IMG/VR virus record: IMGVR_UViG_3300018891_000032 | Span: 1 to 40,697 of that record | From: a virus | Direction: 5' to 3' (one strand) | Length of the DNA: 40,697 nucleotides | In this document: positions 1 through 40,697 of the stretch, one piece after another | Position numbering within the stretch: the first letter of the stretch is position 1 | Layout: the number at the start of each line of letters is the position of its first letter | The notes under the pieces: model-generated | What the model was told of the DNA's origin: nothing | What the model saw: only the letters and a program-made list of their open reading frames with translations | Database searches by the model: none | Translations under genes and position numbers: made by a program

Positions 1-516
1 TTAAATGTAATGGGCATAGCCCCGGACATACATTCTGCTGAGAAAACGGTCAAACCGCTGTTTCGCCATGCGCTCCGGTACACGAAATAATTGAGCGATG
101 TACTTTGGGGCGTCGTACAGAGATACCTTATAAGCAAATCGATCGAACATGTAGAACGGTATCAATAGGTGCTCAACAAAATGATTAGCTTGCGATTCCT
201 GCCAGTCAATCAGCAGGCAGTGATGATCTGGTTGGACTCCGACGTGAAGCACTAGATGCCCGAATTCGTGTGCAACTTTCAATCTCCTGGAGATCGGGTC
301 CAGTGATTCATCGACAGCGATCACATGCCATCCCGGCCGGGACGGATGAGGGTGTGTTCTGCTCCTGCCGCTGATCATTCGGATTTCGATTTTGTAGGTT
401 GTGCACAAGGTTTCGAGGTCAATTTCCTCAGGGTGCTGAATTCCATGGTATTGCAGCAACAAGTAAACCCGTGATTCCAACCAAGTCTGCGGCTTGTACA
501 GATTTTCTTCGACCAT
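1..516 (-). CDS. immA: ImmA/IrrE-type metallopeptidase (repressor inactivation)
   Basis: Predicted zinc peptidase of 171 aa. The HEFGH motif (residues 83-87) is the HExxH zinc site, and Glu107 in the WQESQAN stretch fits the third ligand. In the ICEBs1/phi105 type of switch the ImmA partner cleaves the phage repressor after DNA damage; that role here is inferred from its place directly downstream of the repressor gene on the same strand. The start at 516 has a GGGAGG ribosome site 6 nt upstream, and the stop lies at positions 1-3, so the gene is complete. A terminator-like hairpin and a LexA-like box lie between it and the repressor, so it may be expressed separately from the repressor. Confidence 0.88.
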   Translation of the reverse strand: MVEENLYKPQTWLESRVYLLLQYHGIQHPEEIDLETLCTTYKIEIRMISGRSRTHPHPSRPGWHVIAVDESLDPISRRLKVAHEFGHLVLHVGVQPDHHCLLIDWQESQANHFVEHLLIPFYMFDRFAYKVSLYDAPKYIAQLFRVPERMAKQRFDRFLSRMYVRGYAHYI

Positions 517-534
517 GCTTAACCTCCCTCACTA

Positions 535-548
535 CAAACGTATGTTCG
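535..548 (-). promoter_or_regulatory. LexA (DinR)-like box upstream of immA
   Basis: Minus-strand reading CGAACATACGTTTG matches 13 of 14 positions of the Bacillus LexA consensus CGAACRNRYGTTYC. It lies 18 nt upstream of the immA start codon and downstream of the terminator that closes the repressor gene. No convincing -35/-10 pair is visible around it, so promoter overlap is an inference. Confidence 0.45.
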
Positions 549-567
549 GTTTTGTTGTATTTGAAAA

Positions 568-587
568 GCCCTAATCTTTTTTAGGGC
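568..587 (-). terminator. Hairpin terminator at the end of the repressor gene
   Basis: A 7-bp perfect stem GCCCTAA/TTAGGGC with a 6-nt loop. On the minus strand it is followed by TTTT. It overlaps the repressor stop codon and could limit read-through into immA. Confidence 0.6.
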
Positions 588-1062
588 CTTTACTAATTTC
601 CTCAGTAATATCGAAAAGTGATGGTGGTTCAGTTGGCTTGATGTTGTTTTCGCGCATTTTTTTCTTCAATTCGAAATAGTAACGGCGAAGTTCCTTTTTT
701 TCCTCTTCCGTAGCGTCTAAATAACCGTCGAGAAAAAAGTAGTCGTCTGGATCATCGGTAATTTCCTGTAGCAACTCATCCCGAGACTTTTCATGGATGA
801 GTATATTATCTGCCGGGGTTATGTCATAAATGAACGGGGTTTCCTTTGATGGAGTAATTACGTATCCCTTTGAGCGACCAAGCAGCCAATCTGTTGTGAC
901 CTCAAAAAAATCAGCAAGTTTTTGGAGGGTTTCGTTGTCAGGTTCACGTTTACCTGCTTCGTAATTTGCATAGGTACCTCTATGGATCCCCAGCATTTTA
1001 GACAAATCTGCTTGCGTTAGTTTGCGCGCTTTTCTTAGTTCAGCAAGACGTTTGCCTAACAT
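571..1062 (-). CDS. Xre-family prophage repressor (CI-like)
   Basis: A 163-aa DNA-binding protein. Residues 1-62 form a standard HTH_3 domain (LTQADLSKMLGIHRGTYANY is the helix-turn-helix core), followed by an acidic/charged C-terminal part of about 100 residues that probably dimerises or is the ImmA target. I chose the start at 1062 because it has AGAGGAGG 7 nt upstream; an ATG 36 nt earlier at 1098 lacks a good site and would overlap the promoter -10. It is divergent from the cro-like gene and flanked by four operator-like repeats, one of which lies between its own -35 and -10, so it is probably autoregulated. Confidence 0.9.
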   Translation of the reverse strand: MLGKRLAELRKARKLTQADLSKMLGIHRGTYANYEAGKREPDNETLQKLADFFEVTTDWLLGRSKGYVITPSKETPFIYDITPADNILIHEKSRDELLQEITDDPDDYFFLDGYLDATEEEKKELRRYYFELKKKMRENNIKPTEPPSLFDITEEISKGPKKD

Positions 1063-1083
1063 AGGAACACCTCCTCTGAATAG

Positions 1084-1112
1084 ATTATAACGCTTCAAAA
1101 TGAAGCAAAAAA
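1084..1112 (-). promoter_or_regulatory. Repressor promoter
   Basis: On the minus strand a perfect -10 TATAAT (1084-1089) follows a weak -35 TTTTTT (1107-1112) at 17 bp. Operator 1 (1092-1106) fills the spacer, so bound repressor would block RNA polymerase. Confidence 0.65.
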
Positions 1113-1193
1113 CATTTGCGTCAAAATGACAACTTTTTGTTGATGTGCGTCATATCGAAGCATATACTGATTACAGATGCTTCGATATGACGC
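1092..1193. promoter_or_regulatory. Four-site operator array of the lysogeny switch
   Basis: Four related 15-bp imperfect palindromes lie between the divergent repressor and cro genes: GCTTCAAAATGAAGC (1092-1106), GCGTCAAAATGACAA (1118-1132), GCGTCATATCGAAGC (1147-1161) and GCTTCGATATGACGC (1179-1193). Their starts are 26, 29 and 32 bp apart. Sites 3 and 4 are inverted copies inside a perfect 18-bp inverted repeat (1146-1163 and 1177-1194). Sites 1 and 3 sit in the spacers of the two promoters, and site 4 just after the cro start of transcription. Confidence 0.7.
1140..1168 (+). promoter_or_regulatory. Early rightward promoter (cro promoter)
   Basis: -35 TTGATG (1140-1145), 17-bp spacer, -10 TATACT (1163-1168). 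The spacer is occupied by operator 3. This is the likely promoter for the whole early region. Confidence 0.7.
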
Positions 1194-1208
1194 AAGGGGG
1201 TGAATAAC

Positions 1209-1421
1209 ATGAGGAAATGGCTCATTGACTTACGTGGTGAGCTCACTCAAGAGGAAGTTGCCTCTCGAGCAGGCATTAGTCGTGGTGCTTACTCCAACAT
1301 CGAAAATGGTAAAAGAGACCCGAGTGTGTCTATGGCAAAACGTATAGCTTCTGTATTGGATTTTGATTGGATGATTTTTTTTAAAGAAGACTGCGTCGAA
1401 ACGAAACAAAAGCCAGCCTGA
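1209..1421 (+). CDS. Cro-like HTH regulator
   Basis: A 70-aa protein that is almost entirely one HTH_3 domain (LTQEEVASRAGISRGAYSNI core), which fits a Cro-type anti-repressor competing for the same operators. The start at 1209 has AAGGGGGTGA 5 nt upstream; a GTG at 1200 lies within that ribosome site and is less likely. It is the first gene of the rightward early transcript, divergent from the repressor. Confidence 0.88.
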   Translation: MRKWLIDLRGELTQEEVASRAGISRGAYSNIENGKRDPSVSMAKRIASVLDFDWMIFFKEDCVETKQKPA

Positions 1422-1435
1422 AATGGTGATTGGGA

Positions 1436-1525
1436 ATGAGCAAACAAACACAGTCCCGTCTGTCCGAGGTAGTATTCCTTAATCATTTGCTCGAACGCGT
1501 GTACCTGATCGCCGGTTATCTGTAA
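1436..1525 (+). CDS. Possible 29-aa microprotein
   Basis: ATG-to-TAA frame of 29 codons just after cro, reading MSKQTQSRLSEVV and ending in a hydrophobic LIAGYL. The upstream TGGTGATTGGGA is only a weak ribosome site. The rest of the 1422-1680 gap shows no other convincing gene on the plus strand. Family unknown; could be chance. Confidence 0.25.
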   Translation: MSKQTQSRLSEVVFLNHLLERVYLIAGYL

Positions 1526-1680
1526 AACGATGCGCATTACCAGCGTGTTCACGCGATATACGATCGCGATCGCGAGCAGGATCCATCAAGTGATTGCTGA
1601 TAAACCCATACCGGAGGTGAAAAAGCATGGCCGTCCACCATGCAGCATTGCATAAGCATGGATCAGGAGGTGGTTCCAGG

Positions 1681-1866
1681 ATGAAAGCTGGTCAAAAGAT
1701 GGAAGAACCAAACATCGTGAAGACGTACCAGTACGGAAACACCACTGTCCGCATCGCCAGCAACGCGTTTGCCAAGACCCCCGAAGAAAAGGAAAAGGTC
1801 ATTCGTGATATGCACATGGCCGGATGGGCGATCATCGAAGAACTCCAGCAAAAACAGTCCGGGTGA
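1681..1866 (+). CDS. Small phage early protein, unknown function
   Basis: A 61-aa protein with a YGNTTVRI strand-like segment followed by an alpha-helical PEEKEKVIRDMHMAGWAI stretch, a layout I associate with small proteins of Bacillus prophages; no function is known. The start at 1681 has AGGAGGTGG 7 nt upstream. An alternative in-frame ATG at 1627 also has GGAGGTGA and would add 18 His/Gly-rich residues that look non-domain-like. Lies early in the rightward transcript. Confidence 0.7.
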   Translation: MKAGQKMEEPNIVKTYQYGNTTVRIASNAFAKTPEEKEKVIRDMHMAGWAIIEELQQKQSG

Positions 1867-1912
1867 AAACCCGGAGATCCGGACAAGCCCACAATGAAAG
1901 GTGGTGAACACG

Positions 1913-2137
1913 ATGTCGATCAACTGTTTTCCGAGCTACGTTCAGGCCGCTGATGAGTTGAAAGCTGCTCTCGTCAACTACGTCCACGAAGTGAAGACTG
2001 CCGCACCAGAGCTGGCTCCGCAAGCTGATCAGCTGATACAAAATGTGCTGAATCAAGATGTGGTGATCTTCAACCAGCTGCGGCAACTTTGCGAGAAAAA
2101 GCCCCCGGTGAGCAGCCGAGGGAGCAAAGGAAGATGA
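1913..2137 (+). CDS. Hypothetical early phage protein (helical)
   Basis: A 74-aa, mostly helical protein with no recognised domain. The start at 1913 is preceded by AAAGGTGG at 8 nt; an in-frame GTG at 1901 falls in the ribosome site. Its stop overlaps a 21-codon frame (2134-2199). Function unknown. Confidence 0.6.
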   Translation: MSINCFPSYVQAADELKAALVNYVHEVKTAAPELAPQADQLIQNVLNQDVVIFNQLRQLCEKKPPVSSRGSKGR

Positions 2138-2199
2138 GCACAGTTTCATTGTACATCGACAACCAAGTAGAAAAGAGGGGAACACATGGGGAACAGTAA
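2134..2199 (+). CDS. Possible 21-aa leader peptide
   Basis: ATG at 2134 overlaps the previous stop as ATGA and has AAAGGAAG upstream. The frame (MSTVSLYIDNQVEKRG...) ends at 2199 inside the next gene. It may couple translation to the next gene or be chance. Confidence 0.25.
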   Translation: MSTVSLYIDNQVEKRGTHGEQ

Positions 2200-2818
2200 T
2201 ACGCCGGTAAGTCTTTACGCACGGTCGCGGATAAGTGACATCTGCGAATACGCATTCCGCCACCAAAGAACAGGCGAACAGATGACGTACGAGTCGCTCG
2301 GTAAGAAGCTAGGGAGGTCAGCGCGGTGGGTTTCCGATGTGATCAACGGGCGAACAACACCACTTCGGGAAGATGCCGAAGCGTTCGTACAAGCCTGCGG
2401 GAACCACCGAGCTACAAGAATGCTCAAGCATCTGTATGGAGACGCACCGCCGCCGACCGATCCGCGATTAATGGTAAGTCTAACCGTCGGTCTCTATAAC
2501 CTCATCAAGCAGTGTGAGGATGTAATCGAGGCAGCCAGGGAAGCAATTGAATGGGAACGCAGAAGGCGTCCGTGGCAGCCGGTCTCACAGGAGGATGAAA
2601 GGCTCCTCACTCACTTGGGCAAGCAAATCGAAGACCTTTTCCAAGCCGGTGACGATGTACATATCCTGATGGACGAGAAGTACGGGATAGATCCAGCAAT
2701 CCATCAGCATAACTGGCTTGTAGAAGCGCGGGCACAGGAGATTATCGTCAGTTGCCCACGCGAGCTACTGAGGCGGGAAAGGCAGGAAGCACTTATGGCA
2801 GGAGGGACAAGCCTATGA
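2186..2818 (+). CDS. HTH-containing early regulator or DNA-binding protein
   Basis: A 210-aa protein. Residues about 30-70 resemble an Xre-type helix-turn-helix (MTYESLGKKLGRSARWVSDV), followed by a long charged helical region with Arg-rich patches (EWERRRRPWQP). Start at 2186 with AGAGGGG upstream. The gene sits at the head of a cluster of overlapping small genes (ATGA junctions at 2815 and 2982), so these are probably co-translated. The target is unknown; it could be a second regulator of the early operon. Confidence 0.65.
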   Translation: MGNSNTPVSLYARSRISDICEYAFRHQRTGEQMTYESLGKKLGRSARWVSDVINGRTTPLREDAEAFVQACGNHRATRMLKHLYGDAPPPTDPRLMVSLTVGLYNLIKQCEDVIEAAREAIEWERRRRPWQPVSQEDERLLTHLGKQIEDLFQAGDDVHILMDEKYGIDPAIHQHNWLVEARAQEIIVSCPRELLRRERQEALMAGGTSL

Positions 2819-2985
2819 CGAAGTCCTGGAACGAACGGCTGATCGAGATTTTGGCGAACACCTATGAGACGGATGCGGTCCCTATGATGAAGCGGCCAGG
2901 TGGAAGAGAAGCGGCAGAGGAGTACGTGAACCGGTTGGTTGCGTTTCAACAAAAGCTCAAAGCGAAGGGGGAGAAAGGTGCATGA
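2815..2985 (+). CDS. Hypothetical early protein (56 aa)
   Basis: A 56-aa charged protein starting MTKSWNERLIEILANTYETD. ATG at 2815 overlaps the previous stop (ATGA) and AGGAGGG lies upstream within the preceding gene. No domain recognised. Translationally coupled to both neighbours. Confidence 0.6.
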   Translation: MTKSWNERLIEILANTYETDAVPMMKRPGGREAAEEYVNRLVAFQQKLKAKGEKGA

Positions 2986-3134
2986 AAGATCTGACAACAG
3001 CAGCTGGTGTAATCGAGTTGGTATGTGACGCAGATCGTCCGTTGGGACGCAAGGTGATCACACTGGGAGAAATGGTTGAACTGGAACACATGGCTGAAAA
3101 AGAAACGACCGCCTGCAGCGAACAGACGGCCTGA
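2982..3134 (+). CDS. Hypothetical early protein (50 aa)
   Basis: A 50-aa protein (MKDLTTAAGVIELVCD...). ATG at 2982 overlaps the previous stop as ATGA, with GAGAAAGG close upstream. Two cysteines (C16 and C44) but no zinc motif. Family unknown; the overlap and host-like codon use are the main support. Confidence 0.5.
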   Translation: MKDLTTAAGVIELVCDADRPLGRKVITLGEMVELEHMAEKETTACSEQTA

Positions 3135-3193
3135 TCAAACAAAAAAATCAGATACCGGTAGCTTATCACGCTACATGAGGAGATGACAAGTCT

Positions 3194-3427
3194 ATGAAAA
3201 CTCTTTCTTCGCAGATTGCTGATCTGCAGCGCGAGCTGGCGAATTTGGAACGGGAATTCCGAATGACGGACGACGAGTGGCGCGCGGTGGATGTGGAGTA
3301 CGTCCGACTGAAACGTCTGCGCGAAGAGTTGGATGCGCATAAGCGAGATTTGGCACATGAGATCGAGTGGCGTATCAGAGAGTTGACCGCTCTGCAGGAG
3401 GCGAATCGACATGCAGCGATTGCCTGA
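3194..3427 (+). CDS. Coiled-coil early protein
   Basis: A 77-aa protein with heptad-like hydrophobic spacing through most of its length (SSQIADLQRELANLEREF, then LKRLREELDAHKRDLA), so an extended coiled coil is likely. GAGGAGATG ribosome site upstream. The next gene overlaps its end by 17 nt. Function unknown. Confidence 0.65.
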   Translation: MKTLSSQIADLQRELANLEREFRMTDDEWRAVDVEYVRLKRLREELDAHKRDLAHEIEWRIRELTALQEANRHAAIA

Positions 3428-3635
3428 CTTTCCGGAACACGTCGAACGGACGGAACCCATGCAGCAGCGTCACCTGCAGGTACTTGCCTTTGATGTTTGC
3501 AACGATGATCTGGAGTGGACAATCCGGGACGTGATCGAGGAGTTGGAATACCTGGTCGATATGCAGGCGACGATGAGCCGAGCGGAGTTCCGAGAAGCGG
3601 TAAGGGACCAGGCAAGAAGATTGATAGCAGGATAA
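3411..3635 (+). CDS. Hypothetical early protein (74 aa)
   Basis: A 74-aa acidic, helical protein starting MQRLPDFPEHVERTE. It overlaps the preceding coiled-coil gene by 17 nt and has CAGGAGG upstream of ATG 3411. No recognised domain. Confidence 0.6.
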   Translation: MQRLPDFPEHVERTEPMQQRHLQVLAFDVCNDDLEWTIRDVIEELEYLVDMQATMSRAEFREAVRDQARRLIAG

Positions 3636-3654
3636 CGCGGGCTTCGGCCCCGCG
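3636..3654 (+). other. UUCG-capped GC hairpin
   Basis: CGCGGG...CCCGCG stem around a GGCTTCGGCC core just after a stop codon. It has no T-run, so it is not a clear terminator; it may protect the transcript end. The rest of the 3636-3816 gap shows no convincing gene. Confidence 0.4.
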
Positions 3655-3816
3655 TGAAGGCATTGACTGGCTACCATCCCAGCTGGTTGGTGCTTTCACG
3701 GAGGGTCGAACCTCCATACATAAGCGAGGTCACAGCGGCGCAGCCAAGGAGCTGCAGCAGCCGCGTAGAGGTTGGGGCGCGGCGGCCTCGTGATAATACG
3801 AGAGGGGGGTGAAGAC

Positions 3817-4038
3817 GTGCAGATAAGGATTAACAAGGTGGAATGCGGTCACTGTAACGAGATGTTTTGCGAGCTGGAGGACTGCGAATTTGATGCGTGT
3901 CCTTATTGCGAGGAACTGTTTGGCTTTGATGACAAGGCTTACGTCGTTGGAACAGAGATCGCGGAACTTGAGATCGACTACCAAACTGGCGAGTTAAGGT
4001 TTGCGGGAAACGTAAAAGACCCAGCGCTGCCACGCTGA
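3817..4038 (+). CDS. Small zinc-ribbon-like protein
   Basis: A 73-aa protein with CGHC and CPYC knuckles (CxxC...CxxC) about 20 residues apart, which fits a small zinc ribbon. I chose GTG 3817 because GAGGGGGGTGA lies 4-5 nt upstream; an upstream frame to 3772 lacks this. It precedes the recombination genes and may bind nucleic acid or protein; the specific role is unknown. Confidence 0.65.
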   Translation: MQIRINKVECGHCNEMFCELEDCEFDACPYCEELFGFDDKAYVVGTEIAELEIDYQTGELRFAGNVKDPALPR

Positions 4039-4119
4039 GTCTCGGTCGATAAGCATCGATTGGGAATCGTACTTCAATCGTAGCGTATCGGCCTCCAAAA
4101 GACAAGAGGAGGGGTTTAC

Positions 4120-5058
4120 ATGGCAGTTGACATTGCTTCAACAAAAGATATGGATCGGGCACTTTGGCTTCAGTTCCGCCGCAAGGGAATTGGTGGCTCG
4201 GACGCCGCTGCGATCGCCGGGCTGAGCAAGTGGAAGTCACCATTGGCTGTATATCTTGAAAAAACTGGACAAGCGCCTCTGGAAGAATCACAGAGCGAAG
4301 CAGCTTACTTCGGAACAATTCTCGAAGACGTGGTCGCCCAGGAATTCACGCGCCGGACAGGTTTGAAGGTGAAACGCCGCAATGCAATCCTGCAGCACCC
4401 GGATTTTCCGTTCATGCTCGCCAACGTTGACCGATTGATCGTAGGTGAACGCGCTGGATTGGAGTGCAAAACAGCCAACGAATACCTGAAGGGCGAGTGG
4501 GAAGGCCAAGAAATCCCTGCTCCATACCTGCTCCAGTGTCAGCACTACATGGCGGTAACAGGTTATCAGGCTTGGTGGATCGCCGTACTGATCGGCGGCA
4601 ATAAGTTCGTCTACAAACGTATCGAACGAGACGAAGAGATTATCCAGTACCTGATCAAACTGGAATCCGACTTCTGGCATAACCACGTGGTGCCGCAAGT
4701 TCCGCCGATGGTGGACGGTTCAGAAGCCTCAACCACACTTCTGAAAACCATGTATCCAATTGGGGAGCCAGAAAGCGAGACCGAACTACCTTTAGAGGCG
4801 GACATGCTCCTTGAACAACTAGAACTGGCGAAGCAGGAAGAGAAGGCAGCGGGCGAACGCGTCGCGGAGCTGGAGAACCGCCTAAAAGCCATGCTGGGTG
4901 AATACGAAACCGGGACCGCTAGTCACCATGTTGTCACTTGGAAGAACGTTACCACGAATCGTCTCGATAGCAAGGCACTGCAAAAAGATCACCCGGAGAT
5001 CTATCAAAAGTACCTGAAACCATCGTTCTCACGCAGATTTAGCGTGAAAGCAGTGTAA
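4120..5058 (+). CDS. yqaJ: YqaJ-family phage exonuclease
   Basis: A 312-aa PD-(D/E)XK-fold exonuclease that resects double-strand ends for the RecT annealase. Visible motifs: GIGGSD (23-28), the acidic Glu69, Asp104 in ANVDR, the LECKT motif (Glu115 and Lys117) and the QHYM motif (141-144). The C-terminal third (about 230-265) is a charged coiled coil. GAGGAGGG lies upstream of ATG 4120. It is 15 nt from recT, the usual pairing in skin/PBSX-type elements. Confidence 0.9.
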   Translation: MAVDIASTKDMDRALWLQFRRKGIGGSDAAAIAGLSKWKSPLAVYLEKTGQAPLEESQSEAAYFGTILEDVVAQEFTRRTGLKVKRRNAILQHPDFPFMLANVDRLIVGERAGLECKTANEYLKGEWEGQEIPAPYLLQCQHYMAVTGYQAWWIAVLIGGNKFVYKRIERDEEIIQYLIKLESDFWHNHVVPQVPPMVDGSEASTTLLKTMYPIGEPESETELPLEADMLLEQLELAKQEEKAAGERVAELENRLKAMLGEYETGTASHHVVTWKNVTTNRLDSKALQKDHPEIYQKYLKPSFSRRFSVKAV

Positions 5059-5073
5059 GGAGGGAGGAGTCAC

Positions 5074-5913
5074 ATGGCAACCAATCAAGACGTAAAGAAT
5101 CAACTGGCAAACAGGGCCAATCAACCGGCCCAACAGCCGCAGTCTCCTGAGCAAACAATCGCGGCATATCTGAAACGCATGGCACCGGAGATCGAAAAGG
5201 CGCTGCCATCCCATATGAATGCGGACAGGATGGCGCGGATCGCGCTTACCACCATCCGTACTACACCGAAGCTACTGGAATGTAATGTACCATCTCTACT
5301 TGGGGCGGTCATGCAGGCCGCGCAGCTGGGACTTGAGCCTGGCCTTATCGGCCACTGCTATATCATCCCATATGGGAAAGAAGCACAATTTATCATCGGG
5401 TACAAAGGTATGATCGATCTGGCCAGGCGCAGCGGAAACATCGAAAGCATCTACGCTCACTGCGTATACGAGGCGGACGAGTTTGATTACGAGCTGGGCT
5501 TGCATCCAAAGCTACACCACAAACCGGCAACCGGTCGCCGCGGTGAAATGAAGTACGTCTACGCTGTTGCTCATTTCAAGGACGGCGGCTACCAGTTCGA
5601 AGTGATGGACAAAGAGGAGATCGAGAAGCGCCGGTCTCGCTCGAAAGCCGCCAAGAATGGACCTTGGGTGACGGACTACGAGGAAATGGCGAAAAAAACG
5701 GTTATCCGCCATATGTGGAAGTACCTGCCGATCAGTGTGGAGATCCAGCAGCAGGCAGCCCAGGATGAAGTGATTCGGAAGGATCTCGTCAGTGAGCCGG
5801 TCAGCGTCTACAGTGATGCGATTGACATCAATATCTCGGCGGCGGAGTCGATTCCTGCGGATGAGGAAAAGAAAGAAGCTGACCCAACCGAGAGTGGCTC
5901 ACTGTTCGAATGA
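5074..5913 (+). CDS. recT: RecT-family single-strand annealing protein
   Basis: A 279-aa RecT protein. Family features include LLGAVMQAAQLGLEPG (about 89-104), CYIIPYGKEAQFIIGYKGMI and the C-terminal WVTDYEEMAKKTVIRH region. It anneals single strands made by the adjacent YqaJ exonuclease for recombination-dependent replication and repair. GGAGGGAGG ribosome site. Its stop overlaps the next start (ATGA). Confidence 0.93.
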   Translation: MATNQDVKNQLANRANQPAQQPQSPEQTIAAYLKRMAPEIEKALPSHMNADRMARIALTTIRTTPKLLECNVPSLLGAVMQAAQLGLEPGLIGHCYIIPYGKEAQFIIGYKGMIDLARRSGNIESIYAHCVYEADEFDYELGLHPKLHHKPATGRRGEMKYVYAVAHFKDGGYQFEVMDKEEIEKRRSRSKAAKNGPWVTDYEEMAKKTVIRHMWKYLPISVEIQQQAAQDEVIRKDLVSEPVSVYSDAIDINISAAESIPADEEKKEADPTESGSLFE

Positions 5914-6104
5914 GTGAACGAACACAATGGTTTCTGCTCCCGGATATGTACCGCACTTTAGGCAATCCCGAGACACTGAAACGTTTCGCTACAGCATATA
6001 TGAGGCGGTACTATCCGGAATGGAAACCAATCAAGTTGAACAACCACAGAGTTTTAGCAGAGAGGAGGAGCGAAGATGGCGAGAGCACGCAATATCAAGC
6101 CTAG
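5910..6104 (+). CDS. Small phage protein between recT and the replication initiator
   Basis: A 64-aa basic protein (MSERTQWFLLPDMYRTLG...). It overlaps the recT stop as ATGA and overlaps the next gene by 29 nt, so it is coupled to both. No domain recognised; position suggests a replication or recombination accessory role (inference). Confidence 0.65.
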   Translation: MSERTQWFLLPDMYRTLGNPETLKRFATAYMRRYYPEWKPIKLNNHRVLAERRSEDGESTQYQA

Positions 6105-7086
6105 CTTTTTCAAAAATGAAGATCTTTCTGAATTGGACCCTTATGCACGCCTGTTGTTTATCGGGCTTTGGTGCTTGGCTGACCGTGAAGGGCTGCTGGA
6201 GGATCGTCCAAAACGAATCAAGGGAGAACTGTTTCCTTATGAGAACGTGGATGTAGATAAGCACCTGCAAGAACTTCACGACAAGGGGTTCATCATCAGA
6301 TATGAAGTCGATGGCGGCCAATACATCTCCATTCCGAAGTTCGTTGAACACCAGAACCCTCATCACAGGGAGGCACCGAGCAAACTCCCAAAGCCGGGAA
6401 ACAAAACTGAGGATTCAGTGAAGGAAGATCAGGATTGGCAGTCACAGCCCCAGGACAGCCTAGGGCTTTCCTCGGAAAGTACGGGAAAAGGAACGGCTCA
6501 GCCTGATAAAAGCCGTGCTGATTCTCTGATTCCTGATTCCCTTAAACTGATTCCTGATTCTCTGATTCCCCCACCACCTACTACCTCATCCGAAGAAAGA
6601 TCTCAGGTGGTCGTGGTCGGCGACAGACCACTCCATGTTTTCAAGAGTGCTCTTGACCTTTACGAACACTACTTCGGGTTTATTCCAAACCAAAGCATCT
6701 TGCTCTTGCTGAACTCCTACCTGGACGAGGGTATGAAACCTGAAGCAATTGCTTTTGCCATGAGAGAAACTACGGAAGGTGGTAAACCGTGGAACTACTG
6801 CAGGAGCATTCTCGACCGCTATTCAAAATCTGGCGTTAAGACGCTTGAGCAGGCCGTTTTAGACGCTCAGACTTTCCACCAAGCCAAGGAGCAGCGAGGG
6901 TCTAACATCAACAAAGTCGTTCCAATTCGTCAGGACAAGCTTCCCGCATCTGTTCAACGCCAACTCGAAATGGAAAAAGCCGGCGTCTACGCTACGAAAC
7001 CGCAAGAAACACGCACAGTAATGGACGATCCCGAGCTTGCTGCTATGCTTCGTGATCTTCGCGAACGAAAGAGTTCGGGCGGATGA
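6076..7086 (+). CDS. DnaD-like phage replication initiator
   Basis: A 336-aa protein. The N-terminal ~100 residues (RNIKPSFFKNEDLSELDP, ...FIGLWCLADREG) match the winged-helix domain of phage replisome organisers. A Pro/Ser linker of about 70 residues follows, then a DnaD/DnaB_2-type helical domain (YEHYFGFIPNQSILLLLNSY...). It would bind the phage origin and recruit helicase. GAGGAGG upstream of ATG 6076. The linker DNA holds six CTGATTC iterons, a likely origin. No separate DnaC-like loader follows. Confidence 0.85.
   Translation: MARARNIKPSFFKNEDLSELDPYARLLFIGLWCLADREGLLEDRPKRIKGELFPYENVDVDKHLQELHDKGFIIRYEVDGGQYISIPKFVEHQNPHHREAPSKLPKPGNKTEDSVKEDQDWQSQPQDSLGLSSESTGKGTAQPDKSRADSLIPDSLKLIPDSLIPPPPTTSSEERSQVVVVGDRPLHVFKSALDLYEHYFGFIPNQSILLLLNSYLDEGMKPEAIAFAMRETTEGGKPWNYCRSILDRYSKSGVKTLEQAVLDAQTFHQAKEQRGSNINKVVPIRQDKLPASVQRQLEMEKAGVYATKPQETRTVMDDPELAAMLRDLRERKSSGG
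6518..6568 (+). other. Candidate phage replication origin (iterons)
   Basis: Six copies of CTGATTC at 6518, 6526, 6533, 6547, 6554 and 6562, with symmetrical spacing 8-7-14-7-8, inside the initiator gene. A short AT-rich CCTTAAA break sits in the middle. Initiator-internal origins are known for many phages; binding here is inferred. Confidence 0.5.
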
Positions 7087-7124
7087 ATCGACTGCGTGGA
7101 GAGAAGACAGAGGAGGAACCGATT

Positions 7125-7907
7125 ATGCAAGCACTCCAGAACGTTTTCAGCTTTCATGAAAAACAGGTGCGGGTTGTGGTGAAAGACGGCGATCCGTGGT
7201 TTGTGGCAAAAGATGTGTGCGAACCACTTGGTTTAGAAAACGTAAGTCTGGCAATCAATGGTCGAGCCGATCGTCCTGACAGCGGTCTCGACCCAGACGA
7301 AAAGGGGATTGCCATTGTCAATACCCCTGGAGGACCGCAGGAGATGGCGGTTGTTAACGAACCCGGTCTCTACAGCTTGGTGATGAAGAGTCGGAAGCCG
7401 GAAGCGAAAGCCTTCAAGCGTTGGATCACCCATGAAGTCATTCCGTCGATCCGCAAGCACGGTATGTACGCCAAAGACGAGTTGCTCGACAATCCAGACC
7501 TGCTGCTGGATGTTGTGTCCAAGCTCAAAGAAGAACGGGACAAGCGGATTGCTGCAGAGAGGCGCATTGAACTGGATCGTCCCAAAGTGATCTTTGCTGA
7601 GGCTCTGGAGACGTCGAACACGAGCATCCTGATCGGTGAGTTGGCAAAAATCCTGAAACAAAACGGCATCGACATCGGCCAGAATCGACTTTTCGCTCTT
7701 CTCAGGGAGCAAGGGTATCTTGGACGCAAAGGCGAGTATTACAATATGCCGACCCAGCGATCCATGGATCTGGGACTGTTTGAGATCAAGACACGGACGA
7801 TCAACAACCCGGACGGCAGCGTGCGTGTCACCAAGACAACGAAAGTTACAGGCAAGGGTCAAATGTACTTCGTAAACAAATTCAAAAATGAAAAGCGTCC
7901 GGCATAG
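7125..7907 (+). CDS. Phage antirepressor (BRO-N and KilA-C domains)
   Basis: A 260-aa protein. The N-terminal Bro-N domain (VFSFHEKQVRVVVKDG...WFVAKDVCEPLGLEN... to about residue 105, with the FKRWITHEVIPSIRKHG signature) is joined to a C-terminal KilA-C/ANT domain (IGELAKILKQNGIDIGQNRL...GYLGRKGEYYNMPTQ). Such proteins titrate or displace repressors. I chose ATG 7125 because AGGAGG lies 8 nt upstream; an ATG at 7083 overlapping the previous stop would add 14 residues. Confidence 0.9.
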   Translation: MQALQNVFSFHEKQVRVVVKDGDPWFVAKDVCEPLGLENVSLAINGRADRPDSGLDPDEKGIAIVNTPGGPQEMAVVNEPGLYSLVMKSRKPEAKAFKRWITHEVIPSIRKHGMYAKDELLDNPDLLLDVVSKLKEERDKRIAAERRIELDRPKVIFAEALETSNTSILIGELAKILKQNGIDIGQNRLFALLREQGYLGRKGEYYNMPTQRSMDLGLFEIKTRTINNPDGSVRVTKTTKVTGKGQMYFVNKFKNEKRPA

Positions 7908-7925
7908 GACGGGAGGGGAAGAGAC

Positions 7926-8078
7926 ATGAGATTGTTGCAGGAAGTGTTGATGAGCAAGCTTTTGCGGCACGGAATAACAGAAGCGTGCGGTAAGCCGTTG
8001 GAGAAAGCCAGCATTGACGAACTGATGGACGAATGGCACCGGTATGAAGCGCAGCGGAACGGCAAGCGGTCGGCGTAA
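7926..8078 (+). CDS. Small phage protein (FbpA-like motif, tentative)
   Basis: A 50-aa protein with KLLRHGITEACGKPLEKAS and IDELMDEW. This layout resembles the Fur-regulated basic protein/FbpA-like small proteins common in Bacillus prophages; the match is by eye only. GGGAGGGGAAG lies upstream. Function unknown. Confidence 0.6.
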   Translation: MRLLQEVLMSKLLRHGITEACGKPLEKASIDELMDEWHRYEAQRNGKRSA

Positions 8079-8090
8079 GGGGATTGGATC

Positions 8091-8483
8091 ATGAGTGGAG
8101 TGAAAGAGCTGCGCCTCATCATCCCCGGTAACCCGCCGACGCTAAACCACGTGTATCGAAACGTGGCAGTCAATCGGCGGATCACCACGCGAGACGGACA
8201 GAAATGGGTCAGAGACGTGCAAATGCTTGCCCAGGCGGCCATCAACCAGCAGGGGTGGCAAAAGAGCACAGACGAAAAGCTGGTCGCCGAGGTGATGATC
8301 TACTGGCCGACCCGCCGCAAACGAGACGTGGAGAACGTCGGTAAGCTCTTGTGGGACGCATTGGAGGGCATCGTCTACGAAAACGACCAGTGGCTGCTAC
8401 CGCGGTACATAGACTTCCAGGTGGACAAAGCTAACCCGCGGGTTGAGATCAAGTTTTACCTGTTGGGGGAGGGAGCCGCATGA
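8091..8483 (+). CDS. rusA: RusA-like Holliday junction resolvase
   Basis: A 130-aa RusA-type endonuclease. The core RKRDVENVGKLLWDAL then GIVYENDQW gives the acidic cluster Asp79, Asp89 and Asp99, equivalent to the catalytic aspartates of RusA. It resolves recombination junctions before packaging. Its stop overlaps the next start (ATGA at 8480). Early-region context with YqaJ and RecT supports the role. Confidence 0.88.
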   Translation: MSGVKELRLIIPGNPPTLNHVYRNVAVNRRITTRDGQKWVRDVQMLAQAAINQQGWQKSTDEKLVAEVMIYWPTRRKRDVENVGKLLWDALEGIVYENDQWLLPRYIDFQVDKANPRVEIKFYLLGEGAA

Positions 8484-8695
8484 GTACATCAAACGTCTAT
8501 TTTGCTGGTCCTGAAGGAATCTTGAATCGGAACAAGCTGAAAGGTAGCCCCGCTGGTGAGGTAAAAACCTACCACCTAAGCGCGGAAGAAAGACAGCAGT
8601 TGATTGAAAAGTACGGTCCCGTACTGAGAAAACGATTTAGCAAGACCACGATCATTCGCGACTTTGACCGAAACACCGGCAGCTACCATGGATAG
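8480..8695 (+). CDS. Hypothetical phage protein (71 aa)
   Basis: A 71-aa charged protein (MSTSNVYFAGPEGILNRNK...) overlapping the rusA stop by 4 nt with GGGGGAGGG upstream. No domain recognised. Its 3' end overlaps by 13 nt a convergent minus-strand gene. Confidence 0.6.
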   Translation: MSTSNVYFAGPEGILNRNKLKGSPAGEVKTYHLSAEERQQLIEKYGPVLRKRFSKTTIIRDFDRNTGSYHG

Positions 8696-8898
8696 GCACG
8701 GCCATCGCCACCGAACAGTTCCCGGACGTGGCGGTAAACGCGGACGTGTAAGTCTGGGAAGACGACAGCGACTTCGCCATCGGTCAGTTGTAAGCAGGCA
8801 ATTTGTTCGAGTGTAAACGGGATTTCCCTGGAAGCTAACGTCTCGCGTAGGTAGTTCAGTTCACTCCATGGTACCGAGTAGTAAAACGACTTCTTCAT
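8683..8898 (-). CDS. Hypothetical minus-strand protein (71 aa)
   Basis: A 71-aa protein starting MKKSFYYSVPWSELNYLRET, with AAAGGAG 9-12 nt upstream on the minus strand. It opposes the early operon. No domain recognised. Together with the small membrane protein at 9007-9192 it may be expressed in the lysogen (inference). Confidence 0.55.
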   Translation of the reverse strand: MKKSFYYSVPWSELNYLRETLASREIPFTLEQIACLQLTDGEVAVVFPDLHVRVYRHVRELFGGDGRAYPW

Positions 8899-9006
8899 AT
8901 GCTCACGCTCCTTTAAGTGAACGTAACACGGAGAGTTGGGACAAAAAAAGAAGGTGGGGTCAGAGTACGATTTCAGTCTGTAGGGTGGGAACGCACGCTC
9001 AATTAT

Positions 9007-9192
9007 TTAAAATTTAAAACCCTTCCAGAAAGTGAGGGTAGCAAGAGCAAAGAAAATAAGTGAAGCAAAAAGATGAACCCATGATCTTTTGAAAATTGAA
9101 GCAACTAAAAGAGAAATTCCAATAACGAAAAACCCAACTGGGATAAGTATTAATCCGGAAACAATATACCAACCGATTTCTTCACCGAACAT
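9007..9192 (-). CDS. Small two-helix membrane protein
   Basis: A 61-aa protein with two hydrophobic segments (about 8-30 and 38-56) separated by a short FKRSW turn, so a hairpin in the cell membrane. AGGGGTGA lies 7 nt upstream of the start. The region is more AT-rich than the neighbours. Opposite orientation to the early operon suggests a moron expressed from the prophage; function unknown. Confidence 0.6.
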   Translation of the reverse strand: MFGEEIGWYIVSGLILIPVGFFVIGISLLVASIFKRSWVHLFASLIFFALATLTFWKGFKF

Positions 9193-9301
9193 TAATTAGT
9201 CACCCCTATCGTCATTTGAAAAATTATACTATTTGACCAGGGTGAACGGTACTAAAGACATAAACACAACTCGCAGTTTGTATCCACGGGAGGAGAACGG
9301 G

Positions 9302-9700
9302 ATGCAAGCAGAATGTGAAACAAAAAAGCGCGATGCATCGACTGATCTTGAGCTGTGTGAAACAGCTACGCCGGGGCCTTGGAGCTGCGTATGCGATGAA
9401 GTCGAGGTCAAAGTAAGCGGAGTAACAGCCCGGATCGTTTTCGTCAAGTCACTACGTGGCGAGGCGGACGCCCGTTTCATCGCCGAAGCCCGTCAAGCAT
9501 TGCCTTACTGGATACAACAGGCGGTCGCAGCAGAGACGGAAGTGGAACGGTTGAAGGCGGAAAACGCTCGAGTGGTTGCGCTGGCTGGTGCTGGATACGA
9601 AAAGCTGGTCATGGCGCTCCAGACGATCGCTAAGGAAACAGACGATCCGGGAGCGAGAGAATGTGCGGAAGACGCGCTGGAATCAAACGTTCGCGCCTGA
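9302..9700 (+). CDS. Ea22-like phage protein
   Basis: A 132-aa protein. The ATPGPW motif, the ADARFIAEARQALPYWIQ segment and the following coiled coil (AAETEVERLKAENARV) are the pattern of the Ead/Ea22-like family, common in prophages with no fixed function. GGGAGGAG lies 6 nt upstream of ATG 9302; a frame extension to 9233 lacks a ribosome site. Confidence 0.7.
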   Translation: MQAECETKKRDASTDLELCETATPGPWSCVCDEVEVKVSGVTARIVFVKSLRGEADARFIAEARQALPYWIQQAVAAETEVERLKAENARVVALAGAGYEKLVMALQTIAKETDDPGARECAEDALESNVRA

Positions 9701-9785
9701 CAAAAAGAAAAGCCCCTATGCAGGAGCCCGAAAAGATGTTCGCACCACCATTATAACACGGGTAAACGGACAGGGGGAACGGAAG

Positions 9786-9983
9786 ATGAGCGCTGTTGAA
9801 AAACAAGAGATTGTGGTAAAATATCCCTTAGAAAAAGGTGTCAGGGTGGTCATCATCGAGGACGGTAACATCGTGGAAAGCTGCAAGTTGGAAGCTCATC
9901 ACAAGTTCACGATCATAACCCAGGATGACAAGCTACTCGATACCGAGGAAACCAAACGGAAGCGTTACAGAAGAGCCAAATAA
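9786..9983 (+). CDS. XtrA/YqaO-like protein
   Basis: A 65-aa protein. The segment KGVRVVIIEDGNIVESCKLEAH followed by KFTIITQDDKL resembles the XtrA/YqaO family of PBSX and skin elements, found just before the late sigma-like gene in those elements, which is also the case here. CAGGGGGAAC upstream of ATG 9786. Molecular role unknown. Confidence 0.65.
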   Translation: MSAVEKQEIVVKYPLEKGVRVVIIEDGNIVESCKLEAHHKFTIITQDDKLLDTEETKRKRYRRAK

Positions 9984-10004
9984 ATAGCCTGACCGAAAAG
10001 CGGA

Positions 10005-10057
10005 GGGCGTCAGAATCTTCACCCAAAACGGGTGTGTTCTGGCGTCCTTTTTATTTT
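10005..10057 (+). terminator. Intrinsic terminator after the XtrA-like gene
   Basis: An 11-bp outer stem (GGGCGTCAGAA/TTCTGGCGTCC, two G-U pairs) with an inner ACCC/GGGT, then TTTTTATTTT. It would limit early read-through into the late regulator. Confidence 0.8.
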
Positions 10058-10077
10058 GCCAGAGAGGAGGACGGACC

Positions 10078-10305
10078 GTGGCAAAAATCAGAGACATCAT
10101 GGAGTTCAAGCAAAAGAGAGAGAAAGAACCGATCAACTTTGCCGAGCATGTCCAGCGTGCGCAGGAACGGCTATGTCACAGAGAAAAACAACGGAAACAG
10201 CCCGGGCAGCCAGCGAAAGAAATCTCATTAGAGGAATACCGGCGTTTGATGGGAGACGTGGGGGCGCGGCGATTCCTTAAAGACCGGGGTAACAGGCGCA
10301 AATAG
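10078..10305 (+). CDS. Hypothetical basic protein (75 aa)
   Basis: A 75-aa highly basic helical protein (MAKIRDIMEFKQKREKEP...). GTG 10078 has AGGAGG 7 nt upstream. Lies between a terminator and the sigma-like gene. Function unknown; basic charge could allow nucleic-acid binding. Confidence 0.6.
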   Translation: MAKIRDIMEFKQKREKEPINFAEHVQRAQERLCHREKQRKQPGQPAKEISLEEYRRLMGDVGARRFLKDRGNRRK

Positions 10306-10326
10306 ACGCAATGGGGAGGGGTTCTC

Positions 10327-10833
10327 ATGCAGGGATTGCTTCGGGAATATAAAGAAACTAGGAAGGCTTTAAAACGTGCCTACGAAGCCCGCAGAGAAGG
10401 CGAGAAGGTGCTGGATGACCAGGCATTAGCTGAGCGGCAAATGATTTCCGATATGATCGGAGATGTTGAATTCGTCATTCAATGGTTGGAGACCGGGCGC
10501 CGGCCGGGGAACAAGCGGGGAGTGGAACGTTTGGCTGCTTATCAGCGAGAGAAACCGATGGACCCGATCCGCATGCAGGCGTTTATTTCGCGATCGACTG
10601 CAGGTAGCCCGGCCAACTTGACAGAGTGGGAACGGCAGCAGATCGAGGACGCGCTGTGTACTCTTAGCGATCGGGAACGGGAGTGTTATGTGTTGGCGCA
10701 TGGGGAGTGCTTCTCCTTCGAGGATATTGCCAATCTACTCGGGATTAGCAAAAGCAGCGTGGCGACGCATATAAAGCGTGCGGAGGCGAAAATATCTAAG
10801 CGACTGATGAACAGCTTATTCCTATTGGGATAG
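10327..10833 (+). CDS. Sigma-like late gene regulator (Xpf type)
   Basis: A 168-aa protein whose C-terminal part (about 112-160: LSDRERECYVLAHGECFSFEDIANLL...SSVATHIKRAEAKI) is a sigma region-4-like helix-turn-helix. The N-terminus is helical. PBSX Xpf has the same role and place: positive control of late genes. Here it is the last regulator before the packaging genes. TGGGGAGGGG ribosome site upstream of ATG 10327. Confidence 0.78.
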   Translation: MQGLLREYKETRKALKRAYEARREGEKVLDDQALAERQMISDMIGDVEFVIQWLETGRRPGNKRGVERLAAYQREKPMDPIRMQAFISRSTAGSPANLTEWERQQIEDALCTLSDRERECYVLAHGECFSFEDIANLLGISKSSVATHIKRAEAKISKRLMNSLFLLG

Positions 10834-10870
10834 GCTGTTTTTGTCGATAAAAGGGGTGGAGGCGATTCAT

Positions 10871-11059
10871 ATGGCATTAGATTTGACTGAAAATGCACCG
10901 TGGATAATGAACGGAGCGATCAAACTGGGGGTGTATACTGTTGGACTTGCTGTTGCCCTTGCGTTGGTAAACACATTGGCACCAAAGTGGATGCGAGGTA
11001 TTATGAGTGCCGCCGTCATGTTGGGCGGCATTTACTTGTTTGCAAAGTGGCTGAGTTAA
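10871..11059 (+). CDS. Small membrane protein
   Basis: A 62-aa protein with two hydrophobic segments (about 20-36 and 42-60) and a short polar turn. GGAGG lies 8 nt upstream of ATG 10871. Placed between the sigma-like gene and a terminator. Function unknown. Confidence 0.6.
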   Translation: MALDLTENAPWIMNGAIKLGVYTVGLAVALALVNTLAPKWMRGIMSAAVMLGGIYLFAKWLS

Positions 11060-11134
11060 AAAGCACATTTTTTGTCACACGAAAGCCAATAGTTATTGAA
11101 AGGAACTTTTCTTTCACTAGAACCCCTTCCATTA

Positions 11135-11162
11135 CCGCCTCGGAAACGGGGCGGGATTTTTT
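11135..11162 (+). terminator. Intrinsic terminator ending the early operon
   Basis: CCGCCTCG-GAAA-CGGGGCGG stem-loop (one G-U pair) followed by six T. It separates the early region from the DGQHR cassette. Confidence 0.85.
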
Positions 11163-11216
11163 CGGATTACCTCAAGTATTCAACACCCAGTTTTTCAAAA
11201 TGGCAATAATTTCGCA

Positions 11217-11244
11217 TTGATTCAAGAGCGGCTCACGATATACT
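11217..11244 (+). promoter_or_regulatory. Promoter of the DGQHR gene
   Basis: -35 TTGATT (11217-11222), 16-bp spacer, -10 TATACT (11239-11244), 42 bp before the gene. Sigma-A-like, so it can work in the lysogen. Confidence 0.6.
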
Positions 11245-11285
11245 CTTAAAAACGTGCATTTTAATATTTTTGAGAGGAGTACATC

Positions 11286-12383
11286 ATGATGTCGCAGCAG
11301 ATGATTAGTGTGAGTTTTATAGGGGCCCGAGGTAATCAATTTGGGAGAAATACATTTGTCGCGATGTTTCCGTTCAATTCACTTGAAAACTTTTTTAAGG
11401 TATTTCCTAATGTTCAGAGAACCGTCTCCCCGAAGAAAGTAAAAGGGATTGCAGAGTACATATTAAAAGGCGATCTAAAGGATAATTACTCGTTTATCAG
11501 TGCATTGACAGTGTCATGTCGTGGAGAGATTGATTATGATGAAAATAGTAAGCAAATAAAAATAGATATCAATTCGGCTCTATCAGTTAACGATGGGCAA
11601 CATAGGTTAGAAGGAATAAAATTGGCTCTTAATGAGATAAAAAAGAAAATGGAACGTGCAACAACAGGTGATGAAAAAAATAATTTCGCAGAACAGTACA
11701 AAAGAATCAGCAATATGACTATCCCAGTCGTCATTTATTCCAACATGAATGAAGAGGCTGAACAGCAACTATTTCATGATCTAAATTTATTGAGTACAAA
11801 ACCGACCCGATCAGTATCTCTGAAATTTGATCAGGTGGATCTCTATAATCGTATGGCCAAAGAACTTGCTAACCAAAATGAATATCTTAAAGCGTTTGGT
11901 GTCGAAAGTGAAGCTGCAATGTTAAAGAAAAAAAGTACAAAAGTTATGCTGTTATCGACTCTTCGAGACACCATTAGTTATATGATTGTAGGATCATCAA
12001 AAGACACAAGAAAATTGCTAAATGAAGATAATTATGATACGAATAAAGAAATGATAGATGAATTATTGAACGAACTATTCAAAGCGCTTCCCGATGATTG
12101 TAATGATAGAGGTAAATACATTCTGGGTTACTCAGGATCATTCCAAGCTATTGCAAAATACATTCACCATCTAATGAATGATGACACAATCATTAACGTG
12201 ACGGAATACATTTCAGGTCTGGGCAGCATTGACTGGAGTCATTCAGCAAAAATTTGGACTGAATTTGGTGGTAAGTATGATGCAATTAAAAATAGAGTGA
12301 TCTTCAACGGTACAAGTGGTGGGAAAAACGGTATTTTTAATGCGCTAATTAAATACAACAAGCCAATTGTTTATTCAAAATAA
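11286..12383 (+). CDS. DndB-like DGQHR-domain protein
   Basis: A 365-aa protein with the DGQHR signature at residues 103-107 (NDGQHRLEG), and surrounding ParB-like core features (VNDGQHRLEGI, then IPVVIYSNMNEEAEQQLFHDLN). Relatives include DndB, regulator of DNA phosphorothioation, and DpdB-type proteins. No dndACDE genes are in the window. The gene is clearly AT-richer than the flanking phage genes and is enclosed by its own promoter and terminator, so it is probably a moron gained by transfer. Possible roles are self-protection, evasion of a modification system or regulation; none is shown. Confidence 0.82.
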   Translation: MMSQQMISVSFIGARGNQFGRNTFVAMFPFNSLENFFKVFPNVQRTVSPKKVKGIAEYILKGDLKDNYSFISALTVSCRGEIDYDENSKQIKIDINSALSVNDGQHRLEGIKLALNEIKKKMERATTGDEKNNFAEQYKRISNMTIPVVIYSNMNEEAEQQLFHDLNLLSTKPTRSVSLKFDQVDLYNRMAKELANQNEYLKAFGVESEAAMLKKKSTKVMLLSTLRDTISYMIVGSSKDTRKLLNEDNYDTNKEMIDELLNELFKALPDDCNDRGKYILGYSGSFQAIAKYIHHLMNDDTIINVTEYISGLGSIDWSHSAKIWTEFGGKYDAIKNRVIFNGTSGGKNGIFNALIKYNKPIVYSK

Positions 12384-12394
12384 GGTTAACCATT

Positions 12395-12421
12395 AAGCAC
12401 CCACCCGGTGCTTTTTCTTTT
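12395..12421 (+). terminator. Terminator of the DGQHR cassette
   Basis: AAGCACC-CACCC-GGTGCTT stem-loop followed by a T-rich stretch (TTTCTTTT), 12 nt after the DGQHR stop. Confidence 0.82.
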
Positions 12422-12457
12422 CCAAAACAAACTCAACCAGGTGGTGGTGATGATGTA

Positions 12458-13195
12458 GTGGCACGAGCACGAAGTCCTGACCGAGACAAAGCATTTGAGA
12501 TGTGGCGCGACAGCGGCGGAACGATGAAGCTAAAAGACATCGCCGATGCCTTGGGGCTGTCGGACACACAGATCCGGAAGTGGAAGAATCAAGACCGATG
12601 GGACGAACGCCTGAATAGTAACGTTACCATTCCCAAAAGTAACGTTACCAAACGTGGCGGGGCGCCAAAGGGGAATAAGAACGCCGTGGGCAACGCGGGA
12701 GGAGCTGCACCGAAAGGGAACAGCAACGCCGTGACTCACGGCTTTTTTCGTCGCATCTTTCCGGATGACGAGGAGACACATGCCATCATCGGGGAGATTG
12801 GCGTGAAGAGCCCGCTGGACATTCTCTGGGAGAACATCGTCATCCAGTACACGGCGATTGCCCGGGCGCAGAAGATCATGTTTGTTCGTGATCAAGAGGA
12901 CCAGACAAAAGTGTTGAAAAAGTTCAAACCCGGCATGTTCGGAGAAGAAATGGAGTGGGAATTGCAGCACGCTTGGGACAAGCACGCTGCCTTTCTGCAG
13001 GCGCAGTCTAGGGCGATGGCTACGCTTCAAGGCTTAATCAAGCGATATGAAGAGATGCTGGTGGCGGCGCTGGGAACCGAGGAACAACGGCTTCGAATTG
13101 AAAAGCTGAAGCTGGAGATTGGCAAGCTGCAGGGCCCCGGCACCGATGACAAGGGAATCGTGATCCAGATCAATTACGGGGATGGTCAAACATGA
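12458..13195 (+). CDS. terS: Terminase small subunit
   Basis: A 245-aa PBSX/XtmA-type small terminase. An N-terminal HTH (about 20-50: MKLKDIADALGLSDTQIRKW) recognises phage DNA. A Gly/Asn/Lys linker (GGAPKGNKNAVGN, repeated as APKGNSNAV) follows, then a helical oligomerisation region. GTG 12458 follows a GGTGGTGGTGAT ribosome region. The stop overlaps the large subunit start by 4 nt. The gene carries a repeated palindrome that may be the packaging site. Confidence 0.85.
   Translation: MARARSPDRDKAFEMWRDSGGTMKLKDIADALGLSDTQIRKWKNQDRWDERLNSNVTIPKSNVTKRGGAPKGNKNAVGNAGGAAPKGNSNAVTHGFFRRIFPDDEETHAIIGEIGVKSPLDILWENIVIQYTAIARAQKIMFVRDQEDQTKVLKKFKPGMFGEEMEWELQHAWDKHAAFLQAQSRAMATLQGLIKRYEEMLVAALGTEEQRLRIEKLKLEIGKLQGPGTDDKGIVIQINYGDGQT
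12617..12650 (+). repeat. Two palindromic repeats inside terS (candidate pac site)
   Basis: AGTAACGTTACCA occurs at 12617-12629 and 12638-12650, 21 bp apart (two helical turns). Each contains the perfect palindrome GTAACGTTAC. The repeat gives a SNVT peptide duplication in the protein. Packaging sites within or near terS are known for several phages; the role here is inferred. Confidence 0.45.
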
Positions 13196-14448
13196 CGGCT
13201 GTACTTGTCCACTTCAATGCTCATTTCCGTGATGCTAACCAGACGCGCAAAAGATACCGGGTCATGAAGGGTTCAGCCGGTTCGGGTAAGTCCGTCAACG
13301 TGGCACAGGACTTCATCATCAAGCTGTCTGATCCGCAATACAAGGGGGCGAACCTCCTCTGCGTCCGGAAGGTCAACGAAACCAACCGGCACAGCACCTT
13401 TGCGGAACTGACCGCGACCATTAATCGTATTTTTGGCAGCCGGGCAGATGAGTTTTGGGAGATTAGGCAGTCGCCGCTGTCCCTTCGCTGCAAGATCACC
13501 GGTAACAGCGTCATCTTTCGTGGCGTTAACGACGCGCGCGACCGAGAAAAGCTGAAATCGATCAACTTCCCCCACGGCAAGCTGACCTGGATATGGGTGG
13601 AAGAGGCGACCGAGCTGCAGGAATCGGACGTTGATATACTGGATGACCGATTGCGCGGTGTGTTGCCGAACCCGAATCTGTACTATCAGATTACGTTCAC
13701 CTTCAACCCGGTGTCGGCCAGCCACTGGATCAAGCGGAAGTATTTCGACATCGATCATCCGGACATTTTTACACACCACTCCACTTATCTACAGAACCGT
13801 TTCATTGACGAGGCTTATCACCGCCGCATGATGCTGCGTAAAGAGCAGGACCCGGACGGTTACCGGGTTTATGGCCTTGGTGAGTGGGGCGAGCTTGGCG
13901 GCCTGATCCTGCACAACTACCATGTTCATGAGTTTGAAACGGCGTTTGAGCGCTTTGATAGCATGAATTTCGGCCAAGACTTTGGCTTCAACCACGCGAA
14001 CGCCATCCTCTTGTTGGGCTGGAAAGACGGGGAACTTTACGTCTGTGATGAGGTCTATGTCCATGAGAAAGACACGGATGAGATCATTGAACTGGCCGTG
14101 GAAAAAGGTTTCGACAAGCGGCTGACTATGTGGTGTGACTCTGCAGAGCCGGACAGGATCAAGACCTGGAAGAAACGTGGATTTGCTGCTAAGGCAGTGA
14201 AGAAGGAACCGGGCAGCGTAAAAGCGCAGATCGACTTCCTCAAACGTCTCAAGATTCACATTCATCCTCGCTGCGTGAACACGATCAAAGAGATCCAGCA
14301 GTGGAAGTGGAAGAAGGATCAGAAGACCGGGAAATACATCGATGAGCCGGTGGAAGTCTTTGATGATGCCATGGCGGCACTTCGGTATGGAATCGAAGGT
14401 AAGCGAACTGATAAGGGGAAAATGCGCGCCGTGAGCTCGCTTTATTAA
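13192..14448 (+). CDS. terL: Terminase large subunit
   Basis: A 418-aa packaging motor and nuclease. Walker A GSAGSGKS at 27-34, Walker B IWVEEA at about 134-139, and an RNase H-like nuclease domain with acidic residues Asp263 (GQDFGF), Asp316 (WCDSAEP) and Asp391/392 (VFDDAMAALRYG). Full length for the phage terminase_3 family. Overlaps terS by 4 nt; the portal follows. Confidence 0.95.
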   Translation: MTAVLVHFNAHFRDANQTRKRYRVMKGSAGSGKSVNVAQDFIIKLSDPQYKGANLLCVRKVNETNRHSTFAELTATINRIFGSRADEFWEIRQSPLSLRCKITGNSVIFRGVNDARDREKLKSINFPHGKLTWIWVEEATELQESDVDILDDRLRGVLPNPNLYYQITFTFNPVSASHWIKRKYFDIDHPDIFTHHSTYLQNRFIDEAYHRRMMLRKEQDPDGYRVYGLGEWGELGGLILHNYHVHEFETAFERFDSMNFGQDFGFNHANAILLLGWKDGELYVCDEVYVHEKDTDEIIELAVEKGFDKRLTMWCDSAEPDRIKTWKKRGFAAKAVKKEPGSVKAQIDFLKRLKIHIHPRCVNTIKEIQQWKWKKDQKTGKYIDEPVEVFDDAMAALRYGIEGKRTDKGKMRAVSSLY

Positions 14449-14453
14449 GGGGG

Positions 14454-15836
14454 GTGACTCATCTGTTTTCAAAATATATCGAGTTGATTGAGCAGGAAGG
14501 GATTACGCCAAAGATCATCCAGGACATCATTGCGGACCATACCGTGATGCGGACCAGGATGCTGGCCAACTACGAGAGGTACAAAGCTGAGAAGGATGGT
14601 CAGGGAGTTCCGATTTACAAACGCTCATTTGATCAGGAGGAAGCCAACAAGATAAACAACAAGCTGGCCAACGACTTCTTCAGTGAAATCATTGACACGA
14701 AAGTTGGATACATGTTTGGCCAACCGGTTAACTACATGCTGGACAAGTCGGCACAGCAGTATGAAGTGGTATCCAAACAGATCGAGCGGTTCCGGAAAGT
14801 CAACCATCTGGACGATCTCAACAGTGAAGCAGGCAAGTTCGCCGCCATGTGCGGGTACGACGGCCTGCTTTTGTATATTGATCGAGATGGCCACGAGCGT
14901 CTGATGCGGGTGAATCCCTGGGAGACAGTGATCATCTCTGAAATGGAGATCACTGACCCGACATATGGCATGATCTACTACAAAACCCACGATGGCAAGG
15001 CGCGGGTGGAGTTCTACGATCAGTCGAACGTATACGTATTCCAAGGGCCCGATTTCGCGAGTTTGGAACTGGGGGATACAAAACCACACCCCTTCGATTA
15101 CTGCCCGTTATTTGGGCTGCCAAACAATGCTGAACTGCAGGGGGATGGTGACAAGGTCCTCAGCCTGATTGATGCCTATGACCGGGCAATATCGGACATG
15201 AACAGCGAGATTGAGCAGTTCCGTTCGGCCTATATGATGTTCATCGGGTATGCTCCTGATGCAGAGACAATCAATAGCATGCGCAGAACGGGCGCCCTGT
15301 TCATTCCGGACTGTGAAAACGGAGAGGATATCCGGTTTCTGGTTAAAGAGCTGCCGCACGCTGCCATCGACAGCCATCTGGATCGTCTGGAGGCCAACAT
15401 CACCCGTTTTGCCAAGCATGTCAACTTCACAGACGAGCAGTTCGCAGGGAATCTGTCCGGCGTGGCCATGAGGTTCAAGTTGTTCGCGCTGGAGTCCAAG
15501 GCCAAGACGATGGAGCGCAAGCACGAGGCGGCCATGTTGTACATGTTCAAGGTGCTAGCAAGCGCCTGGCGGAAGCGTTCATTGCTGCTTGACTACACGC
15601 AGCTGGAGTTGAAATACACCCGCAACATCCCGGTCAACATCAAAGATGAGGCTGACGCGGCCAAGGCACTGCTGGGCGTAACATCTCACCTGACGGCGTT
15701 GTCACAGCTGTCCTTTGTGGAGGACGTGGAGGAAGAGTTGCGCAGAATCGAACAGGAACGGGAAGCCGTGGTTGATTTGGACTACGTTCCCTTAGATAAG
15801 GGGGAAATAGAGGCCGGCCCTGAGGACACGGGGTGA
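14454..15836 (+). CDS. Portal protein (SPP1 gp6 type)
   Basis: A portal of about 457-460 aa, forming the DNA channel at the head vertex. SPP1-like family features include GYMFGQPVNYML (about 83-94), the QSNVYVF/DYCPLFGLPNN core and the FAGNLSGVAMRFKLF segment. The start is unusual: GTG 14454 lies inside the GGGGGG ribosome site, while the in-frame CTG at 14463 is better spaced. It follows terL directly and is followed by the head morphogenesis gene. Confidence 0.9.
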   Translation: MTHLFSKYIELIEQEGITPKIIQDIIADHTVMRTRMLANYERYKAEKDGQGVPIYKRSFDQEEANKINNKLANDFFSEIIDTKVGYMFGQPVNYMLDKSAQQYEVVSKQIERFRKVNHLDDLNSEAGKFAAMCGYDGLLLYIDRDGHERLMRVNPWETVIISEMEITDPTYGMIYYKTHDGKARVEFYDQSNVYVFQGPDFASLELGDTKPHPFDYCPLFGLPNNAELQGDGDKVLSLIDAYDRAISDMNSEIEQFRSAYMMFIGYAPDAETINSMRRTGALFIPDCENGEDIRFLVKELPHAAIDSHLDRLEANITRFAKHVNFTDEQFAGNLSGVAMRFKLFALESKAKTMERKHEAAMLYMFKVLASAWRKRSLLLDYTQLELKYTRNIPVNIKDEADAAKALLGVTSHLTALSQLSFVEDVEEELRRIEQEREAVVDLDYVPLDKGEIEAGPEDTG

Positions 15837-15840
15837 TTGA

Positions 15841-16746
15841 ATGACCAACCTGGAAAAGGCCATTCAGCTGATAAACAAGATTGTCGATCGCCTGGTCAAA
15901 GGCAGCGAGCGAGAGGTAATCAAGCGTTACGCCAAAACTCTCGCTGAGATCCGCGGAATGCTTGGTTTGCTTTACGAGAAGTATGAGTCGGACGGCATCC
16001 TCACCTATGATGAATTGGCCAAGTTTGATCGGCTTCAAAAGTTCCTCAACGAGATAAATCAGGAGGTGGCCACGAACTACAAGGATATCGCCAAGACCTT
16101 TGCCGATACCTTGGAAAAGGTGTTCAAAGAGGGCTACTACCTTACAGCGTGGGGAATCGAAACAGAGGCGATGGCCAAACTGGCCTACTCTACAGTTCCC
16201 AGCGACGTAATCCTGGAGGCTATTAACAACCCGGTCAGCGGTCTGACCCTGAAACAGCGACTGGAGAAGAATCGGACAGAGATCATCTATCGGATCCAGC
16301 AGGAGGTCACGCAGGGGCTTGTCAAAGGGGAGACTTACCGTGAGATGGCCGGCAGGCTCAAAATAGCCTTGGAAGGAGACGCAGCCAAATCCGTTCGCAT
16401 TGTCCGAACCGAAGCGCACCGCGTGCAGGAAAGCGCCAAGCATGGGGCAGCTGCGCATGCCAAGCAAAATGGTGTCATCATGATGAAGCAATGGAACAGC
16501 AGTGAAGATTCCAGAGTGAGATCATCGCACAGGCACTTGAACAACAAGAAAATACCGATAGATCAGGACTTTGTTGGTTATTACGGCAGGGGGCCGTCCC
16601 CAGGCAACCTTCATTCGGCTGCCGAGGACATCCACTGCCGTTGCTTTTTGACGTACACAGTTGAGGGGGTGGAGAAGCCGCAGCATACAGAGCTTGCCAA
16701 CATAGGTTTTGAACAATGGATAAATGAGCGAATAAAAACGACTTGA
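15841..16746 (+). CDS. Phage head morphogenesis protein (SPP1 gp7/Mu F type)
   Basis: A 301-aa minor head protein. The C-terminal half carries the family signature: RIVRTEAHRVQESAKHGA, WNSSEDSRVRSSHRHLN and EDIHCRCFLTY. Found inside the head with the portal and thought to take part in head assembly or DNA ejection. It starts 5 nt after the portal stop, with GGGGTGATTGA upstream. Confidence 0.88.
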   Translation: MTNLEKAIQLINKIVDRLVKGSEREVIKRYAKTLAEIRGMLGLLYEKYESDGILTYDELAKFDRLQKFLNEINQEVATNYKDIAKTFADTLEKVFKEGYYLTAWGIETEAMAKLAYSTVPSDVILEAINNPVSGLTLKQRLEKNRTEIIYRIQQEVTQGLVKGETYREMAGRLKIALEGDAAKSVRIVRTEAHRVQESAKHGAAAHAKQNGVIMMKQWNSSEDSRVRSSHRHLNNKKIPIDQDFVGYYGRGPSPGNLHSAAEDIHCRCFLTYTVEGVEKPQHTELANIGFEQWINERIKTT

Positions 16747-16811
16747 GGGGCCGGTCACTCCAAACTCCTCTGGAGGGTGGGAGACGGGCAACTCGGAAGG
16801 AGATATGAAAC

Positions 16812-17537
16812 ATGGACATCGAGCAACTGAAACAACAACTGGCTGAGGGCAAAATCACTAAGGAGCAGTTCAAAGCCGAATTGAAAAAGCTTATGGACGC
16901 TGGTTCTGTCACACAGGAACAGCACGATGAAGCTTTAAGCGGCGTCGATGATGCTGCAGGCGGAGGTGGTGGCTCCGGTGCTGGTGGGACGCTGACCGCC
17001 GAGGAAGTCCAGCGCATGATCGCCGAGGCGGTTGCCAAAGCCGAGCAAAGCGCAGCGGATCGTGTCCGGACAGAGTACAGCAAGAAAAACAAAGAGCTTC
17101 AGGATCAGCTGGAGGAGCTTAAAAAGCAAAAGATGTCCGCAGAGGAAAAGGCGGAATACGAGCGTCAACAGAAGGAACGGGAGTTGAGGGAAAAAGAAAC
17201 CGAACTCCTGCGGCGCGAAGTTGCCCTGCATACCGTCGATAAGCTGCGCGAACTGGAACTGCCGCTAGAATTCCGTGATATCCTTGCTGGCGCTGACATC
17301 GAGGACACCAACAAGCGGATCGGCGTGTTTCAGCAGATGTGGCAGGGAGCGCTGAAGAAGGCCGTCGACGAACGGTTTAAGCAAACCGGTCATGAGCCCG
17401 GTAAGGGTAAAGAAGGTGCTCCCGGCGTGAAAAACCCTTGGGCCAAAGACCAGTTAAACTACACGGAACAAGGACGCATTTTACGCGAAAACCCCGAGTT
17501 GGCCAAGCAGTTGATGGCTGCCGCGGGAGTAAGATAA
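16812..17537 (+). CDS. Capsid scaffolding protein (gp20-like)
   Basis: A 241-aa charged protein. It has a helical N-terminus, a Gly-rich linker (about 49-60), and a long Glu/Lys coiled coil (about 68-140, EELKKQKMSAEEKAEYERQ). Composition and position just before the major capsid fit a scaffold that is lost as the head matures. AAGGAGATATG ribosome site before ATG 16812. Confidence 0.85.
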   Translation: MDIEQLKQQLAEGKITKEQFKAELKKLMDAGSVTQEQHDEALSGVDDAAGGGGGSGAGGTLTAEEVQRMIAEAVAKAEQSAADRVRTEYSKKNKELQDQLEELKKQKMSAEEKAEYERQQKERELREKETELLRREVALHTVDKLRELELPLEFRDILAGADIEDTNKRIGVFQQMWQGALKKAVDERFKQTGHEPGKGKEGAPGVKNPWAKDQLNYTEQGRILRENPELAKQLMAAAGVR

Positions 17538-17561
17538 CTATTTGGGAAGGAATGATTCTTA

Positions 17562-18536
17562 ATGCCTATCACACGTATTGCTGATGTGATCGAACCTACC
17601 ACGTTTACCAACTATGTCGTTCAAAGAACGATGGAGAAATCTGCGCTGGTGCAGAGTGGAATCGTTGTGAATGATCCGCAATTTGATGAACTGGCCAGCG
17701 GCCCTAGCAATCTGATCAATATGCCGTACTTCAACGATCTCACTGGCGACTCTGAAATCATGAAAGACCAGGGCGCCCTGACTCCCGGTAATATCGGGAC
17801 CAATAAAGACGTTGCACGCCGTCACGGCCGGGCGCGTGCTTGGGGAGCAAATGGTCTGTCGGCTTTGCTGTCTGGAGCCGATCCGTTGGCCGCCATCGGT
17901 GATTTGGTTTCGAACTATTGGGTCCGCGATGACCAAAAAGTGCTCCTTTCTACACTGAAAGGCGTATTTGCGTCGCCGACCATGGCCAATCACGTTCTGG
18001 ACATCTCCGGACTGACAGGCGGGGCCGAAGTGTTGGACGGTGTATCCTTCATCGATGCAACCCAATTGTTGGGGGATGCAAAGGACCAAGTAAACGCAGT
18101 CATCATGCACTCTGCTGTTGAAAGCCATCTTGCAAAGCAGCAACTGATCGAGTATGTGCAAGAGGCGAATCAATCGGTGCGCGTTCCCTATTTCATGGGC
18201 AAGCGTGTCATCGTTGATGATGCGATGCCTTTCGACCCTGGTACAAAGGTGGCGTCGATGTACATCTTTGGCCCTGGCGCGGTCGCGCTGGGCAACGGAT
18301 CTCATCCTCGAATTGTCGGTACGGAGATTGACCGTGATTCGCTTGCCAGCTCTGGTGAAGACTACTTGATCAACCGCCGCATCTACATCCTGCACCCACG
18401 TGGAATCAAATGGACGGAGGCAGCAGTTGCTGATGAATTCCCGACCAATACGGAGTTGCAAAATGGCTCGAACTGGTCTTTGGTCTATGAGCCCAAGAAG
18501 ATCCGCGTCGTGAAGTTCCAGTTCAAAATTTCTTAA
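17562..18536 (+). CDS. Major capsid protein
   Basis: A 324-aa head protein with a typical N-arm (FTNYVVQRTMEKSALVQSG), an E-loop-like region and a C-terminal HPRGIKW segment seen in this family of coat proteins, next to the scaffold. AAGGAATG ribosome site upstream of ATG 17562. A strong terminator follows the stop, which probably adjusts capsid output against downstream genes. Confidence 0.88.
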   Translation: MPITRIADVIEPTTFTNYVVQRTMEKSALVQSGIVVNDPQFDELASGPSNLINMPYFNDLTGDSEIMKDQGALTPGNIGTNKDVARRHGRARAWGANGLSALLSGADPLAAIGDLVSNYWVRDDQKVLLSTLKGVFASPTMANHVLDISGLTGGAEVLDGVSFIDATQLLGDAKDQVNAVIMHSAVESHLAKQQLIEYVQEANQSVRVPYFMGKRVIVDDAMPFDPGTKVASMYIFGPGAVALGNGSHPRIVGTEIDRDSLASSGEDYLINRRIYILHPRGIKWTEAAVADEFPTNTELQNGSNWSLVYEPKKIRVVKFQFKIS

Positions 18537-18546
18537 TGGCTGAGAG

Positions 18547-18576
18547 GGAAGGGGAGCATTCCCCTTCCTCTTTTTT
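18547..18576 (+). terminator. Intrinsic terminator after the capsid gene
   Basis: GGAAGGGGA-GCAT-TCCCCTTCC stem followed by six T. Partial termination would make capsid message more abundant than connector and tail messages. Confidence 0.85.
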
Positions 18577-18593
18577 GAAAGGAGGATCCCTTT

Positions 18594-18812
18594 ATGGGAC
18601 TCGCAGCGTTTAACCGCATGCGCCGGTTACAGGCGGAGGAAGAAGTAAGAAAACTGGCGGAAAAAGATGTCTTAAAACGGGTCAAGTCTGAGGATACTCC
18701 AGTTGGCTCAGACAAAACCGTTAATCAGACTGCTGCAGAAAATGCTGAGGAGACGGGCGTAGCTGTTCAAGAACCACCGCAGAAAAAGGGCGGCAGAGGT
18801 AAGGGGAAGTGA
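18594..18812 (+). CDS. Small protein after the capsid gene
   Basis: A 72-aa charged protein (MGLAAFNRMRRLQAEEEVRK...) with a low-complexity Lys/Gly C-terminus (KKGGRGKGK). AAGGAGG ribosome site. Such small genes often lie between capsid and connector genes; function unknown, possibly a head decoration or assembly factor. Confidence 0.6.
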   Translation: MGLAAFNRMRRLQAEEEVRKLAEKDVLKRVKSEDTPVGSDKTVNQTAAENAEETGVAVQEPPQKKGGRGKGK

Positions 18813-18816
18813 TGAG

Positions 18817-19137
18817 ATGACACTTTCCGACGTGGAAACCCTTCTCGGCATTAATATTACCGGCACGCCGCAGCAGGCCCGTTACGAGGCCGTTCTGGCT
18901 GCAGCAATTGACCATGTAAAACAGGACTGTAACCGTGACTTTCAGGACGAATCTGGAAGTCTCCTGCTTCCGGTAGCCGTCCAGATGGGGGTGGCGACCT
19001 TGGTGAAAGCCATGATGGAAAACCAGAGCGTGCAGTCGCAGTCTCTTGGTGACATGTCCAAAAGCTTCTTTGAGGGTGGCACTTACAAGGCAGCGCGCCG
19101 CTACTGGAAGCCATATCGAAAGGTTGGTTTTGTCTAA
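18817..19137 (+). CDS. Head-tail connector protein (gp6-like)
   Basis: A 106-aa helical protein (MTLSDVETLLGI...AAIDHVKQDCNRDF...) that fits the phage gp6-like connector/adaptor family. It would sit on the portal. Its stop shares bases with the next start (TAATG). Confidence 0.75.
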   Translation: MTLSDVETLLGINITGTPQQARYEAVLAAAIDHVKQDCNRDFQDESGSLLLPVAVQMGVATLVKAMMENQSVQSQSLGDMSKSFFEGGTYKAARRYWKPYRKVGFV

Positions 19138-19769
19138 TGGGTGTGACGTTCAAAAGCACCAACAACATCCCGCGCCTTACCAAGATTTTGAAAGAATTGG
19201 GGAAAAGCGAAATCCGCGTCGGAGTTTTCGGTGAAGATTCCAACGTGGACGAGGAACCGATCAATATTGTCACACTGGCTCGCGTGCATGAGTACGGCAT
19301 GACTATCAAGCCGAAGCGGGCAAAGTTCCTGACGGTGCCGATCAACAAGGCGGCAAAGGGCAAGCGGGCATCGGATTTCCCGGATTCGTTCATTGTCAAA
19401 GGGAATGAGGGAGTAAGCTACATTGCCCGGAAGAAGGGGAAAAAAGGGAAGCTGGAGTTACTGTTCATGTTGGTGCCGAAGGTGACCATTCCTGAGCGTT
19501 CTTTTCTCCGATCCGGGTTTGATGAAAACGTGGATAAGATCACCAGGAAAATCGGACGAATGATGAATGATGTGCTGCGGTTTGGTGTATCACCTGACGA
19601 ATTCTTGGAGGCCATTGGCTTGGAGTTTGCCGGGCTGATCCAGAAGAAGCTGAGGGGTATCAAATCTCCGCCGAACCACTACTCCACGACGCTGACAAAA
19701 GGCTCATCAAACCCTCTCATCGACACCGGCCGACTGGTTGGCGCCATTCGGCATAAGGTGGTGGAATGA
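19137..19769 (+). CDS. Tail completion/neck protein (HK97 gp10- or gpG-like)
   Basis: A 210-aa protein. The VHEYG segment, PERSFLRSGF, and C-terminal PLIDTGRLVGAIRHKV are features of the HK97 gp10-like/virion morphogenesis family that joins head and tail. Overlaps both neighbours by 1-4 nt. Confidence 0.75.
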   Translation: MGVTFKSTNNIPRLTKILKELGKSEIRVGVFGEDSNVDEEPINIVTLARVHEYGMTIKPKRAKFLTVPINKAAKGKRASDFPDSFIVKGNEGVSYIARKKGKKGKLELLFMLVPKVTIPERSFLRSGFDENVDKITRKIGRMMNDVLRFGVSPDEFLEAIGLEFAGLIQKKLRGIKSPPNHYSTTLTKGSSNPLIDTGRLVGAIRHKVVE

Positions 19770-20113
19770 TGGCCAAGCAGTTTGAGTTTGCCGATTTCGT
19801 GGAGGAATTCAAGGTGGAGTTCACTATCTATGAGCATGATGAAGGCCACTATTCCGACAACGGCAAATGGGTGGAAGGTGAGGTAACGCCGGTTACAGTT
19901 CAGGGGATCATTTTGCCGCTCTCGGACGATGATCTGCGCTACGTTCCGAACGGCACCTACACGGAGGCAGACAGGAAGATATACACCACCCGACCGCTGA
20001 AAGCCGGCCAGAAGATGGAGTACGGCGGCCGCAACTACACCATCCAGAACTTCAAGGACTATTCAGCTTATGCGGACGTGTTCATCTACATTGCAAGGGG
20101 GGTGGGCGAGTGA
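19766..20113 (+). CDS. Head closure/head-tail adaptor protein
   Basis: A 115-aa beta-rich protein with typical closure segments (VTVQGIILPLSDDDLRYVP, ADRKIYTTRPL, YGGRNYTIQ). Position between connector and neck terminator genes supports the role. Start overlaps the previous stop as ATGA. Confidence 0.68.
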   Translation: MMAKQFEFADFVEEFKVEFTIYEHDEGHYSDNGKWVEGEVTPVTVQGIILPLSDDDLRYVPNGTYTEADRKIYTTRPLKAGQKMEYGGRNYTIQNFKDYSAYADVFIYIARGVGE

Positions 20114-20616
20114 AGATCACGGAGATTCGAGACTTGATCATTCCCGCGCTCAAAACCCACATTGGCGGCTTGCCCGTGATTGAGGCCGATCAGACCGGGA
20201 AAAGGCCGACAGGGGCTCACGCCACTTACAAATTCACGAGCCCCTATGTAAAAGACATTGGTCAACCTGAGGTCACCGTTGTAGAAACGGCCGAGACTTA
20301 CTTGCTGCGCCAGACTGAGACATTCAAAGTCACGCTTTCGATCACGGCCTATCACAAGGACGTAGATGAATCGATCGAGCTGGCTCAGAAAATCCGGGAT
20401 TGGTTCGACTTCTACGGCCAGGAAGATTTGGAAGCTGCCGGCATTGCCGTGGTCTCTCTCGGCCAAGTGGAGAACCGGGATGCATTCGTGGTGGATGACT
20501 ACGAGCGGCGAAACGGCTTTGACGTGATCCTGCGGGCGCACAAGACGTTGCAGCAGGACATTGAGGAAGTCGGGTATTTCGACAAGGTGGAGATCAACAA
20601 CAAAATTTACCCATAA
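20110..20616 (+). CDS. Neck terminator protein (gp12-like)
   Basis: A 168-aa protein of the phage neck terminator type (PHYTDQ-like region is not conserved but FKVTLSITAYHKDVDES and the DVILRAHKT C-terminus fit). It ends the connector block and caps the tail top, just before the sheath gene. GTG 20110 overlaps the previous stop. Confidence 0.7.
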   Translation: MKITEIRDLIIPALKTHIGGLPVIEADQTGKRPTGAHATYKFTSPYVKDIGQPEVTVVETAETYLLRQTETFKVTLSITAYHKDVDESIELAQKIRDWFDFYGQEDLEAAGIAVVSLGQVENRDAFVVDDYERRNGFDVILRAHKTLQQDIEEVGYFDKVEINNKIYP

Positions 20617-20629
20617 GGGGGCATGAATC

Positions 20630-21652
20630 GTGGGCAATCGGTATGTCAACGTGACAATCACACGCGAAACACGACCGGCAAGCCAGCAGGGTTTTGGCAC
20701 GCCGTTGATTCTAGCCACGTCCAAGGTGCAGGCGTACAAGGAATACACCGGAGATAATGCGCTGGTATCCATCGGGGTTGACTTTGGGCAAGCGTCCAGA
20801 GTATACAAACTGGCTGAGAAGTTGCTGGGACAGGTAAACAAACCGGCGAAGGTGGCCGCCTACGGCATTGCCTATGACGGAGCAACGGGCGATCCGAATG
20901 ACTTGAAAGCGGCGCTTGACGTACTCCTGCGGGAACACAGCGATTTTTATTACCTGGTTTGCCCGGAACAGGGCGATGACGAGATTGCCGCGCTATCTGC
21001 ATGGGCGGCGGCCAATGACCGTCTGTATTTCGTTTCAACGTCGAACAAAAACCTGGCTTCTCCCAACAGCGACAACACTTTCATCATGGTTCATCCGGAT
21101 GCTGATGAACAATTTCCGGCGGAGGCGTTGGTGGGATACATTGCACCGTTGGAAATCGGTTCGTACACTGTCCAATTTAAGACGCTGAATGGCGTGCAAC
21201 CGGCGAATTTCGGCGCGACGCACGATATGGACGTGGATGCGATCCACGAGAAAAACATGGCCACGTACATCCGCGAGGGTGGCGTCAACATCGTATCGGC
21301 GGCGAAAGCGACGTCCGGGGAGTTTATCGACGTGATTCAGTCGGCGCATTTCCTGCAAGCACGCATTGCGGAAAGTGTGTTCGGCCTCCTGACGCGGGTT
21401 CCGAAAGTGCCATTCACCAACGCCGGGATTTCTATGACGGTGGCAGCCGTAGATCAACCGTTGAAAGAAGCGTACAACAACGGAATGATTGCGGAGGAAA
21501 ACGGTGAGGCGCTTTACACCGTAACCGCGCCGACGCGCGCTGAGGTTTCGACGAATGACCGCGCCAACAGGCTTCTCCCGGACGTGAAATGGTCCACAAC
21601 GATTGCCGGGGCCATTCATCAGGTAGAGGTACAAGGCGTGCTGAAAGTCTAA
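20630..21652 (+). CDS. Tail sheath protein (DUF3383-like)
   Basis: A 340-aa protein with the N-terminal VNVTITRETRPASQQGFGTPLIL segment and long beta/alpha region typical of DUF3383 contractile sheath proteins. It shows that the phage has a contractile tail. GTG 20630 follows GGGGGCATGAATC. The tube gene follows immediately, as expected. Confidence 0.82.
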   Translation: MGNRYVNVTITRETRPASQQGFGTPLILATSKVQAYKEYTGDNALVSIGVDFGQASRVYKLAEKLLGQVNKPAKVAAYGIAYDGATGDPNDLKAALDVLLREHSDFYYLVCPEQGDDEIAALSAWAAANDRLYFVSTSNKNLASPNSDNTFIMVHPDADEQFPAEALVGYIAPLEIGSYTVQFKTLNGVQPANFGATHDMDVDAIHEKNMATYIREGGVNIVSAAKATSGEFIDVIQSAHFLQARIAESVFGLLTRVPKVPFTNAGISMTVAAVDQPLKEAYNNGMIAEENGEALYTVTAPTRAEVSTNDRANRLLPDVKWSTTIAGAIHQVEVQGVLKV

Positions 21653-21669
21653 GAGAGGGGCTGAGATAG

Positions 21670-22071
21670 ATGGCAAAATCAACAAGCTACGATTTCAAGA
21701 AAGTGTCGCTCATCGTTGATGGGAGGCACCACACCGGGTTTATGGACGGTTCGCCGATCCGGGCTGAGCAAAACAACGACGGCGTGACGCCGCACGTTGG
21801 CGCTGATGGCGAAGTGGTGTTTGCGGAAAGTGCTGACCAAACCGGCACGATCACTGTCACATACAAGCACAACAGTCCGGCGTTGGCGCACGTCCGGCAG
21901 TTGTACAAAGCCCGCAAAACCTTCCCGATCATGCTGGACGACCAAAACGATCCGCGAGTGCGCGTTGGGGGCACAGAGGCGCGCGTACTCAAAATGCCGC
22001 CGTTGGAGCGCGGGACGGAAGTGACAGGCGTTGAAGTGCAATATTTCGTGGCGGACTACGACCAACGATAA
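21670..22071 (+). CDS. Tail tube protein (DUF3277-like)
   Basis: A 133-aa beta-rich protein (YDFKKVSLIVDGRHHTGFMDG...SADQTGTITVTYKHNSP) of the DUF3277 phage tube family. It lines the tail canal inside the sheath. GAGAGGGG ribosome site before ATG 21670. Confidence 0.85.
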   Translation: MAKSTSYDFKKVSLIVDGRHHTGFMDGSPIRAEQNNDGVTPHVGADGEVVFAESADQTGTITVTYKHNSPALAHVRQLYKARKTFPIMLDDQNDPRVRVGGTEARVLKMPPLERGTEVTGVEVQYFVADYDQR

Positions 22072-22099
22072 AAACCAGGACATTTTGGAGGGGTAAACA

Positions 22100-22366
22100 G
22101 TGAACAAAATTAATCCATTTATGGCGACAAAGCAATTCAAAAGCGAGATTTCGGGCGTGGTATACACGTTGCAGAAAGTCGCGCCGCGTCCTTGGCTGAA
22201 ACTGATGGACGAATGGGAAGCGAAGGGCAAGACCAATGAAAAGCTGACCGAGATCGTACTGGAGCATGTCGTGGTCGATCCGAAGGTGAGCATTGACGAT
22301 TTCGAGGACTACGCCGAGGTAGAGGAGTTGTCGATGGCGGCGTACCGATTTCAACGCGGAAAATGA
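22100..22366 (+). CDS. Tail assembly chaperone, upstream frame
   Basis: An 88-aa protein located between tube and tape measure, the place of tail chaperones (G of the G/GT pair in lambda). It begins MNKINPFMATKQFKSE and ends shortly after a UUU-C codon pair that may allow frameshift to the next frame. GGAGGGG upstream of GTG 22100. Role: holds the tape measure protein during tail assembly. Confidence 0.75.
   Translation: MNKINPFMATKQFKSEISGVVYTLQKVAPRPWLKLMDEWEAKGKTNEKLTEIVLEHVVVDPKVSIDDFEDYAEVEELSMAAYRFQRGK
22349..22352 (+). promoter_or_regulatory. Candidate +1 frameshift site
   Basis: Zero-frame codon TTT followed by C lets Phe-tRNA slip one base forward to TTC. The +1 frame is open from 22323 and continues smoothly as FNAENDELLG into the downstream frame. 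A -2 slip near GGAAAATGA is an alternative. Confidence 0.45.
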
Positions 22367-22370
22367 TGAA

Positions 22371-22580
22371 TTGTTGGGCCTCTCTAGCATTTACGATGTG
22401 GGGGAGGCCCACATTCGCAATGCGAACCTGTTTTGGTGGGCATATGTGATAGCGCAGGAGTTTCCGGGAATCAATCCCCATGATGTGAAAGAGTGGTCGC
22501 CGGACGACATTTTGGAAACGCTGGCGCGGATCATGCTTGTGGATATGAACCGGAAAGAGCCGGTTTATAAACCAAAATAA
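22371..22580 (+). CDS. Tail assembly chaperone, downstream frame (frameshift extension)
   Basis: A frame of at least 69 codons (LGLSSIYDVGEAHIRNAN...WWAYVIAQEFPGINP). The first possible independent start, TTG 22371, has no ribosome site, while the frame is open back to 22323 with sensible sequence, so it is probably made by +1 (or -2) frameshifting from the upstream chaperone. The fused product would be the GT-type chaperone. The tape measure gene follows with its own ribosome site. Confidence 0.65.
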   Translation: MLGLSSIYDVGEAHIRNANLFWWAYVIAQEFPGINPHDVKEWSPDDILETLARIMLVDMNRKEPVYKPK

Positions 22581-22592
22581 GGGGGTGAAGGT

Positions 22593-24503
22593 TTGGATAC
22601 GTTGCGCGATTTGGTGGTACGGATTGATTTTGGTGACACGGATTTGCAAACGCTGATCCGCACAGATCGAATGATAAACGAGATAGAGGACTCCTTGCGA
22701 GACATGGGGCACGAAATCAACGAAACGTCGTTGGAATTTGAGTTGCTACGCAGGGCCGCAGAGCGCGCGCTGGAAAAGGTTCAACAAGAAGCGTTTATTG
22801 CCTCTGCATTCATCGACAACTTGGGCGATCAGGCGAGTTGGGCGACATTAAAGACGACGGCGCTAGGAGCCGCGTTGTTTGGCGTCATGACTATGGCAGT
22901 CGCCGCCTCCGGACCGACGCTGGCCGCCATCGGTGCGCTGGGCGCATCGTTCCTTGCGGCAGGGGCGGGTGCTGCTGCGTTCGGCGCAGTTGCCATTGGT
23001 GCGCTGGCGCAGGTGTTTGAAACGGCCAAGGAGATCGAAAAGCTGGAAGAAAAGGCGGCCAACGCAAAGACGACGAAGGATCGGGCCGCCGCGCTGAAAG
23101 AATTGGCCGGTGTGTACGCAGGCATCAGCGAGGAACAGAGGGCCGCGCTGCAAAGCCTGCAATCGTTCAAGGACTTCTGGCGCGGGTTCGTCAAAGGATT
23201 TGAAAAGCCGGTTTTCAAAATGTTCACCTACGGGCTGAAAGGCGTGCAAACACTCCTGACCAAGCTGGAACCAACCATTTCCGGCGTCGCTGACCTGTTT
23301 GGGAACCTAGCCCGGAGTTTCAGCGAAAAAATGGAGGGGTATGGCGCGTTCAAGTTCTTCAAGTGGCTGGAAGCAAACGCGGTGGACAGTCTGAAAAACC
23401 TTATGGCCACGTTCGGTAATTTCGGGGCCGGATTCCTCAACCTGCTGCATGCGTTCGATCCGATCATGGACGACGTGGAAAAAGGCTTCCTGGGCATGAG
23501 TGAGGGGTTTAAGAAGTGGACCGACGGCCTTGGCAAAAACAAGTCATTCCAAAGTTTCATCGAGTATGCAAAGGCCAACGGTCCGGTGTTCATGGATGTA
23601 CTGGCGAATCTGGCGACGATTGCGGGCATGTTGATTAAGGAATTAGCGCCAATCGGAACAGTGGTGCTGGACGGCTTCAAAGCGACAACGGGCTTCATCA
23701 TCGACAATTGGGGCGCGGTCAAGGATACCGTTCTTGCTGCGGGCGCTGCCGTCGGTGCGTTCGTGGTGGCAATCAAGGGGCTGCAGGTCGTTACAACTAT
23801 TGCCGCGTTGTTAAAGGCGTGGAGAGCGGGCACAGTGGCCGTCACGCTGGCACAGTTGGCGTTGAACGGCGCAATGTGGGCCAATCCTCTCACATGGGTT
23901 GCGGCAGGTATTGCCGTCGTCGTTGCTGCCGGTGTCCTTCTGTACCGCAATTGGGATACCGTCAAGGCAAAGGCAATCGAGTTGTGGGGCGCGTTGAAGG
24001 AGAAATTCGCCGCGATCAAAGACGCCACCATGACCGCCATGCAACCGGTGTTTGACTTCTTTGGGCGGTTGGGTGACAAGTGGAACGCATTCAAAGAATC
24101 GGTCATGTCATTCAAGATGCCGAGTTTCGGCCTGCCGAAGTGGTTGGGCGGAAACGGGCTGATTCAGCCGGACGGATCACACGCAAGCGGGCTGGCCGAG
24201 GTCAAAAAGGATGGATATATTGCGGAGTTGCACAAGGGCGAAAGTGTCCTGACCGCGAGGCAATCCAACGCATTGCGGCAGGCGGGCGTCTTGGGGGAAA
24301 ATGCCGGGAAGCCGACAATTGACCTGAGCAGGGCCGCAGCCGCGCCGAGTGCAACGACCAAGGTTACGACGGTTGCGCCGAGCATTGCCATTCACATCCA
24401 CAACGGCGAGGGCGGTCAGAAGTTGGATGAAAAGAAAATTGCCGAACACGTTCGGCGCGAAATCGGTACGCTTTTCGAGCAATTGGCCATCGAGTTTGGC
24501 TGA
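22593..24503 (+). CDS. Tail tape measure protein
   Basis: A 636-aa tail-length ruler. N-terminal coiled-coil region, hydrophobic stretches at about 88-140 and 375-450, and a C-terminal GSHASGLAEVKKDGYIAELH segment ending in GESVLTARQ, which is typical of tape measure ends. TTG 22593 is preceded by GGGGGTGAAGG. Moderate length implies a fairly short tail. Confidence 0.92.
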   Translation: MDTLRDLVVRIDFGDTDLQTLIRTDRMINEIEDSLRDMGHEINETSLEFELLRRAAERALEKVQQEAFIASAFIDNLGDQASWATLKTTALGAALFGVMTMAVAASGPTLAAIGALGASFLAAGAGAAAFGAVAIGALAQVFETAKEIEKLEEKAANAKTTKDRAAALKELAGVYAGISEEQRAALQSLQSFKDFWRGFVKGFEKPVFKMFTYGLKGVQTLLTKLEPTISGVADLFGNLARSFSEKMEGYGAFKFFKWLEANAVDSLKNLMATFGNFGAGFLNLLHAFDPIMDDVEKGFLGMSEGFKKWTDGLGKNKSFQSFIEYAKANGPVFMDVLANLATIAGMLIKELAPIGTVVLDGFKATTGFIIDNWGAVKDTVLAAGAAVGAFVVAIKGLQVVTTIAALLKAWRAGTVAVTLAQLALNGAMWANPLTWVAAGIAVVVAAGVLLYRNWDTVKAKAIELWGALKEKFAAIKDATMTAMQPVFDFFGRLGDKWNAFKESVMSFKMPSFGLPKWLGGNGLIQPDGSHASGLAEVKKDGYIAELHKGESVLTARQSNALRQAGVLGENAGKPTIDLSRAAAAPSATTKVTTVAPSIAIHIHNGEGGQKLDEKKIAEHVRREIGTLFEQLAIEFG

Positions 24504-24518
24504 TAGGAGGTGGAGGGC

Positions 24519-25004
24519 ATGGCGTTATTGGGCGGGGTCCTGCTCAATGTCGTGTATGCGGACAAACCCGACCGGCAGACAACCGTTTCGCAGCATCCGA
24601 TTGAGGACGGAAACAGCGTCGCGGATCATGTGGAGAGAAAGCCGCTAGTGTTGAGCATTAGCGGCGTTGTCACCGGGCCGGATGCCGCAAGCAGACTGAC
24701 AAAGCTGGAAGATATGCAAAAAAAGGGGCAACTGCTCACATACACCAACCGCGTCCGATACGACAACATGGTCATTGAAAGTTTTGGCACAGAACATGGC
24801 AAGGAAGTGGCCAACGGATTTCTATTTTCAATGACATTGGTTCGCGTGCGGATCATGCAGTCGTCGCCGGTGAAGGGCATGGCGTTGCCGCAGCGCGTTC
24901 AATCCAAGCCGGTGACAAACAAAGGGCGGCAGCAAACAAAGAAAGGGCCGCCTTCTCCCATGGAGCGTCGAGCGGCATTCCTGCGAAATAAAGGGTTAGA
25001 GTGA
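24519..25004 (+). CDS. Dit-like distal tail/baseplate protein
   Basis: A 161-aa protein. The HPIEDGNSVADHVERKPLVL segment followed by SISGVVTG resembles the N-terminal domain of Dit-like baseplate proteins. It would attach the baseplate to the tube. ATG 24519 has AGGAGGTGG 6 nt upstream; a GTG at 24510 is inside that site. First gene after the tape measure. Confidence 0.72.
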   Translation: MALLGGVLLNVVYADKPDRQTTVSQHPIEDGNSVADHVERKPLVLSISGVVTGPDAASRLTKLEDMQKKGQLLTYTNRVRYDNMVIESFGTEHGKEVANGFLFSMTLVRVRIMQSSPVKGMALPQRVQSKPVTNKGRQQTKKGPPSPMERRAAFLRNKGLE

Positions 25005-25014
25005 GGTGGCGGGC

Positions 25015-25338
25015 GTGGAGTACATAGAGATTGACGTGGAGGAAATCCCGTTTCGTTGTGAAATCGACTTGGCCGGAGAAATTTTCACGCTGGAATTTCA
25101 CTACAACCACGATTTCGATTTCTTCACCGTTGATATTGAGCGGGACGGCAACGTGCTTGTGTACGGCGAAAAATTGGTCATTGGAAGGCCGTTGTTTTCT
25201 TCCCTGACAGATTCCCGGCTGCCGAAAATGCAACTGATTCCAAAGGATTTGAGCGGTCAAGCAGCGCGTGTCGGATGGGACGAATTGGGCACAACCGTTT
25301 TCCTGATGGTGGAGCCGCCGGGAAGTGAATCCGCATGA
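25015..25338 (+). CDS. Baseplate plug-like protein
   Basis: A 107-aa beta-rich protein (EIDVEEIPFRCEIDLAG...TLEFHYNHDFDFFTVDI) similar in style to small baseplate plug proteins (Pam3 gp18/DUF6983 group). GTG 25015 has GAGGTGG 5 nt upstream; GTG 25006 in the same frame is an alternative. Its stop overlaps the next gene. Confidence 0.65.
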   Translation: MEYIEIDVEEIPFRCEIDLAGEIFTLEFHYNHDFDFFTVDIERDGNVLVYGEKLVIGRPLFSSLTDSRLPKMQLIPKDLSGQAARVGWDELGTTVFLMVEPPGSESA

Positions 25339-26174
25339 TAGGGGCATTGTACGGTCGGCAGATCGAATTGATTGCAGGCAACAAGCGATTCGTGAGCGGA
25401 TTGGGGAAAGAAGGGCCAACCATCCAGTTTGACATACCATTTGACGACGGGAAGGAGCCGAACGTGGCAACGATCACCGTCTACAACCTATCTGACCAAT
25501 CTATTCTTGCCATCAAGAAGGATACGCCCATTGTGCTGAATGCGGGCTACCAAGGCGACGTTGGCGCGTTGTTGCTTGGGTTCGTGGAGAAGGCGAAAAC
25601 CGAATGGCAAGGCGTTGACAAGGCGACAAAGATTCAAGTGGTGGACGGTAACGGGCAATGGCTGAGATTACCCGTCAAAAAGACGTACAAGCCCGGCATA
25701 ACCGGAAAAGCCATCCTCAACGACCTGCTGGCGCAATGCGGCCTGCACATCGGGGCGTTCAACCTTCCGAATGACCGAAAATACCTGGGCGGCAAAACGA
25801 TCAAGGCCACGCTATCCCAGGCCATTGCACAGGTGGCCGCTGATTGCGGAGCCAAAGCGCACGTCACGCGGGGGAAAATCTTTATTCGGCCAAAAAACGA
25901 GGGTCAGCCCATTGGTTTCGTGATTGACAAGGACCACGGCTTGATCGGAAGTCCGACGCCGATTGAGACAACGGAAACCATCAAGGTTCCTGACGCGAAG
26001 GACAAGAAGGTGACGCGCCAGGGCTGGAAGATTGTCACGTTGCTCAATCACCGGATCACAACGGACGCCATCGTGCAGATCAAGAGCAAGACGGCGAACG
26101 GACTTTTCCGCGTAGAAAAAGGCCGGCACGACGGCACATCATTCTACACGGAAATGGAGGTTTACCCGGTATGA
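25335..26174 (+). CDS. Baseplate hub protein (gpD/XkdQ-like)
   Basis: A 279-aa hub protein with an N-terminal beta domain (IQFDIPFDDGKEPNVATITV) and a middle GKAILNDLLAQCGLHIG segment typical of late control D-like hub proteins. It forms the channel above the spike. Overlaps both neighbours by 4 nt. Confidence 0.75.
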   Translation: MIGALYGRQIELIAGNKRFVSGLGKEGPTIQFDIPFDDGKEPNVATITVYNLSDQSILAIKKDTPIVLNAGYQGDVGALLLGFVEKAKTEWQGVDKATKIQVVDGNGQWLRLPVKKTYKPGITGKAILNDLLAQCGLHIGAFNLPNDRKYLGGKTIKATLSQAIAQVAADCGAKAHVTRGKIFIRPKNEGQPIGFVIDKDHGLIGSPTPIETTETIKVPDAKDKKVTRQGWKIVTLLNHRITTDAIVQIKSKTANGLFRVEKGRHDGTSFYTEMEVYPV

Positions 26175-26764
26175 AGGAACCGAAACAGTTTTTCCGAGAT
26201 TTCGCAAACAGCCTGATTTCCGGCATACACACTTCCGCCATTGGTCAGATCGAGGCATACGACGCGGAAAAGCTAATGGCCGACGTAAAGTTGTTGCCGG
26301 ACGGCGACTTGATTACTGCCGTTCCGGTGGCCGATTTACAGACGGGCAGGTACATCATTCGGACGCCGTACAAGCGCGGTGACTATGTACTGGTGTCATT
26401 CTGTATGCGAGACATTGACGGCATCCTGCATGGCGACAGCACGACGCCGACAGATCGGATGCTGGACGTGAATGACGCCGTTGTGGTATGTGGGATCAAC
26501 CTGTTTACCCGGCCACTTCCCAATCAGGTGGTGGACACGAATGACGGCGACAAAGTAACGCCGATCAATCCGGGTGACTTGCTGATTGCAACCAAGGACA
26601 TGAAGGACCGGATCGTATTGCCGGAAGAAGGCGGCATCAAAATGTACAGCGACCACGACAACGGCGTGGAGATCGTCGCCCCGATGGGTGTCACCATCCG
26701 AGCAGACAATCCAGCAGGGCGCGGCGTGCGGATTACCGGAAAACTGGGGGGTGAGTCGTGGTGA
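26171..26764 (+). CDS. Membrane-puncturing spike (Gp138 N-terminal family)
   Basis: A 197-aa protein with an OB-fold-type N-terminal domain (SAIGQIEAYDAEKLMADVKL...PYKRGDYVLVSFCMRDID) and a short C-terminal beta-helix-like tail (NGVEIVAPMGVTIRADNP). Fits the Gp138-type spike at the tip of the tube. Overlaps the hub gene by 4 nt and the wedge gene by 7 nt. Confidence 0.78.
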   Translation: MKEPKQFFRDFANSLISGIHTSAIGQIEAYDAEKLMADVKLLPDGDLITAVPVADLQTGRYIIRTPYKRGDYVLVSFCMRDIDGILHGDSTTPTDRMLDVNDAVVVCGINLFTRPLPNQVVDTNDGDKVTPINPGDLLIATKDMKDRIVLPEEGGIKMYSDHDNGVEIVAPMGVTIRADNPAGRGVRITGKLGGESW

Positions 26765-27114
26765 TTGATTTCAAAACAGACAGCACTGGCGACCTGGTGT
26801 TTGACGGACAAAACGACCTTGTGTTGGTTGAGGGCGACGATGAGTTAATGCAATGTGTGGCTGATATATTGACGACCAACCTGGGGGAATGGTTCCTCAA
26901 TCCTTCTGACCACGGATTCCCGCGTTATGAGGTTTTGGGTGATAAGTATGACCGAGAAGAAGTCACCGACCGATTGGTGGCCGCCATATTGCAGGAAAGC
27001 AGGATTGCGGCGGTCGAGGAAATCAACTGGGAATTTGACCGCAAAGAACGCAAATTGACCGGCACTTTCCGGGTGGTTAAGCGGGACGGCGAAGTGATCG
27101 AGGGGGGATTCTAA
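26758..27114 (+). CDS. Baseplate wedge protein (gp25/DUF2634-like)
   Basis: A 118-aa protein of the gp25/DUF2634 type: the MQCVADILTTNLGEWFLNPS segment and the EVTDRLVAAILQESRI helix are typical. It forms the inner baseplate ring around the hub and starts sheath polymerisation. GTG 26758 lies in the end of the spike gene, with GGGGGGTGA upstream. Confidence 0.85.
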   Translation: MVIDFKTDSTGDLVFDGQNDLVLVEGDDELMQCVADILTTNLGEWFLNPSDHGFPRYEVLGDKYDREEVTDRLVAAILQESRIAAVEEINWEFDRKERKLTGTFRVVKRDGEVIEGGF

Positions 27115-27115
27115 G

Positions 27116-28300
27116 GTGCTGACGTCGCAGGGGTTCAAGCGAAAGAGTTACGAGGAATTTTTGGCCGAAATGCAGGAACAGGCCCGCCAAGAGTTCGGGG
27201 CAAACGTCAATTTGTCCGACAGGTCAAAACTTGGCAAATTGATTAAGCTATGGGCATATGCCCGCGCCGAAGAAAACGAGCAGGCAGAAGCGGTTTACAA
27301 CGCCGGATTCATTGACACGGCGGAAGGGGTAAGCCTGGACCGAGAGGTTGCCAAAATGGGCATAAAGCGTCGCCAGGAGCGGAAGGCGACGGGGCAATTG
27401 ACGATTACGGTTGATCCGGGTGCGACGGTTCCGGCTGGATTCATGGCGGAGACAGCAGACGGCATAGCATTCAAGACTACCGATCCAGTAACGGATAGTG
27501 ACAACGACGGTGTTGTGTTGGCGAATATTGAAGCGGTGGAAGCCGGGGCGAGGGGTAACGTGCCTGCAAGTACCATCACCAAGATTACAACGCCGTTTGC
27601 TGGCGTGCTTTCCGTAACCAACGCCGGACCGACAGAAAACGGGCAAGACAAGGAATCCGATGAGCAACTGCGGAAAAGGGCGTTACAGCAAGGGGCGAAA
27701 GACGGAGTGCCGACAGGCGACGGCATCCGGGCAACCATTTTGAAAGACGTGCCGGAGGTAAGGGCGGCAATCGTGGCAGAGAATGATGGCGACGAGCCGG
27801 ACGCCGACGGAAGGCCGCCGCATTCAATCGAAGTGATTGTGCTTGGCGGTCAACCGACAGACATTGCCAAGGCTATCCTGCGGGCAAAGGCGGCAGGCAT
27901 CCGGGCATACGGTTCAACGGTTGTCGTGGTTCAAGACGCAAGCGGCAACGATCAAACCATCGGGTTCAGTTATGCCGAACAGGTAGACGTTTGGGTGAAG
28001 GTGGATATTCGCACAAACAGCTTGTACCCGGCAAACGGGGCCGCGCTGATCCGGCAGGAAATTGTGGAATACATCGGCGGGCAGGATGCAAGCGGAAACT
28101 TCCACGACGGTCTTGGCATGGGCGAGGACGTTATCCATGCCCACCTTGTCGCGCTGGCGAAGCTGACCGCGCCGGGCGTAGTGGATGCAACGGCGACGAT
28201 TTCGACGAATGGAACCGACTATACCGCCGCAAACGTCGCCATTGATCCCAAAAAGGTGGCACAAACCAACGTAGGGAAAGTGGTGGTCAACCTTGTCTGA
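27116..28300 (+). CDS. Baseplate J-like wedge protein
   Basis: A 394-aa baseplate J family protein. Typical blocks include GVSLDREVAKMGIKRRQERKA, then the beta-rich VPAGFMAETADGIAFKT, and the ESDEQLRKRALQQGAKDG helix. Forms the wedge that triggers sheath contraction. GTG 27116 follows GGATTCTAAG; the gene order wedge, J, I is standard. Confidence 0.92.
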   Translation: MLTSQGFKRKSYEEFLAEMQEQARQEFGANVNLSDRSKLGKLIKLWAYARAEENEQAEAVYNAGFIDTAEGVSLDREVAKMGIKRRQERKATGQLTITVDPGATVPAGFMAETADGIAFKTTDPVTDSDNDGVVLANIEAVEAGARGNVPASTITKITTPFAGVLSVTNAGPTENGQDKESDEQLRKRALQQGAKDGVPTGDGIRATILKDVPEVRAAIVAENDGDEPDADGRPPHSIEVIVLGGQPTDIAKAILRAKAAGIRAYGSTVVVVQDASGNDQTIGFSYAEQVDVWVKVDIRTNSLYPANGAALIRQEIVEYIGGQDASGNFHDGLGMGEDVIHAHLVALAKLTAPGVVDATATISTNGTDYTAANVAIDPKKVAQTNVGKVVVNLV

Positions 28301-28925
28301 TGTACTGCAAAAGTTCCAGAAAAGATTGACCGACAATTTTAATAAACATCCCAATTCAAACGCAAGCAAACTGCTGAGCATTGCGGCCAAGCACATCCAA
28401 GAGAACATTGACCTGCTGAACAAAATTGCGGAATGGCGGGACGTTGACAAGGCAGAAGGTGTCGCGTTGGATCGGCACGGGCGCAACGTGGGGCAGGAGC
28501 GCGGTCAAGCATCGGACGAGGTTTTCCGTATCCTCATCAAGTCTAAGGTGCTACGGAATTTTTCCAACGGGTCCATTGACACCATCATTGAGTTTCTGGC
28601 GTTCATCCTGCAAATTGAACCATCGAAAGTGAAGGTGCGGGAGTTATGGGGAGAAGGGACGCACGCGGCAATCCATGTGGACGTTCCCGCCGGAGAAATT
28701 GCCAAGACCGGCCTGTCACTCAATCAGTTTGGACGCCTTGTCAATGCGGTAACAGCCGCAGGTGTGAGGGCCGAAGTCTTGTTTGCCGGAACATTCGCCT
28801 TTTCGTCCAACTACACGCAGGAGGAAATTGATCCCGCAACGGGATTTGCAAGTCTGGACGGCAGGCAGGGCGGTACGCTGGGGTACACATATGATCCTGA
28901 GCATGACGTGGAATTGCCAATTTAA
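28293..28925 (+). CDS. Baseplate/tail protein (P2 I-like, DUF2612/DUF2313 type)
   Basis: A 210-aa protein with DKAEGVALDRHGRNVGQERG followed by DEVFRILIKSKVLRN, a signature of this baseplate family. It links wedge J to the fibres. TTG 28293 overlaps the J stop by 8 nt; GTGGTGG lies upstream. Confidence 0.8.
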   Translation: MSDVLQKFQKRLTDNFNKHPNSNASKLLSIAAKHIQENIDLLNKIAEWRDVDKAEGVALDRHGRNVGQERGQASDEVFRILIKSKVLRNFSNGSIDTIIEFLAFILQIEPSKVKVRELWGEGTHAAIHVDVPAGEIAKTGLSLNQFGRLVNAVTAAGVRAEVLFAGTFAFSSNYTQEEIDPATGFASLDGRQGGTLGYTYDPEHDVELPI

Positions 28926-28939
28926 CGGGGGTGTAAATC

Positions 28940-30106
28940 ATGCCATTCAACTTCAAACTGCCGCAATGGAACAAAAGTGAGCCTGATCCGCCGCAATCGA
29001 AAATGGACGCCGGGTTTGGGCCGGGAGAAAAGCCGTCGGCCTCTCTTTTCAACTGGTTTTTCAATCTGGTTGCCATCGCGCTTTCTGAGATCAAAAACAA
29101 CGGCGAAACAACGACAGGGGCCCAAGCCAAGGTAGACGCACATGCCAACAACACAAGCATACACGTCACACCAGCAGACAAAACCCGGTGGGACGCGGCG
29201 GCTAATGCAAACCCGGTCATGTTTGCAAATGTGAGCGTCAAAACGTCCACCGGTGCACAAAAAGGAAACAACCTTGCGGCAGATCAATCAGCAGACACAT
29301 TGAACATTCAAGAAGGGTCAGCCATCATTATCACGCCGAACGACGCGACAGACACCATGACAATCGCCGTCGATACCACACAATTCGCATCTGCGGCACA
29401 CGTCGGGTCCGGGGGAGCGGCACACGCGGTGGCCACTCAAACTGCGGCGGGTTTCATGAGTTCTGCCGACAAGACCAAGTTGGACGGCATTCAAGCAGGC
29501 GCAGAAGTGAATCAAAACGCGTTTACGATGGTCGCCGTAAAGAACAACGCCGGAACATCGAAGGGTAGTGTCGCCGCAGACTCCAAGCAGGATACAGCGA
29601 CACTCAGGGAAGGTACAGCTATCATCATAACCCCTGATTCTGCAACGGATGAAATTACGATTTCCGTTGATGCGGCGCAATTCGCATCTGCGGCACACGT
29701 CGGGTCCGGGGGAGCGGCACACGCGGTGGCGACGCATTCCGCCGCCGGGTTCATGAGTTCCACTGACAAGACGAAGTTGGACGGCATCCAGGCGGGGGCG
29801 ACCGTGAATAAAATTGCAGTCGGAACTTACACAGGCGTTCATGTGACCAGTGGAACGTACCATGAGCAGATTATTACCGTTGGATTCACGCCAATATTTG
29901 TAATGGTTCATACCAAAGATAGCTACAGATGGGATGGTGATGGGGTCAACGGCGATCAATCAGCCGCTTTTTGTATTACAGGGGAAAGAACGGCGAATGG
30001 TGACACAATTCTGGAAATCGTTACGAATGGTTTTCGTGTCGGGTCAAACTATTCGAGTGACTGGAAACGAAATGGGACAGTTTATTCGTATATCGCAATC
30101 GGATAA
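28940..30106 (+). CDS. Tail fibre protein with internal repeats
   Basis: A 388-aa host-recognition fibre. Residues about 95-290 contain two ~99-residue repeats, each with an AHVGSGGAAHAVAT motif and an AAGFMSS-DKTKLDGIQAGA motif, which is common in phage fibre shafts. The C-terminal ~100 residues differ and are probably the receptor-binding tip (FVMVHTKDSYRWDGDGVNGD). GGGGGTG ribosome site. Confidence 0.85.
   Translation: MPFNFKLPQWNKSEPDPPQSKMDAGFGPGEKPSASLFNWFFNLVAIALSEIKNNGETTTGAQAKVDAHANNTSIHVTPADKTRWDAAANANPVMFANVSVKTSTGAQKGNNLAADQSADTLNIQEGSAIIITPNDATDTMTIAVDTTQFASAAHVGSGGAAHAVATQTAAGFMSSADKTKLDGIQAGAEVNQNAFTMVAVKNNAGTSKGSVAADSKQDTATLREGTAIIITPDSATDEITISVDAAQFASAAHVGSGGAAHAVATHSAAGFMSSTDKTKLDGIQAGATVNKIAVGTYTGVHVTSGTYHEQIITVGFTPIFVMVHTKDSYRWDGDGVNGDQSAAFCITGERTANGDTILEIVTNGFRVGSNYSSDWKRNGTVYSYIAIG
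29381..29433 (+). repeat. 53-bp repeat in the fibre gene, copy 1
   Basis: Perfectly repeated at 29678-29730, 297 bp (99 codons) downstream in the same frame. The exact DNA match, beyond protein need, suggests a recent duplication or gene conversion and allows fibre length change by recombination. Confidence 0.85.
29678..29730 (+). repeat. 53-bp repeat in the fibre gene, copy 2
   Basis: Identical to 29381-29433. The sequence around it differs more, so the core motif is conserved by recent exchange. Confidence 0.85.
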
Positions 30107-30120
30107 AGGAGGTACTTAAT

Positions 30121-30540
30121 ATGTTGTTGCTTTTTAAAAAAGACGGCACATTGGTAAACGACAGACAAACATCAAGTTTGTTCCCGGAAGGCAGACCACT
30201 AACGGAGAATGAGAAGTTGATGGTAGACGCGGGGGAATTGATAGAGTACCGGTTCAATTCTTTTGAGAATCGGGAATTTACAAGAAAAATCAGCGGGGCC
30301 GAAAATGTACGGGCGATTTTTGACGAAAACATGCATGTTGTGGATTTGGAGATAACGGAGAGCCAGCCAGAACCACCTATACCGGACAAGTTGACTGTCT
30401 TGGAAACCGAACTTCAAGCGCTGAAAGAAGAAAACACCAAGCTGAAAACGGAAAACGATGCCCTGAAACAGCGCGACTCGGCGCTGCAAGATGACGTCTT
30501 GTTCATCATGGAAACCCTGGCCGGCAACGGCTTGGCGTAA
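30121..30540 (+). CDS. Fibre-adjacent coiled-coil protein
   Basis: A 139-aa protein. A beta-like N-terminal domain (about 1-80) is followed by a coiled coil (about 92-125, LETELQALKEENTKLKTEN). AAAGGAGG ribosome site. Position after the fibre gene suggests a fibre assembly chaperone or accessory fibre part (inference). Confidence 0.65.
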   Translation: MLLLFKKDGTLVNDRQTSSLFPEGRPLTENEKLMVDAGELIEYRFNSFENREFTRKISGAENVRAIFDENMHVVDLEITESQPEPPIPDKLTVLETELQALKEENTKLKTENDALKQRDSALQDDVLFIMETLAGNGLA

Positions 30541-30559
30541 TCGATAGGAGGAATGCGGA

Positions 30560-30820
30560 ATGGCAGAAACACTTCGACAGCGGATGGCGCGCGGGTACGC
30601 CTTTCAAATATATGTAGACGGCACAAAGCGGTTCTCAGATGTCAATGCTACGTACCACGAAGAGATCAAGCAGTACGCTGCAGACAACTTCACGATCGAA
30701 CCGTACGCGCCTCCCGAGAATCGTACTATACAACTGGATAAGGCATGGGCAAACAGCTGGATCAACCAATTGGAGTATGACCAGACTGTAGCGAAGATCG
30801 GCCCGTATCCGACCACATAG
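30560..30820 (+). CDS. Small protein at the end of the tail operon
   Basis: An 86-aa protein (MAETLRQRMARGYAFQIY...) with a strong TAGGAGGAA ribosome site. No recognised domain. It is the last gene before two hairpin terminators. Function unknown; XkdX-like position. Confidence 0.6.
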   Translation: MAETLRQRMARGYAFQIYVDGTKRFSDVNATYHEEIKQYAADNFTIEPYAPPENRTIQLDKAWANSWINQLEYDQTVAKIGPYPTT

Positions 30821-30854
30821 CGCTCTTTCTCAAAAATGAGAGAGGGCGTTTTTT
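30821..30854 (+). terminator. Intrinsic terminator ending the tail operon
   Basis: CGCTCTTTCTCA-AAAA-TGAGAGAGGGCG stem (some G-U pairs) followed by six T. Confidence 0.85.
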
Positions 30855-30901
30855 CATAGAGAGTTGCGTCTCCCCTTTTTATGACAGCACGACAGAAGCC
30901 C

Positions 30902-30929
30902 GCCCCGAGCCGATCGGGGCTTTAATTTT
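30902..30929 (+). terminator. Hairpin upstream of the lysis genes
   Basis: GCCCCGA-GCCGA-TCGGGGC stem then TTTAATTTT. A second stop for tail read-through, or an attenuator before the lysis genes. Confidence 0.65.
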
Positions 30930-30957
30930 GCCCTGAAGGCGAGGAGGAAGAGAGCAC

Positions 30958-31152
30958 ATGGAAGAAACAATCTGGAACACATTAATTCAGCAAGGGCCGT
31001 TTGCAGCTCTTTTCGTTTGGCTTCTGTTTACCACAAAGAAAGAAGCACGCGAACGGGAACAGCGTTTGCAAGACATTCTGGAAAAGTTTTCGGAAAAGTA
31101 CGATCTGGTCATTGAACGGCTTGATCGCATGGAAGATCAACTGCGGGGGTGA
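30958..31152 (+). CDS. BhlA/UviB-type holin-like protein
   Basis: A 64-aa protein with one hydrophobic segment (about 11-27, GPFAALFVWLLF) followed by a charged amphipathic helix and coiled coil (REQRLQDILEKFSEKYDLVI). This is the BhlA/UviB layout. It would permeabilise the membrane to let the amidase out. Ends 5 nt before the amidase start. Confidence 0.82.
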   Translation: MEETIWNTLIQQGPFAALFVWLLFTTKKEAREREQRLQDILEKFSEKYDLVIERLDRMEDQLRG

Positions 31153-31157
31153 GAAAA

Positions 31158-32168
31158 GTGGCAAAATTAATCGTACTGATTGACCCCGGCCACGGGGCGG
31201 AAACGCCAGGAAAGTGCTCTCCGGACGGATCGCTCCGGGAATACGAATTTAACCGCGACGTCTCCCGCCGGCTGCAGAAACAGCTGCAGTCAGCAGGTAT
31301 CGACTCCCGTCTGACCGTTAGCGATAACACTGACATGCCTCTGATCAAACGCACCAATCTGGCACGGGAGCTGAAAAAACGCGGATATGATGTCCTGCTG
31401 GTTTCCATCCACGCCAACGCCGCGGGGAAAGGTTGGGGCCCGGCACAAGGCATTGAAACGTTCACCAACGATGATGCACAGCGGCTTGCGGATCTCATCC
31501 AGCGCCGTCTTGTAGAAGTCACCGGCCGTCGTAACCGCGGTGTCAAAAAAGCCGACCTCCACATCACCCGAGAGACAGCTCGGTATGGCATACCTGGTGT
31601 GCTGTGCGAGTTGGGATTCATGACCAACAAGGACGAGTGCACCTTGCTCAAAACCCCTGACTACCGCGAGAAGTGCGCGGTGGCTATTGCACAGGCGATT
31701 TTCCAGCTCTACGGGATGAATTTTCACGAATCCACAGACAATTCACAAAGTAAGCGGGCTACTGTGGAAAACTCCTGCGCTATCGAAGTGAACGGGAAGC
31801 TGCTGGCAGTCCGTGGAATCCTGCGAGACGGCAAGTCGCTGCTCCCGGTCCGTGCGGTGGCGGAGGAGGTAGGGAAGAGGGCGGTCGTCGGTTGGTGTGA
31901 TGCCAGCAGGACGGTAACACTCAACGGAAAGGCGTTGACCTCTCTGCAACTGATCAAAGGCACCGGCTACGCCTGGTCTCAGGAAATCGCTGCAGCTCTC
32001 GGCCTGACTGTGGAGTGGAATGGAACCACCAAACCCGTGAAACTGAAAGGGACCGTGTTAACATGGAAGAATGCTGAACCAAGTCATCCTGGTGATGGTA
32101 AGACTACTTGCCACTGTAGTGCTGGCCACCCTGACCGAACTGAGCCGTCTAGATCTACCGAAAATTAA
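31158..32168 (+). CDS. N-acetylmuramoyl-L-alanine amidase (endolysin)
   Basis: A 336-aa Amidase_3 enzyme that cuts the cell-wall stem peptide bond. Zinc ligands His12 (DPGHG), Glu28 and His85 (SIHAN), and catalytic Glu151 (CELGF). A C-terminal beta domain (about 205-265, EVNGKLLAVRGILRDGKSLL) resembles a copper-amine-oxidase-like stalk domain that may bind the wall. GTG 31158 has GGGGGTGA 5 nt upstream. The last ~35 residues look low in quality and overlap a hydrophobic frame. Confidence 0.92.
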   Translation: MAKLIVLIDPGHGAETPGKCSPDGSLREYEFNRDVSRRLQKQLQSAGIDSRLTVSDNTDMPLIKRTNLARELKKRGYDVLLVSIHANAAGKGWGPAQGIETFTNDDAQRLADLIQRRLVEVTGRRNRGVKKADLHITRETARYGIPGVLCELGFMTNKDECTLLKTPDYREKCAVAIAQAIFQLYGMNFHESTDNSQSKRATVENSCAIEVNGKLLAVRGILRDGKSLLPVRAVAEEVGKRAVVGWCDASRTVTLNGKALTSLQLIKGTGYAWSQEIAAALGLTVEWNGTTKPVKLKGTVLTWKNAEPSHPGDGKTTCHCSAGHPDRTEPSRSTEN

Positions 32169-32185
32169 TGAACGTAACACAGGCT

Positions 32186-32217
32186 GCCCTCCCTCCGAGT
32201 ATCCGTGGGAGGGCGTT
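32186..32217 (+). terminator. Hairpin after the amidase gene
   Basis: GCCCTCCC/GGGAGGGC stem with a 13-nt loop, followed by only a short T-run. Probably the end of the lysis transcript. Confidence 0.55.
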
Positions 32218-32260
32218 TCAATTCAGATATCAGCATTTTGGATAAACATGGCGTTGGAAT

Positions 32261-32740
32261 CTAACTTTTTTGAAGATTCAAAACAATTTTTGCAATTTTT
32301 TGTCCTGTCTCATCTTGCCACGTTATTTCAAAAGAAAGATCCCGGTGGAATATTTGTGCGATTTCCTCCGGACTCATTTCTTGTCGAAATTTTATGGTGT
32401 CACGCCCCGGTTCAGTAATGAATATTTGAATGGGTTTCCCTTCTTGTATGAGTGGTGATGTAATTGCGCCGGTAATTTGGTTGTGTACCAAGTCAGCCTT
32501 ATATGTCAGTTCATTAATTTTCATTCGCTGTAAAGGAACAAGAACACCCTCGAATATCACTTCACTCCCATCATTTGAAGGTTTAACTATTAACTTGCCT
32601 TCCCAATGCTCGCTTGACCCTTGAAATATGTATGACCAATTTCGAGATGAATAGAAATTATTGTTGAAAACATAAATTGAACCAATTATAAATATTATCA
32701 ACAAACCAATTAATAAGTAAATTCTTTTGGTCTTTTCCAT
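32261..32740 (-). CDS. Membrane-anchored extracytoplasmic protein, unknown
   Basis: A 159-aa protein with an N-terminal signal anchor (about 6-25, IYLLIGLLIIFIIGSIYVF) and a soluble, beta-rich outer part. AT-richer than the phage structural genes and leftward, like the next gene. GGGGGATAGGGG lies upstream. Possibly a lysogenic conversion gene; no family recognised. Confidence 0.6.
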   Translation of the reverse strand: MEKTKRIYLLIGLLIIFIIGSIYVFNNNFYSSRNWSYIFQGSSEHWEGKLIVKPSNDGSEVIFEGVLVPLQRMKINELTYKADLVHNQITGAITSPLIQEGKPIQIFITEPGRDTIKFRQEMSPEEIAQIFHRDLSFEITWQDETGQKIAKIVLNLQKS

Positions 32741-32764
32741 CCCCTATCCCCCATTTGAATAATT

Positions 32765-32785
32765 CCCGCGGTCAAAGACCGCGGG
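32765..32785 (-). terminator. Perfect GC-rich hairpin after the secreted protein gene
   Basis: CCCGCGGTC-AAA-GACCGCGGG, 9-bp perfect stem between two leftward genes. There is no strong T-run on either strand, so termination is likely but not certain. Confidence 0.55.
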
Positions 32786-32804
32786 TGAACGGAGTGTATG
32801 ATAC

Positions 32805-33524
32805 TTACGGATTACCTAACCCAACACTTGAAAGGAGAGTTGCGGTAGTCGAACGTGCGGTATAATTAGTCGTCAATGTCCCGCCGCAGTATCCGGCACC
32901 AGAAAGGTTCACGTAATCCCAAGTAGGTGTCTTTACATAGGTTTGTCCCCAATTCACTGGGCTAATTGTGGTCGGGCTTTGTTCATTAAAGTAATTTTTT
33001 CCCGATGGGGTCCTTCCTTCAGTTTTGGCATTGAAAACCGCACTATTGATCTTGAGTAAATTTCCATCATGCAGAGTATAAACTGCTTCATAGCGGGTAG
33101 CCTTGCCGTATTGATCCGTGCCAACTGTCGTAGTACTAAAGTAACCCGTAATATTTTGAGTGAAGTTTTCACCTGGATTGCTCTTGGGATCGTCCATTAC
33201 AGCAGAACCAAGTACTACAAAATCAGTTGTAATGGCATCCCCTTTTTTTGTCTGCTTAAGTTTCTGGACAGTAAAATACTTCTTGATTTTTGCGTCAACC
33301 TTCTTCCCGCTTTGATCCAATAACTGAACATCAAATTTTAAACCTTCTAATCCTGGATCCCGTTTTCCTGCTAATGCATCCTGTATTAGTTCTTTAGTTG
33401 ATTTTTGATTTGCTTCAAACAATACTTCCTCTTTAGGTGATGTTGATGCTTGAGCCAAGCCACCTCCTACCGCAAAACAAACCAAGGATAACAGCGTGAA
33501 CACAGAACGCGCGAGCTTTTTCAT
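32805..33524 (-). CDS. Secreted protein, unknown function
   Basis: A 239-aa protein with a Sec signal peptide (MKKLARSVFTLLSLVCFAVG, cleavage near ASTS at 27-30). The mature part is polar and Thr/Asn-rich with no recognised domain. GGGAGGTAGT lies before the start. Leftward, downstream of the lysis module: a common place for prophage-borne virulence or fitness genes. Function unknown. Confidence 0.65.
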   Translation of the reverse strand: MKKLARSVFTLLSLVCFAVGGGLAQASTSPKEEVLFEANQKSTKELIQDALAGKRDPGLEGLKFDVQLLDQSGKKVDAKIKKYFTVQKLKQTKKGDAITTDFVVLGSAVMDDPKSNPGENFTQNITGYFSTTTVGTDQYGKATRYEAVYTLHDGNLLKINSAVFNAKTEGRTPSGKNYFNEQSPTTISPVNWGQTYVKTPTWDYVNLSGAGYCGGTLTTNYTARSTTATLLSSVGLGNP

Positions 33525-33886
33525 AACATACTACCTCCCAAAGAAAATTTGAGACAGTGAATAAAGTTGGAAAAATTATGTAGGTCTCATGTAACAAATT
33601 ACCATAACTGGGTTGTTTTGTGAACATACTTTTTTCTAAAATTGAGAAAAATATGAATATTATCGGTTGTTGTATACAAAGTATTGCTGTATGTTATGGT
33701 AGTATTCCCCTGATTATGGCTCGGTTTAAAGAGCTCCCGGAATCAAAAACAAGTTGATCCGTGGAGTTTGATGTTCGCGTTTTGTTTGCATATACCAAAA
33801 AACAAACTCGAATCGAGTGTGAAAATGTGCTTCAAGATCAGCACAGCTTACCAAACACATATAAAAAAGCTAAGCAGATAATGGAA
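33525..33886 (+). other. Long intergenic region with a possible promoter
   Basis: No convincing gene. A plus-strand promoter-like pair TTGTTG (33667-33672), 17-bp spacer, TATGTT (33690-33695) includes the palindrome TTGTATACAA. Transcription from it would end at the terminator at 33887, giving a short RNA of about 210 nt. Confidence 0.35.
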
Positions 33887-33918
33887 GCCCTCTGGCGTTA
33901 CTCGCCGGAGGGCATTTT
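33887..33918 (+). terminator. Intrinsic terminator overlapping the AlpA-like gene end
   Basis: An 11-bp stem GCCCTCTGGCG/CGCCGGAGGGC (one G-U pair), loop TTACT, then ATTTTTG. The stop codon of the leftward AlpA-like gene lies in the loop. Confidence 0.75.
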
Positions 33919-34122
33919 TGTGTTCTTTGGCCTTCCTCTTTTTCTCGGTGTATCAATCCACGTCTGGATTTGTTCCCGAAGCCACAAGGGCCCACATGAC
34001 AACGTTTTTACCGGTTCCGGAAATTGGCCGCGGCGGATGTACTCCTGGATGTAACCCTTTGATTTTCCAGTCATCTGACAGACCTCGCCAAACCCCAGAA
34101 TTTCATCAAGCTCAACCTTCAC
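33898..34122 (-). CDS. AlpA/excisionase-like DNA-binding protein
   Basis: A 74-aa MerR-like winged HTH protein (FGEVCQMTGKSKGYIQEYIR, then RRGQFPEPVKTL and WLREQIQTWID). Such proteins act as excisionase or AlpA-type regulators of mobile elements. GTG 34122 is preceded by GAAGGGAT. It stands alone between large non-coding stretches; it may belong to the prophage end or to another mobile element. Confidence 0.75.
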   Translation of the reverse strand: MKVELDEILGFGEVCQMTGKSKGYIQEYIRRGQFPEPVKTLSCGPLWLREQIQTWIDTPRKRGRPKNTKMPSGE

Positions 34123-34293
34123 TTTAATCCCTTCTTCCCATTACTGCTGTTACCCACAAGTATGCCACAGCGACAACTAGGATAACGTTTTGCCACCACT
34201 GATCGGTGGGGGAGTATGTCGACAGAAGAGCCAGACCTAAAACTCCACGAGTAGAAACCAGATTTCGTGCGTCTAATTTTCGGTTTTTCATGC

Positions 34294-34377
34294 TATACTT
34301 AGGATGGTGGGGGGAGGTTTCCCTCCCCGGTGTTACTTGCGGCGTTTACCTTGGCGGGGGCGCCGCTTTTGCTTTTT
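34294..34377 (+). ncRNA. Candidate small RNA with promoter and terminator
   Basis: Extended -10 TGCTATACT (TATACT at 34294-34299; the -35 is weak). Transcript from about 34306 would start with a 7-bp hairpin GGGGAGG-TTTC-CCTCCCC and end with a GCGGCG/CGCCGC hairpin (34339-34366) and TTTTGCTTTTT. It is about 70 nt. Alternatively a leader with attenuator for the operon 216 bp downstream. Confidence 0.4.
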
Positions 34378-34496
34378 CCTCCGCTTTACCAGTGCGGATG
34401 TACCCAGGAAGCATATGTCGATACTAATTTCTAACTGAGATAGATGAGTGAACTTCTGATTCCTTCGTAGTTGAGTTTTGGGATGGTGGGGGGAGT

Positions 34497-34576
34497 TTGA
34501 CCAATGCCCCCAAAATTTAGTAGGATAGGAATGTTGCGATTTGGAAAAAAACCAAATTCGACCTAATTCTACTAAA
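34497..34576 (+). promoter_or_regulatory. Operon promoter with inverted-repeat operator
   Basis: -35 TTGACC (34497-34502), 18-bp spacer, -10 TAGGAT (34521-34526). An imperfect inverted repeat (TTTAGTAGGATAGG at 34516-34529, CCTAATTCTACTAAA at 34562-34576) covers the -10 and the leader. An inner ATTTGG/CCAAAT hairpin (34539-34557) sits between the arms. Operator or RNA fold; both fit. Confidence 0.45.
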
Positions 34577-34592
34577 AGGTGGCGCCGGGGAA

Positions 34593-35906
34593 ATGGTTAA
34601 CAAAAGGGGAGTTTTGCTAAGAGTATTAGATAGATTAAAAATCGATGAAGCAATTGAAGTGATTAGAGAAAAATATCCGAATTGGACTCCTGAAAAAAAG
34701 CCAAAGAAAAAGGCAGATATAAAAGAAAAGTTCTTATCACTTGACCAGATTATCAGAGAAGACGAAATTGAAGATTTCGTCCAAATGGCTGTGATGAAGA
34801 AAAACATTGGGTTCCCTGCATACACATACAAGATAACAAGTACTGATTTCCTAGATGGATTAACAGCTCAAGAAGTTGCAGAGACCTTTTCAAAAAATAA
34901 CTATACATTTAAAGACATTTACTTAATCACTACAGTCGCGAAACTTACTAATAATGTGATTGAATTAAACGTTAGATTAAAAGAATACGAAAGTTCCTGG
35001 AGAACAGGAGCGAATAATATAGAAAGCCTTTCCGCAGTCTATACATCAAACGTAATTTTAGATATTGAGCGAAAAGTCCTGACGGTGATTTCTGGAAATC
35101 ATAAAGTACACGAGGAAATTATCAGTTTCCTCCAATTGGTACTACGTTGGCCATTGCATTCATATCGTGTAAAAGAGATAACCAATCAGTTAATGGATCT
35201 GGGGAGTGTAAGCTTTAAAACCGCGGTACTTCTTGATTTGACTCATAACCGATTAAAGGAAAAGGGAATTGAATCAACATTTAAAGAGATAAAATTTGCG
35301 ATTGGAAATAAACGAAGAAAAGATGGGATACGAAATGTAGCAATTGGGGGGAGGGCGCTCCTGTCCTCTCAACTGGCTTGCGAATATATTACGATGGGAA
35401 GTGACATCGTATTTTTTAAAGTTGACATGCAAATGGACGGAGAAGAATTCTCCGCAAAGGTCTATCTCAAAGGTCAGGAATTGGATATACTGAAAATAGT
35501 TATCTTAGACACAGATAACGAAGTTGTAAAGAAAAAAGCTATGAGTATTATCCAGCAAGAATATATCGATTTATGTACTATAGGCATCCAAAATATGCCA
35601 GAAACTAAAAAATTACTTGAATCGATTAAGGAGAAATTCGTAAATCAAGATCAGTTAATTACTCGTGCGATAAAAGATAGTACATTGAAATCGATTGAAA
35701 TTATGGCAAACTTATTGGATATTTTGGATGACCAAGATGAGCGTGTTCTTGATGCATTAACTCAGTTTGTAGAATCAAATAGAACCATACTTGATTCTGT
35801 AGGGTTTGATGACATTGACGTTAACCTTGAAAAAATTAATAATTTTGTTGGACTTGAAAATGAAGCGGTACTTGATGATGAAGATTATACGGAATCCGAT
35901 GAATAA
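34593..35906 (+). CDS. Three-gene system, protein 1 (unknown, acidic C-terminus)
   Basis: A 437-aa protein not recognised from any family. The N-terminal ~50 residues are basic (PEKKPKKKADIKEK). The middle has mixed helix and strand (VLTVISGNHKVHEEI, FFKVDMQMDGEEFSAKVYL), and the end is helical and very acidic (DDEDYTESDE). AT-rich, unlike the phage and the conjugation genes. Six bases separate its stop from the next gene's TTG 35912 frame. Could be the sensor or regulator of the system; no motif proves this. Confidence 0.7.
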   Translation: MVNKRGVLLRVLDRLKIDEAIEVIREKYPNWTPEKKPKKKADIKEKFLSLDQIIREDEIEDFVQMAVMKKNIGFPAYTYKITSTDFLDGLTAQEVAETFSKNNYTFKDIYLITTVAKLTNNVIELNVRLKEYESSWRTGANNIESLSAVYTSNVILDIERKVLTVISGNHKVHEEIISFLQLVLRWPLHSYRVKEITNQLMDLGSVSFKTAVLLDLTHNRLKEKGIESTFKEIKFAIGNKRRKDGIRNVAIGGRALLSSQLACEYITMGSDIVFFKVDMQMDGEEFSAKVYLKGQELDILKIVILDTDNEVVKKKAMSIIQQEYIDLCTIGIQNMPETKKLLESIKEKFVNQDQLITRAIKDSTLKSIEIMANLLDILDDQDERVLDALTQFVESNRTILDSVGFDDIDVNLEKINNFVGLENEAVLDDEDYTESDE

Positions 35907-35929
35907 ATAATTTGAAGGTGGTGAGTTTG

Positions 35930-36568
35930 GTGCTGGGCTGGATGGAAGATAGTGTTCTCTATGAATTTAATGCTTTGGAATTCAAGGACATCACAAGCCG
36001 ACTCACCCCTTCAAAATATGAATCAATTGATTTTAGGCATCTTGAGAATGGAAATTTGGAAATCAAGTATACCTGGATTGATCCGATACGAATGAAGGAT
36101 AAAATTATTGCAAGAGACCAAAAGACCGTTACATTTTGGTTTTTTTGTAATAAATTTTTAATGTCCTGCTTTGGTAACTCAGAAAGCGCTATTTCTTACG
36201 CAATTCTTAATTTATCAAAAAAAGCAAAGGCAGAATTTAAGCGTGTTGATACATTTGATCATTGGTATCAATTCCATTATCCCGCTAATAATTGGTTTGC
36301 AACATTAACAGGTGTACATATTAAGAAGAATCCAAGTGCTTTTGATGAACGGGACATTTTAAAACTTAATATTAAGGAATTAACACGGGAGAAGCTAAAC
36401 GAAAGCTTCGATAAAAAGGAAATAACCAACTTAACTTTCAGATATGGTAATACTACATTTCATATTGACCTTGCCTCAGTAATATCATTTGCAGATACTG
36501 CATCTGAAAAAGAAATATATAGCGTGGTTAAAAATATTGTAGAAGAGTTGCGAAAGAAACATGATTAA
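35930..36568 (+). CDS. Three-gene system, protein 2 (unknown)
   Basis: A 212-aa soluble protein, unrecognised, with a WIDPIRMKDKIIARDQKTVTF beta-like stretch and conserved-looking aromatic residues (WYQFHYPANNWF). GTG 35930 has AAGGTGGTGA 8 nt upstream; TTG 35927 or ATG 35942 are alternatives. Its last 8 nt overlap the next gene, so the pair is translationally coupled. Same AT-rich composition as its neighbours. Confidence 0.68.
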   Translation: MLGWMEDSVLYEFNALEFKDITSRLTPSKYESIDFRHLENGNLEIKYTWIDPIRMKDKIIARDQKTVTFWFFCNKFLMSCFGNSESAISYAILNLSKKAKAEFKRVDTFDHWYQFHYPANNWFATLTGVHIKKNPSAFDERDILKLNIKELTREKLNESFDKKEITNLTFRYGNTTFHIDLASVISFADTASEKEIYSVVKNIVEELRKKHD

Positions 36569-37634
36569 AAGGTGGCTCGTTTTTTTACTTCTTTTAGTTC
36601 TTCCGGTTCTATTGTTATTTCAAATTAATTTTGTTAGGGTTTTCACTGACAATGAGTACGATAAATTAAAAGATCAAGTTGAGTTGATTAGTTGGCTTTT
36701 CGCTGGTGTGGTAGCCATGGTGGCTTTTTTAAGCTTGTTTATTGGTTTCTTGTATGAGAATAAGATGATCGCAGCATCAAATATTCGAAGGCAATTGTAC
36801 CATCCGTATAGCCTAAGCTTAACAGACATCAGACAGAACTTACTTTCCTATGAGAGAAATATTTCAGGAAGTCGGCTTATCAAATATATTTATTACAACT
36901 TTGTCCTGGTGTCTACATTTACTATTTTTATTTGGGGTACTGCAGTTGGATTTTATACTCAGTTCCAATTTTCTCATAAAGTAAATTTCTCGATTGAATC
37001 AGTACTAAATTTTGGGATTTATGCTTTTTATGCATTACTTTGCTTTCTTCTATTTGGCGTTACATTTTTACTTAATCAATTGAGGAATAATAAAGATCCA
37101 CTGGGTAGTGGTTATCTACCGACAACAAAGGATTTATGTAATATTGACCATTTGATTAAAGCTGGCTGTGATCTTGACGAACTGTCATTAAAGCTTGGGC
37201 CAAGCTTAGAATTTTTCAAAAACCCACCATTTGATAATCCAACTTATGAAATGAATTTTCATCTACCTATTAAACTATCTAATTTAAGATTTGTTATAAA
37301 ACTGTATGATAAGGACAGACGCCCTCTTGTTAAATGCTACGGGATAATAAACACTGTTACATTTATAGGTGAAAAAGTCCTTATCAATTTAACAAATGAT
37401 TTGTCAGAGTCTGTATATCTCGCTTTACAAGAGGAGTCCACGGGTGAGTTTAAACTTTATGATTCTGAGCTTACGGTTATATCACGAATTAATTTGAAAC
37501 TAAGTGATAGTACAAATGAGGGTTTCAGCTTTAAGGCTAGTCGCGTAATTTACCAACGGGATTCTATAGAATTAGATAAGGGATTACTTGAGGATATCAC
37601 GGATACTGGAATAAAATATTTGATAGAGAGATGA
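36561..37634 (+). CDS. Three-gene system, four-helix membrane protein
   Basis: A 357-aa protein with four transmembrane segments (about 5-22, 42-64, 110-132 and 148-171) and a soluble, beta-rich C-terminal domain of about 185 residues. Overlaps protein 2 by 8 nt. This layout, a membrane protein at the end of a small operon, fits a membrane effector in defence or a surface exclusion protein, but no family is recognised. Stop codon lies in a strong terminator. Confidence 0.72.
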   Translation: MIKRWLVFLLLLVLPVLLLFQINFVRVFTDNEYDKLKDQVELISWLFAGVVAMVAFLSLFIGFLYENKMIAASNIRRQLYHPYSLSLTDIRQNLLSYERNISGSRLIKYIYYNFVLVSTFTIFIWGTAVGFYTQFQFSHKVNFSIESVLNFGIYAFYALLCFLLFGVTFLLNQLRNNKDPLGSGYLPTTKDLCNIDHLIKAGCDLDELSLKLGPSLEFFKNPPFDNPTYEMNFHLPIKLSNLRFVIKLYDKDRRPLVKCYGIINTVTFIGEKVLINLTNDLSESVYLALQEESTGEFKLYDSELTVISRINLKLSDSTNEGFSFKASRVIYQRDSIELDKGLLEDITDTGIKYLIER

Positions 37635-37664
37635 TGACCAGTTGAACTGGTCATCATTTTATTT
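37631..37664 (+). terminator. Terminator of the three-gene operon
   Basis: A 13-bp perfect stem ATGATGACCAGTT/AACTGGTCATCAT (one-base centre) followed by TTTATTT. It closes the operon and separates it from the GC-rich DNA. Confidence 0.85.
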
Positions 37665-37707
37665 ACATGTTCTCCTCATGTTCGCATATAATACAAACAA
37701 ACGTTCC
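37662..37707 (+). promoter_or_regulatory. Promoter with LexA-like box
   Basis: Perfect -10 TATAAT (37687-37692) with a weak -35 TTTACA (37662-37667, 19-bp spacing). Directly after the -10, CAAACAAACGTTCC (37694-37707) matches 13 of 14 LexA consensus positions and would overlap the transcription start. Confidence 0.5.
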
Positions 37708-37722
37708 TGTGGCGGTGTTTGT

Positions 37723-38067
37723 CTGAATGAGCAGATCCACTCTTGGCTCTCCTTGCGGCAACTTGCCGCTTACCTGCAGCATGACAAAGAGAAGATCGAA
37801 GGTGCTCCTCTGAAGTTCCCCATCGGATACGCCAATATCATGACGACTTTCGCTGGCCAAGCTGATACCCGGGCCAAGGAAGCGTATCCGCAGCTTGGGT
37901 GCGGCGGCACCTCGATCCTAGGCTTCGTTCTGGACCGAGGAGAGCACTTCGTCATGTGGAAGCAGCGAGGGGAGACGCATCTGTTCCGGATCAACGACAC
38001 CAAACTGCGGGCAGAAGCACAAAAAATTCCTGATGGTTTGGTGGCTGAACATGAAAAACAGGTATAA
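37723..38067 (+). CDS. Small unknown protein behind a LexA-like box
   Basis: A frame of about 114 codons with strong host-like codon use (GC-rich third positions), reading NEQIHSWLSLRQLAAYLQHD... and ending VAEHEKQV. No ATG starts it: the in-frame CTG 37723 has a GGCGGTG weak ribosome site 5 nt upstream, or the gene is a 5'-truncated remnant cut by insertion of the AT-rich island. No family recognised. SOS control is inferred from the upstream box. Confidence 0.5.
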   Translation: MNEQIHSWLSLRQLAAYLQHDKEKIEGAPLKFPIGYANIMTTFAGQADTRAKEAYPQLGCGGTSILGFVLDRGEHFVMWKQRGETHLFRINDTKLRAEAQKIPDGLVAEHEKQV

Positions 38068-38069
38068 TA

Positions 38070-38157
38070 TCCGCCCGCCTCGCATACGCTCTAGCGAAGG
38101 CGAGCGTTAGGGGATACTACGGCCTCCGTCCCGAAAGGGTTGGAGGCCTTGTTTTTA
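38070..38157 (+). ncRNA. Candidate structured RNA
   Basis: TATAAT (38063-38068) with TTGGTG at 19 bp upstream could start a short RNA. It would fold into nested stems CGCCT/AGGCG (38076-38102) around CGCT/AGCG, then end in the terminator hairpin at 38121-38148 with its T-run. The weak promoter spacing makes this tentative. Confidence 0.3.
38121..38157 (+). terminator. Terminator between convergent genes
   Basis: GGCCTCC/GGAGGCC stem with an inner CCC-GAAA-GGG, followed by TTGTTTTT. It stands between the rightward small gene and the leftward ATPase gene. Confidence 0.82.
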
Positions 38158-40245
38158 TGCTGCATTGCGCGGTGTGGTGTTGCTCTGCGCTGTGTTGTGT
38201 TGCGCACTCGGAGGTGCCGTCATGTGAGCCATGAAAACGGTATGCTGCTCGTCACCTACCCGAAGCACGTTCAGTGCGTGGAAGCGTGGCATCTTGACAT
38301 AGTCCTCGACTGTATATGGTGCCAACTCCTCGGCAAGCTCCCGGAATGTTTTCTTGCTGGCACGGTAGATGTGGTAGTGGGGGCCTGCGCTACGGATGAT
38401 CTCGGCCAGATCGCTCGGAATCTGCTCCCAAGAGTGAAACATCCAAACGTAACCGACACGCCACTTACGGGACTCCACCGCAGCGGACTTCCAGGCGCGT
38501 GCCGAACGGAGGAACTGGTGCGGCTCGTCGTAGATCACAAAGAAGGGGAACTGTTTGGCCTCTTCGCGCAGCGTCATGGCCAAATCAATCTTCACGGACA
38601 GCAGGTTTACGATCAGATCAACTCCCTCGGGGCCGAGAGCAGTCTTCGGCACGTCGATGATGACAGCGTGCGGCTCCGACATGAGCGCGACCATGTCCAG
38701 CGAGTTGTCGGAATCGTAGCACTCCGCCAAGAACTCGTCGCCAAGGATGGTATCCAACCGGTTGAGGATGGGGGCCAGCACCTGCGCGCGCCGTCCGTCG
38801 GTCATCCGCCCGAAGTCCTCCAGCGTGGTCCGGTGGATACCCGGCGTCATTCCGGCCACCAGCTCCTCCCGGTAGTTTTCGTCCTCGAAGATGCGGAGCA
38901 CTTCGGACAGCCGGGGGGTCCGCATGGCCATGATTGCCGCACGTAAGAACCGGGCCGTCTGCGCGCCGGCCTCGTCGGTGGCGGTGTTGAAGAAGCTGAT
39001 CACACTGTTAGCCAACCGGTTCTGAGCCCGCGGCGAATACCTCACCTCGCAAAAGTCCAAGGCAAACGGTACGGTGCCATCAATCCGAATCCTCTTTACC
39101 TTATCCGGAGGTAGCACAGCCTCAACCTCGTTTCCAATCTCCCCTTTGGCCGGGTCGATGCTGAGGGCGCCGAACCCGTTCTTGACCGCCTCCACGATCA
39201 GGTTGGCACCGTATCCCCGCGTCTTCCCCGATCCCATGCCGCCGATGACCACCCGGGGCAAGCACAGCTCGTCGTGGTTGTCGGTTGGCATGTACACTTC
39301 ATACTCTCCGTCCTTTTGTTCAACTGTACCCAGTTTCATCCCGCCCCGTCGTACTTCCGCCGGTGCCTTTGATTCCCGCTGCGACTTGGCGGCCACTCCC
39401 ATGTACTCTTCCTGCAGTGACCTGGGCGGCAACTGGATCAGTCGGCCGATCTCCGCTGGGGTGATAATGTCGCGGCGCGAGGATAAAAAGGGGACGGCGA
39501 TCCGCCGGGCGCGCGCATCGCGCAGAAAACGTTTCAGCCGCCACCCGGGCACTCGGCGGGCATCCAGCTGGTTGTCTCCGTTCAGGCTGGCTAGGGCAGC
39601 GCATAAGCCCCGACCAAGGCGCTGCCGTCGGCGCGGGTCGGCCGAGCGGACGAGCACCCGGATGGCAAAGTCAAAGCCCTGGTCGGCCAGTTTCTGCTCG
39701 GTCGCCTCGGACAAGTGACCGAACTTCCGCCAGCCTCTCGGTTTGTACCCGCGATCGAACTCCCGCCGGTCCGTCGCCGCATCTTTCCACCAGTCCGGCT
39801 CGGCCGCCTGAAACCCAAACTGCACGACGGCATAATCTTCTTCGCGGAACTGCCGGGATAGTTCCAGCAGTTGGGGGAGGGGGGCCAACTTGCGCCGATC
39901 CGTGGAGAGTGAGAGGAAATGGGGAAACCGTAGGCGAAGTTGCCAACCATCCGTGTCAGGGCCAAACGGGGCCAGATGATCATCCTCTGCCGGCTCTAGC
40001 ACGGCGGTCGGCCATGTCGCCTCCACCTGTTGCTGCGCCAGCTCAGCGGTGTGATCCGGGGTAGCCATCCGGATCTCGTACTGGTCCCGGGCTATGATGG
40101 TCTCCCAGAAAATGCGCTCCCGTTCCGGCCAGCGCCACCTTCTGGCAGCCGCAGCTATAAGATCCACGATCTCCTGATACCCGTCAGCCAGCGGTGCCGC
40201 GAAATACTCCACATCTTCGTTGGTCGTGGAGAGGCGCGGGACCAC
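38155..40245 (-). CDS. Conjugation-type P-loop ATPase (VirB4/TraD/TraG-like)
   Basis: A 696-aa ATPase from GTG 40245. Walker A GGMGSGKT at about 335-342 and Walker B FFVIYDEPHQF at about 568-578. The SIDPAKGEIGNEVE segment and WMFHSWEQIPSDL sensor-like region fit a coupling or secretion ATPase of a Gram-positive conjugation system. The frame is open further upstream to 40593 but that part overlaps the next gene and lacks good sequence, so the shorter start is preferred. GC-rich, unlike the AT-rich island. It needs an upstream membrane partner, and the next gene may be one. Confidence 0.75.
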   Translation of the reverse strand: MVPRLSTTNEDVEYFAAPLADGYQEIVDLIAAAARRWRWPERERIFWETIIARDQYEIRMATPDHTAELAQQQVEATWPTAVLEPAEDDHLAPFGPDTDGWQLRLRFPHFLSLSTDRRKLAPLPQLLELSRQFREEDYAVVQFGFQAAEPDWWKDAATDRREFDRGYKPRGWRKFGHLSEATEQKLADQGFDFAIRVLVRSADPRRRQRLGRGLCAALASLNGDNQLDARRVPGWRLKRFLRDARARRIAVPFLSSRRDIITPAEIGRLIQLPPRSLQEEYMGVAAKSQRESKAPAEVRRGGMKLGTVEQKDGEYEVYMPTDNHDELCLPRVVIGGMGSGKTRGYGANLIVEAVKNGFGALSIDPAKGEIGNEVEAVLPPDKVKRIRIDGTVPFALDFCEVRYSPRAQNRLANSVISFFNTATDEAGAQTARFLRAAIMAMRTPRLSEVLRIFEDENYREELVAGMTPGIHRTTLEDFGRMTDGRRAQVLAPILNRLDTILGDEFLAECYDSDNSLDMVALMSEPHAVIIDVPKTALGPEGVDLIVNLLSVKIDLAMTLREEAKQFPFFVIYDEPHQFLRSARAWKSAAVESRKWRVGYVWMFHSWEQIPSDLAEIIRSAGPHYHIYRASKKTFRELAEELAPYTVEDYVKMPRFHALNVLRVGDEQHTVFMAHMTAPPSAQHNTAQSNTTPRNAA

Positions 40246-40262
40246 TCTGACAACGGACCAAC

Positions 40263-40697
40263 CTACTTTTGTAGAAACGTCGACTGTATCCCTGCTTGGA
40301 TCGCGTCGTTCAACATCGCCCCCAGGAAGTACAGGAGCAGCACCATCGATGGTACCAGTGCCGTCCCCAGTATTATGCCGCCAGCCGTCATGAGTGTTAT
40401 CCTGCCGAACCGACGTTGGAAGATAACCATCACGATCCCGGCAAGAAGCCCGAGCGTCCCGATTACAAGCGCCAGACCTTGGAGTGTCCCGAACATCGGG
40501 CTGAAACTGCCCCACATCTTTAGAACGGATGCCATGCTCCCGTTGTCCGCCGCCGCTGGCGCTGCGGTCATCAAGCTGCCCGCGACCGTCCATAGCGTGA
40601 TCGCGAGCTGCGATAACTTTGGGTTTGGTTTCACTACCACCACCCGTTCACATCCGGCCGCCGGTACTAAAGGCACGCCATTGATACGCACGATCAT
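40263..40697 (-). CDS. Small membrane protein of the conjugation cluster (TrbC/VirB2-like)
   Basis: At least 144 aa; the ATG at the window edge may be the start, or the gene may begin beyond it. It has a signal-like segment (about 30-50, ending near APAAAD) and two long hydrophobic helices (about 70-93 and 98-125). This fits a pilin/TrbC-VirB2-like or other conjugation membrane protein. It lies 17 bp upstream of the ATPase gene in the same direction. Confidence 0.55.
   Translation of the reverse strand: MIVRINGVPLVPAAGCERVVVVKPNPKLSQLAITLWTVAGSLMTAAPAAADNGSMASVLKMWGSFSPMFGTLQGLALVIGTLGLLAGIVMVIFQRRFGRITLMTAGGIILGTALVPSMVLLLYFLGAMLNDAIQAGIQSTFLQK

Follow-up and report, generated by a model that had tools for sequence, protein, structure and literature searches.

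The window, i.e., the whole stretch of 40,697 nucleotides that was analysed, carries genes for terminase, portal, scaffold, capsid, sheath, tube, ORF1/ORF2, tape measure, baseplate and endolysin in this order, and YqaJ, RecT and an antirepressor are encoded further left. It belongs to a phage with a contractile tail that is probably temperate. The part of the tail gene block treated here comprises the following features:

20630-21652, + strand: tail sheath protein of a contractile tail (DUF3383 2e-20; phrog_205 tail sheath 7e-80)
21670-22071, + strand: tail tube protein, first gene upstream of ORF1 (KPP10_Orf10 4e-7; phrog_280 2e-30)
22100-22366, + strand: ORF1, the putative G part or short tail assembly chaperone, 88 aa, GTG start (phrog_1778 E 4e-15)
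22349-22352, + strand: candidate UUU_C slip site, where the P-site Phe codon UUU would re-pair as UUC (TTT_C in 48 of the 50 loci called shift type below, CCC in 2)
22350-22580, + strand: T part in the +1 frame, predicted C-terminal extension of a G-T fusion; open, and conserved as protein among relatives
22374-22412, + strand: predicted mRNA hairpin with arms at 22374-22391 and 22395-22412 and a 3-nt loop; covariation
22593-24503, + strand: tape measure protein, first gene downstream of the T part (phrog_58 E 8e-20)

Elsewhere in the window, an 812-aa gene on the minus strand (38155-40593) falls into phrog_5156, of unknown function (E 3e-176), and had no Pfam or PADLOC match. Three consecutive plus-strand genes downstream of the endolysin (34593-37634; 437, 218 and 357 aa) had no Pfam or PADLOC match, and the first of them (437 aa) no PHROG match either.

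The GTG start of ORF1 is preceded by GGAGGGG at 22087-22093, and two relatives (L001, L002) have ATG in its place. The protein ends in ...MAAYRFQRGK. Its family, phrog_1778, is listed as unknown, and no match to G was found among the Pfam chaperone families. The AlphaFold2 model of G (pLDDT 90.5) matched best the YqbN structure (3klu; Z 9.0 over 82 residues, 2.6 A). The tail assembly chaperone gp13 of HK97 (2ob9) reached Z 5.9 and was also the top Foldseek match (E 0.014); the scores against both structures are moderate. The T part was modelled as helical with middling confidence (pLDDT 75.8), and its comparison with solved structures gave no match worth naming. G and T were modelled apart, from alignments free of rows from annotated phage records. 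ORF1 also lies between the tail tube and tape measure genes, which is the place of the G/GT chaperone pair. The assignment of ORF1 and the downstream open frame as the G and T parts of a tail assembly chaperone is supported by this gene order and by the predicted fold of G, as the first-pass annotation of this DNA had proposed from the letters alone. It offers a proposed function for phrog_1778, a family of unlisted function. Moreover, it would explain why the T part is unannotated or named as a separate hypothetical gene in D6E, Aeribacillus phage AP45, Listeria phage B054 (gp16/gp17) and others. In the GenBank record of D6E (GU568037; locus L007), the T part at 3227-3430 carries no annotation, nor does ORF1.

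ORF1 is closed by the TGA at 22364-22366, directly followed by a second in-frame TGA at 22367-22369. Tandem in-frame stops after ORF1 are also present in L001, L002, L004, L005 and L019. The +1 frame opens at 22323, which is not a start of translation, and runs without a stop up to the TAA at 22578-22580. From the TTC at 22350 it reads FNAENDELLGLSS without a gap; counted from this TTC, the T part has 76 residues and the G-T fusion would have 159 in total. In the ORF1 frame, TTT occupies 22349-22351 and the next base is C22352, which makes the TTT-C at 22349-22352 exact. The first-pass annotation had reported the gapless downstream frame, named this TTT-C as the slip site and noted a first start without a ribosome site; all its coordinates were correct. 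The first mechanical start in the +1 frame past the TTC is the TTG at 22371, before which no AGGAG-type Shine-Dalgarno was found, only a 4-base TGAT match. An AGGAG at 22323-22327 was considered and set aside: it lies 21 nt from the slip site and reflects Glu codons that are variable in relatives. The -1 frame in the window closes 83 nt past the ORF1 stop.

Homologues were gathered from viral contigs, annotated phages and whole bacterial genomes, mostly phages and prophages of Bacillota, giving 89 distinct homologous loci. In genome contigs, a search with a single protein as query returned no loci and a search with an alignment returned three from Paenibacillus; the T parts of all loci were too divergent for their alignment to serve as query. 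In 88 of the 89 loci the +1 frame continues open for 40 codons or more beyond the ORF1 stop, and in 14 the -1 frame does, so the relation expected for a heptamer-type -1 shift, a downstream frame at -1 to the first, is not what these loci have. The first-pass call of a forward shift by one base agrees with this frame relation.

The loci fall without overlap into 50 of a shift type, which includes the window, 38 of a start type and a single degenerate one (L057). Within the shift type, 48 have TTT_C in the last codons of ORF1, 2 have CCC in its place (Pd_22F with CCC_A and L045 with CCC_T), and a start for T is lacking throughout; among the 48, L028 and L055 are less sure, having TTT_CGA away from the usual motif. 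In the start type, a conserved codon opens T in all 38 loci (36 ATG, 1 GTG, 1 TTG), and TTT_C occurs in none. There, T begins inside an acidic tail of ORF1, typically with M-T/P-I-S-K-x-E-A. These loci are mostly prophages from the order of Paenibacillus and include L014-L016, L021-L025, L038, L039, L041, L042, L048-L053, L056, L058, L059, L061-L069, L071-L075 and others. A sort blind to the slip site gave the same picture: among 53 loci lacking an ATG for T, 48 carry TTT_C, and the other five comprise the 2 with CCC, 2 in which GTG or TTG starts T at that position, and the degenerate one. The tree of ORF1 places three changes between the two types and does not settle which is older. Judged by frames and starts, this is one gene family with two ways of expressing the same second part, by a predicted frameshift fusion or by separate initiation. 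The clean split suggests that tail assembly tolerates both a fused and a separately started T, and it allows a test of whether T needs its fusion to G.

The codons around the site were counted in 47 loci. The Phe codon is TTT in 47/47, compared with an average share of 53% for TTT among Phe codons. The codon that follows, in the A site, is CAA in 22, CTT in 15, CGT in 4, CGA in 3 and CAG in 3. When Leu follows, it is always CTT (15/15), never CTC, CTA or CTG. Since the loci were chosen by the site and the codon probabilities ignore deeper relatedness, these statistics serve as illustration, not as proof; a count with less bias is that of 48 plus 2 among the 50 shift-type loci. The A-site codons are not obviously rare, which was counted against slippage. 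In five loci of Bacillales type (L118, L121, L123, L124, L125), TTT_CGT or TTT_CGA stands directly before the stop (TTT_CGT_TAA). Four loci have UUU_CGU and match influenza PA-X in both the tetramer and the codon in the A site. Besides UUU, CCC is the other codon known to slip by +1. To our knowledge, few conserved natural sets of +1 sites exist beyond prfB. The 48 UUU_C and 2 CCC loci form a large natural series of such sites and may tell which codons in the P and A sites allow ribosomes to slip by +1 in bacteria. For PA-X, P-site slippage on UUU_C is the favoured model, the site and direction having been fixed by mass spectrometry, and a wider class of sites was predicted, namely UUU_C with restricted A- and E-site codons (PMC3498833). 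By their codons, the phage loci fit this predicted class.

The gene order, the predicted fold of G, the conservation of the +1 frame and of UUU_C, and the lack of a conserved T start are what the sequences show. On this sequence evidence, the long form of the chaperone is very probably made by +1 slippage at the TTT_C at 22349-22352. The region 22100-22580 would then yield two chaperone products. Most ribosomes would stop at the TGA at 22364 and give the short G protein, and a minority would slip by +1 with UUU (22349-22351) in the P site, where tRNA-Phe would re-pair to UUC. Reading would go on with AAC GCG GAA to the end of the 159-residue G-T fusion. By analogy with gpG/gpGT of lambda, G would coat the tape measure protein and the T extension would recruit tail tube subunits. 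We infer that slippage takes place, how often it does so, that it happens in the P site and what the two products do in assembly.

Several other routes to T were weighed. T might be a separate gene that starts in the overlap, at TTG 22371 or at 22374, either alone or coupled to the termination of G. There is indeed a TTG at 22371, and 38 relatives have a conserved ATG, GTG or TTG for T in the overlap. However, these relatives differ from the window by their conserved start, their acidic ORF1 tail and the lack of the UUU_C that the window has. The codon at the place of the TTG is TTG, CTG, CTT or TTA across the window's clade, D6E, L019 and L026 have no start codon nearby, and no conserved T start in the overlap is found in this clade. 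The start at 22371, which had been named at first pass as the competing possibility, is contradicted by this variation and by the lack of a Shine-Dalgarno, and a separate T gene in the window is improbable. The same frame would be reached from another site by slipping back two bases or by shifting at the stop codon. Mu uses -2 (PMC3498833), and the 8 nt between the stop and the base of the hairpin are usual for events that take place while the stop is in the A site. Yet -2 re-pairing is not possible in all relatives, whereas tRNA-Phe moving from UUU to UUC re-pairs in full, and TTT_C is the only shift-prone tetramer that the shift-type loci share, with a distance to the stop that varies. Immediately 5' of the stop, most of the clade has AAA, but D6E and L026 have GAA; re-pairing in the new frame is poor for both codons. 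The GAA led to the rejection of slippage at the stop (AAA_UGA to AAU), and a shift of either sort has little chance of being the right explanation.

The frame break could also stem from a sequencing error, or from one base inserted recently into what used to be a single gene. With three T in a row at the site, one surplus T would give the same picture. Against this, the same frame relation recurs in 88 of the 89 loci, which come from independent sequencing projects; the break is therefore neither a sequencing error nor a local accident, and this reading has next to no probability. In the window, an independent start, a sequencing error and a -1 shift are all unlikely, and +1 slippage at TTT_C is preferred.

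The second feature of the overlap, absent from the first-pass annotation, is the hairpin 3' of the ORF1 stop. Its stem has up to 18 pairs, and its base lies about 22 nt 3' of the TTTC and 8 nt 3' of the stop. In a gap-free alignment of ten relatives, two-sided changes occur in 12 of the 18 pairs and 85.6% of the cells are paired, against 38-56% when slid; 0 of 500 shuffles reach this. RNAalifold gave -21.2 kcal/mol. On synonymous resampling of the T codons, the window (as L006) has z -3.9, and z ranges from -2.9 to -4.8 in 13 loci, namely the window, L001, L002, L004, L005, L017, L018, L019, L026, L047, L081, L099 and L105. D6E has a ten-pair stem of different sequence, for which z is only -1.4. 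Outside the clade, L010, L043 and L119 reach z -2 to -2.8 and most loci show nothing, so that a base-paired 3' element kept by compensatory change is found in the window's clade only. Judging from these comparisons, the hairpin is largely a clade-level addition that is selected as RNA. In the Paenibacillus phage Pd_22F (L008; 2743-2845), a 13-pair stem begins 10 nt past the ORF1 stop; its sequence is unrelated to that of the window's hairpin.

Most UUU_C loci lack the hairpin, so the shift in general does not depend on it. It lies 20-23 nt from the shift site in ten loci of the clade and 28 nt in L047, outside the 3-15 nt at which stimulators start according to a review (PMC5009743). This distance does not fit the known geometry. 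A check by eye of the spacer found no pseudoknot partner, the loop sequence being paired within the stem, and Rfam gave no match in 21600-23000. Ribosome collision at the hairpin was also considered and rejected: behind a ribosome held at the stop, the next would sit some 30 nt upstream rather than at 22349. The chances that the hairpin tunes the ratio of G to G-T are about even. It may act as a distal stimulator, through the ribosome at the stop, or on the mRNA and the expression of the tape measure gene. That it is unrelated to the shift, and works instead on mRNA stability, on processing or on transcription into the tape measure gene, is given a little less than an even chance. The hairpin sits in a stretch left bare by ribosomes that end at 22364, a T-rich run follows the stem in D6E and L026, most other UUU_C loci lack it, and its base is at least 22 nt from the slip site. 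On the other side, the window has no T run after the hairpin, which a terminator scan did not flag, and the distance between hairpin and TTT_C is fixed in ten loci that align without gaps. A tentative and rather doubtful extension would be that bacteria have a natural class of +1 sites on UUU_C in which few A-site codons are allowed (CAA/CAG/CTT/CGT/CGA). In one clade, the shift at these sites would be adjusted by a hairpin, either from a distance of more than 20 nt 3' of UUU_C or via the ribosome at the ORF1 stop. The literature searched held no precedent for such a hairpin geometry.

Frameshifted tail chaperones are well established, with -1 shifts in lambda, SPP1 17.5 and the Vandenendeviridae (PMC5009743, PMC6316719, PMC12846349), a -2 shift in gpGT of Mu (PMC3498833) and, very likely, a +1 shift in the archaeal myovirus HSTV-2 (PMC5009743). 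The earlier remark that +1 is less usual for these genes fits this literature. For the chaperone genes of T4-like phages, separate expression by a non-frameshift route has been proposed (Vladimirov 2022, as cited in PMC12846349). Shifts of +1 at CCC are described for tube or capsid genes of the Listeria phages PSA, A118 and A500 and of SPP1 (PMC5009743, PMC6316719). The literature searched, which took in few subscription papers, gave no earlier account of a conserved family of chaperones with +1 UUU_C sites, of how it alternates with separate initiation or of the hairpin, and priority is not certain.

Compared to the pairs of lambda (gpG/gpGT), HK97, P2 and SPP1 (17.5/17.5*), the window has the same position between tube and tape measure genes, a short and a predicted frameshift-extended product, and the chaperone fold of G (HK97 gp13, 2ob9, Z 5.9). 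It differs by its proposed +1 shift at UUU_C instead of -1 at a heptamer, and by its contractile tail and phrog_1778. YqbN of Bacillus subtilis (3klu) is the best fold match of G, at 8% sequence identity. HSTV-2 shares the +1 direction, the gene position and the contractile tail; it is an archaeal virus, likened by direction, position and tail only and not by site. The CCC shifts of the Listeria phages and SPP1 are similar as +1 P-site slippage in tail or capsid genes of phages of Gram-positive hosts, and two relatives of the window's locus use CCC as well. In contrast, theirs extend a tube or capsid protein, with CCC beside a stop or pseudoknot, whereas in the window a chaperone would be extended, with UUU_C before a sense codon. 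The gpGT of Mu is likewise a tail chaperone ending in the frame reached by +1 or -2, but differs in direction and site. Influenza PA-X (UUU_CGU; PMC3498833) resembles the window in its P-site UUU_C and limited A-site codons, but it involves a eukaryotic ribosome and an unrelated gene, and no hairpin is claimed for it.

Follow-up and report, generated by a model that had tools for sequence, protein, structure and literature searches.

What do three consecutive AT-rich genes at the end of a prophage encode? They lie in a viral contig of 40,697 nucleotides (IMG/VR record IMGVR_UViG_3300018891_000032; the whole stretch is hereafter called the window) and follow the order A-B-C, with products of 437, about 212 and 357 residues, the last of which has four membrane helices. 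Since A has a predicted RdgC/RexA-like fold and C is a four-helix membrane protein, the cassette probably stops invading phages via a membrane effector. This would place it close to RexAB, the first abortive-infection system linked to anti-phage defence. A 2026 study counted only five RexAB-like systems (PMC12894663), and our literature search found no three-component RexAB-like system of this make-up.

Organization of the three-gene operon

The ORF listing confirmed the three reading frames, the second as 35912-36568, where an earlier note on this sequence had placed them; the longest stop-free run in composition-matched shuffled DNA averaged 71 codons and reached 121 at most (200 shuffles). 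In each gene, the differences between the window and the homologous locus L014 cluster in the third codon position (87/57/238 over the three positions in A, 68/51/122 in B and 129/74/223 in C); no dN/dS ratio is given because dS is saturated. The start of gene B needs revision: it is probably GTG at 35930, giving 212 residues, rather than TTG at 35912, because several homologues open with an MLxW-like sequence and a Shine-Dalgarno-like AAGGTGGTGA closely precedes this GTG. With this start, A and B are spaced by 23 nucleotides, and B and C overlap by 8.

The GC content of the operon (0.337) is lower than that of every 3,042-nucleotide window taken in 100-nucleotide steps across the whole stretch (minimum 0.338, starting at 34601; mean 0.502, s.d. 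0.052), in line with the AT-richness noted earlier. Folding supports the terminator as well, a 13-bp hairpin followed by TTTATTT with a free energy of -18.7 kcal/mol, which a consensus terminator scanner did not report. A single promoter was not established, as the best upstream site (34497-34526, 9/12) is within chance, with 15 sites found against 11.7 expected. Folding of 13 upstream regions revealed no RNA hairpin recognisable by eye as common to the homologues. The features are summarized in Table 1.

Table 1. Features of the cassette and its surroundings, with positions in the window
Feature	Position	Strand	Basis
Variable insert (cassette) in otherwise shared prophage end, bounded by L054	34407..37686	.	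Comparison with sibling contigs
Long imperfect hairpin between putative promoter and gene A	34516..34576	+	Folding
Gene A, RdgC/RexA-fold protein, putative infection sensor/DNA-binding subunit	34593..35906	+	ORF; AlphaFold; Foldseek; VIA
Predicted RdgC-like two-half core of A, about residues 70-331	34800..35585	+	VIA alignment with 2owl_A
C-terminal part of A, helical with an acidic tail (residues 332-437; net charge -17)	35586..35903	+	Model; homologue comparison
Gene B, soluble subunit	35930..36568	+	ORF; start inferred from homologues and upstream AAGGTGGTGA
Gene C, four-helix membrane protein with beta-sandwich domain, putative effector	36561..37634	+	AlphaFold; hydropathy
Membrane part of C, residues 2-175	36564..37085	+	Hydropathy; AlphaFold model
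Soluble beta-sandwich domain of C, about residues 205-357	37173..37631	+	AlphaFold model
Intrinsic terminator hairpin overlapping C stop codon, T-rich tail after	37630..37658	+	Folding

Genomic context and conservation of the cassette

As described earlier, the cassette sits at a border: on one side is an amidase/AlpA-like region, on the other a region of conjugation type that encodes a TrbC-like protein. Comparison with four sibling viral contigs (L052-L055) revealed a cargo region with shared flanks. Both L054 and L055 match the window at 33886-34406 (98%) and resume from 37687 and 38094, respectively; in L052 and L053 the match on the left stops near 32030 and picks up again at 37740 and 38055, respectively. 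Between these flanks the siblings carry other AT-rich genes, including DUF3800 or NYN genes.

Eleven distinct A-B-C loci were found, with the same order and strand in all (11/11) and an overlap of the B and C genes in 9/11; the A homologues comprise ten in triads and two distant ones. Occurrence is rare and patchy (7/392, 4/398 and 0/398 sampled genomes). In the sample of 392 genomes, the five strong C matches are the five triads there, so that C is absent outside the triads except for one marginal match (G858, E 9.6e-4), which was left out of the counts, as were the marginal matches of A (G026 and G031, E 0.006-0.008). Similarly, B in the 39-genome sample occurs only with A and C, in its two triads. 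In these samples C and B thus travel with the triad, rather than singly in housekeeping contexts, the outcome that the earlier note had named as speaking against its reading.

The surroundings of the loci fall into three kinds. The window, L014, L015, L021 and L022 have a phage or prophage setting, and restriction-type or BREX genes adjoin L023, L024 and L039 (PADLOC/Pfam). The complete triads L037, L038 and L040 lie beside housekeeping genes, and inspection by eye picked out no phage, mobile or defence gene there. The reading covered L038 except its end and L039 except its start, and L036 lay outside it; L027 and L028, which share the contigs of L021 and L022, and L029 (genome G780), whose A and B are identical to those of L021, were not counted again.

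Scans of A, B and C against Pfam, PADLOC, NCBIfam and PHROG models gave no match over the curated cut-offs, and neither did scans of a subset of the homologues (Pfam and PHROGs, with PADLOC for the two-gene pairs only). Searches with one protein at a time found no match to A or C in phages or viral contigs, to any of the three in plasmids, or to A in genome contigs, and PDB sequence searches yielded nothing useful for any of the three. The earlier statement that the proteins match no known family is therefore right for sequence models; it fails for structure, since the RdgC fold predicted for A is one that lambda RexA shares.

Predicted fold of protein A

Structural similarity search with the AlphaFold model of A (pLDDT 80.7) revealed RdgC, a DNA-binding ring protein associated with recombination, as the top Foldseek match (E 5.7e-8), and VIA likewise ranked RdgC first, with Z scores of 12.3 (221 residues) and 11.7 against 8.3 for the next entry. 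The alignment with RdgC (2owl_A) is restricted to residues 70-331, leaving both ends of the predicted model outside. Following RdgC are the kinetochore proteins Iml3/CENP-L (Z about 7-8; Iml3 8.3) and CENP-N/Chl4 (Z about 5.5-7), some of these names being read from chain letters; they have the two-half fold in common with A, but are eukaryotic, differ in function and are tied to A by fold only. Among the best matches in the viral library are phage proteins annotated as RdgC or as recombination-associated. Direct similarity to RexA, the infection sensor of lambda (8twq), is weak (Z 5.0, RMSD 14.6 Å over 172 residues), and RexA is not among the best 50 Foldseek matches listed, which counts against a RexAB-like reading. 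According to a published structural comparison, relatives of RexA include RdgC, IML3 and CHL4 (PMC11077077). We predict from the model that A carries the RdgC fold, which lambda RexA shares.

A differs from RdgC in its added N- and C-terminal helices, and no RdgC sequence model appears among the Pfam, NCBIfam and PHROG matches of the window's A. The C-terminal region is missing from L024, L041 and L042. The net charge of the core is about zero, so that there is no bulk sign of DNA binding, a further point against a RexAB-like reading; known RexA-like proteins range from -7 to +3. Two Pfam matches of the window's A, both absent from the seven further A or A-like proteins scanned, were set aside: SAM_2 (19.3 against a cut-off of 20.5 bits) and CTD8 of the ABC-three-component systems (18.3 bits). 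As both CTD8 scores recorded (18.3 and 20.3 bits) are under the cut-off of 27.6 and the operon lacks an ABC ATPase, the cassette does not show the combination that marks ABC-three-component systems, a CTD domain with an ABC ATPase and a middle component.

Predicted membrane topology and soluble domain of protein C

Hydropathy and the AlphaFold model (pLDDT 85.5, pTM 0.76) agree that C has four membrane helices followed by a soluble domain at its C terminus, as the earlier reading had it. The predicted segments span about residues 7-25, 46-64, 114-132 and 153-171, and the 49-residue central loop between the second and third has seven Lys and Arg against three Asp and Glu. Four segments are called by hydropathy in 10/11 C homologues (three in L023), and in those ten the central loop is richer in Lys and Arg than each of the outer loops, a pattern that lambda RexB shares. 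This loop carries a net positive charge in 7/10, none in L040 and a net negative one in L022 and L039, which tells against a RexAB-like reading. So does the extra domain, for which fold searches gave weak matches only and no clear relative. The fold matches of C were discarded, since they resemble it only in their helices (STAT coiled coils, Z about 8) or are beta-sandwiches of a generic kind.

Comparison with RexAB-like systems

Two distant homologues of A (L041 and L042; profile E 6.6e-10) are each followed by a four-helix protein of 186-189 residues, which, without a third gene, is the classical RexA-RexB plan. The Rex-like pair gp44/gp43 of phage CarolAnn, described as having 370 and 178 residues (PMC6426606), is close in size to these pairs, as is Sbash gp30/gp31 (370-372 residues for the soluble and 165-178 for the four-helix proteins of the two phages). 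Profile comparison of C with the small membrane protein of the two-gene loci gave E 0.023 over 28 columns, with 0/40 shuffles as good, which is no more than suggestive.

Like lambda RexA-RexB, responsible for T4rII exclusion, the present cassette is prophage-borne and encodes a soluble protein with RdgC-type relatives upstream of a four-helix membrane protein. In lambda the two genes are directly adjacent, whereas here B lies between them, with three genes in 11/11 triads and two only in L041 and L042. Moreover, A is extended by helical parts at both its N and C termini, and C, with its beta-sandwich domain, is more than twice as large as RexB (357 against 144 residues). The window copy also does not adjoin the phage repressor gene (574-1098), unlike lambda and CarolAnn, which weighs against a RexAB-like reading; the Sbash Rex-like genes are likewise displaced. 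By its published description, RexABpp of Pseudomonas putida prophage P1 (2026) resembles the cassette as a prophage-borne RexA-fold DNA-binding protein with a four-helix growth-stopping effector, but has two genes and a Gram-negative host. For RexABpp, overexpression of the sensor in uninfected cells is reported to cause depolarisation that depends on the effector.

Sequence models do not join these systems. The Pfam RexA and RexB models (PF15969/PF15968) match none of the A and C proteins scanned, against a RexAB-like reading; they recognise lambda RexA and RexB, but miss CarolAnn gp44, Sbash gp30, Sejanus gp46 and CarolAnn gp43, so that CarolAnn gp44 and Sbash gp30 resemble A in this respect. 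The A profile gave no convincing signal, reaching E 0.095 at best against lambda RexA, with 5/40 shuffles as good, and E 0.28 against the CarolAnn gp44 group, with 1/40 as good. The control comparison of lambda RexA with CarolAnn gp44 lacked a signal too (12/40). C gave no profile signal against lambda RexB or CarolAnn gp43, again counting against a RexAB-like reading, and the match of the small membrane protein of the two-gene loci to lambda RexB was equalled by 4/40 shuffles. The CarolAnn and Sbash pairs differ from the cassette in lacking a third gene and any convincing sequence similarity to its proteins.

Proposed function and alternatives

The conserved triad, the cargo region, the defence neighbours and the four-helix partner support in part the earlier proposal of a mobile defence or exclusion cassette with a membrane effector. 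We favour, with moderate confidence, a RexAB-like phage-exclusion (abortive-infection) system of three parts, with B as an extra soluble subunit. From these data we infer a course running from DNA binding and trigger, through contacts among A, B and C, to membrane damage and phage exclusion. A would act as the sensor, sitting on DNA as a ring or clamp dimer and detecting the infecting phage by replication or recombination DNA intermediates or by a phage protein. B, co-encoded in every triad found, would most likely belong to the sensor complex of A, or couple A to C. C would be the effector, whose central loop and added beta-sandwich domain may receive the signal on the cytoplasmic side, and which, once activated, would open or damage the membrane so that growth stops before new phage are made.

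An unlikely but appreciable alternative is an anti-phage system that also has a membrane effector and follows another logic: A would read or recruit DNA like RdgC, and the trigger and the action of C would differ, for example through nucleotide or lipid signalling by the beta-sandwich domain. RdgC rather than RexA is the best fold match of A, C has its extra domain, neither the lambda pair nor those of CarolAnn and Sbash include a counterpart of B, and defence-type neighbours occur at three loci, all of which suit this alternative. To our knowledge RdgC has no membrane partner, a point we count against the RexAB-like reading. On the other side, the plain plan of A plus a four-helix protein in L041 and L042 points to RexA-RexB logic as the core.

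The RdgC fold and the three loci beside housekeeping genes would also suit a lysogenic-conversion module, in which A modulates recombination or SOS like RdgC and C serves host or prophage physiology without exclusion; the patchy occurrence of the cassette, the DUF3800 and NYN genes as other tenants of the cargo region, and the BREX and restriction-type genes adjoining it elsewhere make this improbable. Less probable still is a toxin-antitoxin-like unit, in which a constitutive membrane toxin C is checked by B (or A) and freed on infection, or in which, as described for a Butters-type arrangement, the membrane partner restrains a soluble toxin (PMC12894663): the B-C overlap and that reversal of roles fit it, but the soluble genes come first and the membrane gene last, and no toxin-antitoxin family was matched in the Pfam, PADLOC, NCBIfam and PHROG scans.

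If the RexAB-like reading is right, the RexAB class would be broadened: this family of Bacilli is diverged and has three components, and its two-gene relatives occupy sites of the same kinds. An effector with a large soluble domain may ease the study of sensor-effector coupling, and a gene for an RdgC-fold protein just upstream of one for a four-helix membrane protein gives a search rule for further systems.

A possible second RdgC-fold subunit

Protein B, which matched no family in the four model collections, has invariant W-x-D and S-E motifs in 11 sequences. By eye, its strands and helices track the core of A one for one. Profile comparison did not support a common origin with the A core (6/40 shuffles as good), nor did a crude secondary-structure test (19/150 as good). 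We tentatively raise the possibility, itself rather unlikely, that B is a second, minimal RdgC/RexA-fold subunit; with that fold, A and B might form a heterodimeric DNA clamp gating the membrane effector C. In form, such a clamp would be the prokaryotic equivalent of the kinetochore pair, in which Chl4/CENP-N, longer and with an N-terminal helical domain, is likened to A, and Iml3/CENP-L, core only with about 220-300 residues, to B. If so, this would be a three-component exclusion system in which the asymmetry of the clamp sets what is sensed.

Operon organization and the cargo region

In the 40,697-base record, the left end of the prophage carries an IrrE-like peptidase and a repressor, whereas terminase and baseplate genes occupy its middle, followed by an N-acetylmuramoyl-L-alanine amidase (31.1-32.2 kb). 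The right end of the window is a conjugation-type region, where a large open reading frame (see table) precedes a TrbC/VirB2-like protein that scored below its own cut-off. Between the amidase side and this region lie the forward, tightly packed genes A, B and C. ORF calls, shuffled-DNA comparison and codon-position differences confirmed all three as real coding sequences, although the start of B should be shifted to the GTG at 35930. The operon is AT-rich and closed by a terminator, as the earlier note had claimed, and no other part of the window is richer in AT; the single promoter the note proposed is plausible, but the candidate site is no better than chance. Upstream of A sits a strong, imperfect hairpin with the arms TTTAGTAG...CTACTAAA (-19.3 kcal/mol for a folded stretch of 75 nt), possibly an operator or attenuator.

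The operon had also been placed at a prophage/mobile-element border. It does lie between the prophage and conjugation-type parts; comparison with four sibling viral contigs (L052-L055) refined this border to a cargo region, as the siblings share the flanking DNA and carry other AT-rich genes in between, A-B-C being one tenant. L054 and L055 are 98% identical to the window at 33886-34406, and similarity resumes from 37687 and 38094, respectively. In L052 and L053, left-side sharing ends at the amidase (~32030), and similarity resumes at 37740 and 38055, respectively. The right flank is 87-94% identical at the nucleotide level in all four. The NYN and DUF3800 tenants, accompanied by smaller ORFs, are candidate phage-defence genes. 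The end of the window prophage (37687-40697) and of all four siblings carries the same conjugation-type ATPase ORF, suggesting either that phages repeatedly occupy one site of a conjugative element or that the whole is a phage-conjugation composite.

Features of the operon, its relatives and the cargo region
Feature	Location	Remark
Hairpin	window 34516-34576	upstream of A
Gene A	window 34593-35906	437 aa
Gene B	window 35930-36568	212 aa from GTG
Gene C	window 36561-37634	357 aa
Large ORF	window 38155-40593	conjugation ATPase by eye; no Pfam match at E 0.01
NYN-domain protein	L052 10908-11867	AT-rich tenant of cargo region
DUF3800 protein	L053 11342-12145	AT-rich tenant of cargo region
DUF3800 protein	L054 10980-11792	AT-rich tenant of cargo region
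DUF3800 protein	L055 10870-11622	AT-rich tenant of cargo region
Shortened A	L024 8726-9787	triad locus
A-like + four-TM cassette	L041 8550-10267	Bacilli
A-like + four-TM cassette	L042 8354-10028	Bacilli
Membrane-anchored protein	L014 3214-3930	near triad
Membrane-anchored protein	L021 7046-7795	near triad
Membrane-anchored protein	L042 5188-5952	near two-gene cassette

Conservation of A-B-C

Single-protein searches came back empty for A in phages, plasmids, viral contigs and named genomes, for C in phages, plasmids and viral contigs, and for B in plasmids, whereas whole-genome searches yielded matches to A. These comprised 4 of 39 genomes (two strong, two marginal) in the order of G006, the genome holding the Brevibacillus thermoruber contig; 4 of 398 sampled genomes of its class, two already among the order matches; one each of 261 and 15 genomes in two further orders, both at known loci; and 7 of 392 genomes of an order presumed to be Paenibacillales. 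No match to A was found in the initial set of seven genomes, nor, with a 13-row model, in 398 genomes sampled across the phylum. Searching C against the same 392 genomes gave the five triads and one marginal match, and searching B against the 39-genome order returned the two triads. Viral contigs contributed two loci, one sharing identical A and B proteins with genome G780.

Altogether, eleven distinct triads were collected (the window, L014, L015, L021-L024 and L037-L040), all with the order A, B, C on a single strand. A and B are separated by 12-61 nt; B and C overlap in nine triads and are 4-5 nt apart in the others. Pairwise identities are 28-70% for A, 17-53% for B and 18-55% for C. A-B-C is thus a conserved unit.

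Structures of A, B and C

The AlphaFold model of A, built from 13 sequences, has a pLDDT of 80.7. Structural similarity search using Foldseek revealed E. coli RdgC as the top PDB match (E 5.7e-8), and phage proteins annotated as RdgC or as recombination-associated protein are among the best viral structure matches. VIA likewise gave RdgC a Z of 12.3 over 221 residues (model residues 70-331), with Iml3 (8.3), CENP-L (~7.5, named from the chain letter) and CENP-N (6.5) at lower ranks; lambda RexA reached 5.0 with a large rmsd, and according to the tool a Z under 8 can reflect common arrangement only. The paper on lambda RexA lists RdgC (Z 4.4), IML3 and CHL4 among its structural relatives, besides an epimerase and Cas2, and describes a closed crystal form and a modelled open form (PMC11077077). 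The difference between the closed RexA crystal and the open A model may explain the weak whole-chain match. Helical additions extend A at both ends, the C-terminal one being acidic and missing from L024 and from the two-gene loci L041 and L042. In L024, A ends ~85 residues early, with B and C intact.

B gave no match over cut-off to any sequence model. By eye, its strands and helices track those of the A core, which leads to the conjecture that A and B would pair in the manner of Chl4 and Iml3; the likeness was supported neither by profile comparison with shuffles nor by a secondary-structure test.

Four TM segments are called in 10 of the 11 C homologues. In each of these ten the central loop contains more Lys and Arg than either outer loop, its net charge being positive in seven. 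Lambda RexB, scored likewise, also shows four TM segments and a basic central loop, and two substitutions in the central cytoplasmic region of Sbash gp31 are described as abolishing defence (PMC6426596). The RexB proteins used for comparison are smaller than C, whose TM part is followed by a β-sandwich domain (model pLDDT 85.5); fold searches gave no clear relative for this domain.

Relation to Rex systems

In the Rex-like model, as outlined in PMC12894663, RexA senses the phage and activates the membrane protein RexB, upon which the cell stops; RexABpp of Pseudomonas putida arrests growth and damages the membrane, effects that are triggered by RexA and depend on RexB. Similar models are proposed for CarolAnn (PMC6426606) and Sbash (PMC6426596). 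A-B-C would divide the work in the same way, with B in addition, and we consider it probable, with some reserve, that it is a RexAB-like exclusion system. What weakens this reading most is that the strong structural match is RdgC rather than RexA and that profiles give no convincing link; the proteins also fall outside the Pfam RexA and RexB families. However, a control profile test of lambda RexA against CarolAnn gp44 likewise fails, and the Pfam RexA model misses both CarolAnn gp44 and Sbash gp30, so these negative results decide little. Based on predicted fold, gene order and topology, A-B-C would work like RexAB, extended by a third component and with a larger effector. We found no description of a three-gene Rex-like system in the literature searched.

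Two of the seven A matches among the 392 genomes, L041 and L042, follow the classical RexA-RexB plan, in which a four-TM protein of 186-189 residues starts 8-10 nt after an A-like gene. Profile-profile comparison of the A-like proteins with A (E 6.6e-10; none of 40 shuffles as good) identifies them, at the sequence level, as distant homologues of A, and no protein of either cassette matched a sequence model over cut-off. L041, like triad L040, follows groEL, and L042 shares with triad L021 a prophage position beside lysis genes. Either form, two-gene or three-gene, can thus occupy one kind of site.

Genomic contexts

Gene names here were mostly assigned by eye unless PADLOC or Pfam is stated; PADLOC covered the neighbours at three of the eleven loci (L023, L024 and L039), picked for their defence-like look. 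Five triads have a phage or prophage setting: the window, L014 and L021 (the latter two adjoining lysis genes), L022 (amid phage early genes) and L015 (flanked by htrA-side chromosomal genes and a large serine recombinase), all four neighbourhoods read by eye. Restriction-type genes surround two others: all four scanned neighbours of L023 match PADLOC (NERD-helicase, HNH, GmrSD/HEC-05 and a type I restriction fragment), as do two of six at L024 (PDC-M36A and a type IV-like HNH protein). Downstream of L039 lie brxA, brxB and brxC. Inspection by eye revealed no phage or defence neighbour at L037, L038 and L040, placed after a tmRNA gene, a 23S rRNA methyltransferase gene and groEL (by eye), respectively.

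The site downstream of groEL holds a cassette in two different genomes (L040 and L041), and that downstream of the rRNA methyltransferase gene, read by eye as rlmD, is occupied in L038 and L039; both therefore look like recurrent insertion sites. Similar-looking membrane-anchored proteins of ~240-255 residues, possibly another defence gene, lie near the slot at L014, L021 and L042; the L042 protein, the only one of the three scanned, has Mrr-type nuclease and topoisomerase zinc-ribbon domains.
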